Part shown: positions 1 through 64,000 of the stretch, one piece after another | Numbering within the stretch: the stretch's first letter is position 1 | Layout of the letters: each line of letters opens with the position of its first letter | NCBI GenBank assembly: GCA_963082975.1 | Contig: OY720347.1 | Coordinates: 15,110,225 to 15,174,224 of the forward strand | Source of the DNA: Labia minor | Taxonomy: Eukaryota; Arthropoda; Insecta; Dermaptera; Spongiphoridae | Length of the DNA stretch: 64,000 nt | Direction of reading: 5' to 3' | Translations under genes and position numbers: made by a program | The notes under the pieces: model-generated | What the model was told of the DNA's origin: nothing | Database searches by the model: none | What the model saw: only the letters and a program-made list of their open reading frames with translations

Positions 1-349
1 TAGTAGACAAGATGTTTAATAGATCACTAGGTAACTTTATAAGAAGCTTTATTCGAATTCAGGCAAATGTTCTATAAATGACTCACTGGAACAACTTTCG
101 CGATTACTTACTAAAAAAAAGTTGTTTTTTTTTAAGTTAAGATCTAGTGGGAAAGTAAAGTTTGCAGATTTTCTTATTTATTTTCTTCAACCCAGGCTGG
201 AACGTTTTATTACGATACTAATTCTGACTGAATCTACTGCGAACTTTAAATCAGCCTCTAAAATGGTCCAACACGAACCAAACCCGAAATGATAAGAAAA
301 AGCGAAAAGTTTCAAAATGGTGTAATAAACACCTAGATATTTAAGGATC

Positions 350-382
<33 letters not shown>

Positions 383-539
383 AATTTCTAAATAATAATA
401 CAATATTAAGATTGCCTAGATTTTTTAAAGAAGAATTTTAAAAGAATTAAAAATGTGAAATAATATAGAGTAGGAGAAAAGAACTACAAAATTCTTATTG
501 AGTTATTCAAAGTTTATCCCCTCATATATAACAATTATA

Positions 540-1262
540 ACGAAGGCAACACGGTGGTTTTCACAACAAATGCTTCACATGTCCACCGTTATTCCTCAAC
601 AATAGCTGTAGTCGAAGAACAATGTGTTAAACATCACTGTACAGCATATATGTATTGATGTTGAGACATTGACGTTGGGTGTTATCTTTGAGCATCCCTA
701 ACGACGTCGGTTGATCGCGGTAGACTTGCCACTTCAGGTAACTCTAGAGCCAATAATCACGGGGGCCAACTGAGGAAAGTGGCGGCTCAGCACGCGATCA
801 TCACCAAAAGAGCTTTCAAATGTCTAGCAATATGGGGTGAAGCGCCATCCTGCATAAATATCGTACGATCCAGCAGGTGTTTAGCCGCTATGTTCGGGAT
901 GATGTGATTCTGTCTCTCTCACCCGTCACGGTAACAGTTACATATCCAGAATCACGCAATTCCTCAAAGAAAAAAGGACTGATAATGGTAGATGAGGTAA
1001 AGCCACACCACACCGTGACTTTCTCGTCGTACAATGGAGTTTGCTCGAATGGTCTGGGATTTTCGGTAGTCCATATTCGGCAGTTATGGGAGTTGACAGA
1101 CCAATCGTCATTTTCCGCCATCTTTTGCAACGTCCTCACTGCACCGGTTCCAGTTCTTGATGACATCTGATTTTGTACGGATAGCATCGAAGGATACGCC
1201 ATAGTGCTTCCCAAACAGAACTGTATGGAATACCAGTGGAACGTGCAACATACCCTGTATAT
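540..1262 (-). pseudogene. Decayed Tc1/mariner-type transposase
   Basis: Minus-strand words match the arthropod transposases often labelled Tc3-like. PRPFEQTPLYDEKVTVWCGF lies near 1010-1075, FMQDGASPHIARHL near 800-870 (the second catalytic Asp block, QDGA-x-x-H), and NNGGHVKHL near 560-590, close to the usual C-terminus. These words fall in different frames with stops between them, so the gene is dead. The N-terminal DNA-binding domain is not recognisable upstream of about 1260. No clear terminal inverted repeats or TA duplications were found. Confidence 0.75.
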
Positions 1263-2908
1263 ATATACTTTATGTGGATATATGTAGATAGTAGAAAAAA
1301 GCTATTGAAGAGTAAACATCTTTTTTGTTGACATAACCAGGTCCTGAAAAGAACCGAAAAAGTGGCTTAGGTGACTTATCACTAAGCAACGAATGCTATC
1401 CTGAGTTTAAATACACTCTGTGGGGCTTCATGACAAAAGGAAATGAAAAAAAATCTTGAATATATATATAAGATTATATAAGATTAATAATTGTTGATAT
1501 ATGGAGAAGATAAAAAGCTGATTTATGTAAACATAAGAGCGTAGGCCCATATTTATTAAAATTAAGTTGGTATTATCATTATAGACAATATACTAAGCTT
1601 TATGTATATAAATATTTTTTAGAAATAAATTTATATAAAATGATTTTTGTGTAAAATGTGTATTAATTACGTAGAAGCCTTGCATTTCTCAATCTTTTAT
1701 TTTTGACAAATTGACGAGTAAAATTTGTGAATCATAAATTATATAAATTTAAAATTAGTTTATAATATATTTTTATTTTGTCATTTTATAAATTAAAATT
1801 GTATTATTATTTATTGAATAAGAAAATTTGTATCGTCGATTGGAAAAACAACAACAAACGCCGGTGGAATTACAGCCCTGATTTTTAACATTTTATTGAG
1901 TCCCGTGGCGTTTTCAAAAACTTTAGGAAAGAAATTAAATTAATATCTTAGTTAAATTTTCTATTTATGATAATCTTATTTCTCTTTTTTAAACAAAAAA
2001 ACAATCAATAAAATTGATTGAAATCACATTCCCACTGAATTCAAAATTAATAATTAAAAATTAAATTTTGTACCTTGTGAGAGTACAAATAGCGACAGAA
2101 AACGTTGATAAAACCCGGCCAGATCCTTGTCTTTTCGACCAACTACCAGTCTATCGATACCTTTGGATAGGTGGTTTCAGGCAAACTTTTACTTGTGAGT
2201 TTGGTTTTCAATTTATAAATTGCAAGCGAGTTTCTTAATAAGAAATTCAATCATAAAATTAGTTTAAGACTAAAACTGATTTGAAATGATGTGCAAAAAT
2301 CATTCTTTCATATTTCTTAAAATTTTATAAATACTAATATTTACAAAAATGATCTTTTTACTGACATATCATTTTTAAAAAATATATCTTATCTTATTAT
2401 TCTTATCTTATTATGCTAGCTAAAATTGTATATATCTATATTTCTATATATATTGGTTCTCAAAAACCGCTCTAACGATTTTTTTTCAAATTCACACTAG
2501 ATATAGTATTTATAAAGAAAAATTAAGTTTTATTGATCATATCTCTTGAAACATACAGCTTCATTATTTATTTCTTAATTAAAAATTATATATGGGTGAC
2601 GTCATACTCCCGCCTTTTTTTAAAGGATATTGTATTAATATTTTTTTTATATTTAAAATATTTTAAAATTTTTTATTTAATTTCGAAATAAAATTAAAAA
2701 TATATATTTTAATAATATTTTATAATTATAAATTACGATATATATTTATCATTCTTCCAATAAAAAAAAAATATTCATGCACTTAGAAACATATCTAATA
2801 ATACATATTTATGTATTATTGAAGACCCCAAGTTACATTCACTTTAATCAGATTGATGCAATGATGCAACATTTAATAATTGTAATAAATAATTAAAGAA
2901 TTGTATAT
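1263..2908. other. AT-rich sequence, no gene seen
   Basis: Long A/T runs and TA-rich tracts predominate. A less AT-rich patch near 1850-1920 and another near 2095-2180 have no recognisable coding content. Nothing assignable was seen. Confidence 0.5.
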
Positions 2909-3010
2909 CAGCTCGGTGTCTCAAGTATTAATATTATCAGCCAAACCCAATATAATAATGAATTATTTTTTTTTAACTTAATTACCTAGCCGAGGCTCGG
3001 GGTCCCGGTG
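2909..3010 (+). repeat. Direct repeat copy 1 with a G+C-rich hairpin
   Basis: This unit of about 100 bp begins CAGCTCGGTG and ends GGTCCCGGTG. It recurs in the same orientation at 3154-3252. It holds a shared stretch with the word ATTATCAGCCAAACCCAAT, followed by a T-run. Near its end lies the block GCCGAGGCTCGG, an inverted repeat that is imperfect here and perfect in the second copy. Confidence 0.75.
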
Positions 3011-3153
3011 TGATCTTAATATATTGTCAGAATTAGATAAATAATGTAGAGAGAAAAATTATTTAAAAATAGATATTTATTTAAATGAAATAAAATTATT
3101 TAATTTACAGAATGAAAATGTCTATAATAATGTCTAAACATTTTTTCGAGCGA

Positions 3154-3252
3154 CAGCTCGGTATCCCAGGTATTAATATTATCAGCCAAACCCAATAATA
3201 ATGAATCATTTTTTTTAATTTAAGTACCGAGCCGAGGCTCGGGGTCCCGGTA
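3154..3252 (+). repeat. Direct repeat copy 2 with a G+C-rich hairpin
   Basis: This is the second copy of the unit at 2909. It contains CCGAGCCGAGGCTCGG, seven bases pairing across a 2-nt spacer. An outer GTACCG at about 3224 pairs with CGGTAC at about 3248. GCTCGGTA at the left end also pairs with TACCGAGC inside. The pair could be two insertions of one small element or a local duplication. No family was recognised. Confidence 0.75.
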
Positions 3253-3308
3253 CTGGCTAAGAAAAAGGTTAAATATTGGGTATCAGCAAAACGATAGAGC
3301 ATAAATAA

Positions 3309-3894
3309 ATCCACTCGACTATCTCGCAATTTGAATTGTATTAAATAACATATTATATGTAAATTAAATTTAATTAATTATAAATTAAAATTAATAATTA
3401 ATATTTATTAAACCAGCGCATGTTTGGCTCTTTGTTGATGGCACCATGGCACGTGTTGGCGTGTGAGAATTGCAGTGTTCAAAAATTAATTCCGTTACTT
3501 TCAGCGATTCAATCAAGCTGAAAATCTATATATAGCAGTTTTATACAATTTTTAATCATTTGAAAAACTATATCTTTATTTTTACGGTCACTTGAGAGGA
3601 AAAAAAAATAAAAACGTGGTAGGTAATGACCCTCTTCCGGATGAGCTACATTTCCCAAAAGTTGATAGAAAACTACGAATTTTGAATAATGCTCGTATAC
3701 CAAATTTAATATTTCTAGCTCAAACCGTGTCTTGTCAACATACATACACACATGCATACAACACACACACACACACACATTTTTCTCAACCTTAGTAAAA
3801 ATGATTCAGGAACCTTTAAACCGTATAAAAACATGAAAATCTTGAAATCGAAAATTTTCGTGATCGCAATACTATCTCTGGCGAGATAGTAAAA
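3309..3894 (-). mobile_element. Family A (HINE-like) copy A1
   Basis: On the minus strand it starts TTTTTACTATCTCGCC and runs through the CA-rich microsatellite and the conserved core, which includes the word ACCAAATTTAATATTTC. It ends at the inverse subterminal repeat GCGAGATAGT, then CGAGTGGA. The 3' stem-loop is cut off at the boundary. See the findings for the shared architecture. Confidence 0.8.
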
Positions 3895-4574
3895 ACAACA
3901 TATAAACAATATCATATTTATATAATAATTTAATATTATTTAAATAAATAAGCAAATGGGAGATTCTACTATTACTAATAATAATCATATAATCAATAAT
4001 TAAAAATAAAATTTTAAAATCCAATCCTATAGAAAAAGTTGAACAAATTTTCGAAATTATCAGAAACACTAAAAAATATCTTAAAGTAAAATAAATTATA
4101 TATTTAAATATTTATTTAAAATTTTTAATACAATATTTTATTAGAATATTAGAATATTACGAGCGAAATAAGAAACAAATATATGAAACTACTACCTATA
4201 AAGTTGGAAACAATCAATATTATAATGTATTAACCGATAGTAACTGATTTTAGGGGGAATAGACGTTATCATTGATATATCCTATATATATATATATATA
4301 TATTTAGGATATACATTGTTATTTAATTTGCTTTACTATTAAATATGCATTTAAATTGTAATCTCAATCAGCTTTAGAGGGACCTAATTATTATATTATT
4401 AGAATGGTGGTGATATTGCGGCAGGATTGTGGTTTCGCATTGATTCAATTTAATGGGTACAATTATTTTTAATTACTTGCGATTATCGATTACTTATTAA
4501 GATAAAAAAAAATAAAATTATTATTTTTTTTATAAAAATAATAAAGTATATTTGTTCACTAGACCTAATTAGAA

Positions 4575-4673
4575 TTTTTACTATAGCGCCAGAAAATTTT
4601 CGATAGCGAGATTTTGATGTTTTTATACGTTTTGAAGGTTCCTCAATCATTTTCACTAAGGTTGAGAAAAATG

Positions 4674-4704
<31 letters not shown>

Positions 4705-5224
4705 CTGTCTGTCTCTGTGTGTGTATCTATGTATGTATGAGTGTGTGTTTGTAGACAATATTACGCACTAGAATAATGAAATTTGGTACACACACATTAT
4801 TCAAAATTCTTAGTTTTCTATTAACTTTTGAGAAATGTAACTCAACCGGAAGAGGGTCATTACCTACCACGTTTTGATTTTTTTTCCTCTCAAGTGACCG
4901 TAAAAATAAAGATATATGTTTGATAATTTTTCATATGATTAAAAATTGTATATATTGTATGTATATAACTGCTATATATGGAATTTCAGCCTGATCGAAT
5001 CGCTGAAAGTACCAGAATTAATTTTTTAACACTGCAATTCTCACGCGCCATCACGTGACGTGGAGCCATCAACAAAGAGTCAAACACGCGCTGGTTTAAT
5101 AAATATTATTTATTGATTTTAATTAATAATTTAATTATTTTAATTTAATTTAAATATAATATATGTTATTTAATCCAATTCAAATTGCGAGATAGTCGAG
5201 TGGAGACACTCCACAGCTTATTAT
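4575..5224 (+). mobile_element. Family A copy A2
   Basis: The start TTTTTACTATAGCGCC is a diverged subterminal repeat. A (CT)n(GT)n tract at 4675-4750 replaces the CA tract of other copies. The 3' end is intact: GCGAGATAGT, then stem-loop TGGAGACACTCCA, then the CTTATT end type. This is the longest family A copy here. Confidence 0.82.
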
Positions 5225-7395
5225 TTATTAATTTTGTTGAATGTACATATATTTAAAATATATGTATTTACAATTAAGATATATTTAATTAAAAAAATTT
5301 ATACTCTTAACCTTTAAATAATATAGGAGTAATATATATTAGTAAATAAAGATCCTTAAGAATCAACTTTTATTAAATAATAAAATTAATTCAATTTAAC
5401 TTAACTTTCTTACAAATTTTTAAAAATATGTATAATTACCAAAATACAACTGATACAATGTTAATTTACAAGATAATAATTTATTTATTCTATTGTTTTT
5501 GTCATATACTCATTCTATTGATGTAAGAGCGAATATTGATTCAAAGGTAAAGGGATTAAATTTATAATGAAATGTGTATATTATTATTAATAATATTACA
5601 GCTGTTGTTGACAGTTAACTTACATTCCAGTTCTGTTAAGTAATTTAGAGATAAAAATAAAATATTTAATGTTTATTAAAAAAAAAATCATATAAACTGA
5701 AAATAAAAAAAAAATTGATATATGGTCCATCCTAAACATCTTATATATATTTATATAAATATTCATTTTAAAACGAACTCCAGAATAATTTTATTTATTA
5801 ACTACATCTTGTTTGAGAGAACCAACCATACGTTAGCAAATAATTATAATATATCATAATTTTCTTTGAAAAATAAATTTAATTAAAAAGATTATAGCTA
5901 TATATTTGAACAATTTTGTGGGTGACGTGGTATATACATATATATTTTTAAGAGTATATATTTTTTTATTTTAATTAACTTTTTATTTATATATTAGTAT
6001 AAATATATATGTATCGTTTCTTTTCCTGTTAATTTTCAAGATGTTTTTTTTTAAATTAAAATAAACAAAACAAAAAAATTTAATTTAAAATGCAAATAAA
6101 AAGAATTCTAAATTATTTTTATTATTTTTAAATAAACTTGCATGTAAAGTAGAAAGGAAATAAAGAGCAAGAAGTGAATTATTTCAAAGAAATAGGTGTG
6201 TGTATTAAATGTATGAAATTAAAATTAATTAAATCTTTCTATTGAGTATATTTTTTCAAACATTTTAATCAATTGAATAGAAATCTGCTATTAAAGTTGC
6301 CCTTTATAGGTATACATTTATTCATTATTGTTATTGTAACTTTCAATTTTCGTGTTTATCGTTTTTATTTTCAATTTTACAATTTTTATATAATCTTATT
6401 CTGAGCGTGTTCCGGGAGTGTATTTTATATTTAGTTGTGGTGTGATCGTGTTAAGTAAGAAGACCAATCCGTGTACTGAAATAAGAGATAAAAAAAAATC
6501 TATAGTCAGTTGGCCATCTGAGCCAAAGATTGGATCAAAAATTAAGTTAGAGGGTAAGAGAAGAAGTAGACTCAAAGGTTAGTATTTAAATTCAGCCTAC
6601 TTTCAAATTAATTATATTTATATATACGAGGTCTGATATCAAGAAAAGGTGAATTTTGAATTTTTGCAAGCTGTGTACATTCGATTATCGACATTTATTG
6701 TTTTTTTTTGTTATGTTGGTACTCATATGTTGACATTATCAGCCATTTTGGCTTAGTAGTATATTTTTGACAACTGAAAAAGTTAGTCACGTGTGACGAT
6801 TGGTGTGTTCTTATTCTTTATCTTCATTAAGTCTTCTTCTAGTTGTTCTGACACTCACATTTACATCCTGAACATTTTCAAGGCTATTTATTGTCTGTAC
6901 CGCTGTAGAGAATCGGTTTCTAAGAACCCACATTTGGATAAAACTGTCATTTTTGTTCGATGTTCATCTCGGGTAACCTAATCCTGATCGCCATTGGTAT
7001 GTGTTAAGTTTTCGAAACTACTTAATCACCCGAAATATAATAGTTGCAGTTGTACGGAGATAATTAATTGACTACATCTCTGTAGCTATACCCTTAAGCG
7101 CATAACAGAACGGCTGTTATTCTAAACTGCATAATTTTGATGTCTTTAGTCTAAAAGCCATGAATGAAATGAATTTCAAGCAGATTATCAATACAAAAAA
7201 CAAAAAAAAAACAACAAGGATTAATTCTCTATATTATAAATTATAAATAATTATTTTGCCGGAAAGTAATTAATCAAATAATGATTTAAAAATGCATCTG
7301 ATTAGTTTGTGCATTTTTATAATATAAAATGTCTAAAAAATAAAATAATTTAATTTATTAAACAAATGGACAAGACATTCCACTAGAAAAAAAAC
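5225..7395. other. AT-rich sequence; one weak coding-like patch
   Basis: This is mostly A/T-rich. Around 6440-6580 the plus strand has a more even composition and an open stretch beginning VLSKKTNPCTEIRDKKKS, followed by a possible splice donor (AAAGGTTAGT at about 6577). It matches no family I know. Around 6635 a string ACGAGGTCTGATATCAAG resembles the ends of some mariner elements, but no transposase follows. Confidence 0.35.
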
Positions 7396-8156
7396 TTAAG
7401 GTAGTTTGTGACTGGCATTCCGAAGTCAAAAAAATAACTTTATTTTTTTTTATATATAAATAATTATCCAAAGCATGCTATAATAATTAATGAAAATTCA
7501 CATAAGAATTTATTCGATTCAATTTAATACGAGTTATAATTAAATAATTATAATAATGTAAAAATAAAATATTAATTGACTAGTACTCTGCTGTCACTAG
7601 ATGATATCAACTTTAAATGATTTTTAGGTTGAAATTTGAACTATAATAAACTAATTATAATTAATTATAAACTATAATGGAACCAAAAAGTATAACAAAT
7701 ATTTTTTATATTTATTAATGTTTAATATCCTTTAATTGTCACGTACCATTTATAAGTATATTAAATATTTTTAGTTATTATTTGTACTTGCTGAAGACGC
7801 CATTTTTCGCCTAGTCGAATAAACAACAGAGATAGAAGAACACATGATAATATTAAAAAATTAAATAAATGAAAACTATGTGCTAAATCGTTTTAAAATT
7901 TTTACAGTATGTATATGTTTGAGATACCGTTTTATCTATTAGAAAGATTTTTTTGTGAGGGCAAGTTTTTCATTTAAACCCTGAATTTCCGAGTTATTGA
8001 ACAAGGACACTCATATGAGCTCATGTATTTTTGCATAACTTTAATTAATTATATCTCTTAAACAGTGTGGTAAAAAAAATCTGATTTTTTCTATAGGTGT
8101 ATTTAATTATAATCTTTTGAATAAATATAAAAAATATAGGGTCACAAACACCTTAA
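7396..8156. mobile_element. Candidate TTAA-flanked DNA element
   Basis: The left end is TTAA plus GGTAGTTTGTGAC. The right end, inverted, is TTAA plus GGTGTTTGTGAC. The terminal repeats differ by one inserted base over about 13 nt. TTAA at both borders fits piggyBac-type insertion. The 760-bp interior is AT-rich with no transposase. A third GGTGTTTGTGAC word at about 8562 suggests another broken end nearby. The inverted repeats are short, so chance is possible. Confidence 0.45.
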
Positions 8157-9795
8157 ATAAATATAAACTTTCTACCCATTTCTTCTAAATTATTTATTAT
8201 ATGAGATGAACGTGTTATAAGAGTTAATATAGTAGTATAGTATTAAAGTAGTAAATTAATCAATAAATATACTACATATATATTATATCCTAGAGAGCAA
8301 TACTATCATTTAGTTATTTATTTATTTATTTATATTTTGTAAATAAACAATTAATCTAGGTGTTATCCATTTATTTATTTACAATACAAAACACAATCAA
8401 TTGAAAAAATCTAGAATAAATATTTTCCATTGTAAGAAAAACAAAAATAAAATGGATTTTTTGCTTTTATATTTGTTATTTATTTTTATTTATTTTTTTT
8501 CAACCCATCTAAGCTGTAAATATTTTAACAAATGATGATAACAAATGTCGATTTTGGATTCAGGTGTTTGTGACCGATTGTTAATGCGATCTCCATAAAT
8601 CTCAGGTGAAATTCTCTTGATATGGTGACCATTTAAATCATCAATAAAAAAAATCCAATTCTTGTTTTATTTATTTATTTTTTTTTTTTGGGGGGGGGAG
8701 AGGGAGGAGAAGGATTTCTTCTATAACATAAATTTCAATATCAAATTTGTCGAAAGTGAATTGAAGAGATTATATATATATACCATATATATATAAACTG
8801 TGAAGCTCGTATTGTGATTTCGATAGCCAATTAGTGACCACGATTGGCTTTCGGGGTTTGAATATTGTATTCGCCAATAATTAATCGAATCGTTAAAACG
8901 CACACTCCTCTGCACGCAAATGAAGTGCAAAATGCTTGTAAATTACCTGTAAACCGTTTTGTGGTAGTTTAATAACCGTTGCTCCCGTACAATTCTGAGT
9001 GGTTATAACCTCCGAGGCAATTGTGGGTGGCCAAATGGTCCAATCACAGCAAATTTTGTTTTATTTGTCGTTTGAACAAGAATAGATGCTTCCAATAATA
9101 AGCGATTTTTTTTTTATTTTGCTTATAAAAATTAATAATAATAAATAATTAACAAATAAATTAATATTCTTTTAAAAGGAATAACAATATTTTAATAGTA
9201 AAAGTTGCTCAATGGAATTTCTGTTAAGCTTTGGATTTCAAAACATTTCATTCATCGCTGACTGTGCTATTAAAAACATTTTAACAAACCAACATAAACA
9301 CAAAATATTTCATTTAAAAACAAATTACGCTTGTTAAGCCAGAGATAATAATTGATGAACCAAATCCATACATTTAATCGTAATTGATCTCAACAAAGAA
9401 ATGTTAGCCTGATGTTAAGAGTTATTGTTTTTCAATTTTAATGAATTTTTCACTATCCATTTGGATACAAGTATGTATTATATATTATTTTTATTCAAGT
9501 TTTCCATTCTGATACTGGCAATCTTGTTCATTTTTTTTTTAACTAAAGAATAATAAAATTTGATATATTTAGAGCAGAGACAGTACAGTAATTGTGGAAA
9601 TATAAAGTACTTATTTCCTGTTTTAATTATTTTGCTTTTAAAACATCGATATAAATACATATTACTATAATATACTATATACCACATGAATAAAATACAT
9701 TCCTGGGTCACAATTATTTTATTTTCCTTGTAATGGGAATTGTAACTCTCTCTCTCTCTTATAAAGTATCATAATCCATTTCATAATATAAATAC
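8157..9795. other. AT-rich sequence, no gene seen
   Basis: It contains a T-run followed by nine or more G residues near 8684-8703 and a TA-rich hairpin near 8770-8800. The stretch 8940-9060 is less AT-rich but shows no reading frame of interest. Confidence 0.5.
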
Positions 9796-10167
9796 GTGTC
9801 TGTCTGTCCGTATAGATCGACGATAGGAAGAGAAGGGTTATTTTCACACCAAATTTCACATGAGGAGATTTTTTACATATCTCCGCGAATCATGTACTTT
9901 GTATTGGTTTTATCCTCAAGAAAAATCATCTTCCTTGGTTTTTTCTTAATTTAAAATTATATGACGTCATCCAGCCATTCATGACGTCACAGCCTGGTCT
10001 TACATATATATTATAAATAAAATAAAATTTAAAATATTTATGTTATATCCATATCTGTTTTTTATTACATTACATTAATAGATATATTAAAATTATTTGA
10101 AATTGTTTCTGTAGCTGGAAATTAATTTATTTGAAACCGTGCCTGGCAACAGGTCAACTTATTTTTA
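9796..10167 (+). mobile_element. Family B (HINE-like) copy B1, 5'-truncated
   Basis: It starts in the GTCTGTCTGTCC microsatellite and continues through the second 5'-like block (GATCGACGATAGGAAG) and the two TGACGTCA octamers near 9960 and 9982. It ends CTTATT after a shortened 3' region. The inverse subterminal repeat is largely lost. Confidence 0.78.
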
Positions 10168-10489
10168 AATTTACTAATGAAACTAGTTAGAAAATATATT
10201 CCAATTTCTCTCAAGTATAATAATAATAAATTTATAAAAAAATAGAAAAATAAGTATTTATTTTTCAATATGTTTATAAATTTATAAACTTGCTCTTGTA
10301 GAAATTTTCAATCGTTAAAAAAATTATTTTTAATCATCCAATAAAGTTCAAATATAATTATTAAACGAATTTTTATTTAAAGACTACATTATTTGTAAAT
10401 ATTATTTATTAAATTAAAATAATAATTGTATAACGTTTCGATTGTTTATTCTGCAGTCGTTCTCAAGTACTGTGCGCCGACTCAAACTC

Positions 10490-11265
10490 AGTGAGTGTTT
10501 GTGTATGTAGACAAGATTACGCAAAAACGGTTTGAGCTAGAATAATGAAATTTGGTACAAACACATTATTCAAAATTCGTAGTTTTCTATCAACTTTTGA
10601 GAAATGTAGCTCATTTGGAAGAAGGTCATTATCTACCACGTTTTCATGTTTTTTTACCTCTAAACTGACCATAAAAATAAAGTTAAGTATATGTTTGATA
10701 GATTTTCCCATCATTAAAAATTGTACCTATATAAATATAAAATTTCAGCTTGATTGAATCACTGAAAGTACCAGAATTAATTTTTAAATTTTTTTAACAC
10801 GTTGACTGCCAAGTGACGTGGTTTAATCAACAAAGAGCCAAACACGCGATGGGGCGCGCGTGTATTCGATAATAATTATTTCCTTGTTTAATACATATTC
10901 AAATTGCACTATCCATATAAATACGATATATGTAATTATATAGGTACACTTTGAATATCCCATATAAGAGATGTGTAATTGGTACATCAATTACTACGTT
11001 CCCGTCGAGTACCTGGTAATGTATTTAATTTTTATCAAAACTATGATAAAAGTTAAATTTAAGTTAAAAGTTAACAAATCCTATTTCAAATAAATTTGCC
11101 CAACTCACAAAAATATAGTATTAAGCCAAATTCTTCTTATTTCAATAAAATGTTATCAGTGAAAATATAGAAAATATAGAATCAAATTTTAATTAATTTT
11201 CAAATATAGAAAAAAGCTTGATTATCCAATTTAAATTTGCGAGATAGTCAAGTGGAGATACTTTT
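10490..11265 (+). mobile_element. Family A copy A3, 5'-truncated and interrupted
   Basis: The core from GTATGTAGACAAGATTACGC to about 10860 matches other family A copies. The 3' part (AATTTGCGAGATAGTCAAGT, about 11228-11255) reappears after about 360 bp of unrelated AT-rich sequence. The 5' subterminal repeat is absent. Confidence 0.7.
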
Positions 11266-11476
11266 TATATGATTTTCAATTAATTTTTAATACTTTAAAT
11301 ACATTTTTAACAATCTTAAGTAAGAATTGATTTTAAACAATTTTTTAATACTTGTTTAATTAATCTACTCTCTTTGCTCCGCTTTATAAAATTATTTTAA
11401 AATAAAATAAATATTCCTTATTTATTTTAAAAAATATAAGTATAATATTTGTAATTTTCACCAAGTCATTATTATT

Positions 11477-11516
<40 letters not shown>

Positions 11517-12629
11517 GTTTTTTTCTCTCTATTTGATAGCTATTTGAAGATAAATGGATCGAAACCCTTAATTACTTTTAGTTATTTGAATTTTGTTTGA
11601 ATAAAGAGAAGCGATTGTATTCCCAAGTGAAGAGAACCGAGCACCCTTTTCGAAAGATTACTTGAGCTGAAAAACAATTATATATAACAAGATGATTAAT
11701 ATGACAAGCCTCTAAAAAGCAAGTTGCTCAATTGGAGAAGAATACTCCCATTATATATAAATTATAGAGTATCTATAAAATAGGCATTATGTAAAATGAT
11801 TCATTTTCCTTCATTTCTCTCAGATCATGCACATTGTATTAATAGACATGAAAAACAAAAAGGAGAGGAAAACTCATACATTGTACATTCATATATAAGA
11901 TAATTAGCACCAACCCTTCTTATATTTGTATATTCATCTTATTTTTTTTTCTCATTTTTTTGATGACACTACACCAAAAAAAAAAGTTATACTATTACAA
12001 TTTTCTTTTTTCACTCTATAAATAAATAACTCGAACCCTATTTTCTTTCAGAGGGGAATGTTATTTTCATTCAAATAAGCATATTGAATAAGCACTTGAG
12101 AAATTTTATTGTCTCGATTTGCGTTTCAAAAAGACTACCTATTTTAATGTCACTGTCATCATTGAAACAGGGTGATGATATCAACATTTTTTTTTCCAAC
12201 AGACTTGTTGACATATCTCCGAATCCAATCTGTATGCATTCTATATCAAAATCGCACCCATAAAAAAAAATCGTTCCAATTTCTCCACCCCTCCTGTTAG
12301 CTCGTTTTTTATGCCTCAATTATTATATCATAAACCGTTTTTAATCAATTTCAAATTAGAATATATAAAAATTTTTACTCTCATAAATATTTAATTATTT
12401 TTATGTCATTTTGATTTCTGGTGTCAAAGTTTTTTTTTTATTTTTGTATTAATGGCGAGAATATAGAATAAAAAAAAAATTATCATAAAAATGTAATTAA
12501 AAGAAAATATTACTAGAATGGGAATGGGAATTTATAGATAGAAAATTTTACTAGGATGAGTAACTAGTAAGATTTTGAAAATTCATCTCTGGAATTGAGA
12601 AAAAATAAATTTATTTATATATATGTTGC
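11266..12629. other. AT-rich sequence with a 33-nt poly(T) tract
   Basis: A homopolymer T tract spans 11479-11511. The rest is AT-rich with no recognised feature. Open frames here are short and featureless. Confidence 0.55.
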
Positions 12630-13797
12630 TGTGAATGACCGAAATCTGGTGATTGTCGATATTCTCCGGTGAACGTCAACATTCATATCGTCCAGTGATT
12701 CTCAACCACTATAATTTCAAAATGTGCCCCCAAATTTTACACATAAAAAGTTCAATTTAAGAAAAAGTACTTATTTATTTTTTATGTATGTAAAATTGTG
12801 CCGCGGTAAAAAAAGGTTGAGAATCACTGACATAGTCGCTTGGTGAATGTCCGAATTATTTGCTACATACTCTTATTTTAGACTTCCATGTCGACATTCA
12901 CTATTAGTGTTTGGTGAATGTTGACCATTTTGAGATGAAGATATTTCCTAAGTTCTTGGCAAATTGAACAAAGGGTAAACCTTCTGACCATTTATTTGTA
13001 TAGTTATCTTTCATTCATGCAGTTAGCATATTCTTTATATCCTGATTATTCCATTTCAACTGAGTCTTCTGTTTGACTGTGACGAGGCTTTCCATAAACT
13101 TCTTAACACCTTTCGGATATGACTTGATTACAATATTGCTGGAGCACCAAATGTTAAAAATTTTGAAACAACGTGATGCTCTACTTCTTCCGCCCTCTTT
13201 GTTTTCAAAGGTCGTAGCTAGTCAAACTTAGTTAAATGATCTTGATACACCACTAGGAACATATTTTCGCCATCTCTGTTTGACTGCAAATCTATCAGAT
13301 CAATTTGACATCTTGAGTTTAACTCAGAACTAATCATTGATTTCACAACAATACTTTTCTTAGGTGTACTCTGTTTCATTTGACACAATACAACATCATA
13401 CTATAATATTTTTGTATTTATTTTGAAACTCTTTAAGCATACGTGATATTCCTCCGTGGCCTGTTCTGGTGTGAGCTTCTTATAATATACTGAACAATTC
13501 CTCGTTGGTAACATAATACTGTATATTCGTTTCTCCTGGTTTTAATCATACAATCAATTTCTCTTCATCATTAATTTTTAAAATGTCAAAACGTCTTAAT
13601 CGTCTGTAATCCTAATGTGTGTTGCAGAAGAAGTTTTAGCAGAAACCATCTCTTTTCGACATTCACCAGAGCATTTCTGTGGTTGTCAACACTCACCGGT
13701 GAGGGTCCGAATCTACAAAAATGTAATCAAATAATCGATCTTTCACCGACGTTTTTGGTGTTTGTTGACATTCACCGGTGAATGTCGACTTTTTTTC
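12630..13797 (-). mobile_element. Fossil integrase-bearing element (Ginger-like)
   Basis: On the minus strand between about 13030 and 13530 there are short words of an integrase-type DDE domain: RCQIDLIDLQ, VYQDHLTKF and RPLKTKRAEEV. Such words occur in Ginger-type DNA transposons and in the vertebrate gene KRBA2 derived from such a source. A Gypsy-type integrase is the alternative. Both flanks carry repeated copies or variants of the palindrome GACATTCACCGGTGAATGTC. No capsid, protease or reverse transcriptase was seen. The element is old and broken, with several breaks, and is interrupted by a hAT-type insertion at 12693. Outer borders are approximate. Confidence 0.6.
12693..12829. mobile_element. 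hAT-type MITE, family E copy 1
   Basis: The terminal inverted repeat is CAGTGATTCTCAACC on one side and its complement ending GAATCACTG on the other. Flanking octamers ATATCGTC and ACATAGTC match at 6 of 8. It is non-coding, 137 bp, and inserted in the integrase fossil. Confidence 0.8.
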
Positions 13798-14987
13798 CCG
13801 ATTTATAGATTTATAGATATTTACTATCAGATATTATACAAGTACCACTATATTCATGATTGAAGGTACTAGAATATGATTTGGTTAGTTTTTTAATTAT
13901 ATTTTATTGATAAAGCATATATTTTTGATGTATTTACATTTGTATTTAAGATTTTATACATTAGACATAGGGGAAGTGCCTTCTTTGAAAATTTCTTTGA
14001 GTTACTCGTTACCCTTCAGAGAAAATAACTAGGTCTTAGTAGTATGTTATATTAAATATTATTCGAAGTGCAAGTAAATGGTTTAATTTAAATTTGTCTC
14101 AATAGATATATAATTTTAATATAGTCATATTCAGATTATATAAATTGTTAAAAAACAACAAAAAAAAATTGAATATATGTGATATGTGCCACATAAATGG
14201 TTTACATCATGGCTTACAATTAAAATTAATTTCTAGGATTTTGTTAGTTTATGTTTATCTAGAGATATATAAGAAGATATAAGAAGATATTCATAATAAT
14301 CTATCTCATCTTTGTAATATTTTTATAGTAATAAACAGACAGATTAAAAAGTTATATTTCGCCTTTTTGTTTTGGAAAATTTAAAAAAAAATAGGTAAAA
14401 ATTCTTCAATTCTAAGCAATTAATTATATAATTTAGATATTTTATAATTTAATTAATAGGTAGGTATGCAGGTATTAGATTGATTATTGTAAAACTTAGC
14501 TAATTTTATTAATTGTTTCCTCTCTGATGCTACTCGTATTATTTAATATAATTTGAAAGGCATGCCTAGAAGACATCTATTCAAAACAGTGAACATCTAA
14601 TGTATTTAGTTATTCAAGGGACCGGAATTGTCAACATCAACCGTATATATCAAATTCCATAATATCACTTAAGATCGAATTATCTAGAACATTATTCGAA
14701 ACCTATAACTAAAATATTTCATTAAAACATAACTATGATAATAATAATAATAATTTTAATTGTGGTATATAATTATCAAAATTTATACATCAATGAGACC
14801 ATAATAGAACTATTTTTATTATGATTTAAAACCCACTTGGAAACATTTTCAAAAAATTTTGATATTTATCATTTCTTCTCTATAATTTTAAATTAAATAT
14901 TTTCTAAACAAAATATAAAAATATCTTCATTTCAATATGTAATTTATCAAAAAAATCTAAATCTAAAATGTTTTTATTGTTTTAGAT
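13798..14987. other. AT-rich sequence, no gene seen
   Basis: Only AT-rich sequence and short simple repeats were seen. Confidence 0.55.
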
Positions 14988-15216
14988 CAGCGATTCTCAA
15001 CCATTTTTTTTTACCGCGGCACACTTTTAACGGTTTAAAAATTTGGCGGCACACAAAGAAAAAGATAAGTGTAAAAGTTTACCATATTGAAAAAAAGTGG
15101 TCCCAAAAGCGTTTTACCTTTTTTTTAGAACCAAATTGAAAAAATTTAGAAAAAAAGTCGGAAATGTTTAAGAGCCTCATAATCTCGCAGCACATTAAAG
15201 TGGTTGAGAATCACTG
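14988..15216. mobile_element. hAT-type MITE, family E copy 2
   Basis: It starts CAGCGATTCTCAACC and ends GGTTGAGAATCACTG. Target duplication TTTTAGAT/TTCTAGAT matches at 7 of 8. The interior (TTTTACC, T-run, AGAACCAAATTGAAAAA) also occurs in family D elements at 41874 and 58361, so the two hAT families share internal sequence. Confidence 0.87.
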
Positions 15217-16439
15217 TTCTAGATAAAAATGGTTGTTGTTTTTTTTTAAATTATAAAATAAATTATCAATCAAATATTTACAAAATTTTTAATTTTTTTA
15301 ATAATCTTATTATTTAACTATATGAAATTTAACAAAATATTAAGTAACAAATAAGAAATATTATGATATATCTTTTTTCCTAATGAAAAAATAATTTCTG
15401 ACAATTAAATATTAAATTAACCCTTGTATGATATTTGAAATTGTTAATTAATTGAAATCCGTCAAATATGTTATATACGTATATTATAGGTTATTCCTAG
15501 AGAATGAATCACAAATAATTTCTTTGTATTTTTTTTTAAAGAATTTTAGATTTCCGTTTTTTTTTTACTTTTCATTATTTTTCCAAGTTAAAATTTAATT
15601 AAAAATCACAAACAATGGCTTCGTCGTTAGATTTTTCTGGAAAGAATATCCTTTAATTGAAAACGCTGATTGAGAATAATAAATGAGTTTCCTTTAAATA
15701 AAGTCAAAGTATCAGAGTCTCGCCGAGGAAATTACACCTTAGCACTTCCCACCTCTCCCAAAGACCCACTTCATTCGAACCTAGCAGACACCCTCTCTAT
15801 CTAGATAATAGAATGAAACGAACTGAGAGAATATCTAAAGATGTTTTTTTTTTACATTAAGTACTTTTGTTTTTCAAAACAATCTTTTTCGTGACAGTCA
15901 CTTTCGCATTTCACACCACTCAGAATTCTTCTTTGTAAGATACCATTTTCATTTTTTTCTAAACTTAAATAATATTCTTTTTTTTTGTAACATAACATAT
16001 TTCTTTTCATATCACACAAAGAATCATTATTTAATTTATAAAAAATTCCTTTGAAAAAATTATACTATATGTGTGATTCTTTTCTGAAAAAAGAAATCAT
16101 AAAAATTTAACTTTCAATGGGAAAGTTGAAGTGTCGGTAGAAAGAATATCTCTTCTACAATTGGAAGGAATGATTTACAAGTAAGATGTTCGAGGGGTGC
16201 GGATTTAATTAGGGTTGATCCAGAGGTGGTCCTTGCACTCAACTGGAACTGATTAATGGCTGAATGTCTAATCTCCATAGAATTAGAATGGCTAGCTAGC
16301 ATGTGTCCTAATGGCTTAACCTGTCATGAGTCAAAGAGTAGGAGATTTCTGGAAAATGTTTCAATTTAACATTTGATGTTTGCTTCTAGATTACTTTTCC
16401 TTGGTGAGATTCCATGAAAATGTGTATTTAAATAAATTC
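15217..16439. other. AT-rich sequence, no gene seen
   Basis: A more balanced patch at 15700-15830 and another at 16180-16320 carry no frame that resembles a known protein. Confidence 0.5.
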
Positions 16440-17005
16440 TATTTAGTATATATATGGCAATTCTTTACAAAACGGGAAGCTTTAGGGATTTGGATGAATC
16501 TTTGTCAGTGGATTCCTTTTTTAATTCCAAAGAAACTTTCCCAATGCAATATTACTCGCTCTCTTCTAGTTTACGAGAGAAAATTTATTAAAGTTTGACA
16601 GAAACATTCATAACTGAATTTATTCAATAATGTTTTAATGACTGATTCACTAATCATTCACTTATTCACTAATTTTGACTTGTTTCAGTTCGTTTTGGAT
16701 ATAGAAAATTTATTTAATTAATTAATTTTGTAATTTTCATGTACCCAAACTGAAAAAAATACTGAAAAAACCCCTCCAGAAAATTAATGGATCCCTTTGC
16801 TGGCCAAATGAATAAATAAGGTAGCTAAATAAAATGTAAATGGATTTATTTCAAATAATAATTTTTATCTCTTAAAGTAGAAGAAACCGAGAAATATTTT
16901 ATAAGGAAAGTTTCTCTTTGGAATTAAAATAGGAATCCTTTGGCAAAGTTTCATCCAAATCCCTGAAGTGTTCCGTTTTTTAAACAACTACTATATATAT
17001 AAAAG
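16440..17005. repeat. Long imperfect inverted repeat
   Basis: The arm at about 16440-16590 is matched in inverse by about 16868-17003. Shared words include AGGGATTTGGATGAA and TTTTAATTCCAAAGA. The arms are about 140 bp with roughly three quarters of bases alike, separated by about 280 bp. It could be a MITE with long terminal repeats or two opposite insertions of one element. No target duplication was defined. Confidence 0.65.
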
Positions 17006-18366
17006 TAATTAGATTTGCTATATAATCTTAATTAAATTTAATAAAACAATATAATAATCGATATTTTTCAAATTGTTTGTTTCTATCATAAGTTGAAATG
17101 TATGATAATTTCTATATTTTAACACAATACATTAATATACAATAAAAAAGTTTTTCCAACTTAAAAGAGTATAGTCTAATAATAATAATCTTTGTTTTAA
17201 TTATTCATTTGTATTGTAAAGGAGGAAAAGCAAATTTTCGAGGTTAATAAATTCAAAATCAATATAAAAGTGAAGTAATCAATGCATTTATTTTATTTTA
17301 GCATGATTTATTTTCAACTTTTAAAAATTTCTTAAAAAGTTTCACCAAAATTACTTGATGCAAAGATTGTTTAGAATTTTATTTTGTCATTGAAGAATGT
17401 TTACTGATTTCTAGTTGGAGTGATCTAAAACTGTAAAACTTTCTCGGTATAAGATCCAAGGGAGTTGTAAATTTGTTAAAAGTCATTAATCGGGAGCAGT
17501 GGGATATGCAAAACCCCCAAGAGATTTTTTTTGAAAAACCAACCAAAAATAAATTGTCTAATTTTATCTCTAATTCTAGAATAATAAGTGACTTTGGCAA
17601 TTTTTTATTTTAATTAAAATTGTCGAAATAAATAGAAAATATAAAAATATTATATTACATCCGAAATAAAGTAGTAGTAGTAGTAAAATATGAATAATAA
17701 AATAATTGGTTTAAATAAAAAGTGCATTGAAAATATAAGGTTCAGATTTTTTTTTTGGTGATTATCGCGTTCTCGAAAATACATATATCTATAATCACAT
17801 TATTTTAGAATATTCTTCACTAATTATAATGAACAATTAAACTCAATAATAAAAAATCAATTAATCTATTATTATAATTTAAATTAAATTTTAATTAATC
17901 TTTAATAAAATATTTGATAGTGCAAAAGAAACCAAAAGATTATGTATAGAAATATTTATTAAATTTATAATGTCTCCAAAATTGTTGCTTTATAATCTAA
18001 ATTTGAAAGATATCAACATTTTAGATAATAATATTTATATTATTTTACGATAATTAGAAATATGTTTCCTTTCAAAAGAGATGACACTGGAGAATTTAAT
18101 TCATTATTAATTTAACGATGAAAAGCACTGTAACAAGTTAAATATTCTAATTAAATTATATATCAAATGATGAATAAATGATAAAAAAATATTTATCTTA
18201 TTTAATCTCCAATAATTAACTATTTTACATTTTAAAATGGAATTGAAAACATTAATTTAAATAGTTATTTTTCTTATATAATTAATGAATTAATAAAAAG
18301 TGTTTTGAGATATTTACTGATAAATCATGAAATAAAAGGGTATTAATACACATAAATTCGTAGAGT
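17006..18366. other. AT-rich sequence, no gene seen
   Basis: It includes a (TAG)n tract near 17672. The stretch 17390-17600 is somewhat less AT-rich but unassigned. Confidence 0.5.
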
Positions 18367-18882
18367 AATAAGCTGGAATGTCTCCACTCGACTATCTGGC
18401 AATTTGAATTGGATTAAATAACATAATATATTATATTTAAATTAAATTTAATTAATTATAAATTATAAATTAAAATTAATTAATAATATTTATTAAACCA
18501 GCGCGCGTTTGGCTCTTTGTTGATGGCACCACGTTACATGCTGGCGCGTGATTTGCAGTGTTAAAAAATTAATTCCGGTACTAACTATCAAACATATCTC
18601 TTTATTTTTATCACTTTAGAGGAAAAAATCAAAACGTGGTAGTTAGATTTCTCAAAAGTTGATAGAAAACTGGGAATTTTGAATAAGCCCGTATACCAAA
18701 TTTCATGATTCTAGCTTAAACCGCTTTTGTGTAATCTTGTCTACATAATTACATACATACATACACACACACACACACAGACATTTTTCTCAACCTTAGT
18801 GAAAATGATTCAGGACGTATAAAAACATCAAAATCTCGACATCGAAAATTTTCGTGATCACAATATTGCGAGATAGTAAAAA
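18367..18882 (-). mobile_element. Family A copy A4
   Basis: Both ends are present. The minus-strand start is TTTTTACTATCTCGC. The end is CAGATAGT, then a stem-loop with one change (TGGAGACATTCCA), then CTTATT. The central part is shorter than in A2. It carries (CATA)n(CA)n near 18750-18778. Confidence 0.82.
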
Positions 18883-20350
18883 TTAAAATATTGTTTCATG
18901 TTTCAACATTTCAATTCATTTCTTTTAGAATATTCTTTACATATTGAATCATTCGATCCGATTTATTTTTGTAAAAAAAAACAAACATTAGAAAATAAAA
19001 ATAAATTTTTCAACTATATAGAGTAAACTATAAATATATATATATATTGTCAATTTTATTTATATTTAGAGAGAAAAAGTTAAAGTGATTACTCTTTTAT
19101 ATTGTAAATATAAAACAGTCATATACATATTTCTAATGGAAAATAAAATTAATTGATTTATTCATTCTCCCTTTTCATCAGCTATTCAGAGAATTTTAAA
19201 ATAACACAAAATCTATTTATTATTTAAATGAGATTCTTCTGACAGAAAAATAAAAAAAAAACAATTTGATCAGTTATGTAAATCGCTGTGGTATATTGCG
19301 AAATGATGATGATCATTGCTTCTAAAGGAAAAAAGAATAAAAAATAGATAGAATAAGTTAACTCAACTCTTTCTAAGCTCGGTTATAAATTACAGGTAAG
19401 TAAGTATATTCTTTTGTTTCTTCCTGGCACCAAATGGATATTTGACCGTTGAAAGAACTGATTGAAAAGGGTGAGGTTGCATGTTTTTTCTTCTTGAATG
19501 AAAGTGGTCCTCGACAATTTCACAAAGGAGATGATTTAATCAAGGCGTATTAAGACAAAGAATGGGTAGAGATCGAGTCCGAAACCCGCGAACGACAACG
19601 CGACTATTGATTTATCGCGAGATGTCGACGCCCTTGGGACCCATCCTCAGTTTCCCGTCCCCTACGTGCTCACATGGCATCCCCCATTGGGGGGCAGTGA
19701 CGCGCAACAAGCAGCGTCATTGCTTCTCAAGCTACATTTGCGATCTGTCCATTGCAGATACACCAATATAGAAACTTAATTGATTAGAAAATTAGCAAAT
19801 ATAGCAGAAAGGTAGAACGGGATGGGTAAAGAGAGAGGGCAGAGGAATTGCAAGACAATCGTTTTGTGTTTAGATCATTGAACTGAATTAAATATTTATA
19901 AAATAAATTCTGTTTTTGATAGACCTGCCATTTCGTTGACAACGCTTCATTTAGATTTATTATTAAAACCCAAGAAAAAAAAAATCATGAGATTAAATTT
20001 CTATTCAATTGATATATTCTTTGGAATTTTTTTCAAAAAGTCAAATATTTATTATATACTTATACATATTTATTTCTATAACCAAAATAGAGAATTTCAA
20101 TAAAATTATCACAATATTGTGAATGACAAATATTAATCTTAATCTAAATCTCTTAATAGACTTTGTTTATATATAAATCAATTTATTATACATGAAGCGT
20201 GAAAAAAAAAATATATTTATATATACCAATACACACATTCATAAATTATCTCTTCTACCAAAAATAACAATAATGGAACTTACACTCTAAAATACAATAT
20301 ATAGAAAAGTTTTAAAAAGAGTTTGTCTAATTTGATAAAAATTATTTTTA
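18883..20350. other. AT-rich sequence with one CpG-dense islet
   Basis: The stretch 19555-19720 is much richer in G+C and CpG than its surroundings, with words such as CGCGAACGACAACGCG. It has an open plus frame with no recognisable domain. It could be an intronic regulatory element, an alternative first exon or an unrecognised insertion. The rest is AT-rich and empty. Confidence 0.4.
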
Positions 20351-21165
20351 CACAGTCTGTAGCAAAGGTAAGGGGACTGAGTTGAGATAAGTGCGTACGA
20401 ATGCCAAAACAAATTTTTTTTTTGTTTTTATTCAAAATTGGAAACATCTGTAAAACGATTCAAAGCAACTCTGGAACTCATTTTTTAGGATAATGTCTAG
20501 GACCCCGGTCACCGTGTTTTGGATCTCTTCCACGATTCTAAAATGCTTTCCTTTTATCAACATTTTTAATTTTGGAAACAGCCAAAAATCAGCCGATGCC
20601 AAATCCGGCGAGTATAGAGGGTGTTCCAAAAAAACAACACCCCTTTTTGCAAGGAACTCCTTCACAATTCTGGTCTTATGTGCAGGGGCATTGTCGAGCA
20701 ACTAATGCCACGTGCCTTGCTGCCGGTACCAGGGTCTCACCCGCGTTATTCGTTTCAGCAACCGGCTGATTTGCAACTTTTCTCACGTTATCATCACTGA
20801 CCGCCTTCTTTGGGCGTCCTGACCGAAAGTCATCTTCAACCTGTTCTCGGCCATCACGAAAGAGTGCAAAACATTTAAAAACATTCCTTCGGTACATGGC
20901 TTTCTCTCCATGTGCTTTTTTATCATTTAAAATGTTTTAGTGGCACTTTTGCTAATCTTTTGTACGATGCTGGCGCGAATTTCGGATCGAGAATTCATTA
21001 TATTCGATGACGAGGAGAGAAAAGTTGGTTCAGAAAAAAGAGAATTGTAAAAAACTTATAAACACGAGAAAAGTGAAACTTTCGTGAATGATATAATATT
21101 TGTTTACACGTTTAGCACTGTTTTTACCTGAGCAAAATTACCCGGTACTTTCGCGTCAGACCGTG
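20351..21165 (-). mobile_element. Internally deleted mariner element
   Basis: TA target bases flank inverted ends starting CACAGTCTG on the left and CACGGTCTG on the right. On the minus strand the N-terminal part is legible (MYRRNVFKCFALFRDGREQ, then RSGRPKKAVSDDN, the end of the DNA-binding region). The C-terminal catalytic part is too (LDNAPAHKTRIVKEFLAKRG, then HPLYSPDLASADFWLF). The first catalytic Asp block between them is missing, and the parts lie in different frames. At about 815 bp against roughly 1.3 kb for a full mariner, this is a dead deletion derivative. Confidence 0.85.
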
Positions 21166-21295
21166 TATTTTATCTTACGCCTAAGATCAAGTATAAAAGT
21201 AATAAGAATATAAAAATATATGAGAGATATTTTTATAAATCTCCATGATTGGTGTTATATGTCTTATTAATCGTATAAAATAATTCTTGCGTTCT

Positions 21296-21925
21296 TTTTA
21301 CCGACCGACGATAGTAAGGGAGGAATTGTTTTCATGTCACATGTGAAGAATTTTACATATCTCCACGAATCATGCATTTTTTTAACAGAAAAAAGTATTT
21401 TTAGCATGATGTCTGCCCGTTCGTCTGTCTGTCTGTCTGTGTGTCCGTATAGATGTGTACAGCTTGAACGGTTGTACGGATTTTGATAAAATTTGCTATA
21501 TTTACTTAATGCATCTGTATAATGAATTGATCAACTTTTGGTGTATATCCGGAAACCGGAAGTAGTAATATATATATACAGGAAGGGAAGAGTTATTTTC
21601 ACACCAAATATCACTTGAGGAGATTTTTTACATATCTCCACGAATCATGCACTTTGTATTGGTTTTATCATCGAGAAAAATCATCTTCATTAGTTTTTTC
21701 TTAATTTAAATTAATTTAATGACGTCACCCAGTCCTTCATGACGTCACAGCCAGCTCCTCCTTATATATTATAAATAATATAAAATTAAAAATATTTATG
21801 TTATATCCATATCTGTTTTTATTGCATTAATAGATACATTTAAATTATTTGAAATTATTTCTGAAGGTGGAAATTAATTTATTTCCAATCGTCGGTCGGT
21901 TCTGTGCCTGGCCACAGGTCAACCT
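21296..21925 (+). mobile_element. Family B copy B2, nearly full length
   Basis: It starts TTTTTACCGACCGACGATAG, followed by TAAGGGAGG. It then has a GTCTGTCTGTCTG tract, the core GGATTTTGATAAAATTTG, a second 5'-like block near 21580-21690, and two TGACGTCA octamers near 21720 and 21740. Next come the inverse repeat CGTCGGTCGGT, stem-loop CTGTGCCTGGCCACAG, and GTCAAC. This copy gives the uninterrupted sequence at the point where B5 carries the LINE. Confidence 0.85.
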
Positions 21926-22826
21926 TTTCATTGAAATGTGAAACAAAAGACTTAACAATCTGAAAAATGATATATTATTTAGTAATAATGTGTGTTTTCC
22001 CTTTTTCATTACATCTCTTTGATTTACAGGTTTGTGGTCTGATCAATTATTTCTTATATTTTTCTTGAATTTTTTATCATATTTTTACTAATTTATTTTG
22101 TTTCTTTAAAGTAAAGAACTTGACTTGTACTACATACTACAACTACTATAACTGTAATAAATAGTTTTATAAATTTTACAATAATTATGTTATTCCTCGA
22201 TCATTTAATGATTCTATATTAATAATTAATCGTAGAACTCTTAACAATTTTAATATTAAATTTATTTTTAAAATCTATACATGCATTGATTTCTGTGTAA
22301 AACATAAAATAAACTTTTATTTTAAAAATAATTTATTAACTTTTTTCAAAAGCAAAAAGATAATTTTCTATTTGTAGTAGGTATATAAATTATCCAATCA
22401 GCACGGCTTATAACCATTTCATGAGTATTTTCAACAGTGCTTTCATTTCCCAGTTTAATCCCTTGAAAAATAATTAACTTGGCCAGCGAGCATAGCCATT
22501 ACACGGATAAGTTCCTGCTCATGTTTATACGTATTTAACCTAAAGAGAAAATGTTATAATTTATCATATTGAATGAATTTCATACAAAAGAAAAAAATTA
22601 TAAATTCAATTCAGAGAATGATTAATTTTTTTAGAAATTATTTAATTTTATAATAGAAAACAAAAACACATATTTAACTTATACGTATTCTTTAAGTACC
22701 TATATAAAAAATAATTATAATAAATACATATGTAATTAAAAAGTAAAATTATCTAAAATTGAACGTCACAAGTAACAAAAACATTACTATAATTATTTAT
22801 TATATTTAAAATTTATTATAAATAAA
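21926..22826. other. AT-rich sequence, no gene seen
   Basis: Only AT-rich sequence was seen. A slightly more balanced part at 22390-22530 is unassigned. Confidence 0.5.
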
Positions 22827-23188
22827 AATAAGCGGGAGTGTCCTCCCCTAGACTTTCCCGCATATAAATAGGTATAAAGAGTTGTGAATGAATATTTAGA
22901 ATGTGTAAACTTGGTATTGGTCACTTCCGGTAGTCAGATCATGATGAAATTTGGTATCTCAATTTTTTTCATATTTTTAAATCTATATACAAAATATGAA
23001 GCAAATATCTCGAAGCAAACTGGTACTTTACTTGAAAGGTAAACGCAACCAGTGTAGGTAAAGTACCACTTCCGGTTAACCGATTTTGACGAAATTTTGA
23101 TAGAAATCTACAAACTGTGAATAATATCGGTGTACCAAATTTCGAAGTCCTAGCTTGATTAGTTTTTGAGTAAATTTGCTTACAGACA

Positions 23189-23219
<31 letters not shown>

Positions 23220-23391
23220 CATACATACATACATACATACATACATACATACATACACACACAGACATAATTCGAAAAATGGTATTTTCCGACTCAGGGA
23301 GGTCTAGAACGTCAAGATCTATCGAAATCTCGAAGTCGAAATTTTTGACGATTCCAATACTTCCCTTATACGAAGTATGCGGGAAAGTAAA
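22827..23391 (-). mobile_element. Family C (HINE-like) copy C1
   Basis: The minus-strand start is ACTTTCCCGCATACTTCG. A (TATG)n tract follows, seen as (CATA)n at 23188-23256 on the plus strand. The core contains GGTACACCGATATTATTC. The inverse repeat is TATGCGGGAAAGT, then stem GGGAG-GACA-CTCCC, then CTTATT. It has no family B insertion, unlike C2 and C3, so it shows the simple form of the element. Confidence 0.85.
23188..23256 (+). repeat. (CATA)n microsatellite inside family C
   Basis: About 17 uninterrupted tetramers were counted. The same tract is shorter in C2 and C3, so its length varies between copies. Variable internal tandem repeats are a feature of HINE/DINE-1-type elements. Confidence 0.9.
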
Positions 23392-23874
23392 TATATATAA
23401 AATATTAACGGAAGTTAATTTAAGCTCTTTATTATTTTTTGATTGTTTTTTGTGTTCATATAAATATTTTTTTTTTATCATAAACTAATTAAATAAAATT
23501 GAAAATAAATTGATAAAAATTTTATTTTAATATTATACCAAATTAGTAATTACTGCTACTTTGGTAAAATAGCTGTAAATTAAATTTAATGTAGGGGTTT
23601 TCATATCCGTTTATTATAATTACATATTTTATTTAATAAATTATTTGGAGAAACTAAATTATTTATTTATATAATTAATTATCTTTAATATTATTTAGTA
23701 CAATTTATTAGTGAAATATTAATAAATTAATAATTTTGAAATTTTAAATTATTATAAAAATGAAATATAATTAATTATTTTATTACAAATCTTCTTTAAT
23801 AGACTATATTTTTATTTCATTACTCTGTTATATTTACAGAATGAAATTTTATTAATTTCGATTAATCATAGATA

Positions 23875-24020
23875 TTATTATGAAAAGTTATTTCCGGGTT
23901 ACTTTCTTGTGTTAAAGTGAGATTTGAAAATCGTCGTCGTTTTCTAAAAATTTTCCCATCAAAATTCTTAAATTTCACAATAACACTTGATAATAACCCG
24001 GAAATAACTTTTCATAATAA
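23875..24020. mobile_element. 146-bp palindromic MITE
   Basis: A perfect 27-bp terminal inverted repeat is seen, from TTATTATGAAAAGTTATTTC onward (ending CGGGTTA), with partial pairing continuing inward. No coding content is present. The family is unknown and the target duplication is unclear because the flanks are A/T only. Confidence 0.8.
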
Positions 24021-24069
24021 AAATTTTCACGGAAAATTATATTTATATATTTATATATATATATTCTAA

Positions 24070-24371
24070 AATAAGTTGACATGTGGCCAGGTACAGAACC
24101 GACTGACGGTTTGAAATAAATTAATTTCCAGTTACAGAAACAATTTCAAATAATTTTAATATATGTATTAATGTAATAAAAAACAAATATGGATATAAAA
24201 TAAATATTTTTAATTTTATTTTATTTATAATATATAAGGAGGCGCACGTTATGAAGGGCTCTAATGAAGATGATTTTTCCCGAGGATAAAACAAATTCTT
24301 GGTTCGTGGAGATATGTAAAAGTCTCCACATGTGAAATTTGGTGTCAAATTATCGTCGGTCGATAAAAAAA
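24070..24371 (-). mobile_element. Family B copy B3, internally deleted
   Basis: Both subterminal repeats are present (ACCGACTGACGG near 24098 and ATCGTCGGTCGAT near 24352). The 3' stem-loop is diverged. The GTCC tract and the TGACGTCA pair are missing. Confidence 0.8.
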
Positions 24372-25428
24372 CCCTTCATCCACAAAATTTAACTTAATTT
24401 TATATTTAATAAAGAATATGATAAACATTGAATTTTTTTTCATCTTATTGTAAAAAAAAATAATTATTAATCAATTATAGATTGACACGTTACCTTAATT
24501 ACACACAAGTAAAAATAAAATACCTTCATTTATTCACTCAAGAGATACATAATTAATTACTCTAAATAGCTTATGTATCATGTAAATGAATACGGTTATA
24601 AGCGAATAATTACTTAATTGAATATCTCTCAATTGCTAATTGCTAATTTCGTTTTGATAACATTATTCCTATTTTATCATAATATTGAAAATGACCCATA
24701 TAAATTTTTCCATTCTCCATGTTCAATTTAAAAAATGAAATGTCTACTTAAAAATATAGGTATATACATAAATGTATTTTATATTTTAAATTAAACATTT
24801 TATCATTATAATGAAATAAAAAAAAATGTTTTAATTATTCTAACCCCGAGAGTTTATTATTTAACATATAACATGGAGCGCTTAATTTATATTCTAATCT
24901 AATTAATATAAAGTAGTATAAAATTTTATACGACATTAATATAAATTATTTAATTTATTATAAGTCTTTGTATATTATTAAATATATATACATATATATA
25001 TATATCATATTTATTGAATTGTAAGATTTATGAATATTTTAAATTACATTTAAGTATGGTTAATAAAATAAAATAAACACATCGAATTATTTAAATAATA
25101 TTTTATTTATAAATAATAATAAACTTTTAAATTTTAGATTTTACCTTCATTAAGATAAATTATTTATTAACTTTAACCTCTACATTTCCCCCATCATATA
25201 ATTATTCAAAATATAATTGAGCAAAAAGTTTCTACATTTAACTACCTAATTACTAATCAAGCTGATTTATTTTACTTTATAAATTAAAAAAAAATTATAA
25301 AGAAAAATCACAATATAATACTTGTATTAAAAAAATATAAAATTTAATTAAAATTTAAAATAAACTTAGTGAATAATAACATATAAGAAATATAATAATT
25401 TAGTTTTATTTGATATTATTCTTTAGAC
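24372..25428. other. AT-rich sequence, no gene seen
   Basis: Only AT-rich sequence and TA repeats near 24985 were seen. Confidence 0.55.
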
Positions 25429-25719
25429 CAGTGATTCTTAACCACTGTGCCGCGGCACTTTTGTGTGCCTCGATATTTTCAAAATGTGCCACCAAATTAT
25501 TACAAATATAAAGAGGCTCTTAAACATTTTTTCTAAATTTTTTAAATTTGGTCTTTAAAAAAAACTGGGACTAGGCTCTTAAACAATTCCGACCGTTTTT
25601 GGGACCACTTTTTTTCAATATGGTAAACTTTTACACTTATCATCTTTTTCTTTGTGTGCCGCCAAATTTTGAAACCGTTAAAAGTGTGCCGGGGGAAAAA
25701 TAAAGGTTGAGAACCACTG
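25429..25719. mobile_element. hAT-type MITE, family E copy 3
   Basis: It starts CAGTGATTCTTAACC and ends GGTTGAGAACCACTG. Target duplication CTTTAGAC/CTTTAGAA matches at 7 of 8. It is the longest family E copy (291 bp) and carries a partly repeated interior. Confidence 0.88.
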
Positions 25720-26069
25720 CTTTAGAACTTTAAAAATAGAGTATCTTTATACACTCGCATATACACACACAGAGCCTTTTCTCAAATAAAGTCCAAAAAC
25801 GTGAATTCCATCAATGATATTAACTTGGCTTCTGAATGGCCAAAAAGGGATGATGTCATTTTCATTCTAATGAAGATTGATAGCTGCAAGTCCCATCTTC
25901 CATTAATTCGGAGCTATCAATTCTACTAGATTGTATTTACCTTTTTAAGAAATTAAAAATAAATATTAACTAAATAATCCATTCTATATTTTCAAAAACA
26001 TAATAATTGTTTATTCACTAAACAAAATAATATATAATATAAAATGAAAATAAAATATGAAATTTGTAT

Positions 26070-26215
26070 TAAGAGAATGGACAGACAATGTAGGAAGGGA
26101 CGTAAGAGAGGTGGGAGAAAATAGGGATTGAATGAGAGTGGTACAGAATAGCGACATTTGGAGAAATGTGGTTGCTCTGGTAAAGAACTTTTGAGTTCCA
26201 TAGAAGCACAGAAAA
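26070..26215 (+). pseudogene. LINE 3'-end fragment F1
   Basis: The words RRWTDNVGRDVREVGEN and IWRNVVALVKNF are read on the plus strand. They are the C-terminal tail of a LINE reverse transcriptase of the type also present at 27715, 45075, 54830 and 57345. It is followed by GATA-like simple sequence. Confidence 0.7.
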
Positions 26216-26322
26216 AAATAGATAAGTAGTAGTATTAATAGAAAATAAATAAAGACAACAAAATAAAATATAATATAATAAATATAATTTTTTTTTGGTT
26301 TTATCTTTTTCTTTAATTTACC

Positions 26323-26645
26323 ATTTTTTCATATCTCCACGAATTATTGCATTTTGTAAAAGTATTTTTAGCATGATGTCTGTCCGTCCATCTGTCCGTC
26401 TGTGTGTATGTATAGATGTGTACATCTTGAACGGCTGTACGGATTTTGATAAAATTTGGTATATTTACTTAATGCATCAATATGATGAATTGATCAACTT
26501 TTGGTGCAAATCCGGAAACCGGAAGTGGTAGTATTACCGATCATCGATAGAAAAGAAAGGGTTATTTTCACATTAAAGCTAAAGGTAGCTGGAAATTAAT
26601 TTATTTCAAACCGTCGGTCGGTTCTGTGCCTGGCCACTTATTTTT
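26323..26645 (+). mobile_element. Family B copy B4, deleted at 5' end and interior
   Basis: It begins within the ATATCTCCACGAAT block and includes the GTCCGTC tract and the core TTGATAAAATTTGGTATATT. It skips the TGACGTCA region and ends with CGTCGGTCGGTTCTGTGCC and a shortened stem-loop, then CTTATTTTT. Confidence 0.8.
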
Positions 26646-27714
26646 TTCTGAATTATTTTCTCTTCAAACCATTATTTTAAATGTCGTTTTAATAAAAATT
26701 TATCATTTTAATGTTTTTAATCAATTATTTAATACTTTTGATTTGTTAATTAATAAATAATATAATATATAATTTATTTATTTATTAATATATATATATA
26801 TATATATATATATCTTTAAATAAAAATACCTAGTATCAATATTAAATAAAAAATAAATGGAGATTGATAAAAAAGTTTAATTAAAATTTAATGAAATCCC
26901 TTTATAGATTTTTTTCATCATATAGATATAGCAGATATATTAGTATCATTAATTTCATTAATTCTTATATTGAAATGTGATATAGCTAAAGATTGATTGG
27001 AATAAATATTCATTTACTTAATCCATTATTCTAAAATAATTGATATTACTTTTATTCAAATCCGCGTTTTAAATACAAAAAAACACAATAGATAATTTAA
27101 ATAATTTATTATAGTTATCTTATATAAGAGGATTATTATTCTTTAAAAAAAAAATAAAGAAATAAAATTTTTTATAAATGATATAAAAGCACAATTTTGT
27201 CAATCCTTTATAAATTATCTGAATTAAATTCAATCTCGACTATAACGAGATTGTAAATGATTTTTTTTAATTAAATGTAAATTCTGATGGAGAGATTTGT
27301 TAAATAACAAGCAAACGACTAGAGAACAGATTCAATCTACAAACTGATAAAAAATTGGACCAATTATTTTTAGAAAGATAAAAATCAAGTGACTTTTTTG
27401 GTTATTGAACACGTTTGTTTGTCAAAAAAAACTATGAACATTTTTATTTTTATTTTTTTTCAAAATTCACTTAAATATTATATATATCAAATAGAAAGCA
27501 AACAAATGAATTTCCTATTTCAATAAAACCAAATTGATGGTAAATTAAATGTTTAAATGTGTAATAAATTATTGTGTGTATTATATTAGACTAAAAAACA
27601 AACTACATATTTTAAACATTTTGTTTTTATAATTATCTACATAAAAAATCTTTCCCATTAATTTAATTAATTCATTCATTCATTTAGATTTTTAATATTT
27701 TTGTTTTATCTATT
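26646..27714. other. AT-rich sequence, no gene seen
   Basis: It includes an (AT)n tract at about 26788-26812. No other feature was seen. Confidence 0.55.
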
Positions 27715-28310
27715 TATCTATCTGTGTGGCTCTACTGAACTCGAAACCACATTTCTCCAAGTATCGCTATCTTGAGCCACAACCATCCAACTCCTACCCT
27801 CTCCCTTCTCTCTTACATCCCTTCCTACATTGTCAACTCATGGAGTCCTTGGTCTTTCAACCGAATGTTCTCAGTCTATCTACCCATAAACAAATTTTTC
27901 GCCATTCTTTCCTCTCCCATTCTAGCCACGTGCCCTGCCCATCATAACATTCTCAATTTTACAAACCTAACTATGTCTGGGGATGATGCATGGAGGTCAT
28001 GTAATGCCTAACGTGACCATTTATTTTTTTCTAAAAACGGGACATTTTTTAATTTTCGGTAATAGTTTGGGAAGGCTATGAAGAAAACGTATATTTTTCA
28101 TTATTTCTTTTTATTATAATGAAACTGAAAATAACTGAAAAATATTGTAAATAATATAACACAATAACTTAGTATAATAATATAATAATAAATTTAAAAT
28201 AAGGGACAAGCTACCTGAAATCGGGACTGTCCCGTTAAAAACGGGACGTATGGTCACTTTAGTAATGTCTAGTTATGTAGTCTCCGAAAATTACTATCCT
28301 TCGTTATTAA
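27715..28310 (-). pseudogene. LINE 3'-end fragment F2, interrupted
   Basis: On the minus strand WWAGHVARMGEERMAKN and LHDLHAS are legible. The fragment ends in GATA repeats on the 3' side (27700-27725). It is split by the family D hAT-type element at 28009-28261. It encodes only the region behind the reverse transcriptase core. Confidence 0.75.
28009..28261. mobile_element. hAT-type MITE, family D copy 1
   Basis: The ends TAACGTGACCAT and ATGGTCACTTTA are inverse. Octamers GTAATGCC and GTAATGTC flank it and match at 7 of 8. It contains AACGGGACA words near both ends. It sits inside LINE fragment F2 and so is younger than it. Confidence 0.85.
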
Positions 28311-30288
28311 ATTTTCTTGTGTTTTAACTAAAATAAATTTTCCCTCAATATTTTATGTAATATAATTTTTCAAAGAAATAGATTTTAGTGATAAAAAAGC
28401 TTTATATAATAGTTGTATTTATTGTGTGTCACGCGATGATACCCACCTCCCCCAACTTACTCCGTACTCAAAAGTTTTCATCTAGAAGAACACCGGCATT
28501 TGTTGCTTATGAAAAAAGTTTTATTACTTTCAAGATATAGAAAGTATTAAAAAAATAAATATAAAATTCAATAACCAATAATAACTAAAACAAATATTTA
28601 ACATAATAGATTAATAACTAATTTTAATCTTAAATAAAAAAAAAAAAAAACATTTATTGATTATTTCTAATAGGAAATTTTAACAAAAAAAAAGGATTTT
28701 ACCAAAAAGTTTTCATATTTAGATCAGGGATAGAAGCCATTTCTTTTGGTTCATTTGCATTAATGGAAAAATTAATTTCCCTTTCAAGATAAATCTAATG
28801 CAAAAAAAAAAAAGAAAATAAAGAGAAACTTTTAAATTGTCATTAGGACTTTGAAATCAAATTATTATATCTAGTTTTCTTTTTTCAATTATATTGATTA
28901 AATCATCTTATTATCGTTTGTTCAAGTTTGTCTTATTTTGGCTATTTTAGTTATAATTTATAAAAAAATTTTCTTTTTACCTTTCAAAGTTTTCAAAATG
29001 TATTGTATATATATATAAGAAGCAAGGAATTCAATATCGATCCTGGAAGTTATTATTTTATCTTTGTCCAGATGTTAAAATACTTTAGTAGATAAAACTT
29101 TACCAAAACTTTATAGAAAAAAATATGTTAAAATAATTATTGCATCAACATACAATCAATCTTTGATATATTTCATATTCTTTTGTATTAAAATAATCTA
29201 ACTAAAAAATAAAATTCTTTTTCATTTGTGTGTTTTGAAATTGCATATATTTTCCCTTTTGTGAATATATATATATATATATATATATTAATTTTTCTAA
29301 TGAAAAATAATGTCACTAACCAAGGATAATTGAGATAAATGGTAGTTACCCGAGGAAAAAATTCACTTACGGCATGTAAACATAATATTTATTAAATTAT
29401 TAAAAAAAAACAACACCACATATTCACACAACTGTAATTTGAACTAATTAACAAGCAAAATTGTCTCGGGTTTATTAAATGTAATTAAATATTTTGAAAT
29501 GATTAAATCTCATATCGTTTTCAACCCATTCTCTAGTACTTATACTTTATTCTGTAAAATTATATATATATATATATAAATTATATAATAAAAATAAAAA
29601 TACAATACATATATATATATATACTATTTATTTATTAAATTAATAAAAAATTAAAAAAAAAATTATATTTTATTTTTGTTTTAATTACTTTACATACATA
29701 TTTCAGACTAATATAATATATAATCTAATTTAACACTTTTTTTTTAAAATAAAATCATGGGAGAGAATATTTACATATTGTATGTGCATATAAAAATATA
29801 TACAAGTAATCAATCAGGATATGTCATTTGTAGAACAAAATAAACAAAATTAACAAAATAAATAAAAATCAAATGTGTTTTAGTAATCAAGATAACAAAT
29901 CACAAATTATATGCATATGAATCTGATAACTATGTATAAGATATATCTTTTATACGTTGTTGATTTGTAAAACAGAAATAATTATTAATCATTACAAATT
30001 ATTATGAAATTAAAATCATTTATTATTTAAATTAATAAACAAAACAACAAGTAGTATAGTATTGGTATATATATCTTGTGTAATTATTTATTGAAATATT
30101 ATCTGATCTATTCTCTTCAAGTCAATTCTCTGTAAACAATAAATATAACAATAAATATGAATACAAACGAATTATTTTTTTTATTTAAATTTTAAAGGAA
30201 AATGTATTTATTTTTCAAATTTCAAATTTAAATTTTATTTAAAAGATAATAACGTTTATTTCATTTAATAAATTGTATTATTATGCTA
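28311..30288. other. AT-rich sequence, no gene seen
   Basis: It includes several (TA)n tracts (29267-29288, 29560-29577, 29608-29622) and A-runs. No element ends or frames were recognised. Confidence 0.55.
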
Positions 30289-30658
30289 CATGGCCTGAGT
30301 CCCGGTATTTTTCAATAGGTGACACCACTAGAAAATGAACATGAATCATTTCGAGAGGCTCATCTGTCACTAGTTTATGTATGAAGTATCATGACATTTC
30401 GTCCATTCGTTTGCAAGCTACCGTCGTTTGAGTGACGCTACTTTCGCCTTTGTAAGAAAAATGGAAAAACAAGAATATCGCGTCTTGATTAAACATTGTT
30501 TTTTAATGGGAAAAACTTGTGAACAATCATTGCACTGGTTGTAGGAATGTCATGATACTTCTTACATAAACTAGTGACAGATGAGCCTCTTGAAATGAGT
30601 CATGTTCATTTTCTAGTGGTGTCATCTATTGAAAAATACCGGGACTTTTCAGTCCATG
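30289..30658. mobile_element. Mariner-derived MITE with long inverted repeats
   Basis: TA bases flank a 370-bp element. Its ends pair over about 110 bp (CATGGCCTGAGTCCCGG on the left, CATGGACTGAAAAGTCCCGG inverted on the right, then a near-identical stretch). Just inside the left arm is the start of a mariner transposase, MEKQEYRVLIKHCFLMGK, about 25 codons before the deletion. It is a non-autonomous derivative whose parent transposon can be sought by this peptide. Confidence 0.88.
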
Positions 30659-31123
30659 TAATAGATAAGAGAAGTAAAACAATCGTAGATATTTCTTAAA
30701 AATAAAAATTTTCTTCAGCTTTTGTAATGATACTATTACATATTATCACCTTACATTGAGATTCAACTCCTTTCAATTATATTTAAGTCCATGATATACC
30801 ATTACAAGGAATTTTATTTTTTAACAATTCTAATTTTTTCCAACTTGTATTAACGATTAAATTTTTACAAGAATATTTTTATTCATTTATCTTTGTTAGT
30901 TCTTCTATCTGATAAGAACACGACACAGGATATATTTGACAAATTTCAAATTTCTCAACTTTTCCTAACATACAATAGATGACTTTATTTAAAAGCTTTT
31001 TCTTCTTTATAGGATTTTTATCTTGTCTACTATAAATTTTGTCTTATGCAATCTTTCGAAGGTGTTTTTAAATAAAATTAAAAATCCCGTCAGAATAAAT
31101 TGTAAAGATGTAAAATGTTATAC

Positions 31124-31157
<34 letters not shown>

Positions 31158-32493
31158 AACTAGGTATATAATGAAAAATAAAAACAGAAAGCAAACGTCT
31201 GGGTTATGAATGCTGGACCAAGTGCTACTGTTCATTCACCTGCGTCCATTTAACAGACATGACATTCGCATTAAAACTGACTCTGCTGCTACCATAAAAC
31301 AAGTGTAGATTTATGACCATATTTTTTTTTATTTTTTTTTTTATGATTTGTTCAGTCAGATGTGTGAAATTTTTTTCTATTCTTTCATTTACTTGGCATT
31401 ATATGTATGTAATTTTTTTACATATTCCATAAATATATCATTTACAAATATGTATATATATATATATATATATGCAAATCTGTTAAAATTTATTTTAATT
31501 CAAATAGCAAGGGTGGGTCTGCCAACTGGGCAAACTCATGGAAACTCTTCTTTTCATACTTTTTTGTTTAATTAATCATATGACTTCTAAAAGATTTTTA
31601 ATATATAATCAAATATAAGTACTTTAATATTACAATATAATTAGAAAAAAAATATTTAGGAAAGAAGATAAATAATAAAAATATAAAAAAAAGTTTTTAT
31701 GTAGGTGGTGCATTTGAAATGTTAGTGAAATGAAAGAGAAAATGAAAATTTATTTATTTATTTGTTTTTTTTTAAATATGTTATATTTTTCAACATAACT
31801 TTTTTAATTCCAATGCATTCTATCAAACGGTGTGCCAGAATCATTATGCCATCACGAAACTGTAATTCTGCAAGTCGTTTAAAATAAATTTTTTTGGTTT
31901 CTTTCGTGGAAAATCCTTTTCTGATGTTTAATATTAAACTCAATTTTCATCAGTTGGAATAAATGATCAAATAAAATCGGTTTTAATTGAGTTAAAATAA
32001 TAAAATAAATTTGTTTACAAATTTACATTCTCTGTTTGTTAATTTGGACCCAATGTCATCAATATGACCAACCCTCTCCTGACACTACTCACTCGTTACT
32101 CACAACAATCTGACACTACTTGATAGAACGATTTTTCCACAAGAGGGTTAGTTGGTGGTAATCAATATTTTTTATTCAATATTTTTTATTCGAACTGGTG
32201 CTCTCATTTTTGCTTCATTTGGCGAATTTTTCAACAGACTTCCGTATATTCCATGTTTCTCTTTATTTCATTAATTTAATGAAAAATGTCAAATTTTAAT
32301 AAATAGCATAAATATTTTCCATTTATTTCAATAATCAATTAATATCTAATATACTTAATGATAGATAAATAATTATTATACCAGTATTTGGATAAAAATT
32401 AATATAAAATATTATATTTTAAGTGAATGATTAAAATATATTACTTTTACTTCATTCATTTAATTATCTATAAAATATAAAATATTTAAAAAT
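30659..32493. other. AT-rich sequence, no gene seen
   Basis: It holds a (TTA)n tract at 31127-31152 and a (TA)n tract at 31451-31473. Balanced patches near 31195-31310 and 32040-32150 have no recognisable coding content. Confidence 0.5.
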
Positions 32494-32993
32494 ATTGAGA
32501 AAAATTGTGTGTATGTATGTAGACAAGATTACACAAAAACGGTTTGACCTAGAATCATGAAATTTGGTATACGGGCATTATTTAAAATTCGTAGTTTTCT
32601 ATCAACTTTTGAGAAATGTTGCTCAAGAGAAGTGGATCATTACTTACGACGTTTTGATTTTTTTTCCTCTAAAGTGAGCGTAAAAATAAAGATATATGTT
32701 TGATAGTTTTTCACATGAATAAAAATTGTATAAAACTGCTATATATAGAATTTCAGCTTGATTGAATCGCTGAAAGTACCGGAATTAATTTTTTAACACT
32801 GCAAATCACGCGCCAACACGTGACTTGGTGCCATCAACAAAGTGCCAAACATGCGCTGGTTTAATAAATATTATTTATTAATTTTAATTTATAATTTATA
32901 ATTAATGAAATTTAATTTAAATATAATGTATTATGTTATTTAATTCAATTCAAATTTGCGAGACAGTCGAGTGGGGACACTCCAGCTTATTTA
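32494..32993 (+). mobile_element. Family A copy A5, 5'-truncated
   Basis: It begins in the microsatellite and continues through GTAGACAAGATTACACAAAA and the core. It ends GCGAGACAGTCGAGTGGGG, then ACACTCCAGCTTATT. One substitution lies in the inverse subterminal repeat. Confidence 0.83.
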
Positions 32994-33783
32994 TGGTTAA
33001 ATTGGGTATGATTATGTATTGGAAACAAATTTGCAATTATTGGTGAACCACCAAGAGATTTGTTATCAGTGGAGAGAGAGAGAGAGAGAGAGAGAATGCA
33101 ATCATCGACTCCCTTAAGATTCATACACCATTCGAATAATATTAGTCAAAGCCTTTTTGGTGTAAGCATTTAAAGAAAATAGGTTCAAGAGAATCTAGAA
33201 ATAAAATCAGTCCATAAAATCTCCCTTAGCGATTATTACCTCCTGTTTTGTTAGATAAAAGACCTTCGTTACTTCCTTTTGCTCCTCCACACTCTGGTAA
33301 ATTCCTCGCGATGAGATTCAAGATCAACTGGAGTGAAATTTTCTATCCACCGCCACTTAATGCCTTCAACAACGTCTGAGATTTCATCCAAGAGGAATAG
33401 CAAAAAATTAAGTCCCAAAAGTCTTTCCAAGTAAAATTACTACCTTTTTTCCACAGAAATGGTTTTTATTATTTCACATCAAAATTGTATCATTAATCTC
33501 AATGAATAATAATTGAACAAATGTCAAATTGTATGAATTCAATTTATTAATTCATTAACAAAAATTATGATGAAATTAATATTACAAATTACTCGTATAT
33601 GTATATATATTAGCTATTATAATCATAAATAATAATAACATAGGAGTATTACAGAGAAATTCCAATAAAATTAAATAAAAATAATAATACTAATTATAAA
33701 TCCAGGCAAAATGAAATTAATATAGAAATCATTCAGTTTGTAATTATAATATATATTAATATCAATTTTCAAAATTAAAAAAA
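32994..33783. other. AT-rich sequence with (AG)n and a coding-like patch
   Basis: (AG)n lies at 33071-33096. On the minus strand at about 33265-33440 a stretch of about 54 codons is open and includes DEISDVVEGIKWRWIENF and DLESHREEFTRVWRSKRK before a stop. It resembles real protein in composition but belongs to no family I recognise. Confidence 0.35.
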
Positions 33784-34293
33784 AATAAGCTGGAGTGTCT
33801 CCACTCGACTATCTCGCAATTTGAATTAGATCAATTAACATATATTATATTTAAATTAAATTTAATTAATTATAAATTAAAATTAATAAATAATATATTC
33901 TGGTACTTTCAGCGATTCAATCAAGCTGAAATTCTATATATAGCAGTTTTATACAATTTTTAATCATGTGAAAACTATCAAACATATATGTCACTTTAGA
34001 AGAAAAAAAATCAAAACGTAGTAAGTAATGATCCTCTTCCAGTTGAGCTACATTTCTTAAAGAAATAGAAAACTAGAACTTTTAAATAATGCCCGTATAC
34101 CAAATTTCATGATTCAAGCTCAAACTGTTTTTGCGTAATCTTGTCTACATAATTACACACACACAGACACACAGACATTTTTCTCAACCTTAGTGATAAT
34201 GATTCAGGAACCTTCAAAACGTATAAAAACATCAAAATCTCGACATCGAAAATTTTCGTGATCGCAATACTATCTCTGACGAGATAGTAAAAA
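33784..34293 (-). mobile_element. Family A copy A6
   Basis: Both ends are present. The minus-strand start is TTTTTACTATCTCGTCAGAG. The end is GCGAGATAGTCGAGTGGAGA, then CACTCCAGCTTATT. An internal block present in A1, A2 and A5 (with the word TTTGGCTCTTTG) is deleted. Confidence 0.85.
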
Positions 34294-35005
34294 TGAATGG
34301 ATAATCAATCAATTTTTTTAATACATTAGATAAATTAATTATTGAATAAAACACAAAATTTCATTTTGATAATACCTATAATCATTAATATCTACTCATC
34401 TATAATACCTATTTATAATAAAACATAATAAAAAGCTTATATAACGATTTTCCTATTTTATCTCTTTGATTTACATTTTTATATCTTGCAATTATACCTA
34501 AATTACTATCTATTGAAGGTTTTTAATTTAAAATTTTATAAAAAAAGACATCGGTTAAGAATAAAATTAGAAGCCACCTCTTTATTTTCCATAAACAGAA
34601 AATCGTTGAATTAATTCGATTAGTGGAAAACTTAATGAGATAAAGGCCGATGCCATACTACATCGAGATTCACTAAATTTAGCTACTAAGTCTTTACACT
34701 GTCATCAAACAGTGTTATAATAAAGTTTTAATAATGTTTGATAGCATTGTTAATCTTGTTAAATGTTTTATATAATAAGGTAAACCTCCCTTCGAATTTA
34801 ATCTCTTCTACTTCCTTTCATATAGTTTCAAGAAGGGATAATTTTCATTGTATTGTATAGGTAGTTTGTAAAATATGAAGGAAGAAACACAACAGCCCTT
34901 TTGAACTTATTATAATCAAGAATTTGAAAACATTCATAATTTATTAAAATTAAAATTTTAATATTTTTGTAATTATTTTTTTTTTTTTTTTTGTAGTTTT
35001 GCAAT
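34294..35005. other. AT-rich sequence, no gene seen
   Basis: Nothing assignable was seen apart from a T-run at 34978-34992. Confidence 0.55.
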
Positions 35006-35300
35006 TTTTACTGATCGACGATAGTAAGGGTGGTATTGTTTTCACACCCAATATCACATGTGGATATTTTTACATATCTCCACGAATCATGCATTTTTTT
35101 AACAGAAAAAAGTATTTTTAGCATGATGTCTGCCCGTTCGTCTGCCTGTCTGTCTGTGTGTCCGTATAGATGTGTACAGAGCTTTAACGGCTGTACGGAT
35201 TTTGATAAAATTTGCTATATTTACTTAATGCATCAGTATAATGAATTGATCAACTTTTGGTGTATATCCGGAAACCGGAAGTAGTAGTATATCTTCTTCT

Positions 35301-38300
35301 TCAAGTGCCTTGTCCGGTCTCCCTGACGTTGGCGATCACTCTGGCGAAAACGTCTCTATTTTCCGCCGTGCGGAACAGCTCTCCCACGCTCCTTATGCCG
35401 GTCCATTCCCTGATATTCCCTAACCAGGATTGGCGTCTTCTCCCGGGTCCACGTCGACCCTCAATTTTCCCTTTGAGGATTAATTGAAGGAGTTGATATT
35501 TATTACCTCTCAAGATGTGGCCGAGGTAAGAGATTTTCCGGCATTTGACAGTGTTGAGGAGTTCTCGCTGTGTGTTTGCTCTCCTCAAGACATCCCTGTT
35601 GGTAACTCTCTCGACCCAGGGAATTCGCAGCATTCGCCTGAGGATCCACATCTCAAAAGCCTCCAGGCGATTCATCGTACTGACCTTGAGTGTCCATGCT
35701 TCCACACCATATAAGAGAATGGACCAAACATAGCATTTGGCCATTCTCTGTCGTAATTTAAGATTTAGGTTGTCATCACAGAAGAAGGATCTCATTTTAT
35801 TGAAGGTGGACCTCGCAGCCTCAATTCTGGACTTAATTTCGATATCCGGGTCTAGCTGGTCATTTATGATACAACCAAGATATTTAAAAGATCTTACGCG
35901 TTCAACTTGTTTGTTATCGAGGTGGAGGGAGGCGTTTCCATGTGGCTGGCGGCTAAAGACCATAAATTTTGTTTTGGCTATATTGATGTTTAAGCCCGCT
36001 TTAATTCCAATTTGAGAAATTTTATTTAGAAGTAGTTGAAGGTCTTCAATGTTTTCAGACAGGATCACAGTGTCGTCGGCATATTTAATTGTACTAATTG
36101 GTACGCCATTTACTTTCACCCCCATATCCAGTTCTTCCAAGGCCTCCTTAAAAATTCTGTCAGCATAGAGATTAAATAAAAGGGGAGAGAGAATGCATCC
36201 TTGACGGACTCCTCTCTGGATCTCAATTCCCGGTGTTGTGGATTTTCCTACTCTGATTACGGCATATTGCCTCCAGTACAGATTTTTTATAATCCTGATA
36301 TCTTTTTCGTCCACTCCAGCATCGCACAGAAGTTCAATCAGTCTAGTGTGTTTTATTCTGTCAAAGGCTTTTTCGTAGTCAACAAAACATGCAAATACAT
36401 TTTTGTGTTGGTCACGACATTTTTGAAGCAAAACATTGAAGCCAAATAATGCTTCTCTTGTACCGAAGGCGTTTCTGAATCCAAACTGCGAGTCATCTAA
36501 GTCTAACTCACATTTTAATCGGATGCGGGCGTGTATTATTCGAAGAAAGGTCTTTAACATGTGGCTCATAAGACTGATGAGGCGATAGTCACTGCAATTC
36601 TTAGGGTATTGTTTCTTTGGGATAGTAACAAATGTTGATTTCAGCCATTCCTCTGGAAGCACACCGCAGTTATAGATATTGTTAAATATTTTCAATACCA
36701 GGTCTATATTGTCTTCATTGATGAATTTGATTAATTCCATTGGGATTCCATCTGGTCCCGGCGCTTTCTTGTTCTTAGCAATTGAAATAGCGTGAATTAG
36801 CTCTGATTTTATTATTTTTGGTCCTTCAGGATCGCAATCATCAATTTCAACTTCCTCTCTGGAATCTTCAAAAAGTTTTGCTGCGTACAATTGCCAGGCT
36901 TTCATGAGTTCAGCTTCGTCCGTTACTAGTTTTTTGGCTTCATTTAGTATTGACATTGGTGGTCGACTCCTGAATTGTCCAGTTATTTCCTTTACCTTTA
37001 CATGTATATTAAACATGTCATGTTTTGAGACTAATTCTTCTATTTCTTCACACCTTTCTGTCATCCAAATTTGTTTTGCTAATTTAATCCCTTTCCTTAT
37101 TTTGAATTGCATCTTTTTATATTCCACGATGTTATTTTTGAGAAGTCTCCTTTCTTCCATCAAATCCAAAATCTCGTCCGTCATCCACGACCTCCTCTTC
37201 ATTGTACGTGTTCTCCTCAAGTGAAGCGAACCAGTCTCCACCAAAGCATTTTTCAGCAGTGCCCACTGAGTATTTATATCGTCAAGATCGTCAATAGAAA
37301 TCCTCATTAATTTGCCATTGAGATCATCAATAACAGCATTCCTAACATCCTCAAATTGTAATCTTGATGTATCAATAATATTAACGTTGCAGTTTTTTCT
37401 TTTTACAGACTTCAACGCTAGGCCCATGTCCGCAACCAAAGGGTTGTGATCTGAGCCTATGTCTGCACCAGGGTATGTTGTGACTCTTTTAACACAATTT
37501 CGGAAACGTCTGTTTATCAGAATGTAATCAATTTGGTTCCTACTTGGTTCTTGGTTGTCAATAGAGTCTCTGGGTGATTTCCATGTGTAAAGACGTCGCT
37601 TTGGAAGTTTAAATAGCGTATTAGTTACTACCATCTCTGTAGTTTGGCAGAAATCATAGAGCCGGTCTCCTCTCTCATTACACTCACCTAAGCCGAAATC
37701 GCCGACCAAATCCCCCCGTCTGCCCTGACCGATTTTAGCATTAAAGTCTCCAAGTATCAAGTTTATGGTATTCTTCTTGAGAGAGTTTAGAGTGTTTTCT
37801 AAAGTGTTGTAGAATTTTTCCACTTCCTCATCGTATTTACTATCAGATGTGGGTGCGTAGACTTGTAAGATATTTATGTCAAATGGCTGTCCATGAATCT
37901 GTAGCAGCATCACTCTATCCGATATGGGCACAAAGTTCTTAACGTACCTCGTGAACTCCGAGTCAACTAGAATTCCGACACCGTTTCGATGAAACCTATC
38001 TCCACTCTCACTTCCTGAGTAATAGAGTGTTCCTCCTTCCTGAGAACAAACACCGACACCAGGCCATCTGAGTTCGCTGATTCCCATGAACTTAACTTTA
38101 AGTCTTCTCATTTCTTTGATAGCGTTGTTTAATTTTCCGGCCATGAAGAGACTTCTTACATTCCATGTACACACTCGCAATCTGGTTTTCACTATTCTGA
38201 GCCGGGAGATTCTTAGCACCCCTTGCCCATTTAAGGGCTGCCCGGGACTGGGGGCCATTTGTATTTTGTTTCTCGTCATAGTGAATTTCCTGGGGATGGT

Positions 38301-38510
38301 ATACCGAAGTGGTTTCCCGTTGCCTTCTTCGGTTTGATTCTCAGCCGCCCCTAACCTGGAGTACAGACGCTGTTCGTAGCCGCCCCTAACCTGGAGAACA
38401 GACGCTACTGGGTTTCGCCATAACTGGCTTAAGAGAAGAGAAAGTAAATAGTAAGAATGAAAGACCCCTAGCCCTCGGACACCTAATAGCGTCGGGGTCG
38501 GAAGAAACAA
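35301..38510 (-). CDS. LINE endonuclease-reverse transcriptase ORF
   Basis: It encodes the protein that nicks target DNA and copies the element RNA at the nick. Of 1069 residues, about 111-357 form an APE-type endonuclease: WNVRS with Asn117, SELRW with Glu146, GDFN at 254-257, IDYI at 327-330 and SDH at 353-355. Residues about 586-850 form the reverse transcriptase: APGPDGIP at 583-590, DYRLISL in the finger region, QFGFR, FVDYEKAFD with Asp711, RGVRQGC at 766-772, and YADD at 810-813. The tail (KYLGCI, GPGRRRQSWLGNIREWTG) is the usual extension of these elements. All catalytic residues are present. The first Met is probably not the real start: a 35-bp tandem repeat lies in the first 60 codons and is read in two frames. 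Met78 (MTRNKIQM) is more likely. Confidence 0.93.
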   Translation of the reverse strand: MFLPTPTLLGVRGLGVFHSYYLLSLLLSQLWRNPVASVLQVRGGYEQRLYSRLGAAENQTEEGNGKPLRYTIPRKFTMTRNKIQMAPSPGQPLNGQGVLRISRLRIVKTRLRVCTWNVRSLFMAGKLNNAIKEMRRLKVKFMGISELRWPGVGVCSQEGGTLYYSGSESGDRFHRNGVGILVDSEFTRYVKNFVPISDRVMLLQIHGQPFDINILQVYAPTSDSKYDEEVEKFYNTLENTLNSLKKNTINLILGDFNAKIGQGRRGDLVGDFGLGECNERGDRLYDFCQTTEMVVTNTLFKLPKRRLYTWKSPRDSIDNQEPSRNQIDYILINRRFRNCVKRVTTYPGADIGSDHNPLVADMGLALKSVKRKNCNVNIIDTSRLQFEDVRNAVIDDLNGKLMRISIDDLDDINTQWALLKNALVETGSLHLRRTRTMKRRSWMTDEILDLMEERRLLKNNIVEYKKMQFKIRKGIKLAKQIWMTERCEEIEELVSKHDMFNIHVKVKEITGQFRSRPPMSILNEAKKLVTDEAELMKAWQLYAAKLFEDSREEVEIDDCDPEGPKIIKSELIHAISIAKNKKAPGPDGIPMELIKFINEDNIDLVLKIFNNIYNCGVLPEEWLKSTFVTIPKKQYPKNCSDYRLISLMSHMLKTFLRIIHARIRLKCELDLDDSQFGFRNAFGTREALFGFNVLLQKCRDQHKNVFACFVDYEKAFDRIKHTRLIELLCDAGVDEKDIRIIKNLYWRQYAVIRVGKSTTPGIEIQRGVRQGCILSPLLFNLYADRIFKEALEELDMGVKVNGVPISTIKYADDTVILSENIEDLQLLLNKISQIGIKAGLNINIAKTKFMVFSRQPHGNASLHLDNKQVERVRSFKYLGCIINDQLDPDIEIKSRIEAARSTFNKMRSFFCDDNLNLKLRQRMAKCYVWSILLYGVEAWTLKVSTMNRLEAFEMWILRRMLRIPWVERVTNRDVLRRANTQRELLNTVKCRKISYLGHILRGNKYQLLQLILKGKIEGRRGPGRRRQSWLGNIREWTGIRSVGELFRTAENRDVFARVIANVRETGQGT

Positions 38511-39159
38511 GAGTTGGCCAAGAGAGGCCAGATAGGAAAGATAAAAGTAAGATATCTAGTACAAGTAAGTGGAAGCAATACTAGATATGGCTTGGGACCT
38601 CATGGATGCCAATCCATATGCTCATAAGCTATGAGCCCCTCAAGGGAATATGTAAGATCACCCAGCGCGCATACAAACCGCCCGCCACAAGCCACTGATA
38701 GGAAAAAGGAAATTGTTATTTATTTATTTTATAATATTAGTAAATGTTAATCGGGATAAGTTATTAATAGGAATAAATAAATAAAGGATTTAAAACAGGA
38801 GTGGTAGAGGGGGGAGAAGGAGTGGAGTACTTGCTTGGTAGAACGTTGAACCCTGAACTGAACTCGGAATTAGATGACAAAAATAAAATTAGAACAATGA
38901 TCATTATCATTATCACTAATTATACTTATTAATGGGTTCATATACCCATCAGTCTCAGTACCGAGAATTACCAATTAAGGATCCACCGCGCCCACCTTGG
39001 TAGCAATTGATCCCAGATGTGCCCCATTGTAAAGAGCACTTCAAGATCAGTAAAATGATGTAAAACTTACCACCAGTTTTAACAAATACCCCAAGGAAAA
39101 ACGGATGGGAATCAGGAGCGATGCGACACACGTCCGACCAGCGCCGAGTTCACTCACAC
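38511..39159 (-). other. 5' region of the LINE
   Basis: This is non-coding sequence between the 5' end of the element and the long frame. It is more G+C-rich than the host flanks and carries a short AT-rich internal part (38710-38940). A promoter is expected here for an RTE element, but no box was recognised. Confidence 0.6.
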
Positions 39160-40702
39160 AGTAGTATATATATATATATATAGGAAGGGAAGGGTTATTT
39201 TCACACCAAATATCACTTGAGGAGATTTTTTACATATCTCTACGAATCATGCATTTTGTATTTGTTTTATCCTCGGGAAAAATCATCTTCATTAGTTTTT
39301 TCTTAATTTAAATTAATTTAATGACGTCACCCAGTCCTTCATGACGTCACATCCAGCTCCTCCTTATATATTATAAATAAAATTAAATAAAATTAAAAAT
39401 GTATGTTATATCCATATGTTTTTTATTGCATTAATAGATACATTTAAATTATTTGAAATTGTTTCTATAGCTGGAAATTAATTTATATCAAACCTTCGTT
39501 CGGTTCTGTGCCTGGCCACAACTTATATTTTTATTTCAATTTAATTTGAATTGGTTCATTCATATAGAATTTTTCATTAATTTAAATAACAGATAATTCT
39601 ATTATTTCGTCTAAATTCAATTATCATAGGTAGGTAGGTAGTTAGGTAGGTATTTATTTGTTAAATCAGATTTTAAAAATATACAAACATTCATATATAC
39701 ATATACATACATACCTATTATAGGTATTATTAAAGTGTAATTTATTTGGGAGAAACATTAATTAAATATAATTTTGACATTGATTATATGATCATTTAAA
39801 TTTTAAATAAATAATTTCTCTTGGAAAATTAATTAAATTTATCAATAACCAAATCATATATCTTTATTAAATTTATAGGTAGGTATATGTAAATAGTAGT
39901 TTAAGCATAATTGCATTTTAGAAATTAGCATATTTCTCTAAATATAACTAACCCAATTCTATAATTTCCAATATATAGGTTGATATATAAAAAATAATAG
40001 AAGATAAAGAAAGGAAAAATAAAAGGCGAAACATTTAGCAATAAAGATCTCAAAAAGATTGATTGATTGAGAGATTGAAAGAAAGTAGAATGCATTTCGA
40101 CTGATTTTATTGTAACGAATCAATCGTATTACTTATATAGAGATTTGCCCTTTAAGTTCAAAGGGAAATATTCATTAAAATGACTTTCTGTTGAATGAAG
40201 GAGTGGAATAGCTCAATGCACCTTGCGAATGATCATTTTGAATCTTTTCGATTTTGAATTCCAATAACGTAGAAATCGGATAAGTGAAAGAAAAATAAAA
40301 AAAAGATATGAATTTTCAGATTAAAACAGGTAACAACAATAACGTTTGTGAGGAAAATACCTAAATTCAATATTTCTAAGAAAAATAGTTCTATTATGAA
40401 CCTCTCTCTCTCCCTATTGAAGTGAAACAATTTTATTATATATTTTTTTTATCTTTTCACTCTACTAAAGCATTTATTGAAAAATATAAATGTGAAAATA
40501 GAAAATACTCCTAGATAATCTGTTATAATCAGATGTCATCATCAATTTTATGAAATTTAATTCAAATTTAATCGTAAAAGATATTTAAGCTTTAAGTATT
40601 TTGACACTGGAAAATCTTATGATTTTCTGTATTTTAATTTGAATTTTTAGAACTATCACTTAATTTTCTTAACTATTATAGCTATATAAAAAAACCTCTG
40701 AC

Positions 40703-40733
40703 TTTTGACGCTAGCCTCTCACCCTGTGGCGCC
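40703..40733 (-). repeat. Possible SINE fragment (shared with 63052)
   Basis: The minus-strand word CACAGGGTGAGAGGCTAGCG resembles CACAGGGTGAGACGTTAGCC next to the tRNA-like T-arm at 63061. It may be the 5' piece of the same tRNA-derived SINE. It is short and uncertain. Confidence 0.35.
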
Positions 40734-41070
40734 TTATATTTATATATATATATATATATATATTTAGATATAATAGTTAAGAACAGTAAAATAGTTAAGA
40801 AGGTTCGGAACATACATAAGACTATATATCTTTAACATACAATTATTTTGTTTACATTTTATGGTTATGGTTCATTTAAAGTTTCAAATTTCTTTTTCAG
40901 TGTTGTTCCACGAATTTTTTCTAGCAATGGTTTCTCAATAAATAAATAAATAATTTTGCTTATGTTGCAATTATTGTTTTTTCAGTAGAATTTATACCTA
41001 AGTTCAATTCATTCATCTACAAGTCCATCTTTCGCCTTATTCATCATGAATTAGTTTATTAAATAAAAGT

Positions 41071-41071
41071 A

Positions 41072-41112
<41 letters not shown>
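41071..41112 (+). repeat. (AAT)n microsatellite
   Basis: About 13 trinucleotide units lie in tandem, with no visible element border. Confidence 0.9.
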
Positions 41113-41873
41113 GGAGAACAGAACGATTTGTTTAAACCAATTTGATATTTTGATTATATACCTTTTAAAAATTTTTTCAAAGAACAGTGCAAAAATAAAA
41201 ATGAAAATATAATATATTTCTAGAATTATTAAAGTTTTAAAACAAAAGTAAATCAATAAAAAGCAAGGTAATATTTATAGCTTGGAGTTTTATTAGTTTC
41301 TAAAAGAAAAAAAAGTCCTAAAATAAAAATAAATAAAAAGAATAGAGTATTTACATGTATATTATAGTATAAAGAAGATGGATTTTATTATATATATTTA
41401 CCACGGGTGAAATTTCACCTTCAAAGTAAAAGACAAGAAAACTAAGAAATTGTTGATTTGACAGATGCATTTGCCGAGGCATGACATCCGTCCAAGTGGA
41501 AGAAGACATTTCAAAGAGCTGAAGGAGATCTTTAAGCTTCCTTGCTTGTTCGTTTAAAGAGGGAGTAACTCAAAAGAATTTAACCAACCTCGACGGCGTT
41601 TTTTTTAATTGGGCCCCGTTTAACCAGGAATTTTAACTAGCCAGCCATTTTTTTTTTATGACCTATTAAACTCGAAAATTCTTTTATTAAGAATAGCCAT
41701 CTCATTTACTATAATATCTATCTATCTTCTCTTCTATACTAATATATATGTTATTCTAATACTCCTGAGATTCTTCATACCAGTGAATTAATTTTTTCAT
41801 CAATCTTTTTTGGTCCAGGAGTCCTGCCTCTCGTAATCTCCTCAAATTTTAAATTCTATTTATATTATATTAT

Positions 41874-42048
41874 TAAGGTGACCATTTTTTGAAAACACTA
41901 AATCAGGACAATTTACCTTTTTTTGGAACCAAATTGAAAAAAAGTACGAAATGTCCTAAATATTTCAAAAAACGGGACAGACATCAAAAAGGAGGACACT
42001 TACAAAAGGAGGACAGAGCTTGCAAATGGAGGACTGTTGGTCACATTA
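41874..42048. mobile_element. hAT-type MITE, family D copy 2
   Basis: The ends TAAGGTGACCA and TGGTCACATTA are inverse. The interior has TTTTTTTGGAACCAAATTG and repeats of GGAGGACA. The flanks TATATTAT and AATATTAT match at 7 of 8 but are of low complexity. Confidence 0.75.
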
Positions 42049-42368
42049 ATATTATATATATATTATATATTTAGAGATGTATAGAGATTATGCAATTCAA
42101 AATAATTTTATTAATATTACACTTAGAAATTTAAAAAAATTTAATTCCAACTATTGGAATTACATATTACATCCACCTAAAACGTTCATATATAAATTGT
42201 TTACAAATTTTAATTTTGTGATATATATTTTGATGAAAACTTTAATTAACCCCTTAACGCACACTTTTTTTGAAAAAAAACCGCCAAAAAAATCATTTTT
42301 TTTTATTTCAGAAAATACATATTTGAACATTATTTTGGCTGAAAATTAAAAAAAAAATAAAAAATCAT

Positions 42369-43235
42369 TCAAAATTTAATGTAATTTAATTTAAAATTAA
42401 GTAACGATACGACGATTTGAGATGTAACCGGCATATCTTTATATTTCTCATCTATTATTGTGCCTTTCCCTGTGTATATAATAAAAGGAAAAAGATAGCC
42501 ACTTTTAGATTCACACAATAAATACAATTTTATTCCAAATCTCGCTCTTTTTAGTGGAATATACTGCATCCATCCTAATCGACCTTTGTAAAGCATTAGG
42601 CTTTCATCAATTGTTATATCCCTTTCTGGTATATATAAACTAGAACATTTATTATTTATTATTTCATAAATGGGCCAAATTTTACAAAGCTTTGGATTGG
42701 GATGTGTATTTATGTCAAATGTTTCATTGTTACTAAAATGTAAGTTCCTTTTTATACTAATATATCTTCTTAGGTTCATCAATTTTGGAAAAATAGGAGT
42801 ACTCCACATTTCATTACTTGACCAATACATTCTTTCTTCTGGTTTTTTGATAAGCCCCTGAAGTATACAGATGGCAAAAAATATCATTATTTCATTTTTG
42901 TCGACATTTTTCCATTGACTGGTAGATCTACCAGGATGTTGTTCAGCATATCTATTCGTCTCCAATACAATAATATCCAACAGAGAATCATCAAAAAATA
43001 ATTTGAAATACTCCAGTACATCAAAATTATCTTCAAAAAGAAAAGTTGTACCTGGAGTGGCAACAAATTGAAATCTTGGTGGAGGTGGATTTGGTTGGCT
43101 ATCGCTTATCTGCTTCCAATCAACAGCGATATCTTCATCTGAACTATCTTCAGAATCACTGGAATAAATATCAGAATCTTCTGAACCACTTTCTGACAAA
43201 TTTGCGTATTCATATTCAGATTCGGAATCCGTCAT
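42369..43235 (-). CDS. piggyBac transposase, N-terminal half only
   Basis: piggyBac transposases cut and paste DNA at TTAA. This 288-residue frame has an acidic N-terminus (residues 1-40, many Asp, Glu and Ser) and then the dimerisation and start of the catalytic domain. IDESLMLYKGRLG carries the first catalytic Asp (Asp210, equal to Asp268 of the Trichoplusia protein). GIKLYLLCESKSGY and YTGKGT follow. The second and third catalytic Asp and the cysteine-rich C-terminal domain are absent, because the frame ends shortly after residue 270 in unrelated codons. Typical length is about 550-600 residues. The copy cannot move itself but keeps an open frame, which may mean recent deletion or retention of a DNA-binding fragment. 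Confidence 0.88.
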   Translation of the reverse strand: MTDSESEYEYANLSESGSEDSDIYSSDSEDSSDEDIAVDWKQISDSQPNPPPPRFQFVATPGTTFLFEDNFDVLEYFKLFFDDSLLDIIVLETNRYAEQHPGRSTSQWKNVDKNEIMIFFAICILQGLIKKPEERMYWSSNEMWSTPIFPKLMNLRRYISIKRNLHFSNNETFDINTHPNPKLCKIWPIYEIINNKCSSLYIPERDITIDESLMLYKGRLGWMQYIPLKRARFGIKLYLLCESKSGYLFPFIIYTGKGTIIDEKYKDMPVTSQIVVSLLNFKLNYIKF

Positions 43236-43762
43236 TTTTCGTTATATATTTTACTAAAATAAAATCTAAAATAAAATAGTAATTTTTATTTGAACAGTAA
43301 GAAACGTACCCTTTTTTACAGTAAATATCAATTATATTATATCTTTATATATTTTACCACTAATAATATCTATAAAAGATAACAAACAATTGTCTTTGTA
43401 TAAATTTACTTTGATAACGTCCACTGTTTTCAAGACTGACTCAAATATTTCTGTTTCTATATTGGAAACCACGTGTATAAAAATTTAGTAAACAAGTAGA
43501 CAAGTGGCGGCATAAATTAGTCATAAAAAGGATCATAAAAGTGCCGACATAAAGAGTGCTAAGTAGGTAAAAAATAATAGATATTTACTATTTTATTTTA
43601 CATTTTATTTTAGTAAATTATATTCTAGCAAATGTCGGGATATTTGCAAAGGCTATATTTAATTCTTAAAAAAAAGTTTTAGAGATTACAATGTGGACCG
43701 ATATATGACTAATGTTAAAAAAACAGACTTGTATCCCAGTTTTTATATAATTATTTTCAATC

Positions 43763-43871
43763 CTCGAATATATTCGAGTGTAAACATTAAGGTAGAATAA
43801 AATGCGCTGACGCTCGAGTTAACTCGAGTGTGCACATTTAGGCCAGTTTGATGCGCTCGAGTATATTCGAG
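43763..43871. promoter_or_regulatory. Three 16-bp palindromes at the piggyBac right end
   Basis: CTCGAATATATTCGAG (43763-43778), CTCGAGTTAACTCGAG (43813-43828) and CTCGAGTATATTCGAG (43856-43871) share the form CTCGA, six variable bases, TCGAG. Each is followed by a similar tail (TGTAAACATTAAGG, TGTGCACATTTAGG, CGTGCACGTTAAGG). The last tail is the terminal repeat itself. They look like repeated transposase-binding units. The left end has no such array. Confidence 0.8.
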
Positions 43872-43891
43872 CGTGCACGTTAAGGGGTTAA

Positions 43892-45074
43892 ATTAAATTA
43901 GTTTATTTTACCTTATAATATCTTGATTTTGTTGAATGTCAGTATATTATTATTTAGTACCTGGTTCATCGAGCCGCCGTTCAAATAATTTAAAAGAACA
44001 TTGATTAAAATAAAATAGTCATAAAACATCCAGCACTTAAACGGAGGTATTAATGCACTGAAAGACAGAAAAAGTATGGCCTGTGGATATAACAAAATAT
44101 ATATTTCGTAATTTGATTTTATTTATTTTTATAATATTTTTATAATCGATTTTTCTTTATGAAAATTATCTATGGTGTGAATTTCAAAAATTCCTTCGAG
44201 CAGTTTAATATTTCAAAAATACAAATATATGTATATATATATATTACGATGTTTCAAATTTATATTTTTTTTAAATACGATAATATTACCAGTAGTTGAT
44301 GATGCTTCACTTGAATTTCTTTTATGATCCAGGTAACTCGAAATTTTTAAATCTGAGGCACAAATATTTTCTTTTAAAGGAAAAAAGTCTTTCTCTTAAA
44401 AAATCGAACTCTATTTTTGTTATCCACAATGTTTGTCCTACACGGTTCAAATTTAATAAAATAATATCTTGTTAGCTTTAGAAAAATAATTTTTGAGTAT
44501 TCAAAATAATGATTTTTTTATTCATATAAATGACAACTGATCTAATGAATTTTAAGTAATTTCTTTAATCCGATCTTTAACTAAATGTCTATAGTTCACC
44601 TGAAAAATGAGAGCATGCCAAACTAATGAGATTCTAATGGGCAATCTCATATATATATATATATATCTTATGGCATCTGAGTAAATTCTTTTCATTTTTG
44701 ATATAGTATTTGGTAATGTGATTCTATTTGTGATACGATATTAAAGGTAATTTAAAGGGTTAAATAGCATAAACACATTCTTCCCTTATCGTTGAAATGT
44801 AAAATGAATGAATAAAGAGAGGATGAGGCTGTTTAATAAAGAAATTTATTGTTCGCAAGAAGAAAAAAACATAGAGAGATTTAAAAACGAACGATCAAAT
44901 AAATAAACAAGAGTATTTTTATTTTATTCTATTCGGTTGCACAATCCTTCTTGCGGCTAAGAGGTTTATCGTTATCTGATTTGAGAATTACTGCCGTTGC
45001 AATTGTTCATATGTTCTCAGCAGTTTTTTTTTTTTTTTTTTTAATTTAATAAAAATGAGATAAAAATAGATAGA
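43892..45074. other. AT-rich sequence, no gene seen
   Basis: It includes (TA)n tracts at 44226-44243 and 44650-44668 and an 18-nt T-run near 45026. Nothing else was recognised. Confidence 0.55.
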
Positions 45075-45770
45075 GCAAATTTAAATCTATAATAGTTTCA
45101 TAGACAAAAGTAGCCACAACACATCCCTAACCTCTCCCATCTCTCTCACCTTCTTTCCCAGATTATCCACCCACCGTGTCGTTAGTCTTCCAAGTGGAGG
45201 TTTCCCACTCGGTCTCCCTACCAATATATTTTTTGCCATTCTATCTTCTCCCATTCTAGCCACGTGTCCTGCCCACCGTAGCCTTCTCGCTTTTATAATT
45301 ATAACTATATCTGGAGATGCATAGAGGTCATGCAATTCCTCGTTATGACTTTCTTTGGCCCATAAATGCTTCGCAGAATCCTATTCTCAAATACTCTAAA
45401 TCTACTCTCGTCACCTAAGGTCATAGAATATGCCTCACACCCATATAATACAACCGGTAAAATAATTGTTTTATATATTTTAATTTTTATCCGCTTTGAT
45501 AATAATTTGGACGCGATAAGCCCCTTTATTGCATAATAACAGGCGTTTCCCGATTGTATCCTCGCTTTAAACTCATCTTATTATATTATTATCTTTCGTT
45601 ATCACAGAACCTAAGTATTTAAATTGTTTTACATTTTCAAATTCTATATCTTGTATGTTAAGATTTTGTGTGTTAATACTATTCGTCTCTGTTACTAAAT
45701 ACTTTGTCTTAGCATTATTAATTTCCGGTCCCACCTCTTTTCATGCTTCAATTAATTTTTCTACGCTATC
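45075..45770 (-). pseudogene. LINE 3'-end fragment F3
   Basis: The minus strand shows IKIYKTIILPVVLYGCEA and SRFRVFENRILRSIYGPKK, then RLRWAGHVARMGEDRMAKN, then TTRWVDNLGKKVREMGEV. This is the thumb and tail region of an insect endonuclease-reverse transcriptase LINE. It is the longest of the five fragments and comes from a different family than the LINE at 35293. The frame is interrupted, and upstream catalytic motifs are absent. Confidence 0.85.
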
Positions 45771-48677
45771 TATAATTGCAATTTACTATTAATCAAAATT
45801 TGAACCTGATATCAAAAAATATCAACCGTCACATTAATTATTTTAGTTAATTAATTAATTATTAATCATTGATAAAATTATTAATTTATTAAATATTGAA
45901 TTGAATGTTTGGTTAAATAATATTAGCTTTTCTACTATTAATATAATCTGAAAATTGTTAAAAGTATAATCTATATATTAAAAGCTCATAATTTTATGTT
46001 AAACTATAATAATATGTATACTTATACTACATTACATCAAAAAAATAAAGTTTTAAAAGGGGCGATTTAGAAAAAAGGTTGAGAAACCCTGATTTATATA
46101 TACTTACCTAAAATGTGTGAACATTAAACTAAATAACAAATACCATACTCAAACGATAATAAGTTTTTACTTTAAAGATAATGTAAAAGACTACATATAG
46201 GGGCGACGGGCGAGAAATTATAGAATTATTTTTGCCTCCAGAATTTCAGAAAAGAAAATTTAATTATAGAAAATGTATAAATAATAATATTATTTATTAC
46301 TTTTTTTACATTTTATTCATAGTTAAACTTTTCCAAATCACAAATTTATATTTTGAAATACAAAAGAAAAACATTGAAAATTTAATCCCTTCAACTGTCA
46401 AATTTCCTCCAATATATGTAGTTGAACTTGACACTACACAATAGTGACTTAAGTTTTCCATACAATTGTTTCATGGATATATAAAAATGTGTTAAATATG
46501 GTAGAGCTTTAAATAGTAATTAGGACAAAATTTTATGAAAAAATAATTTTATTATTAAAATAATAATAAATAATAGAATCTAATTATTATAATAATTTAA
46601 ATAAATTAATGTATCTCAAGTCTGATCATGATTTTAATTCTGACACGAACATAAACACCCAGAAATTAATTTGAATTTCAATCGTTTGAACATTTTATTA
46701 ATTTATATTTTTCTATAATATAATTTTTTGTAAATTATAATTATTTATTTAAAAATAATTGGAACCTACAAATTTTGTTCAATATTAAATATAGATATAA
46801 AATATACAGGAAGTATATATTTGTATTTTCCATTCTTAATTAAAACCAAAATACATAATATATATAATATATATAATTACCGATAAGTCATAATTCATTA
46901 GAAAAGTAATCGCCATTAGTTTTTTTTTTAATTAAATTTTTATCAATTAATTAAAAATATTTAAATAAAGTATTTCTTATTGAATTTGAATATTAAAAAA
47001 AAAAAATATTCCTATAAATTATATTTGTTGATATTATTACAATAACAATATTGTTATTGCTTCAACAAAAATATAGAGGAAAATTGCCATTTATTTTGAT
47101 AAAATATATTTTCTCAAATAATTTCAACATAAAAAAAAATAACAAATGTTAAATTTAGGCGGTCATTTATTAATAAATTATTCGTTTCACTGAAAATATC
47201 TTAAAAATATAAACACAAAAATGTGAAGTTCCCTCAAATGAAAAAAATAAAGTATGAGCATAATATAATGTGTGTTTCCCTATATATATATATATAATTT
47301 TATTATTTTTTATTATGAAAATGATTTTTAAAGTAAAATTTTGTTTTATTGATGATGGATTTTTTATTAATGTAAAATATATATTTTTTTAAAATCAATT
47401 ATTTTGATAATTATTTTCTATTAAATACATTATAAAAAATAGTGAGTGAAATTCAACGATTATAAAATAACGAAATGTTACATCTAAAAAGGGCATTCTT
47501 AATTTGTTAATTGCCTGTTTTTATTTTTAGATGTAGATGTAGTAGATGCCAATCGAATAAATAAGAATCAACGAGAATTATTTAAACAATAACGTGTAAA
47601 GTATAAAAATTAAATGAATTATAATATTAAATTAATAATTGCCTATTATTTACAATTTTATTTTGTAACGACAAGGTCAGGCCTTTAGTTCTTATGTGTT
47701 CTTTGGAATGAGAAGAAACTGACGTCCCAATTATGGAACCAGTTGTCTTAAGTGGACCGATGACAAGTTTTTTTACTAGAAAATAGATATATTCAAGTGG
47801 CTCAAAATAAATATATTTAACAAAATATTTTTTTCATAATTATTTCTTTTTTAAATACACAGTCAGAAATTTAATTGAATTGAAGTTTAAAAGTATAAAA
47901 TTATCATCTCGTTAACTGAACATTTAAAGATTGTTCATGTTTAGATTGTATAGTAATATATAACACCGTTAAACGAGCTGATAATCTTGTTAAATGCATA
48001 GCGTTCATTATCTGTGTTTTATACTTGATGCCTGTCATTTTGTCTTTAAAGCCAGTGTTGATGTCTCCTCTTTCCTTTGCTTTTGAAATAAGCTTTGGAG
48101 ATGTGTTGTAAACTGTAACCTTCAACTACAGTGCTTCACCTTTGGCCTAAATGGAAAGAGCTCGGAACTCGGCTATCCGGTTAAACTTTACTTAATTTGC
48201 GTCGAGCGGTTAAAACGAAATAATTTCCGGTGCAAAAGACACTGCGTCAAGATTATGAACGTTAGACGAATGAGAATTTCATCAAGAAATTACAGGGTAA
48301 TTTCGAGAAAAAGTGAAAATGAAAGAGAGAGAGAGAGATGAAGTCGGTTCGTAGGAAGTTATCTCTCAGGCATTTGACCAAGAAAAAAAAATGTTTAAGA
48401 TTGACTTTAAATTGTTCAATTAATCACACACACAACGAATGAAAATAAAGTTCTTTTTTTTAAACGACGAGCAAAAAATGAAATAAAAAAGGTATGAATA
48501 AAAATATAAATAAAAAGAAAAATATTGTATTTTTTTTAAATTAATGGATAAATTTAAAATATTATTAAATTTTTAACTTCCCAAATTCATATTCTCTGAG
48601 TCCTCTCTCGATTGTTATAAGGTGAACGATTCAAGGAAACAATGTATTATTTTTAAAAATAAAACATTACTTTTGTT
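45771..48677. other. AT-rich sequence, one hAT end fragment
   Basis: At 46055-46091 the words GGGGCGATTTAG and GGTTGAGAAACCCTG resemble the right end of family E hAT elements, without a partner end. The patches at 47690-47780 and 48120-48330 are less AT-rich with no recognised product. The rest is AT-rich. Confidence 0.45.
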
Positions 48678-49621
48678 AAATAAGCGGGAGTGTCCTCCCC
48701 TAGACTTTCCCGCATATAAATAGGTATAAAGAGTTGTGAATGAATATTTAGAATGTAATAAAGTGCTACTTCCGGTTAACTGATATTTTAAATGTAAAAA
48801 AAACAGATATGGATATAATATAAATATTTTTAATTTTATTTTATTTATAATATATAAGGGCTGGCTGTGACGTCATGAAGTGCTGGGTGACGTCATATAA
48901 TTTTAAATTAAGAAAAAACTAATGAAGATGATTTTTCTCGAGGATAAAACCAATACAAAGTGCATAACACGTGGAGATATGTCCTCACGTGAAATTTGAT
49001 ATGAAAATAACCCTTCACTTCCTCTCTTCGATCGGCAATACTAGCACTTCCGGTTTCCGGATTTGCACCAAAAGTTGGTCCATTCATCATACTGATGCAT
49101 TAAGTAAATATACCAAATTTCATCAAAATCCGTTCAGCCGTTCAAGCTGTACTCTTCTATACGGACGTACGGACAGATGGACGGACGGACGGACAGACAT
49201 CATGCTAAAAATACTTTTTTCTGTTTAGAAAATGCATGATTCGTGGAGATATGTACCTAAAAATATATAATAGGTGAAATTTGGTGTGAAAACAATACCT
49301 CCCTTACTATCGTCGGTCGGTAAAAAAGAAACGCTACTTGTATAGGTAAAATGTCACTTCCGGTAGTCAGATCATGATGAAATTTGGTATCTCAATTTTT
49401 TTCATATTTTTAAATCTATATACAAAATAGGAAGCAAATATCTCGAAGCAAACTGGTACTTTACTTGAAAGGTAAACGCAACCAGTGTAGGTAAAGTACC
49501 ACTTCCGGTTAACCGATTTTGACGAAATTTTGATAGAAATCTACAAACTGTGAATAATATCGGTGTACCAAATTTCGAAGTCCTAGCTTGATTAGTTTTT
49601 GAGTAAATTTGCTTACAGACA

Positions 49622-49652
<31 letters not shown>

Positions 49653-49807
49653 CATACATACATACATACACACACACAGACATAATTCGAAAAATGGTAT
49701 TTTCCGACTCAGGGAGGTCTAAAACGTCAAGATCTATCGAAATCTCGAAGTCGAAATTTTTGACGATTCCAATACTTCCCTTATACGAAGTATGCGGGAA
49801 AGTAAAA
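48678..49807 (-). mobile_element. Family C copy C2 with embedded family B sequence
   Basis: Outer ends are those of family C (ACTTTCCCGCATACTTCG start, TATGCGGGAAAGT, stem-loop and CTTATT end). Between about 48796 and 49326 lies a partial family B element. The same composite, with the same join points, occurs at 58409-59592, so the two have spread as one unit. Confidence 0.88.
48796..49326 (-). mobile_element. Family B segment B6 within C2
   Basis: The start TTTTTACCGACCGACGATAG, GTCC tract, core and TGACGTCA pair are present. The family B 3' end (inverse repeat and stem-loop) is missing. Family C sequence resumes after the CATATCTGTTTTTTT block. Confidence 0.82.
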
Positions 49808-49984
49808 AAAGGAAACAACTTAAGCGAACAATGGCCAATATCCCATTGGAGCCAATCAACTACACGACTGATAAAAAAATTAAAAAAAAATTGCACACAT
49901 AATATAAAAAATAGCTTGGTAGTAAATACTAGGTCTACCGCTATGAAGTGAGCGTTTTGTTATGAAAATTATTCTTTCTACCTA
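49808..49984. other. Short unassigned interval
   Basis: It contains no recognised element. The stretch 49925-49984 may belong to the mariner relic that follows. Confidence 0.4.
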
Positions 49985-50420
49985 TTTTGACCATCTTTCT
50001 GACAATTTGAGGATACCACGTCAATAGATATGTTTGACTTTTGAAGCAAACAAACCAGACACCCAATTTTTGACTTCTTAGGAATCAAAGAAGTTCAGTC
50101 AATGCATGTCCCATCGATGAAAAGAAATAGTAGTCGGAAGGTACCAAGTCTGGTGAATACGGTGGGTGAGGTAGTAGCAGCTCCCAGCCAAGTGATTGTA
50201 TCCTGAACTGGTTTTGCTTTGTATGCAGGCCTCCAAAGTTTTTTGGTGATCTTTCACGTTTTTCATTTCTCACATCAAATCATTATTTCTGAACTGTTGA
50301 AACCATCATTAGCATTATGCTTCTGATAGAGCGTGATCACAAGCCTCGACAAGATTTCAATGCTACTTTGCATCACTTTCTGGTACAAAATTCGTTTTTA
50401 CATTTTTAACGCCATGAAAA
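49985..50420 (-). pseudogene. Mariner transposase C-terminal relic
   Basis: On the minus strand SLGWELLLPHPPYSPDLVPS, followed by DYYFFSSMGHAL, is the third catalytic Asp block of a mariner of the mellifera/SETMAR type. The N-terminal and first catalytic parts are absent or illegible. No inverted ends were found. Confidence 0.78.
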
Positions 50421-53400
50421 AATAAGATGTATGTTTATATCAATTGATGTATATTAAATAAATTTGACAGTTGAAATACCAACCAAACAAAAAAAAAAAG
50501 AAAATTTAAGTTAATTCACAACAAATATTCCCTATCGACACATATATATCCGAATGCCACTTCTTATCGGTATTTACCTAGTATTTACACATAAAACAAA
50601 ATTTGATAAAAAATTTATTAAAATAAATGAATAAAATTATCCAATAAAATCTTATAATATTACAATTATTAACTTATATTAAATAAGTGTTTATAATTTT
50701 ACAATACAGTCAAATAAAATCATTTATTATTAAATTAAAGGTAGAAATTACAAATTCGAGCCAAATAAATGATGATTAACATTTTATAATTAAAATTACT
50801 ATATTAATTAATGGTTTGATGGTTATAATACCACAGTTGAAATATCATTTTGGGACATTTAAAAAAATATATGAACAAAACATATTTATCATTCTGATCA
50901 TGTAATAATATTATATATCTCTCTTTATTTATTAAATATGTTTATGTCTAACGACACCATGCATCCATTAAATTAGAAATGTAATAAAATGTATACATAG
51001 AATGCAATCATCTTAATGTATTAATTTTATTAGTCGATAAATACACAAATATAATTTCGAACAATAAATTCTTGACTTGGATCACGCATACAATACTATT
51101 TTATTAATTTTATTGGTACATTAAATGTATAAGTATATATTCGTAAATCCATGTGGTTCAAAAATTCATTTTATACTATATGACAGTGCTACTCCAACTT
51201 GATACGATTAAAGACCAGTATATTATAATGAATAATATAAATTAAATTAAATTATATACCAAATACTTAAACAATTTTGTTTTTATTTAATTTAACAGAA
51301 ATCATTACTTACATATAAATAATGAGGAAAGTACCTTCTAACGAAAGAATTATATATTTTTAATGTAACAAATGTGGTAGATAGTGTACATTTGTTTTAA
51401 ATAATCCAATAATTTATTAATTTTTTGAAAAATTTATATAATTTGAAAATTTTGAAGTTTGATATATATATATAATAACAATTTATCGAATTATTAAGGA
51501 ACACGTTAATAACTACGGTAACTTTATTAAATCCACCCTGATAGAAAGTTTAACTGACCAATTTTGACTTTTAATAATTGAATGAAGTTATAAATCGATA
51601 TTATATTATATAATAATAGTTCTTTTGGTAATAAACAGTTTTTATGAATTCAAAAAATGTTTTCTCTCAAGAGTTTAATAGGATGAAATGAAAGAGAAGG
51701 ATAAAGAAGGATAGAGAAAGAGAGAGAATTAGAGAGTGAGAGGGGGAGAGTTAGTAAGTTGGAATTTCATTTCATGTAAATGCAAAATGATGTTAAGACC
51801 AGAGTGGATCTAATATATTCGTCTTAACATTGGGCAACGATCATAAATCCACGAAAGCATTTTCTACGAGTTTCATTCTGACTTCTAATTGGTGAATAAA
51901 CTTCGCAGCCTGTTCGAATTATTCAATTTCTCTTCCTCACTTAGAAACATAATTATAATTTTTAAATATCTGAAACTATAACAGGTTGGAACTACTTATA
52001 TAAGATCTAATTGACTAACTCTTAATTATGCAAGGTGGTAAAATTTTAATTAGAATCATATTTGTACGTAGTTTGAATTGAAACTTTAAAAAAAAAAAAC
52101 AAATAATAAATATATTTTTTTAAAAAGAATATATAAATAATTTAATTTCTTTATTAATTTGAAATTAAAAACAAAAAACATTTTTTTTTGAATAAAAACT
52201 TTGAATAATAATAATAATACAAGTAATAATTATTTGTCCTCTCAAATATTAATATTTATAAATGTTATAAAATATTCGTTATATACATATATCAAATGCT
52301 GAAAAGCTTCTATTCTCGTATAATCACTAGAATAGGTTTTATTTTAATTGTTTTATTTGTAAATGAGTTTGAATGTAGTATTTATCGAAATTATCATTGA
52401 CAATATACATTTTCTATATCATTTATAAACTCATCTCTTTCATTGTTTTCATTGTTTTTTGTATTATTATACTTTATATTAATTTTTACTTAAAAAAAAA
52501 TCAGTTTGTGTATTTTTTGAAAAGTATTTCGTTTTTATTTTAAAATTTCTTTGTATAAAATTATATATTTAATTATTGTATTTCTGTTAGTCTGTTGAAG
52601 ATTAGTTCTAGTATATTGTCATTTAAGAGATTATGAGAGGAGGAACACTGAATTTTAAAATTTATCAATAATAATATAAATATAAAAAAAATCTTATAAA
52701 AATTTTATGAAAATTCAAATTCTAAAAGCTATTGATCTCTAATTACATTACAATTAATTAATTATAATTTAATTATATTTATTCCACACCTTCCATTGAA
52801 ATATCTATAAAAATTTTCAATAGTCTATCTCAATTTAAAGATGATTTCAATTTGTCATAAGAGCGAACAGACAGACAGACATGAAGTGAAGTTGATGAAA
52901 ACGTTATAAAAACCTTATAAACTTTTACTTTAATAAAAAAATTTATTTTTAAATTTAAAAAAAAATTAAATAAAAGTTTGTATTTGCTCTTAATATTATA
53001 TGTATTAAATTAACTAGTCAACAATAGAAAAATATATAATTTATTGATACAATTATATAACTATTATAATATCTACAAAGATTAGTCAATATATAATAAT
53101 TTTGAAATTAATTTTAAAGAATCAATCATTGAAATTGTTTAATCAAGAGTTTTATTGCTGAAATTGGTTAGACGTTTCCATTTGCTAAAGTTGTTTATTT
53201 GTTGAAAGGTGTCCGAACATCATATTATTTAAGCATGTATGTGCTCTTGTTTACAAGTATTGATATTTGTATTAGGAAGATCCAAAAGTTTCTCTTTGAG
53301 AGCTTTCCGAAATTTTGATATTCAATTAACATTATGAATGACTAACAACAACAAACTAAACATTCATCAATCTGCTTTTAAGCTTCAACAAGGATATCGA

Positions 53401-54829
53401 CAGAAAACTCATTTCTATTAATATTCATCTTACATTTTCATATATTATTTATTATTTTGAAAATTAAATGTTTTATAATTTACAAATAAATTCAAATTAT
53501 GATTAAATTTATTATGGTAGGGGTTATTTTAAAATAATATATAAGTTTATATATATATTAATTAATTAGTCTGATTATATTTTGCTGTTTCATAAATTCT
53601 CTTCAGTTTAGGAACGAATATATACAACAGCCATAAAGTCTTGTTTTCATTTACAATGTAATATTCATTAAGGGACGAGATTCAACTGAACGTTACAGAT
53701 AAATTCAATGAATGGTTTTCTAAATGAATGTTACCATTATTCATTCATGAATGTCCTTTCCAGGACAAGGAAGATCTCCTCCGTCACAGGACAAAAACCC
53801 GGTCAGTGAGATGAAATTGAGCATCAATTGAAAACGCCATAAATGTTTTCTATCTCATCGATTTTATTATTACTAATATTATTTTTTTTTATCATAAATC
53901 ATGATCAAAAACAAGTTCCATTGTTATAATGGATATAATGTTAAAGTCATTAAAATGGAATAGAACGAAAAATTAAGCATTTATCTTTATTGATTTCACA
54001 ATAGATGATCCGAGAAGATCCTTTTGGAGAATATTTGGGAAGTGAGTTGAAGGGGAAAATGAAAAAGAATATGAATGGGTCGGTATCTAAAAGGGTGAAA
54101 AGCCATAGAAGACGGTTTGTTCCGAGCTGGTCAGAAGGCAAGCCTTTGTTGGGAATATATTGAAGGATTCAACCCCCAGAGGGTAAACGGTTTAATTAGG
54201 CTCAAGTGGATTCGTCAGGCTTGTGGCCAACAACTCACAACAACAACAAACAACAACAACGTAACAATGGCGGATTAGAGAAGGGGACATGGTCTTGTCT
54301 GAAAAATTCCACACTGACATATGGATCACAAAAACTTTTAATTAGAACGAAATAAGTAATGTATTTTAAGGGAAAGGGCCAATTGTTGGAGGGTGACGCT
54401 TCATTAATAAGGAATACCAATAAAGGAGGGACTGAACTCTCTGAACATTCACTCGTTGTATATGGTAACTGAATACGAAATGAATTTAAAATGAAAGACA
54501 GGCATACTATCAAGTGCATAGTGGGACAGAGAGGGAGGCACTTCTATTTGTTTATTGCATTTTGAATATTTTATTATTTACAACTCATTTATTTTTTCGA
54601 TATCACTTGGTAGGGTGCATATTATATTATAGTATTTCTTCTCCACGCCCTTGATATTAAATACTTTTCAATCTTTAATTAGAAAAATAGTTCACTTTTC
54701 AATTCACTGAAGAAAATATTCAAAACATTCCCATTTAATTCTTTATTTAATATAAAAAAAAAAATTAACTTTCTCACATGCCTTTACCCAATCCAACTTT
54801 GCACCAAAAACTCATAAATAGATCTATCT
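50421..54829. other. AT-rich sequence, no gene seen
   Basis: Mostly A/T-rich with simple repeats. The parts at 51640-51920, 53640-53830 and 53950-54540 have a more balanced composition, including a (CAA)n tract near 54238-54258, but show no domain or splice-bounded frame that I can assign. Confidence 0.5.
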
Positions 54830-55060
54830 ATCTCTGTAACTCTACGGAACTCGAAAGTTCTTGGCCGCATCAACCACATTTCTCCAATTATCCCTATCCT
54901 GAACCACAACCCTCCAATCTCTACACTCTCCCTCCTCTCTCATGTCCCTTCCTACATTGTCCACCCACTGGGTCCTTGGTCTTCCAAGCGGACGTTTCCC
55001 AATCGATCTCCTCACCATATATATTTTTCGTCATTCTTTCCTCTCCCATTCTTTTTGGAA
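54830..55060 (-). pseudogene. LINE 3'-end fragment F4
   Basis: It is the same tail region as F2 (a variant of KTQWVDNVGRDMREEGECRD followed by NWRNVVDAAKNFRVP on the minus strand). It abuts GATAGATC-type simple repeats at its 3' end (54815-54835), as F2 does. Confidence 0.72.
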
Positions 55061-55778
55061 TATATGTAATTTAAAATAAATCTCATTTTATTCAAAAAAA
55101 TCGTAGTATCCTTTAAGAAGGTTATGGGTTTAATACGAAAAATGCTTATTAATAAAAAAATTTGTCTATTTTTTTAGTAAAAGCATATTAATACGTTCGA
55201 GCTACTCTGTTGAGGAAATAATAATAATCATTTCAAAGTGTTTGTTTTAAAAGTGTTCTTATTTAGATCTTACCATGAGATACTATTATATTTACAATAG
55301 CTATTCACATCTTAAGTAAATACTTGGTAGAAAGAAGAAGAAAGACACACCAATCTAATTAAATGAACAATTAAATAAAAGCCCATTAAAAGATAATACA
55401 ATTAACCTGTTATTCGGGAAACGAGAATTCAACACAGACAACCTCTATATTTTTTACCTCCATGACTTTAATAGCTATTTCTGATTCAGTTCCAATAGCT
55501 TTAATGGGGATTTCACAAAAATCTTTTTTATTGTACATTTTTACCTTTTTTTTGCTTTTTTTTATAAAAAAAATCTATTTTAGAAAAGTATAATTTTAAA
55601 ATGTATTAAATGAAAACCATTAAGTTATTCCGTATTTTTTTTAAAAATAAATAATTTAGAATAATAAAGATTTAAAATACGAAGTAGTTAAAAATTACGA
55701 ATAAATTTTACAAAAAAAACAAAAAATAATCAAAAGATCTTTGATTAGAATTTGTTTAAAGTTTAATTTTAAACTTAC
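55061..55778. other. AT-rich hig intron sequence
   Basis: This is sequence directly downstream of the Ig-start exon. Nothing is recognised beyond the splice donor. Confidence 0.55.
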
Positions 55779-55952
55779 CGGTAAGGTACTGTCTGAATGT
55801 GGATGTCCATGTCCATTCTGGATTTCCTAGCCTTCTACTATAAAGGCATTCGAGATGTAGAATGGAACCGGGAAATACAGCAAGTTCGCCTCCAGGTTCT
55901 ATTGCTGCAGACCCTGCAGGCACTCTCACCAGCACCGATGGTGGAGAATCCT
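55779..55952 (-). CDS. hig: hig internal exon: start of Ig-like domain
   Basis: This is the exon after the one at 57740-57902. It is 174 bp and starts with the last two bases of a split Glu codon. It then reads DSPPSVLVRVPAGS, IEPGGELAVFPGS, LHLEC and NPEWTWTSTFRQYLTG. LHLEC supplies the first Ig cysteine and PEWTWT the core tryptophan region. In the fly protein the matching segment also follows a TTMLTNF-type linker and ends in a Tyr-Ser-Thr-Gly-Trp stretch, so the next exon should begin with a Trp codon. The acceptor is TTTGTTTTCAG and the donor is TTACCG followed by GTAAGT, a near-ideal splice site. The exon leaves one base of a Gly codon. The second Ig cysteine and the four C-terminal sushi modules known in the family were not found in this window. 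They probably lie beyond position 1, which would make the downstream intron exceptionally long. Confidence 0.93.
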
Positions 55953-56397
55953 CTGAAAACAAATTATAAATTTTAATTTTCAAAAAATATATTTTATAAT
56001 TTTTATCTTACAAATACTGAATAAGGAATAGTTTTAAGTATTAATGTAATTATTATATAAATTTAATTTCTCATTGATTCAATAAAAACTAAATTGTTTA
56101 TTTTATCAAAAATGAAATAATTTTAAATAATTATATTAGAAAAAATATTAAATAATTAATTATGAAAAATTCAAGGAAATGAATGAAAAGGTCGATAATC
56201 AATTTTTTCATTTCCACCTCAACCCCCCTCCAATTAAGCAAATAATTAAATTATGGAAAATTATTTAATAATATTTTTAAAGTGAATTTCTCTTTAAAAA
56301 TAAAATAATTGATATGTAGGTGATGTATGTTGACTTTCCGAAATAATTATTCAGTTGGGCCTTGTCATTTATAATACGGTATATATATATATATACA

Positions 56398-56815
56398 TAC
56401 GAGATGTGTCTAAAAAGTTCGGTGAATGGTATGATAAAAACATTAAAAATTGAATGTTAATTGTAAATACCTTTATTAACCTTCAAAATACTCTCTACTA
56501 GTCACAACACACTTCTGACAACGTTCGTATAACGCTTGAAAACTGTTGGAGAAGTCTTGATATGGAATCGTTCTCAGAGTAGCCGTCACAACGTTCAGGC
56601 CGGCAATCCACAAGCAGGACACCAGAAAACACTGAATGTGTACGAGAGATGTTAACAAAAGATCGGCGATTGACTCTGCAACTAATATCCGAAGAATTGG
56701 GTATTAACAAAGGCATAGTAAGTAGTGTTTTCTGGTGTCCTGCTTGTGGATTGCCGGCCTGAACGTTTTCAAGCGTTTTCAAGCGTTATACGAACGTTGT
56801 CAGAAGTGTGACATT
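56398..56815. mobile_element. Fold-back mariner relic
   Basis: It starts TACGAGATGTGTCTAAAAAG, a mariner-type end. A 44-bp perfect inverted repeat (56590-56633 against 56724-56767) encloses 90 bp. That loop encodes, on the plus strand, NTECVREMLTKDRRLTLQL and ISEELGINKG, the helix-turn-helix linker of a mariner transposase. A second inverse match of about 34 bp (about 56510-56545 against 56769-56804) lies outside, where the minus strand reads the C-terminal ALYERCQKCVVTSREYFEG. The copy is thus an inverted duplication with N- and C-terminal scraps. Confidence 0.8.
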
Positions 56816-57344
56816 ATTTATGATAGTTATGTTATTTCAGTTATTCGCTGAAGATTGTTTTTTTAAAGATAGAAAAAGAAGCTACTATAAGCTATTTGTA
56901 AAGAATAAAATTGAATTGTAAGTGATATACATTTGTAGTTATTAGATGTTTAATATGTAATATTTTATTGCAAAATTATTGCTATTATTAAGATGTAGCT
57001 ATCCAATATTAGGAAAAAATGACTTTCAAGCAGTCTGCAAAGAAAATTAAAAATATATACGCTTTATAACTAATTTTGTAACAACCAAGAAAAGATACAT
57101 AAAAATTTTAAACTTGATATATAAAAATAGTTTGAACAGCAAATTTTCTAATTTATTGGTAGCACTTAGAATTTTGCTGACTGTTCTGGTTGTTGTTGCT
57201 AAGGCGAGTTTTTTTTTTTTTTTTCAATGTTCCAATCGAAAAAGAAGTTAGTGTTTAAATATGAAAGAAATTATTGCAACAGTCAAAGTATAAAAACAAA
57301 AAACAAAAAACAAATATCGCTACGCTTCTTTATTTATTGTTTTC

Positions 57345-57470
57345 TATTGAACTCTGTGGCTCTACGGAACTCGAAAGTCCAGCAGCAACCACATTTCTCC
57401 AAGTGTCCCTTACCTGAGCCATAACCATCCATTTCCTATCCTCTCCCATCTCTCTCGCGTCCCTTATATT
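57345..57470 (-). pseudogene. LINE 3'-end fragment F5
   Basis: It contains CTCTACGGAACTCGAAAG and CCACATTTCTCCAAGTGTCC on the plus strand, in common with F2 and F4. It is too short for classification on its own and lies in the hig intron. Confidence 0.65.
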
Positions 57471-57739
57471 TATTGATTTAGAATTTATTTTTATTTTATT
57501 GTAATAATACTTCCAAGTTAAAATTTAATTGATAAAATTTACCTTTATCGTTGTTTTGTATTTATAAAAAAAAATAAAAATATTAAATATAATTTCTTGG
57601 TTTATACAAGGTGTAGGAGAAGAGGGAGGGTCAGAATAATATTTGCAACAGGGGTGCTACAATACCATGACTCGGCTCTGAATGTGAAATTTGCCCAGAA
57701 TGGAAATCAATGGGAATAATCGTTATCACGTTCGTTTAC

Positions 57740-57902
57740 CTGTGAAGTTGGTGAGCATAGTGGTCGGGATGCATGCGGGCAATCTCGCTGACCATTTGCC
57801 ATTGTGACAGTGAAGGGCTGATTCACCCAACAACTTGAAAAGTCCGACTTCTCGACATCGAGCCCAGACAATGCCAGCATGTGGAAACTCCATCCGTTCA
57901 TC
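57740..57902 (-). CDS. hig: hig internal exon: sushi (CCP) domain half
   Basis: Hikaru genki is a secreted neuronal protein with Ig and sushi domains that acts in the synaptic cleft, in the fly at cholinergic synapses. This exon reads open for 54 codons plus one base. Visible features are a WARCREVGLFKLLGE segment, then HCHNGKW and LPACIPTT. The cysteine, Gly-Lys-Trp and Pro-x-Cys spacing is that of the C-terminal half of a CCP module. The acceptor is a pyrimidine-rich tract ending TATTTTAG, directly followed by GATGAACGG. The donor is ACAG followed by GTAAAC. The exon enters in phase 0 and leaves one base (G) of a split codon, which the next exon completes as Glu. The protein read across the junction (TNFTEDSPPSV) fits the known Hig order. 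The identification is from memory of the family, and the fit is close. A second gene with the same module pair is the only real alternative. Confidence 0.92.
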
Positions 57903-57939
57903 CTAAAATAGAACAATGGCAAACATTCTGTTACTATTT

Positions 57940-57974
<35 letters not shown>

Positions 57975-58360
57975 TTATACCATCAAAACTCTTAAAACTA
58001 ATTAATTAATTCCTGTTTAATTATTTGTTTATTTATTTATTATGATTAAAGTTTCTTATGACAATTTCGAGTTTCTTAATCCCTTTTCTATTTATAACTT
58101 TTTTTTTTATAATAAATAAATAAGGCAGGGGTTTGGAGATATTGTGAAGTTTTGTAGAAGTGGCACTCTTTTTAATTGTATACAGTTTTAATTGCTAATA
58201 ATTAAAACTTAATTAGCGAAATATTTGGTTGGTGTATATGGCAGTTGAAAGCTTTACCATTACTAACAAGTAGTCTAATTATTTATGTGCATATGTTAAT
58301 TAAAATTCTTTCAAATTCAATATATATATATATATATATATATTATAGAACACATATACA
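57903..58360. other. hig intron or upstream sequence, AT-rich
   Basis: It holds (AT)n tracts at 57943-57970 and 58320-58342. No upstream exon was identified. Confidence 0.5.
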
Positions 58361-58548
58361 TAGAGTGACCATATTTCGAAAACACCAAACCGGGACAAAC
58401 GTTTTACCTTTTTACTTTCCCGCATACTTTGTATAAGGGAAGTATTGGAATCGTCAAAAATTTCGACTTCGAGATTTTGATAGATCTTGACGTTTTAGAC
58501 CTCCCTGAGTCGGAAAATACCATTTTTCGAATTATGTCTGTGTGTGTG

Positions 58549-58579
<31 letters not shown>

Positions 58580-58873
58580 TGTCTGTAAGCAAATTTACTC
58601 AAAAACTAATCAAGCTAGGAATTCGAAATTTTGATCACCGATATTATTCACAGTTTGTAGATTTCTATCAAAATTTCGTCAAAATCGGTTAACCGGAAGT
58701 GGTACTTTACCTACAATGGTTGCGTTTACCTTTCAAGTAAAGTACCAGTTTGCTTCGAGATATTTGCTTCCTATTTTGTATATAGATTTAAAAATATGAA
58801 AAAAATTCAGATACCAAATTTCATCATGATCTGACTACGGAAGTGACATTTTACCTATACAAGTAGCGTTTCC

Positions 58874-59480
58874 TTTTTACCGACCGACAATAGTAAGGGA
58901 GGTATTGTTTTCACACTAAATTTTACCTGTGGATATTTTTAGGTACATATCTCCACGAATCATGCATTTTCTTACCAGAAAAAAGTATTTTTAGCATGAT
59001 GTCTGTCCGTCCGTCCGCTGTGTGTCCGTAGAGATGTGTACAGCTTGAACGGCTCAACCGATTTTGAAGGGCCACATGCGGCCCGCGGGCCGCGGGTTGC
59101 TCATCCCTGGTATAGATGTATACAGCCTGAACGGCTCAACGGATTTTGATGAAATTTGGTATATTTACTTAATGCATCAGTATGAAGAATGGATCAACTT
59201 TTGGTGCAAATCCGGAAACCGGAAGTGCTAGTATTGCCGATCGAAGAGAGGAAGTGAAGGGTTATTTTCATATCAAATTTCACGTGAAGGCATATCTCCA
59301 CGTGTTATGCACTTTGTATTGGTTTTATCCTCGAGAAAAATCATCTTCATTAGTTTTTTCTTAATTTAAAATTATATGACGTCACCCCGCACTTCATGAC
59401 GTCACATCCAGCCCTTATATATTATAAATAAAATAAAATTAAAAATATTTATATTATATCCATATCTGTTTTTTTACATT
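58874..59480 (+). mobile_element. Family B segment B7 within C3
   Basis: The start TTTTTACCGACCGACAATAG, GTCC tract, core and two TGACGTCA octamers near 59379 and 59397 are present. The 3' end is missing. The core is interrupted by a foreign hAT tip at 59068. Confidence 0.85.
59068..59110. mobile_element. Tip of a hAT element inside B7
   Basis: The inverse reads CCAGGGATGAGCAACCCGCG, then GGCCCGCGGGCCGCATGTGGCCC. This is the G+C-rich end type seen in animal hAT elements (CAGGG start, repeated GGCCC palindromes). On both sides the same family B stretch (ATAGATGTGTACAGC to GATTTTGA) is repeated, so the fragment sits between duplicated host pieces. Confidence 0.7.
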
Positions 59481-59750
59481 TAAAATATCAGTTAACCGGA
59501 AGTAGCACTTTATTACATTCTAAATATTCATTCACAACTCTTTATACCTATTTATATGCGGGAAAGTCTAGGGGAGGACACTCCCGCTTATTTTAGAACC
59601 AAATTGAAAAAATGTTGAAAAAAGTACGAAATGTTCTATATATCTAAAAGAACGGGACACTATGCTGTCCCGAAGACATTTTTCGGGCCGCCGGGACAGA
59701 GCACTTAAAAACAGAACAATCCCGGAAATACGGGACGTTTGATCACCCTA

Positions 59751-60424
59751 CATCTACATATCATTTACTAAAAGAAAAATAATTTATAAATATTATATTA
59801 TTATTAGGATATTTATAAGACACTTGAGCAACAAAAGTCATTTGTTTCATAAAATAATTGTCCATTATCTCTTACAATCATTTATTGTTCTCTCGTTCAT
59901 GAACCTTTGGAAGAATAGAGCTATTTTTGCAGGGGCATGGCACTGCGAGACAAATAATTGATAGAAAAAAACAATTTTTATTTCAATCTCTATCACCTAT
60001 AAATAAATAAAGAATAAATCACAAGCTCAATGGGATACTGTAAAGTGGCCTCCATTGAGCCTGAATAGAATAAATAAATAACTTAATAAATAAATAGTAA
60101 CAAAGAATAAAATATAAAATAAATATTTACAATTTATAAATATGATAAATATGTATATAAGATTATTATTATTTAATTTTTATTGAATTATTCATTAGTT
60201 AGATAAATTTGTTTTTAACTAAATAAATATAAATATATATATATTCATTATATACTTTTCTAAATTTTTTGAAAGGTTAGCGCCTATTAGTTAGTTGTCG
60301 GCTAAATGGGGTAGGGTTGTTCTATGATCAGTTGAACGGATCCTCTCCAACCTTTATTTTGTTTTTCTTGATTTATTTACTACAATTTATTTCAAGTAAT
60401 ATCATTTTTATATACAATTACATA

Positions 60425-60463
<39 letters not shown>

Positions 60464-61322
60464 GTTATTTTAAAGAAAAAAAAACCAAGTCTATTTACTT
60501 TTATATTGATTTTTAGATGGATGCATTTTTTATGAGAGATTTAGATACTCTTTCTAAATTTAGGGCAAAAAAACAGATTTTCAATTCTCTGTTAGAGTAA
60601 AAAATCTACTTAAATTCTAGTAAATAATTCAGAATTTTATTCGTTTGTGGAACCAATGAAAATGTATCTTATTCCTTGATTCAAAATACAATTTTTAAAA
60701 ATAATACTTTTAGTACACCTGAAAAGCAACAAATTTCACTGTTAAATTAAAAAAGTAAGTAGTTATATTAATTGAAACAATTATTTTTATAACAATCTCT
60801 ACCTCTCTCCGCATTGATATTAAAAATTAAAATATTTCTATTCTCCAAATATCACGAATACGAAAAAATTCATATAGCTTAATTCTAGCAAAGAAATTTT
60901 TATTCACAATGTAAAAAGTGAAAAGTTAACAATGAGGATATTGTAAATAAGTTAGATAAGAATACTAAAGAATTTTTTTTTTAATAATTTATAAATTCAT
61001 ACATTTTAAAATAAATTGTTTAGTCGTAATTCTTTTTTGCTTTATATATATATGCATATATATTCGTTTGTACGTGTGTATAGTAGATATATAATCTAAA
61101 TTGAGCTTATCAAAACAATACTAAGCAAACACTTTTACAATTTGAGGTAGTTGACTCTCGTTGATTTGATGGCACAATAAAATGTTATATTCGTAAAAAT
61201 TTTATATTCCAGGTTGCATTGTCTGAAATTCATACTTGATATTTATTCACTTCTAACAATATATAATATGAACTTACAAATTCATTTATCATAATATTAG
61301 TACATATAATAGATATAATATA
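59751..61322. other. AT-rich sequence, no gene seen
   Basis: It has a (TA)n tract at 60427-60457. A balanced patch at 60270-60355 is unassigned. Confidence 0.55.
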
Positions 61323-62220
61323 CAGTGATGTATTGGTAAATAAGAAGAAAACGCATAGTGGGAGCAAAAAAAAGTCCTATTTTCAGCAAACTATTTTTTA
61401 CCGACCGACAATAGTAAGGGAGGTATTGTTTTCACACCAAATTTCACATGTGGAGATTTTTACATATCTCCACGAATCATGCATTTTCTAAACAGAAAAA
61501 AGTATTTTTAGCATGATGTCTGTCCGTCCGTCTGTCCGTCTGTCCGTCTGTCCGTCCGTCTGTCCGTATAGATGTGTACAGCCTGAACGGCTCAACCGAT
61601 TTTGATGAAATTTGGTATATTTACTTAATGCATCAGTGGGATGAATTGATCAACTTTTGGTGCAAATCCGGAAACCGGAAGTGGTAGTATTAGCGATCGA
61701 CGATAGGAAGGGAAGGGTTATTTTCACACCAAATTTCACATGAGGAGATTTTTTTATATATCACCACGAATCATACATTTTGTATTGGTTTTATCCTCGG
61801 GAAAATCATATTTATTAGTTTTTTCTTGATTTAAAATTATATGACGTCATCCAGCCATTCATGACGTCACAGCCTGGTCTTACATATATATTATAAATAA
61901 AATAAAATTAAAAATGTTTATATTTATTATTTATGTATTCATATCTGTTTTTTATTACATTAATAGATATATTAAAATTATTTGAAATTGTTTCTGTAGC
62001 TAGAAATTAATTTACTTCAAACCGTCGGTCGGTTCGGACCTGGCCACAGGTCAACTTATTTCCATAAAAGTTTTTATTTTTTCTTATTCTTACTAAACAA
62101 AATATTAACGAACACAAAAAAGAAATTCTAAGTGGGAGTTGTCGGGACAAGAAAAAGTCCGGTTCTGAAAAAAGGTAAGGGAACGTCGTTCCCCCGCGTT
62201 CCCCTCCCTATACACCACTG
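61323..62220. mobile_element. hAT-type element, family G, holding a family B copy
   Basis: The ends CAGTGATGTATTGG and CCCTATACACCACTG are inverse. The flanking octamer ATAATATA is identical on both sides (61315-61322, 62221-62228). Its own sequence is about 230 bp (61323-61393 and 62062-62220), with AACGTCGTTCCCCC near the right end. B8 lies within. Confidence 0.88.
61394..62061 (+). mobile_element. Family B copy B8, full length
   Basis: It starts TTTTTACCGACCGACAATAG, then a GTCCGTCTGTCCGTC tract and the core. Next come the second 5'-like block (GATCGACGATAGGAAGG) and two TGACGTCA octamers near 61842 and 61861. It ends CGTCGGTCGGTTCGGACCTG, then a stem-loop and GTCAACTTATT. It is the best template for family B here. 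Confidence 0.9.
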
Positions 62221-62228
62221 ATAATATA

Positions 62229-63051
62229 TTACTTAAGAATGTGTAGCTTAAATATGTATTATAAATATATAAATAATAATTGAAACAAAAACAAAAACAA
62301 AAAAAAAACATGAATAAAATATAAGCAAAAAAAAAACGAGAATGATTTACTACAACTATTTAATTAACAAATATTCTCCTCCGCTACCAATTGTAATGCG
62401 TTTTATTTGTAAGTGGAGTAATTTTTTAATCAGTCGCTGCATTAACGTTGCTTAACACAACAGTCAACACTAAATAACTTGGCAAGAGTTTCGAGTGGCC
62501 AGGGAGAGTGGGTCATTTGAGATGAATTTGAATAGATAGGGCGCTCGCCCGCACGGGTTGACGATTTTTAAAGGGGGTTGACCCCTTCCCCCTCTCCTTT
62601 CAGCTCTCTCGCAACAGCCCCTCGACCACCGTGTCGCCCGCACTGTAAATGTTATGAATGTAAATTTTGACAAGTGCCGGCTAACCATAATTCATTCGCG
62701 CACTCGTCCCGTCAAAAGCTTTTGAAATGGAAATCCAAGCCAACACCGCTTGCTGAATATAACATAGTATACATCCAAACACAAACACACAAGCCCAGGA
62801 AAATATTATAATAAATTACATAACGAGAATTTCAAAGATATCGTACCACAGAATCGTCAATTAAGATACATAAAAAAATTCTCTATGCAAATGGATTATC
62901 AATTATAATTATAAAGATAAAAAAAAGAAGATTAAATTTATTTAATTATTATAAGTGCGTGTAAAAATATATATAGTATAAATAAAGTACTTAATAAAAA
63001 AAAATGTTAAAAATAAAAATGTACACAAAATTAAAACTATTGTTTCAAAAT
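62229..63051. other. Unassigned, with a CpG-dense islet at 62480-62720
   Basis: The islet has many CpG dinucleotides (GGGCGCTCGCCCGCACGGG among them) in a strongly AT-rich setting. On the minus strand a frame is open, but its residues fit no known domain. An upstream regulatory region or 5' exon of hig is possible but unproven. The rest is AT-rich. Confidence 0.4.
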
Positions 63052-63120
63052 AGGCCAGGTCCGGGACTTGAACCCGGGATCACTAGAATACGGCTAACGT
63101 CTCACCCTGTGGTGTCCACA
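63052..63120 (-). repeat. tRNA-like 3' half, probably a SINE relic
   Basis: The minus strand contains CCGGGTTCAAGTCCCGG, a perfect 5-bp T-arm with 7-nt loop and an exact B-box (GGTTCAAGTCC), followed by ACCTGGCC. No matching 5' acceptor strand or D-arm is seen, so it is not a working tRNA. The part beyond it (CACAGGGTGAGACGTTAGCC) recurs at 40703. Confidence 0.5.
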
Positions 63121-64000
63121 GTTTTTAAAATATAAAAAAATTCTTTAATTCAATAAATTTTAGAGTTTTCGTCCTTATTTATATATATTTATATATATCG
63201 ATAATATATATATATATATATATATAAATCGATAAGCTCTTCTGTCATTTATAGTTTCCATGTATTATAAAAGAACATTTCTGTTTATATCATCTAAGAA
63301 AAAAAAATTTAAACTTGATTATTAATGTTTTCATGTTTTCATGTGAACTCATTATATTTTAAATTAACTAATTTTTGTTTTATGAAATTCAAAGTTATTT
63401 ATTATTTTTGATTTTAAAATTAAATATTTTTAATACTACAGCGTATATTATTAAATCAACATTATTAACTAATAATATTTTATTTTTCTTAATGTGATTT
63501 TAAATAACTATTACCCCTTCCACTTATAAACGACATATAAATACACATTTAGGTATATAGTATATGAGATGTACAAATTTTATTTATTAACAGTTGAATT
63601 GGGTATTTTCAAACAATGATAAAAGCAAATAAAAGTATTGGTGAACAAATCCTATTCTATTTATTTAATTTTGTCCACAATTTAAATTTAAAATTAAACA
63701 ACTATGTGTACCCAATTATATTTATGTATATATTGGGTGGGTGGATAAATTGCAAGTATTTATTATTTCAATTTCACAACTAATCGACGATGCTCTTTCA
63801 ATTGTATTTTTTGAAAATTAAAATAAAATCGCTTTGAGGTAAACCCACTTATTTGATATTTTTTTATTACATACATATACATATATATATATATTTAAAA
63901 TAAAAAATAAAAAAACAAATATGCTGTGTTATATTGATTATAAAAATATTCTGTCATTTTAATTCTATTCCTCCTCCTCCACGTTTCTTTGATCTTTTCA
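63121..64000. other. AT-rich sequence, no gene seen
   Basis: It has (TA)n at 63206-63227 and 63875-63893. No exon or element end was recognised up to the window edge. Confidence 0.55.

Follow-up and report, generated by a model that had tools for sequence, protein, structure and literature searches.

Family-matched, co-varying ends in three families of probable non-autonomous Helentrons in Labia minor

Results

Three families of short elements in the window

We analysed a 64,000-nucleotide stretch of the Labia minor genome (the window), which is part of contig C5; the genome is AT-rich and 604 Mb in size. Three motifs recurred in the window: ACTATCTCGC was matched nine times at up to one mismatch (0.99 expected by chance), ACCGACCGAC nine times at up to one mismatch (0.33 expected) and ACTTTCCCGCATA seven times at up to two mismatches (0.96 expected). 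These motifs were placed at opposite ends of repeated elements, which fall into families A, B and C (Table 1). As a first-pass annotation had proposed, the families share one plan, namely a T-run, a subterminal repeat, its exact inverse near the 3′ end and a short 3′ stem. That the 3′ repeat is the exact complement of the 5′ repeat, also claimed there, was borne out in the focal family C copy (59555-59567 against 58414-58426).

Read from 58409 to 59592, the focal copy shows, in order, T5, ACTTTCCCGCATA, TATGCGGGAAAGT, GGGAG-GACA-CTCCC and CTTATT. The T-run, initially taken as the start of the element, is present but can be ascribed to the target: a paralogous unoccupied site has an equal number of T's, so the element proper starts at the A at 58414 and runs through 59592. 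The focal copy carries C ends, but it is a composite with a family B 5′ end nested at 58879. The nested B piece showed 81–84% identity to the B copies at 21295 and 61395, with the alignment stopping at about B position 567. A second long C copy on the minus strand (48679-49803) aligned with the focal element in two stretches (92.9% and 97.5% identity), and both are C elements containing a B 5′ end and B body and no B 3′ end. The hairpin fold to which 58437..58443 contributes was computed on the common C 5′ end, which is unlike the focal copy at one base (z −2.4).

Table 1. Features of the focal element and other family copies in the window
Feature	Position	Strand	Basis or remark
T5, 5′ junction	58409..58413	+	Ascribed to target: joined flanks correspond to unoccupied site 41878-41972, equal T count
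Focal family C element, long (composite) form	58414..59592	+	Both C ends present
Family C 5′ subterminal repeat ACTTTCCCGCATA	58414..58426	+	Sequence
GGGAAGT, right arm of family C 5′ hairpin, third copy of repeat core	58437..58443	+	DNA fold
Internal TGTG/TGTA microsatellite	58540..58580 (limits approximate)	+	Sequence
Nested family B 5′ end and B body, without B 3′ end	58879..59480 (end approximate)	+	Alignment to B copies
Family C 3′ subterminal repeat TATGCGGGAAAGT, exact inverse of 58414-58426	59555..59567	+	Sequence
Family C 3′ stem-loop GGGAG-GACA-CTCCC	59572..59585	+	Sequence
Terminal CTTATT, belongs to element	59587..59592	+	Not in unoccupied site
Paralogous unoccupied site of focal insertion	41878..41972	+	77% over 109 columns across junction, no target duplication
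Second long family C copy, same nested B piece	48679..49803	-	Sequence comparison
Short family C copy without nested B piece	22827..23388	-	Sequence comparison
Family A copy, both ends, one mismatch in 5′ repeat	33784..34288	-	
Family A copy, both ends, one mismatch in 3′ repeat	18367..18877	-	
Family A copy, damaged 3′ stem	3318..3890	-	
Family B copy, both ends	61400..62060	+	
Family B copy, CTGTG-type 3′ stem, tail CAACCTTTTC	21300..21925 (end approximate)	+	
Short family B copy, both ends, one mismatch per repeat	24070..24364	-	

Other elements were seen in the same window. At 35010-39530, a LINE-like element interrupts a family B element; in its 1,069-codon open frame (35301-38510, minus strand), endonuclease and reverse transcriptase were recognised by eye. 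The B sequence restarts at 39160, where a brief overlap may represent the target duplication of the LINE. A 288-codon open frame at 42369-43235 (minus strand) has, by eye, the look of a piggyBac-type transposase. Family B contains a diverged internal repeat of its own 5′ end (61690-61784 against 61398-61490, 84% over 95 columns), as if two nested units made up B.

Anatomy of the ends

In their common forms, from which variants occur, all three families have a T-run at the 5′ end. It is followed by ACTATCTCGC in family A, which ends in GCGAGATAGT-CGAG-TGGAG-ACA-CTCCA-G-CTTATT; by ACCGACCGACG in family B, which ends in CGTCGGTCGGT-TCG-GACCTG-GCCA-CAGGTC-AA-CTTATT; and by ACTTTCCCGCATA in family C, which ends in TATGCGGGAAAGT-CTAG-GGGAG-GACA-CTCCC-G-CTTATT. 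The exact inverse repeat spans 11 bp in B, 13 bp in C and, as counted here, 10 bp in A. The 3′ stems first described for A (TGGAG/CTCCA) and C (GGGAG/CTCCC) stood, but the one described for B (CTGTG/CACAG) proved to be a minority form. Among 13 B 3′ ends, nine had GACCTG...CAGGTC or a close variant and four were of the CTGTG or CTGTA type; CACAG was kept in one of these four, at 21891 of the window. The terminal CTTATT is likewise usual but not universal: among 24 C loci that start at a C 5′ end, it was exact in 16 and not exact in the other eight.

Families A and C are related, with 71% identity over 138 bp of their 5′ parts. Across the ten shared bases of the repeat they differ at two positions, each mirrored at the opposite end, and their 3′ stems differ by one matched pair. 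In both, the repeat core also occurs a third time, as the right arm of a 5′ hairpin, and this copy differs in step with the repeat. The predicted 5′ fold has nine pairs in A (z −5.3) and is weaker in C (z −2.4); the B 5′ end gave no hairpin (z −0.4). At the 3′ end, the predicted folds of A (z −1.5) and B (z −1.9) showed a modest gain over shuffles, and in C (z −3.4) the optimum was GCGGGA/TCCCGC rather than GGGAG/CTCCC. A search of viral_contigs returned no exact match to the A 5′ hairpin or to part of the B 3′ end.

Pairing of ends across the genome

Exact 3′ end motifs occurred 23,875 times (A/C type) and 16,070 times (B) in the whole genome, and exact 5′ end motifs 19,175 times (A/C) and 23,695 times (B); reversed-pattern controls gave 0 and 0 for the 3′ motifs and 21 and 0 for the 5′ motifs. 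A longer C 3′ pattern, allowing up to one mismatch, yielded 3,429 matches (control 0). Within the first 100 matches listed, the A/C 3′ ends comprised 88 of A, 10 of C and two single-base A variants, and the A/C 5′ ends were all pure A or pure C. Hybrid 3′ ends were counted genome-wide: the C repeat joined to the A stem occurred twice and the A repeat joined to the C stem never.

Each 5′ end was paired with the closest 3′ end lying up to 1.6 kb downstream, using exact motifs among the matches listed (C1 up to 3,235,900). One C 3′ end was added from the longer-pattern search, and the two single-base A 3′ variants were counted as A. This region, C1:1-3,235,900, held 166 exact 5′ ends and 167 exact 3′ ends, and 74 of the 166 had no 3′ end within reach. 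The resulting pairs were 26 A5-A3, one A5-B3, 49 B5-B3, seven B5-C3 and nine C5-C3. After six B5-C3 pairs nested in C5-C3 elements were put aside, 84 of 86 pairs were family-matched, compared with a mean of 38 and a maximum of 55 in 20,000 label shuffles; with the six included, the figure was 84/92 (shuffle mean 40, maximum 57). Circular shifting gave chance pair numbers of 1.17 for A-A, 1.69 for B-B, 0.04 for C-C, 0.98 for A-B and 0.27 for B-C. The sole A5-B3 pair (C1:1783377, ends 1,158 bp apart) is therefore at chance level.

These results confirm across the genome the paired change of ends between families that had been noticed in the window, by the pairing count as well as by the near absence of hybrid A/C 3′ ends. 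Family matching is strong but has exceptions. Left and right terminal signals are reportedly also handled as pairs by the HELIANO tool.

Part of the co-variation is plain common descent, because a copy inherits both ends together. Descent might even account for all of it, if each family came from one founder with matched ends and kept the linkage without any present need for matching. Copies within a family are indeed non-independent, there are three families only, A and C are kin, and a mixed-end copy exists (L053, below). However, the differences between A and C, two positions in the repeat and one pair in the stem, changed in matched fashion. Since these differences are mirrored at the opposite end, matched ends were kept through divergence. 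Descent alone also leaves the matched ends of all three founders unexplained.

Composite C elements with a nested B 5′ end

A further point against descent alone came from 30 loci anchored on a C 3′ end. These were the first 30 matches listed, a non-random sample in which L058 and L059 overlap; L002, which overlaps L001, was omitted from pooled counts. A C 5′ start was present in 24 loci, in five the C sequence started internally beside other sequence, and one (L053) had a B 5′ start. Of these 24 loci, 18 held a nested B 5′ end at a shorter distance from the C 3′ end than their own C 5′ end, yet a B 5′ end was the start of 1/30 C-ended loci. That the nested B 5′ end so seldom pairs with the C 3′ end is better evidence for matching than co-variation itself. 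We consider descent alone a possible but doubtful account.

All but one of the seven B5-to-C3 pairs are nested in a C5-to-C3 element, the exception being L053. This copy starts with B and ends with C, and no C 5′ part was found within the 1.5 kb examined. It could be a true mixed-end insertion or the product of a deletion between two TTTTTAC stretches. The B pieces in the long C elements and in the coding element with A ends (see below) stop at or just after one and the same B T-run.

Several unusual arrangements were noted among the copies. At L058/L059 (C1:3341016, 3342221), two C elements lie head-to-tail, the second beginning inside the 3′ tail of the first; this arrangement is no more than suggestive of rolling-circle replication. 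The interrupted C copies L056 and L059 are joined near the microsatellite to sequence that is reverse-transcriptase-like by eye, and these junctions may mark a LINE that targets such repeats. Very short A forms, for example at C4:5198460 and C6:57482930, pass from the 5′ hairpin straight into the 3′ tail; the identical fused sequence at two sites implies that minimal A forms may be mobile.

Insertion sites

To examine insertion, 60 bp flanks were joined, and 36 of 38 elements had full flanks. Within the sequence examined, unoccupied paralogous sites were identified for five copies among the 36 flanks tested: L049, L062 and L073 (all C), L077 (B) and the focal copy. None of the five showed a target duplication, in line with the earlier expectation that fixed target-site duplications would be lacking. 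The element at L058/L059 was counted twice in this test, and its rows, which reflect the head-to-tail C pair, were not used; the rows for L054, L070 and L008 were not counted, as they were judged to be chance AT-rich or repeat matches. In L049 and L062, C was inserted into family A bodies at the same T-run. The number of T's at the unoccupied site was equal for L049, L062 and the focal copy and off by one for L073 and L077, and copies ending in CTTATT had no CTTATT at their unoccupied sites.

Short, numerous elements with inverted repeats near both ends might also be cut-and-paste MITEs with imperfect terminal inverted repeats. Such elements would carry a fixed-length target duplication, and there was none at the five unoccupied sites. 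Moreover, the repeats of A, B and C are subterminal, their 3′ end has an extra stem and tail, and the A-ended coding element specifies Rep and helicase domains. A MITE origin is thus extremely improbable.

A coding element with family A ends

The Helitron Rep domain (PF14214) was found at 104 places in the genome. One of them, on the minus strand of C1 at 47.868 Mb, lies in an element of 12,184 bp with an open frame of 2,181 codons. Its 5′ end is of the A type, including the hairpin, and matched the window A copy at 3271-3895 with 84% identity over 521 bp; its 3′ end, also of the A type, matched the A copy near 33784 with 97.8% identity over 45 bp. In the 17.9 kb around the frame, at up to two mismatches, there was a single A 5′ end with a T-run and a single A 3′ end, both correctly ordered and oriented. 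By arithmetic from the genome end counts, the chance of finding both so near (4.3 kb and 1.25 kb, same strand) is about 0.002. We infer from this one copy that A ends frame a Rep-helicase coding element. Other A-like coding copies exist in the genome in pieces (77–99% identity), among them copies at C1:44.69 Mb, at C10:37.19 Mb and on C60, and the element itself holds a nested B 5′ piece.

The encoded protein has a Rep domain (PF14214, E 5e-25) with the H-x-H motif and a PIF1 helicase (E 1e-31). An endonuclease-like domain was matched by Exo_endo_phos_2 (E 2e-4) at 21.4 bits, below the curated Pfam cut-off of 27.4. There was also a weak Ulp1-like protease match (E 0.0037), below its cut-off, and a phmmer search of the PDB gave weak protease matches only (best SENP8, E 0.011). 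An AlphaFold model of the C-terminal 405 residues had a mean pLDDT of 31.9 and was left unused.

Other Rep-helicase lineages

The other Rep-helicase frames fell into lineages with 51–57% and 29–38% identity to the A protein; those at 51–57% include C1:44.70 Mb, C1:55.79 Mb, C2:66.56 Mb and C2:51.57 Mb. None had a B or C 3′ end beside it in the stretches read, which cover a minority of the flanks. B pieces near Rep-helicase frames were 5′ only, namely the piece nested in the A element and 36 bp near C2:16.29 Mb. The lineage at C2:16.28 Mb has an endonuclease match of 28.9 bits, above the cut-off of 24.5; it was assigned to no family, its surroundings holding the 36 bp piece of a B 5′ end and an A-like 3′ end in degraded form. 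In the group of 1,785 aa, motifs of the three families were lacking over 13 kb, and beside L011/L043 they were lacking downstream, the one side read. L084, downstream of a 51% lineage, contained an OTU-like domain, and none of the three kinds of end was present in its 2.5 kb.

A group of 1,652 aa required closer inspection. An A 5′ start lies 3.3 kb upstream of it (L039:52), and downstream lies a short A element that has a start and an end of its own (L040, about 4667-5325). A genome search with the upstream DNA served as a control on the parent claim for this group; the A coding element is represented by one copy. In this search, 28 other copies were 99–100% identical up to query base 1500 and began at query base 259-289. 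Because they begin well inside the nearby A start, this group is not A-ended and was rejected as an A-ended parent. The 28 copies beyond the query's own place match the first 1.2 kb at 99–100%, marking a very young family, and two of the 1,652 aa frames lie head-to-head on C9 near 43.36 Mb.

Pfam detected no endonuclease in the 1,652 aa or the 1,785 aa group, and the presence of such frames in the genome raises the reading of A, B and C as canonical Helitrons, with 5′ TC, 3′ CTRR and insertion between A and T. However, in the three families the first base is an A preceded by a T-run, most copies finish with CTTATT and insertion is at T's, and the 1,652 aa group has a 5′ limit of its own and no A end. 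We regard canonical Helitrons as highly improbable.

The earlier annotation had called for an autonomous element with the same ends and attributed the co-variation to active matching of ends by distinct replication proteins. A candidate for such an element was found for A, as one copy, and none for B or C in the stretches read. The idea of distinct proteins is supported in part: A has a coding element, but no other lineage was tied to B or C ends.

Discussion

We conclude that A, B and C are non-autonomous Helentrons (HINEs), with a probability of about 0.9. This assignment, which agrees with the HINE/DINE-1 type suggested initially, is made because of their structure, their insertion at T's without duplication, and the Rep-helicase element with A ends and an endonuclease-like domain.

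Mite HINE families have subterminal inverted repeats of 12-15 bp, and a HINE family is delimited by identical repeats of at least 11 bp (PMC4067079). Subterminal inverted repeats common to both ends are present in our three families, that of A (10 bp) being one base below the published figure. A palindrome lies near the 3′ end in each (TGGAG/CTCCA in A, GGGAG/CTCCC in C, GACCTG/CAGGTC in B), and the five unoccupied sites show insertion at T's without target-site duplication. A putative autonomous partner with the same ends was found for A only, as one copy whose endonuclease match is under the cut-off. The set is thus of a known kind. Since Thomas et al. (2014) define families by identical subterminal repeats at both ends (PMC4067079), matched ends that differ between families are expected and not new.

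According to the same source, HINEs and Helentrons share with our elements the subterminal inverted repeats, 3′ palindrome, T-rich target with no modification detected and variable number of flanking T's, and non-autonomous copies outnumber a Rep/helicase/endonuclease parent with the same ends (PMC4067079). The mite families have palindromic subterminal repeats, whereas A and C have a 5′ hairpin; the exact A repeat is 10 bp by our count, and C has a composite form with nested B. Drosophila DINE-1, compared by description only, resembles our families in its subterminal repeats, internal microsatellite and 3′ stem-loop, and resembles A and C in having an inverted repeat with its 5′ side lying inside the 5′ subterminal repeat; B, without a 5′ hairpin, differs (PMC4067079).

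Fusarium Helitron2 elements similarly have asymmetric terminal inverted repeats and hairpins at their termini, but their terminal bases are different and two subgroups insert between TNAT and T; Helitron2 is kept separate from Helentrons, which add an endonuclease (PMC5148889). Lepidopteran Hel-2 elements share a 5′ inverted repeat, subterminal inverted repeats, a tetranucleotide microsatellite after the 5′ repeat and a 3′ hairpin, but are annotated with TC/CTRR ends and flanking A/T (PMC4344730).

The A coding element would mobilise family A, presumably by rolling-circle copying with a nicking step carried out by Helentron machinery. The A protein may read the subterminal repeat, and the two repeats might be bound separately or be paired with each other as single strands. 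The Helentron endonuclease has been proposed to cut between T's (PMC4067079). The B pieces ending at one internal T-run fit this proposal, although two events are few.

Tentatively, end recognition in Helentrons might be an exclusive code, in which each co-resident lineage recognises its own repeats alone (5′ repeat, 5′ hairpin arm and 3′ repeat) and a foreign nested 5′ end is ignored and carried as cargo. The 3′ signal might in addition be skipped by cleavage at an internal T-run, giving 3′-truncated insertions such as the B pieces in the long C elements and in the A coding element. If this is true, Helentron end specificity would be directly testable through natural mixed-end copies such as L053.

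The present data add a measure of the strictness of pairing, supply one of the families with a coding element and provide composites in which that strictness can be put to the test. The genome harbours three very abundant HINE families, one of them tied to an open-frame coding element. With C 3′ ends in the thousands and a nearer, competing B 5′ end in 18/24 C5-C3 loci, it offers a natural test of end specificity. In 2014, biochemical work on Helentron transposition was described as still needed (PMC4067079), and the matched coding and non-coding set in Labia minor is a usable test system for Helentron transposition.
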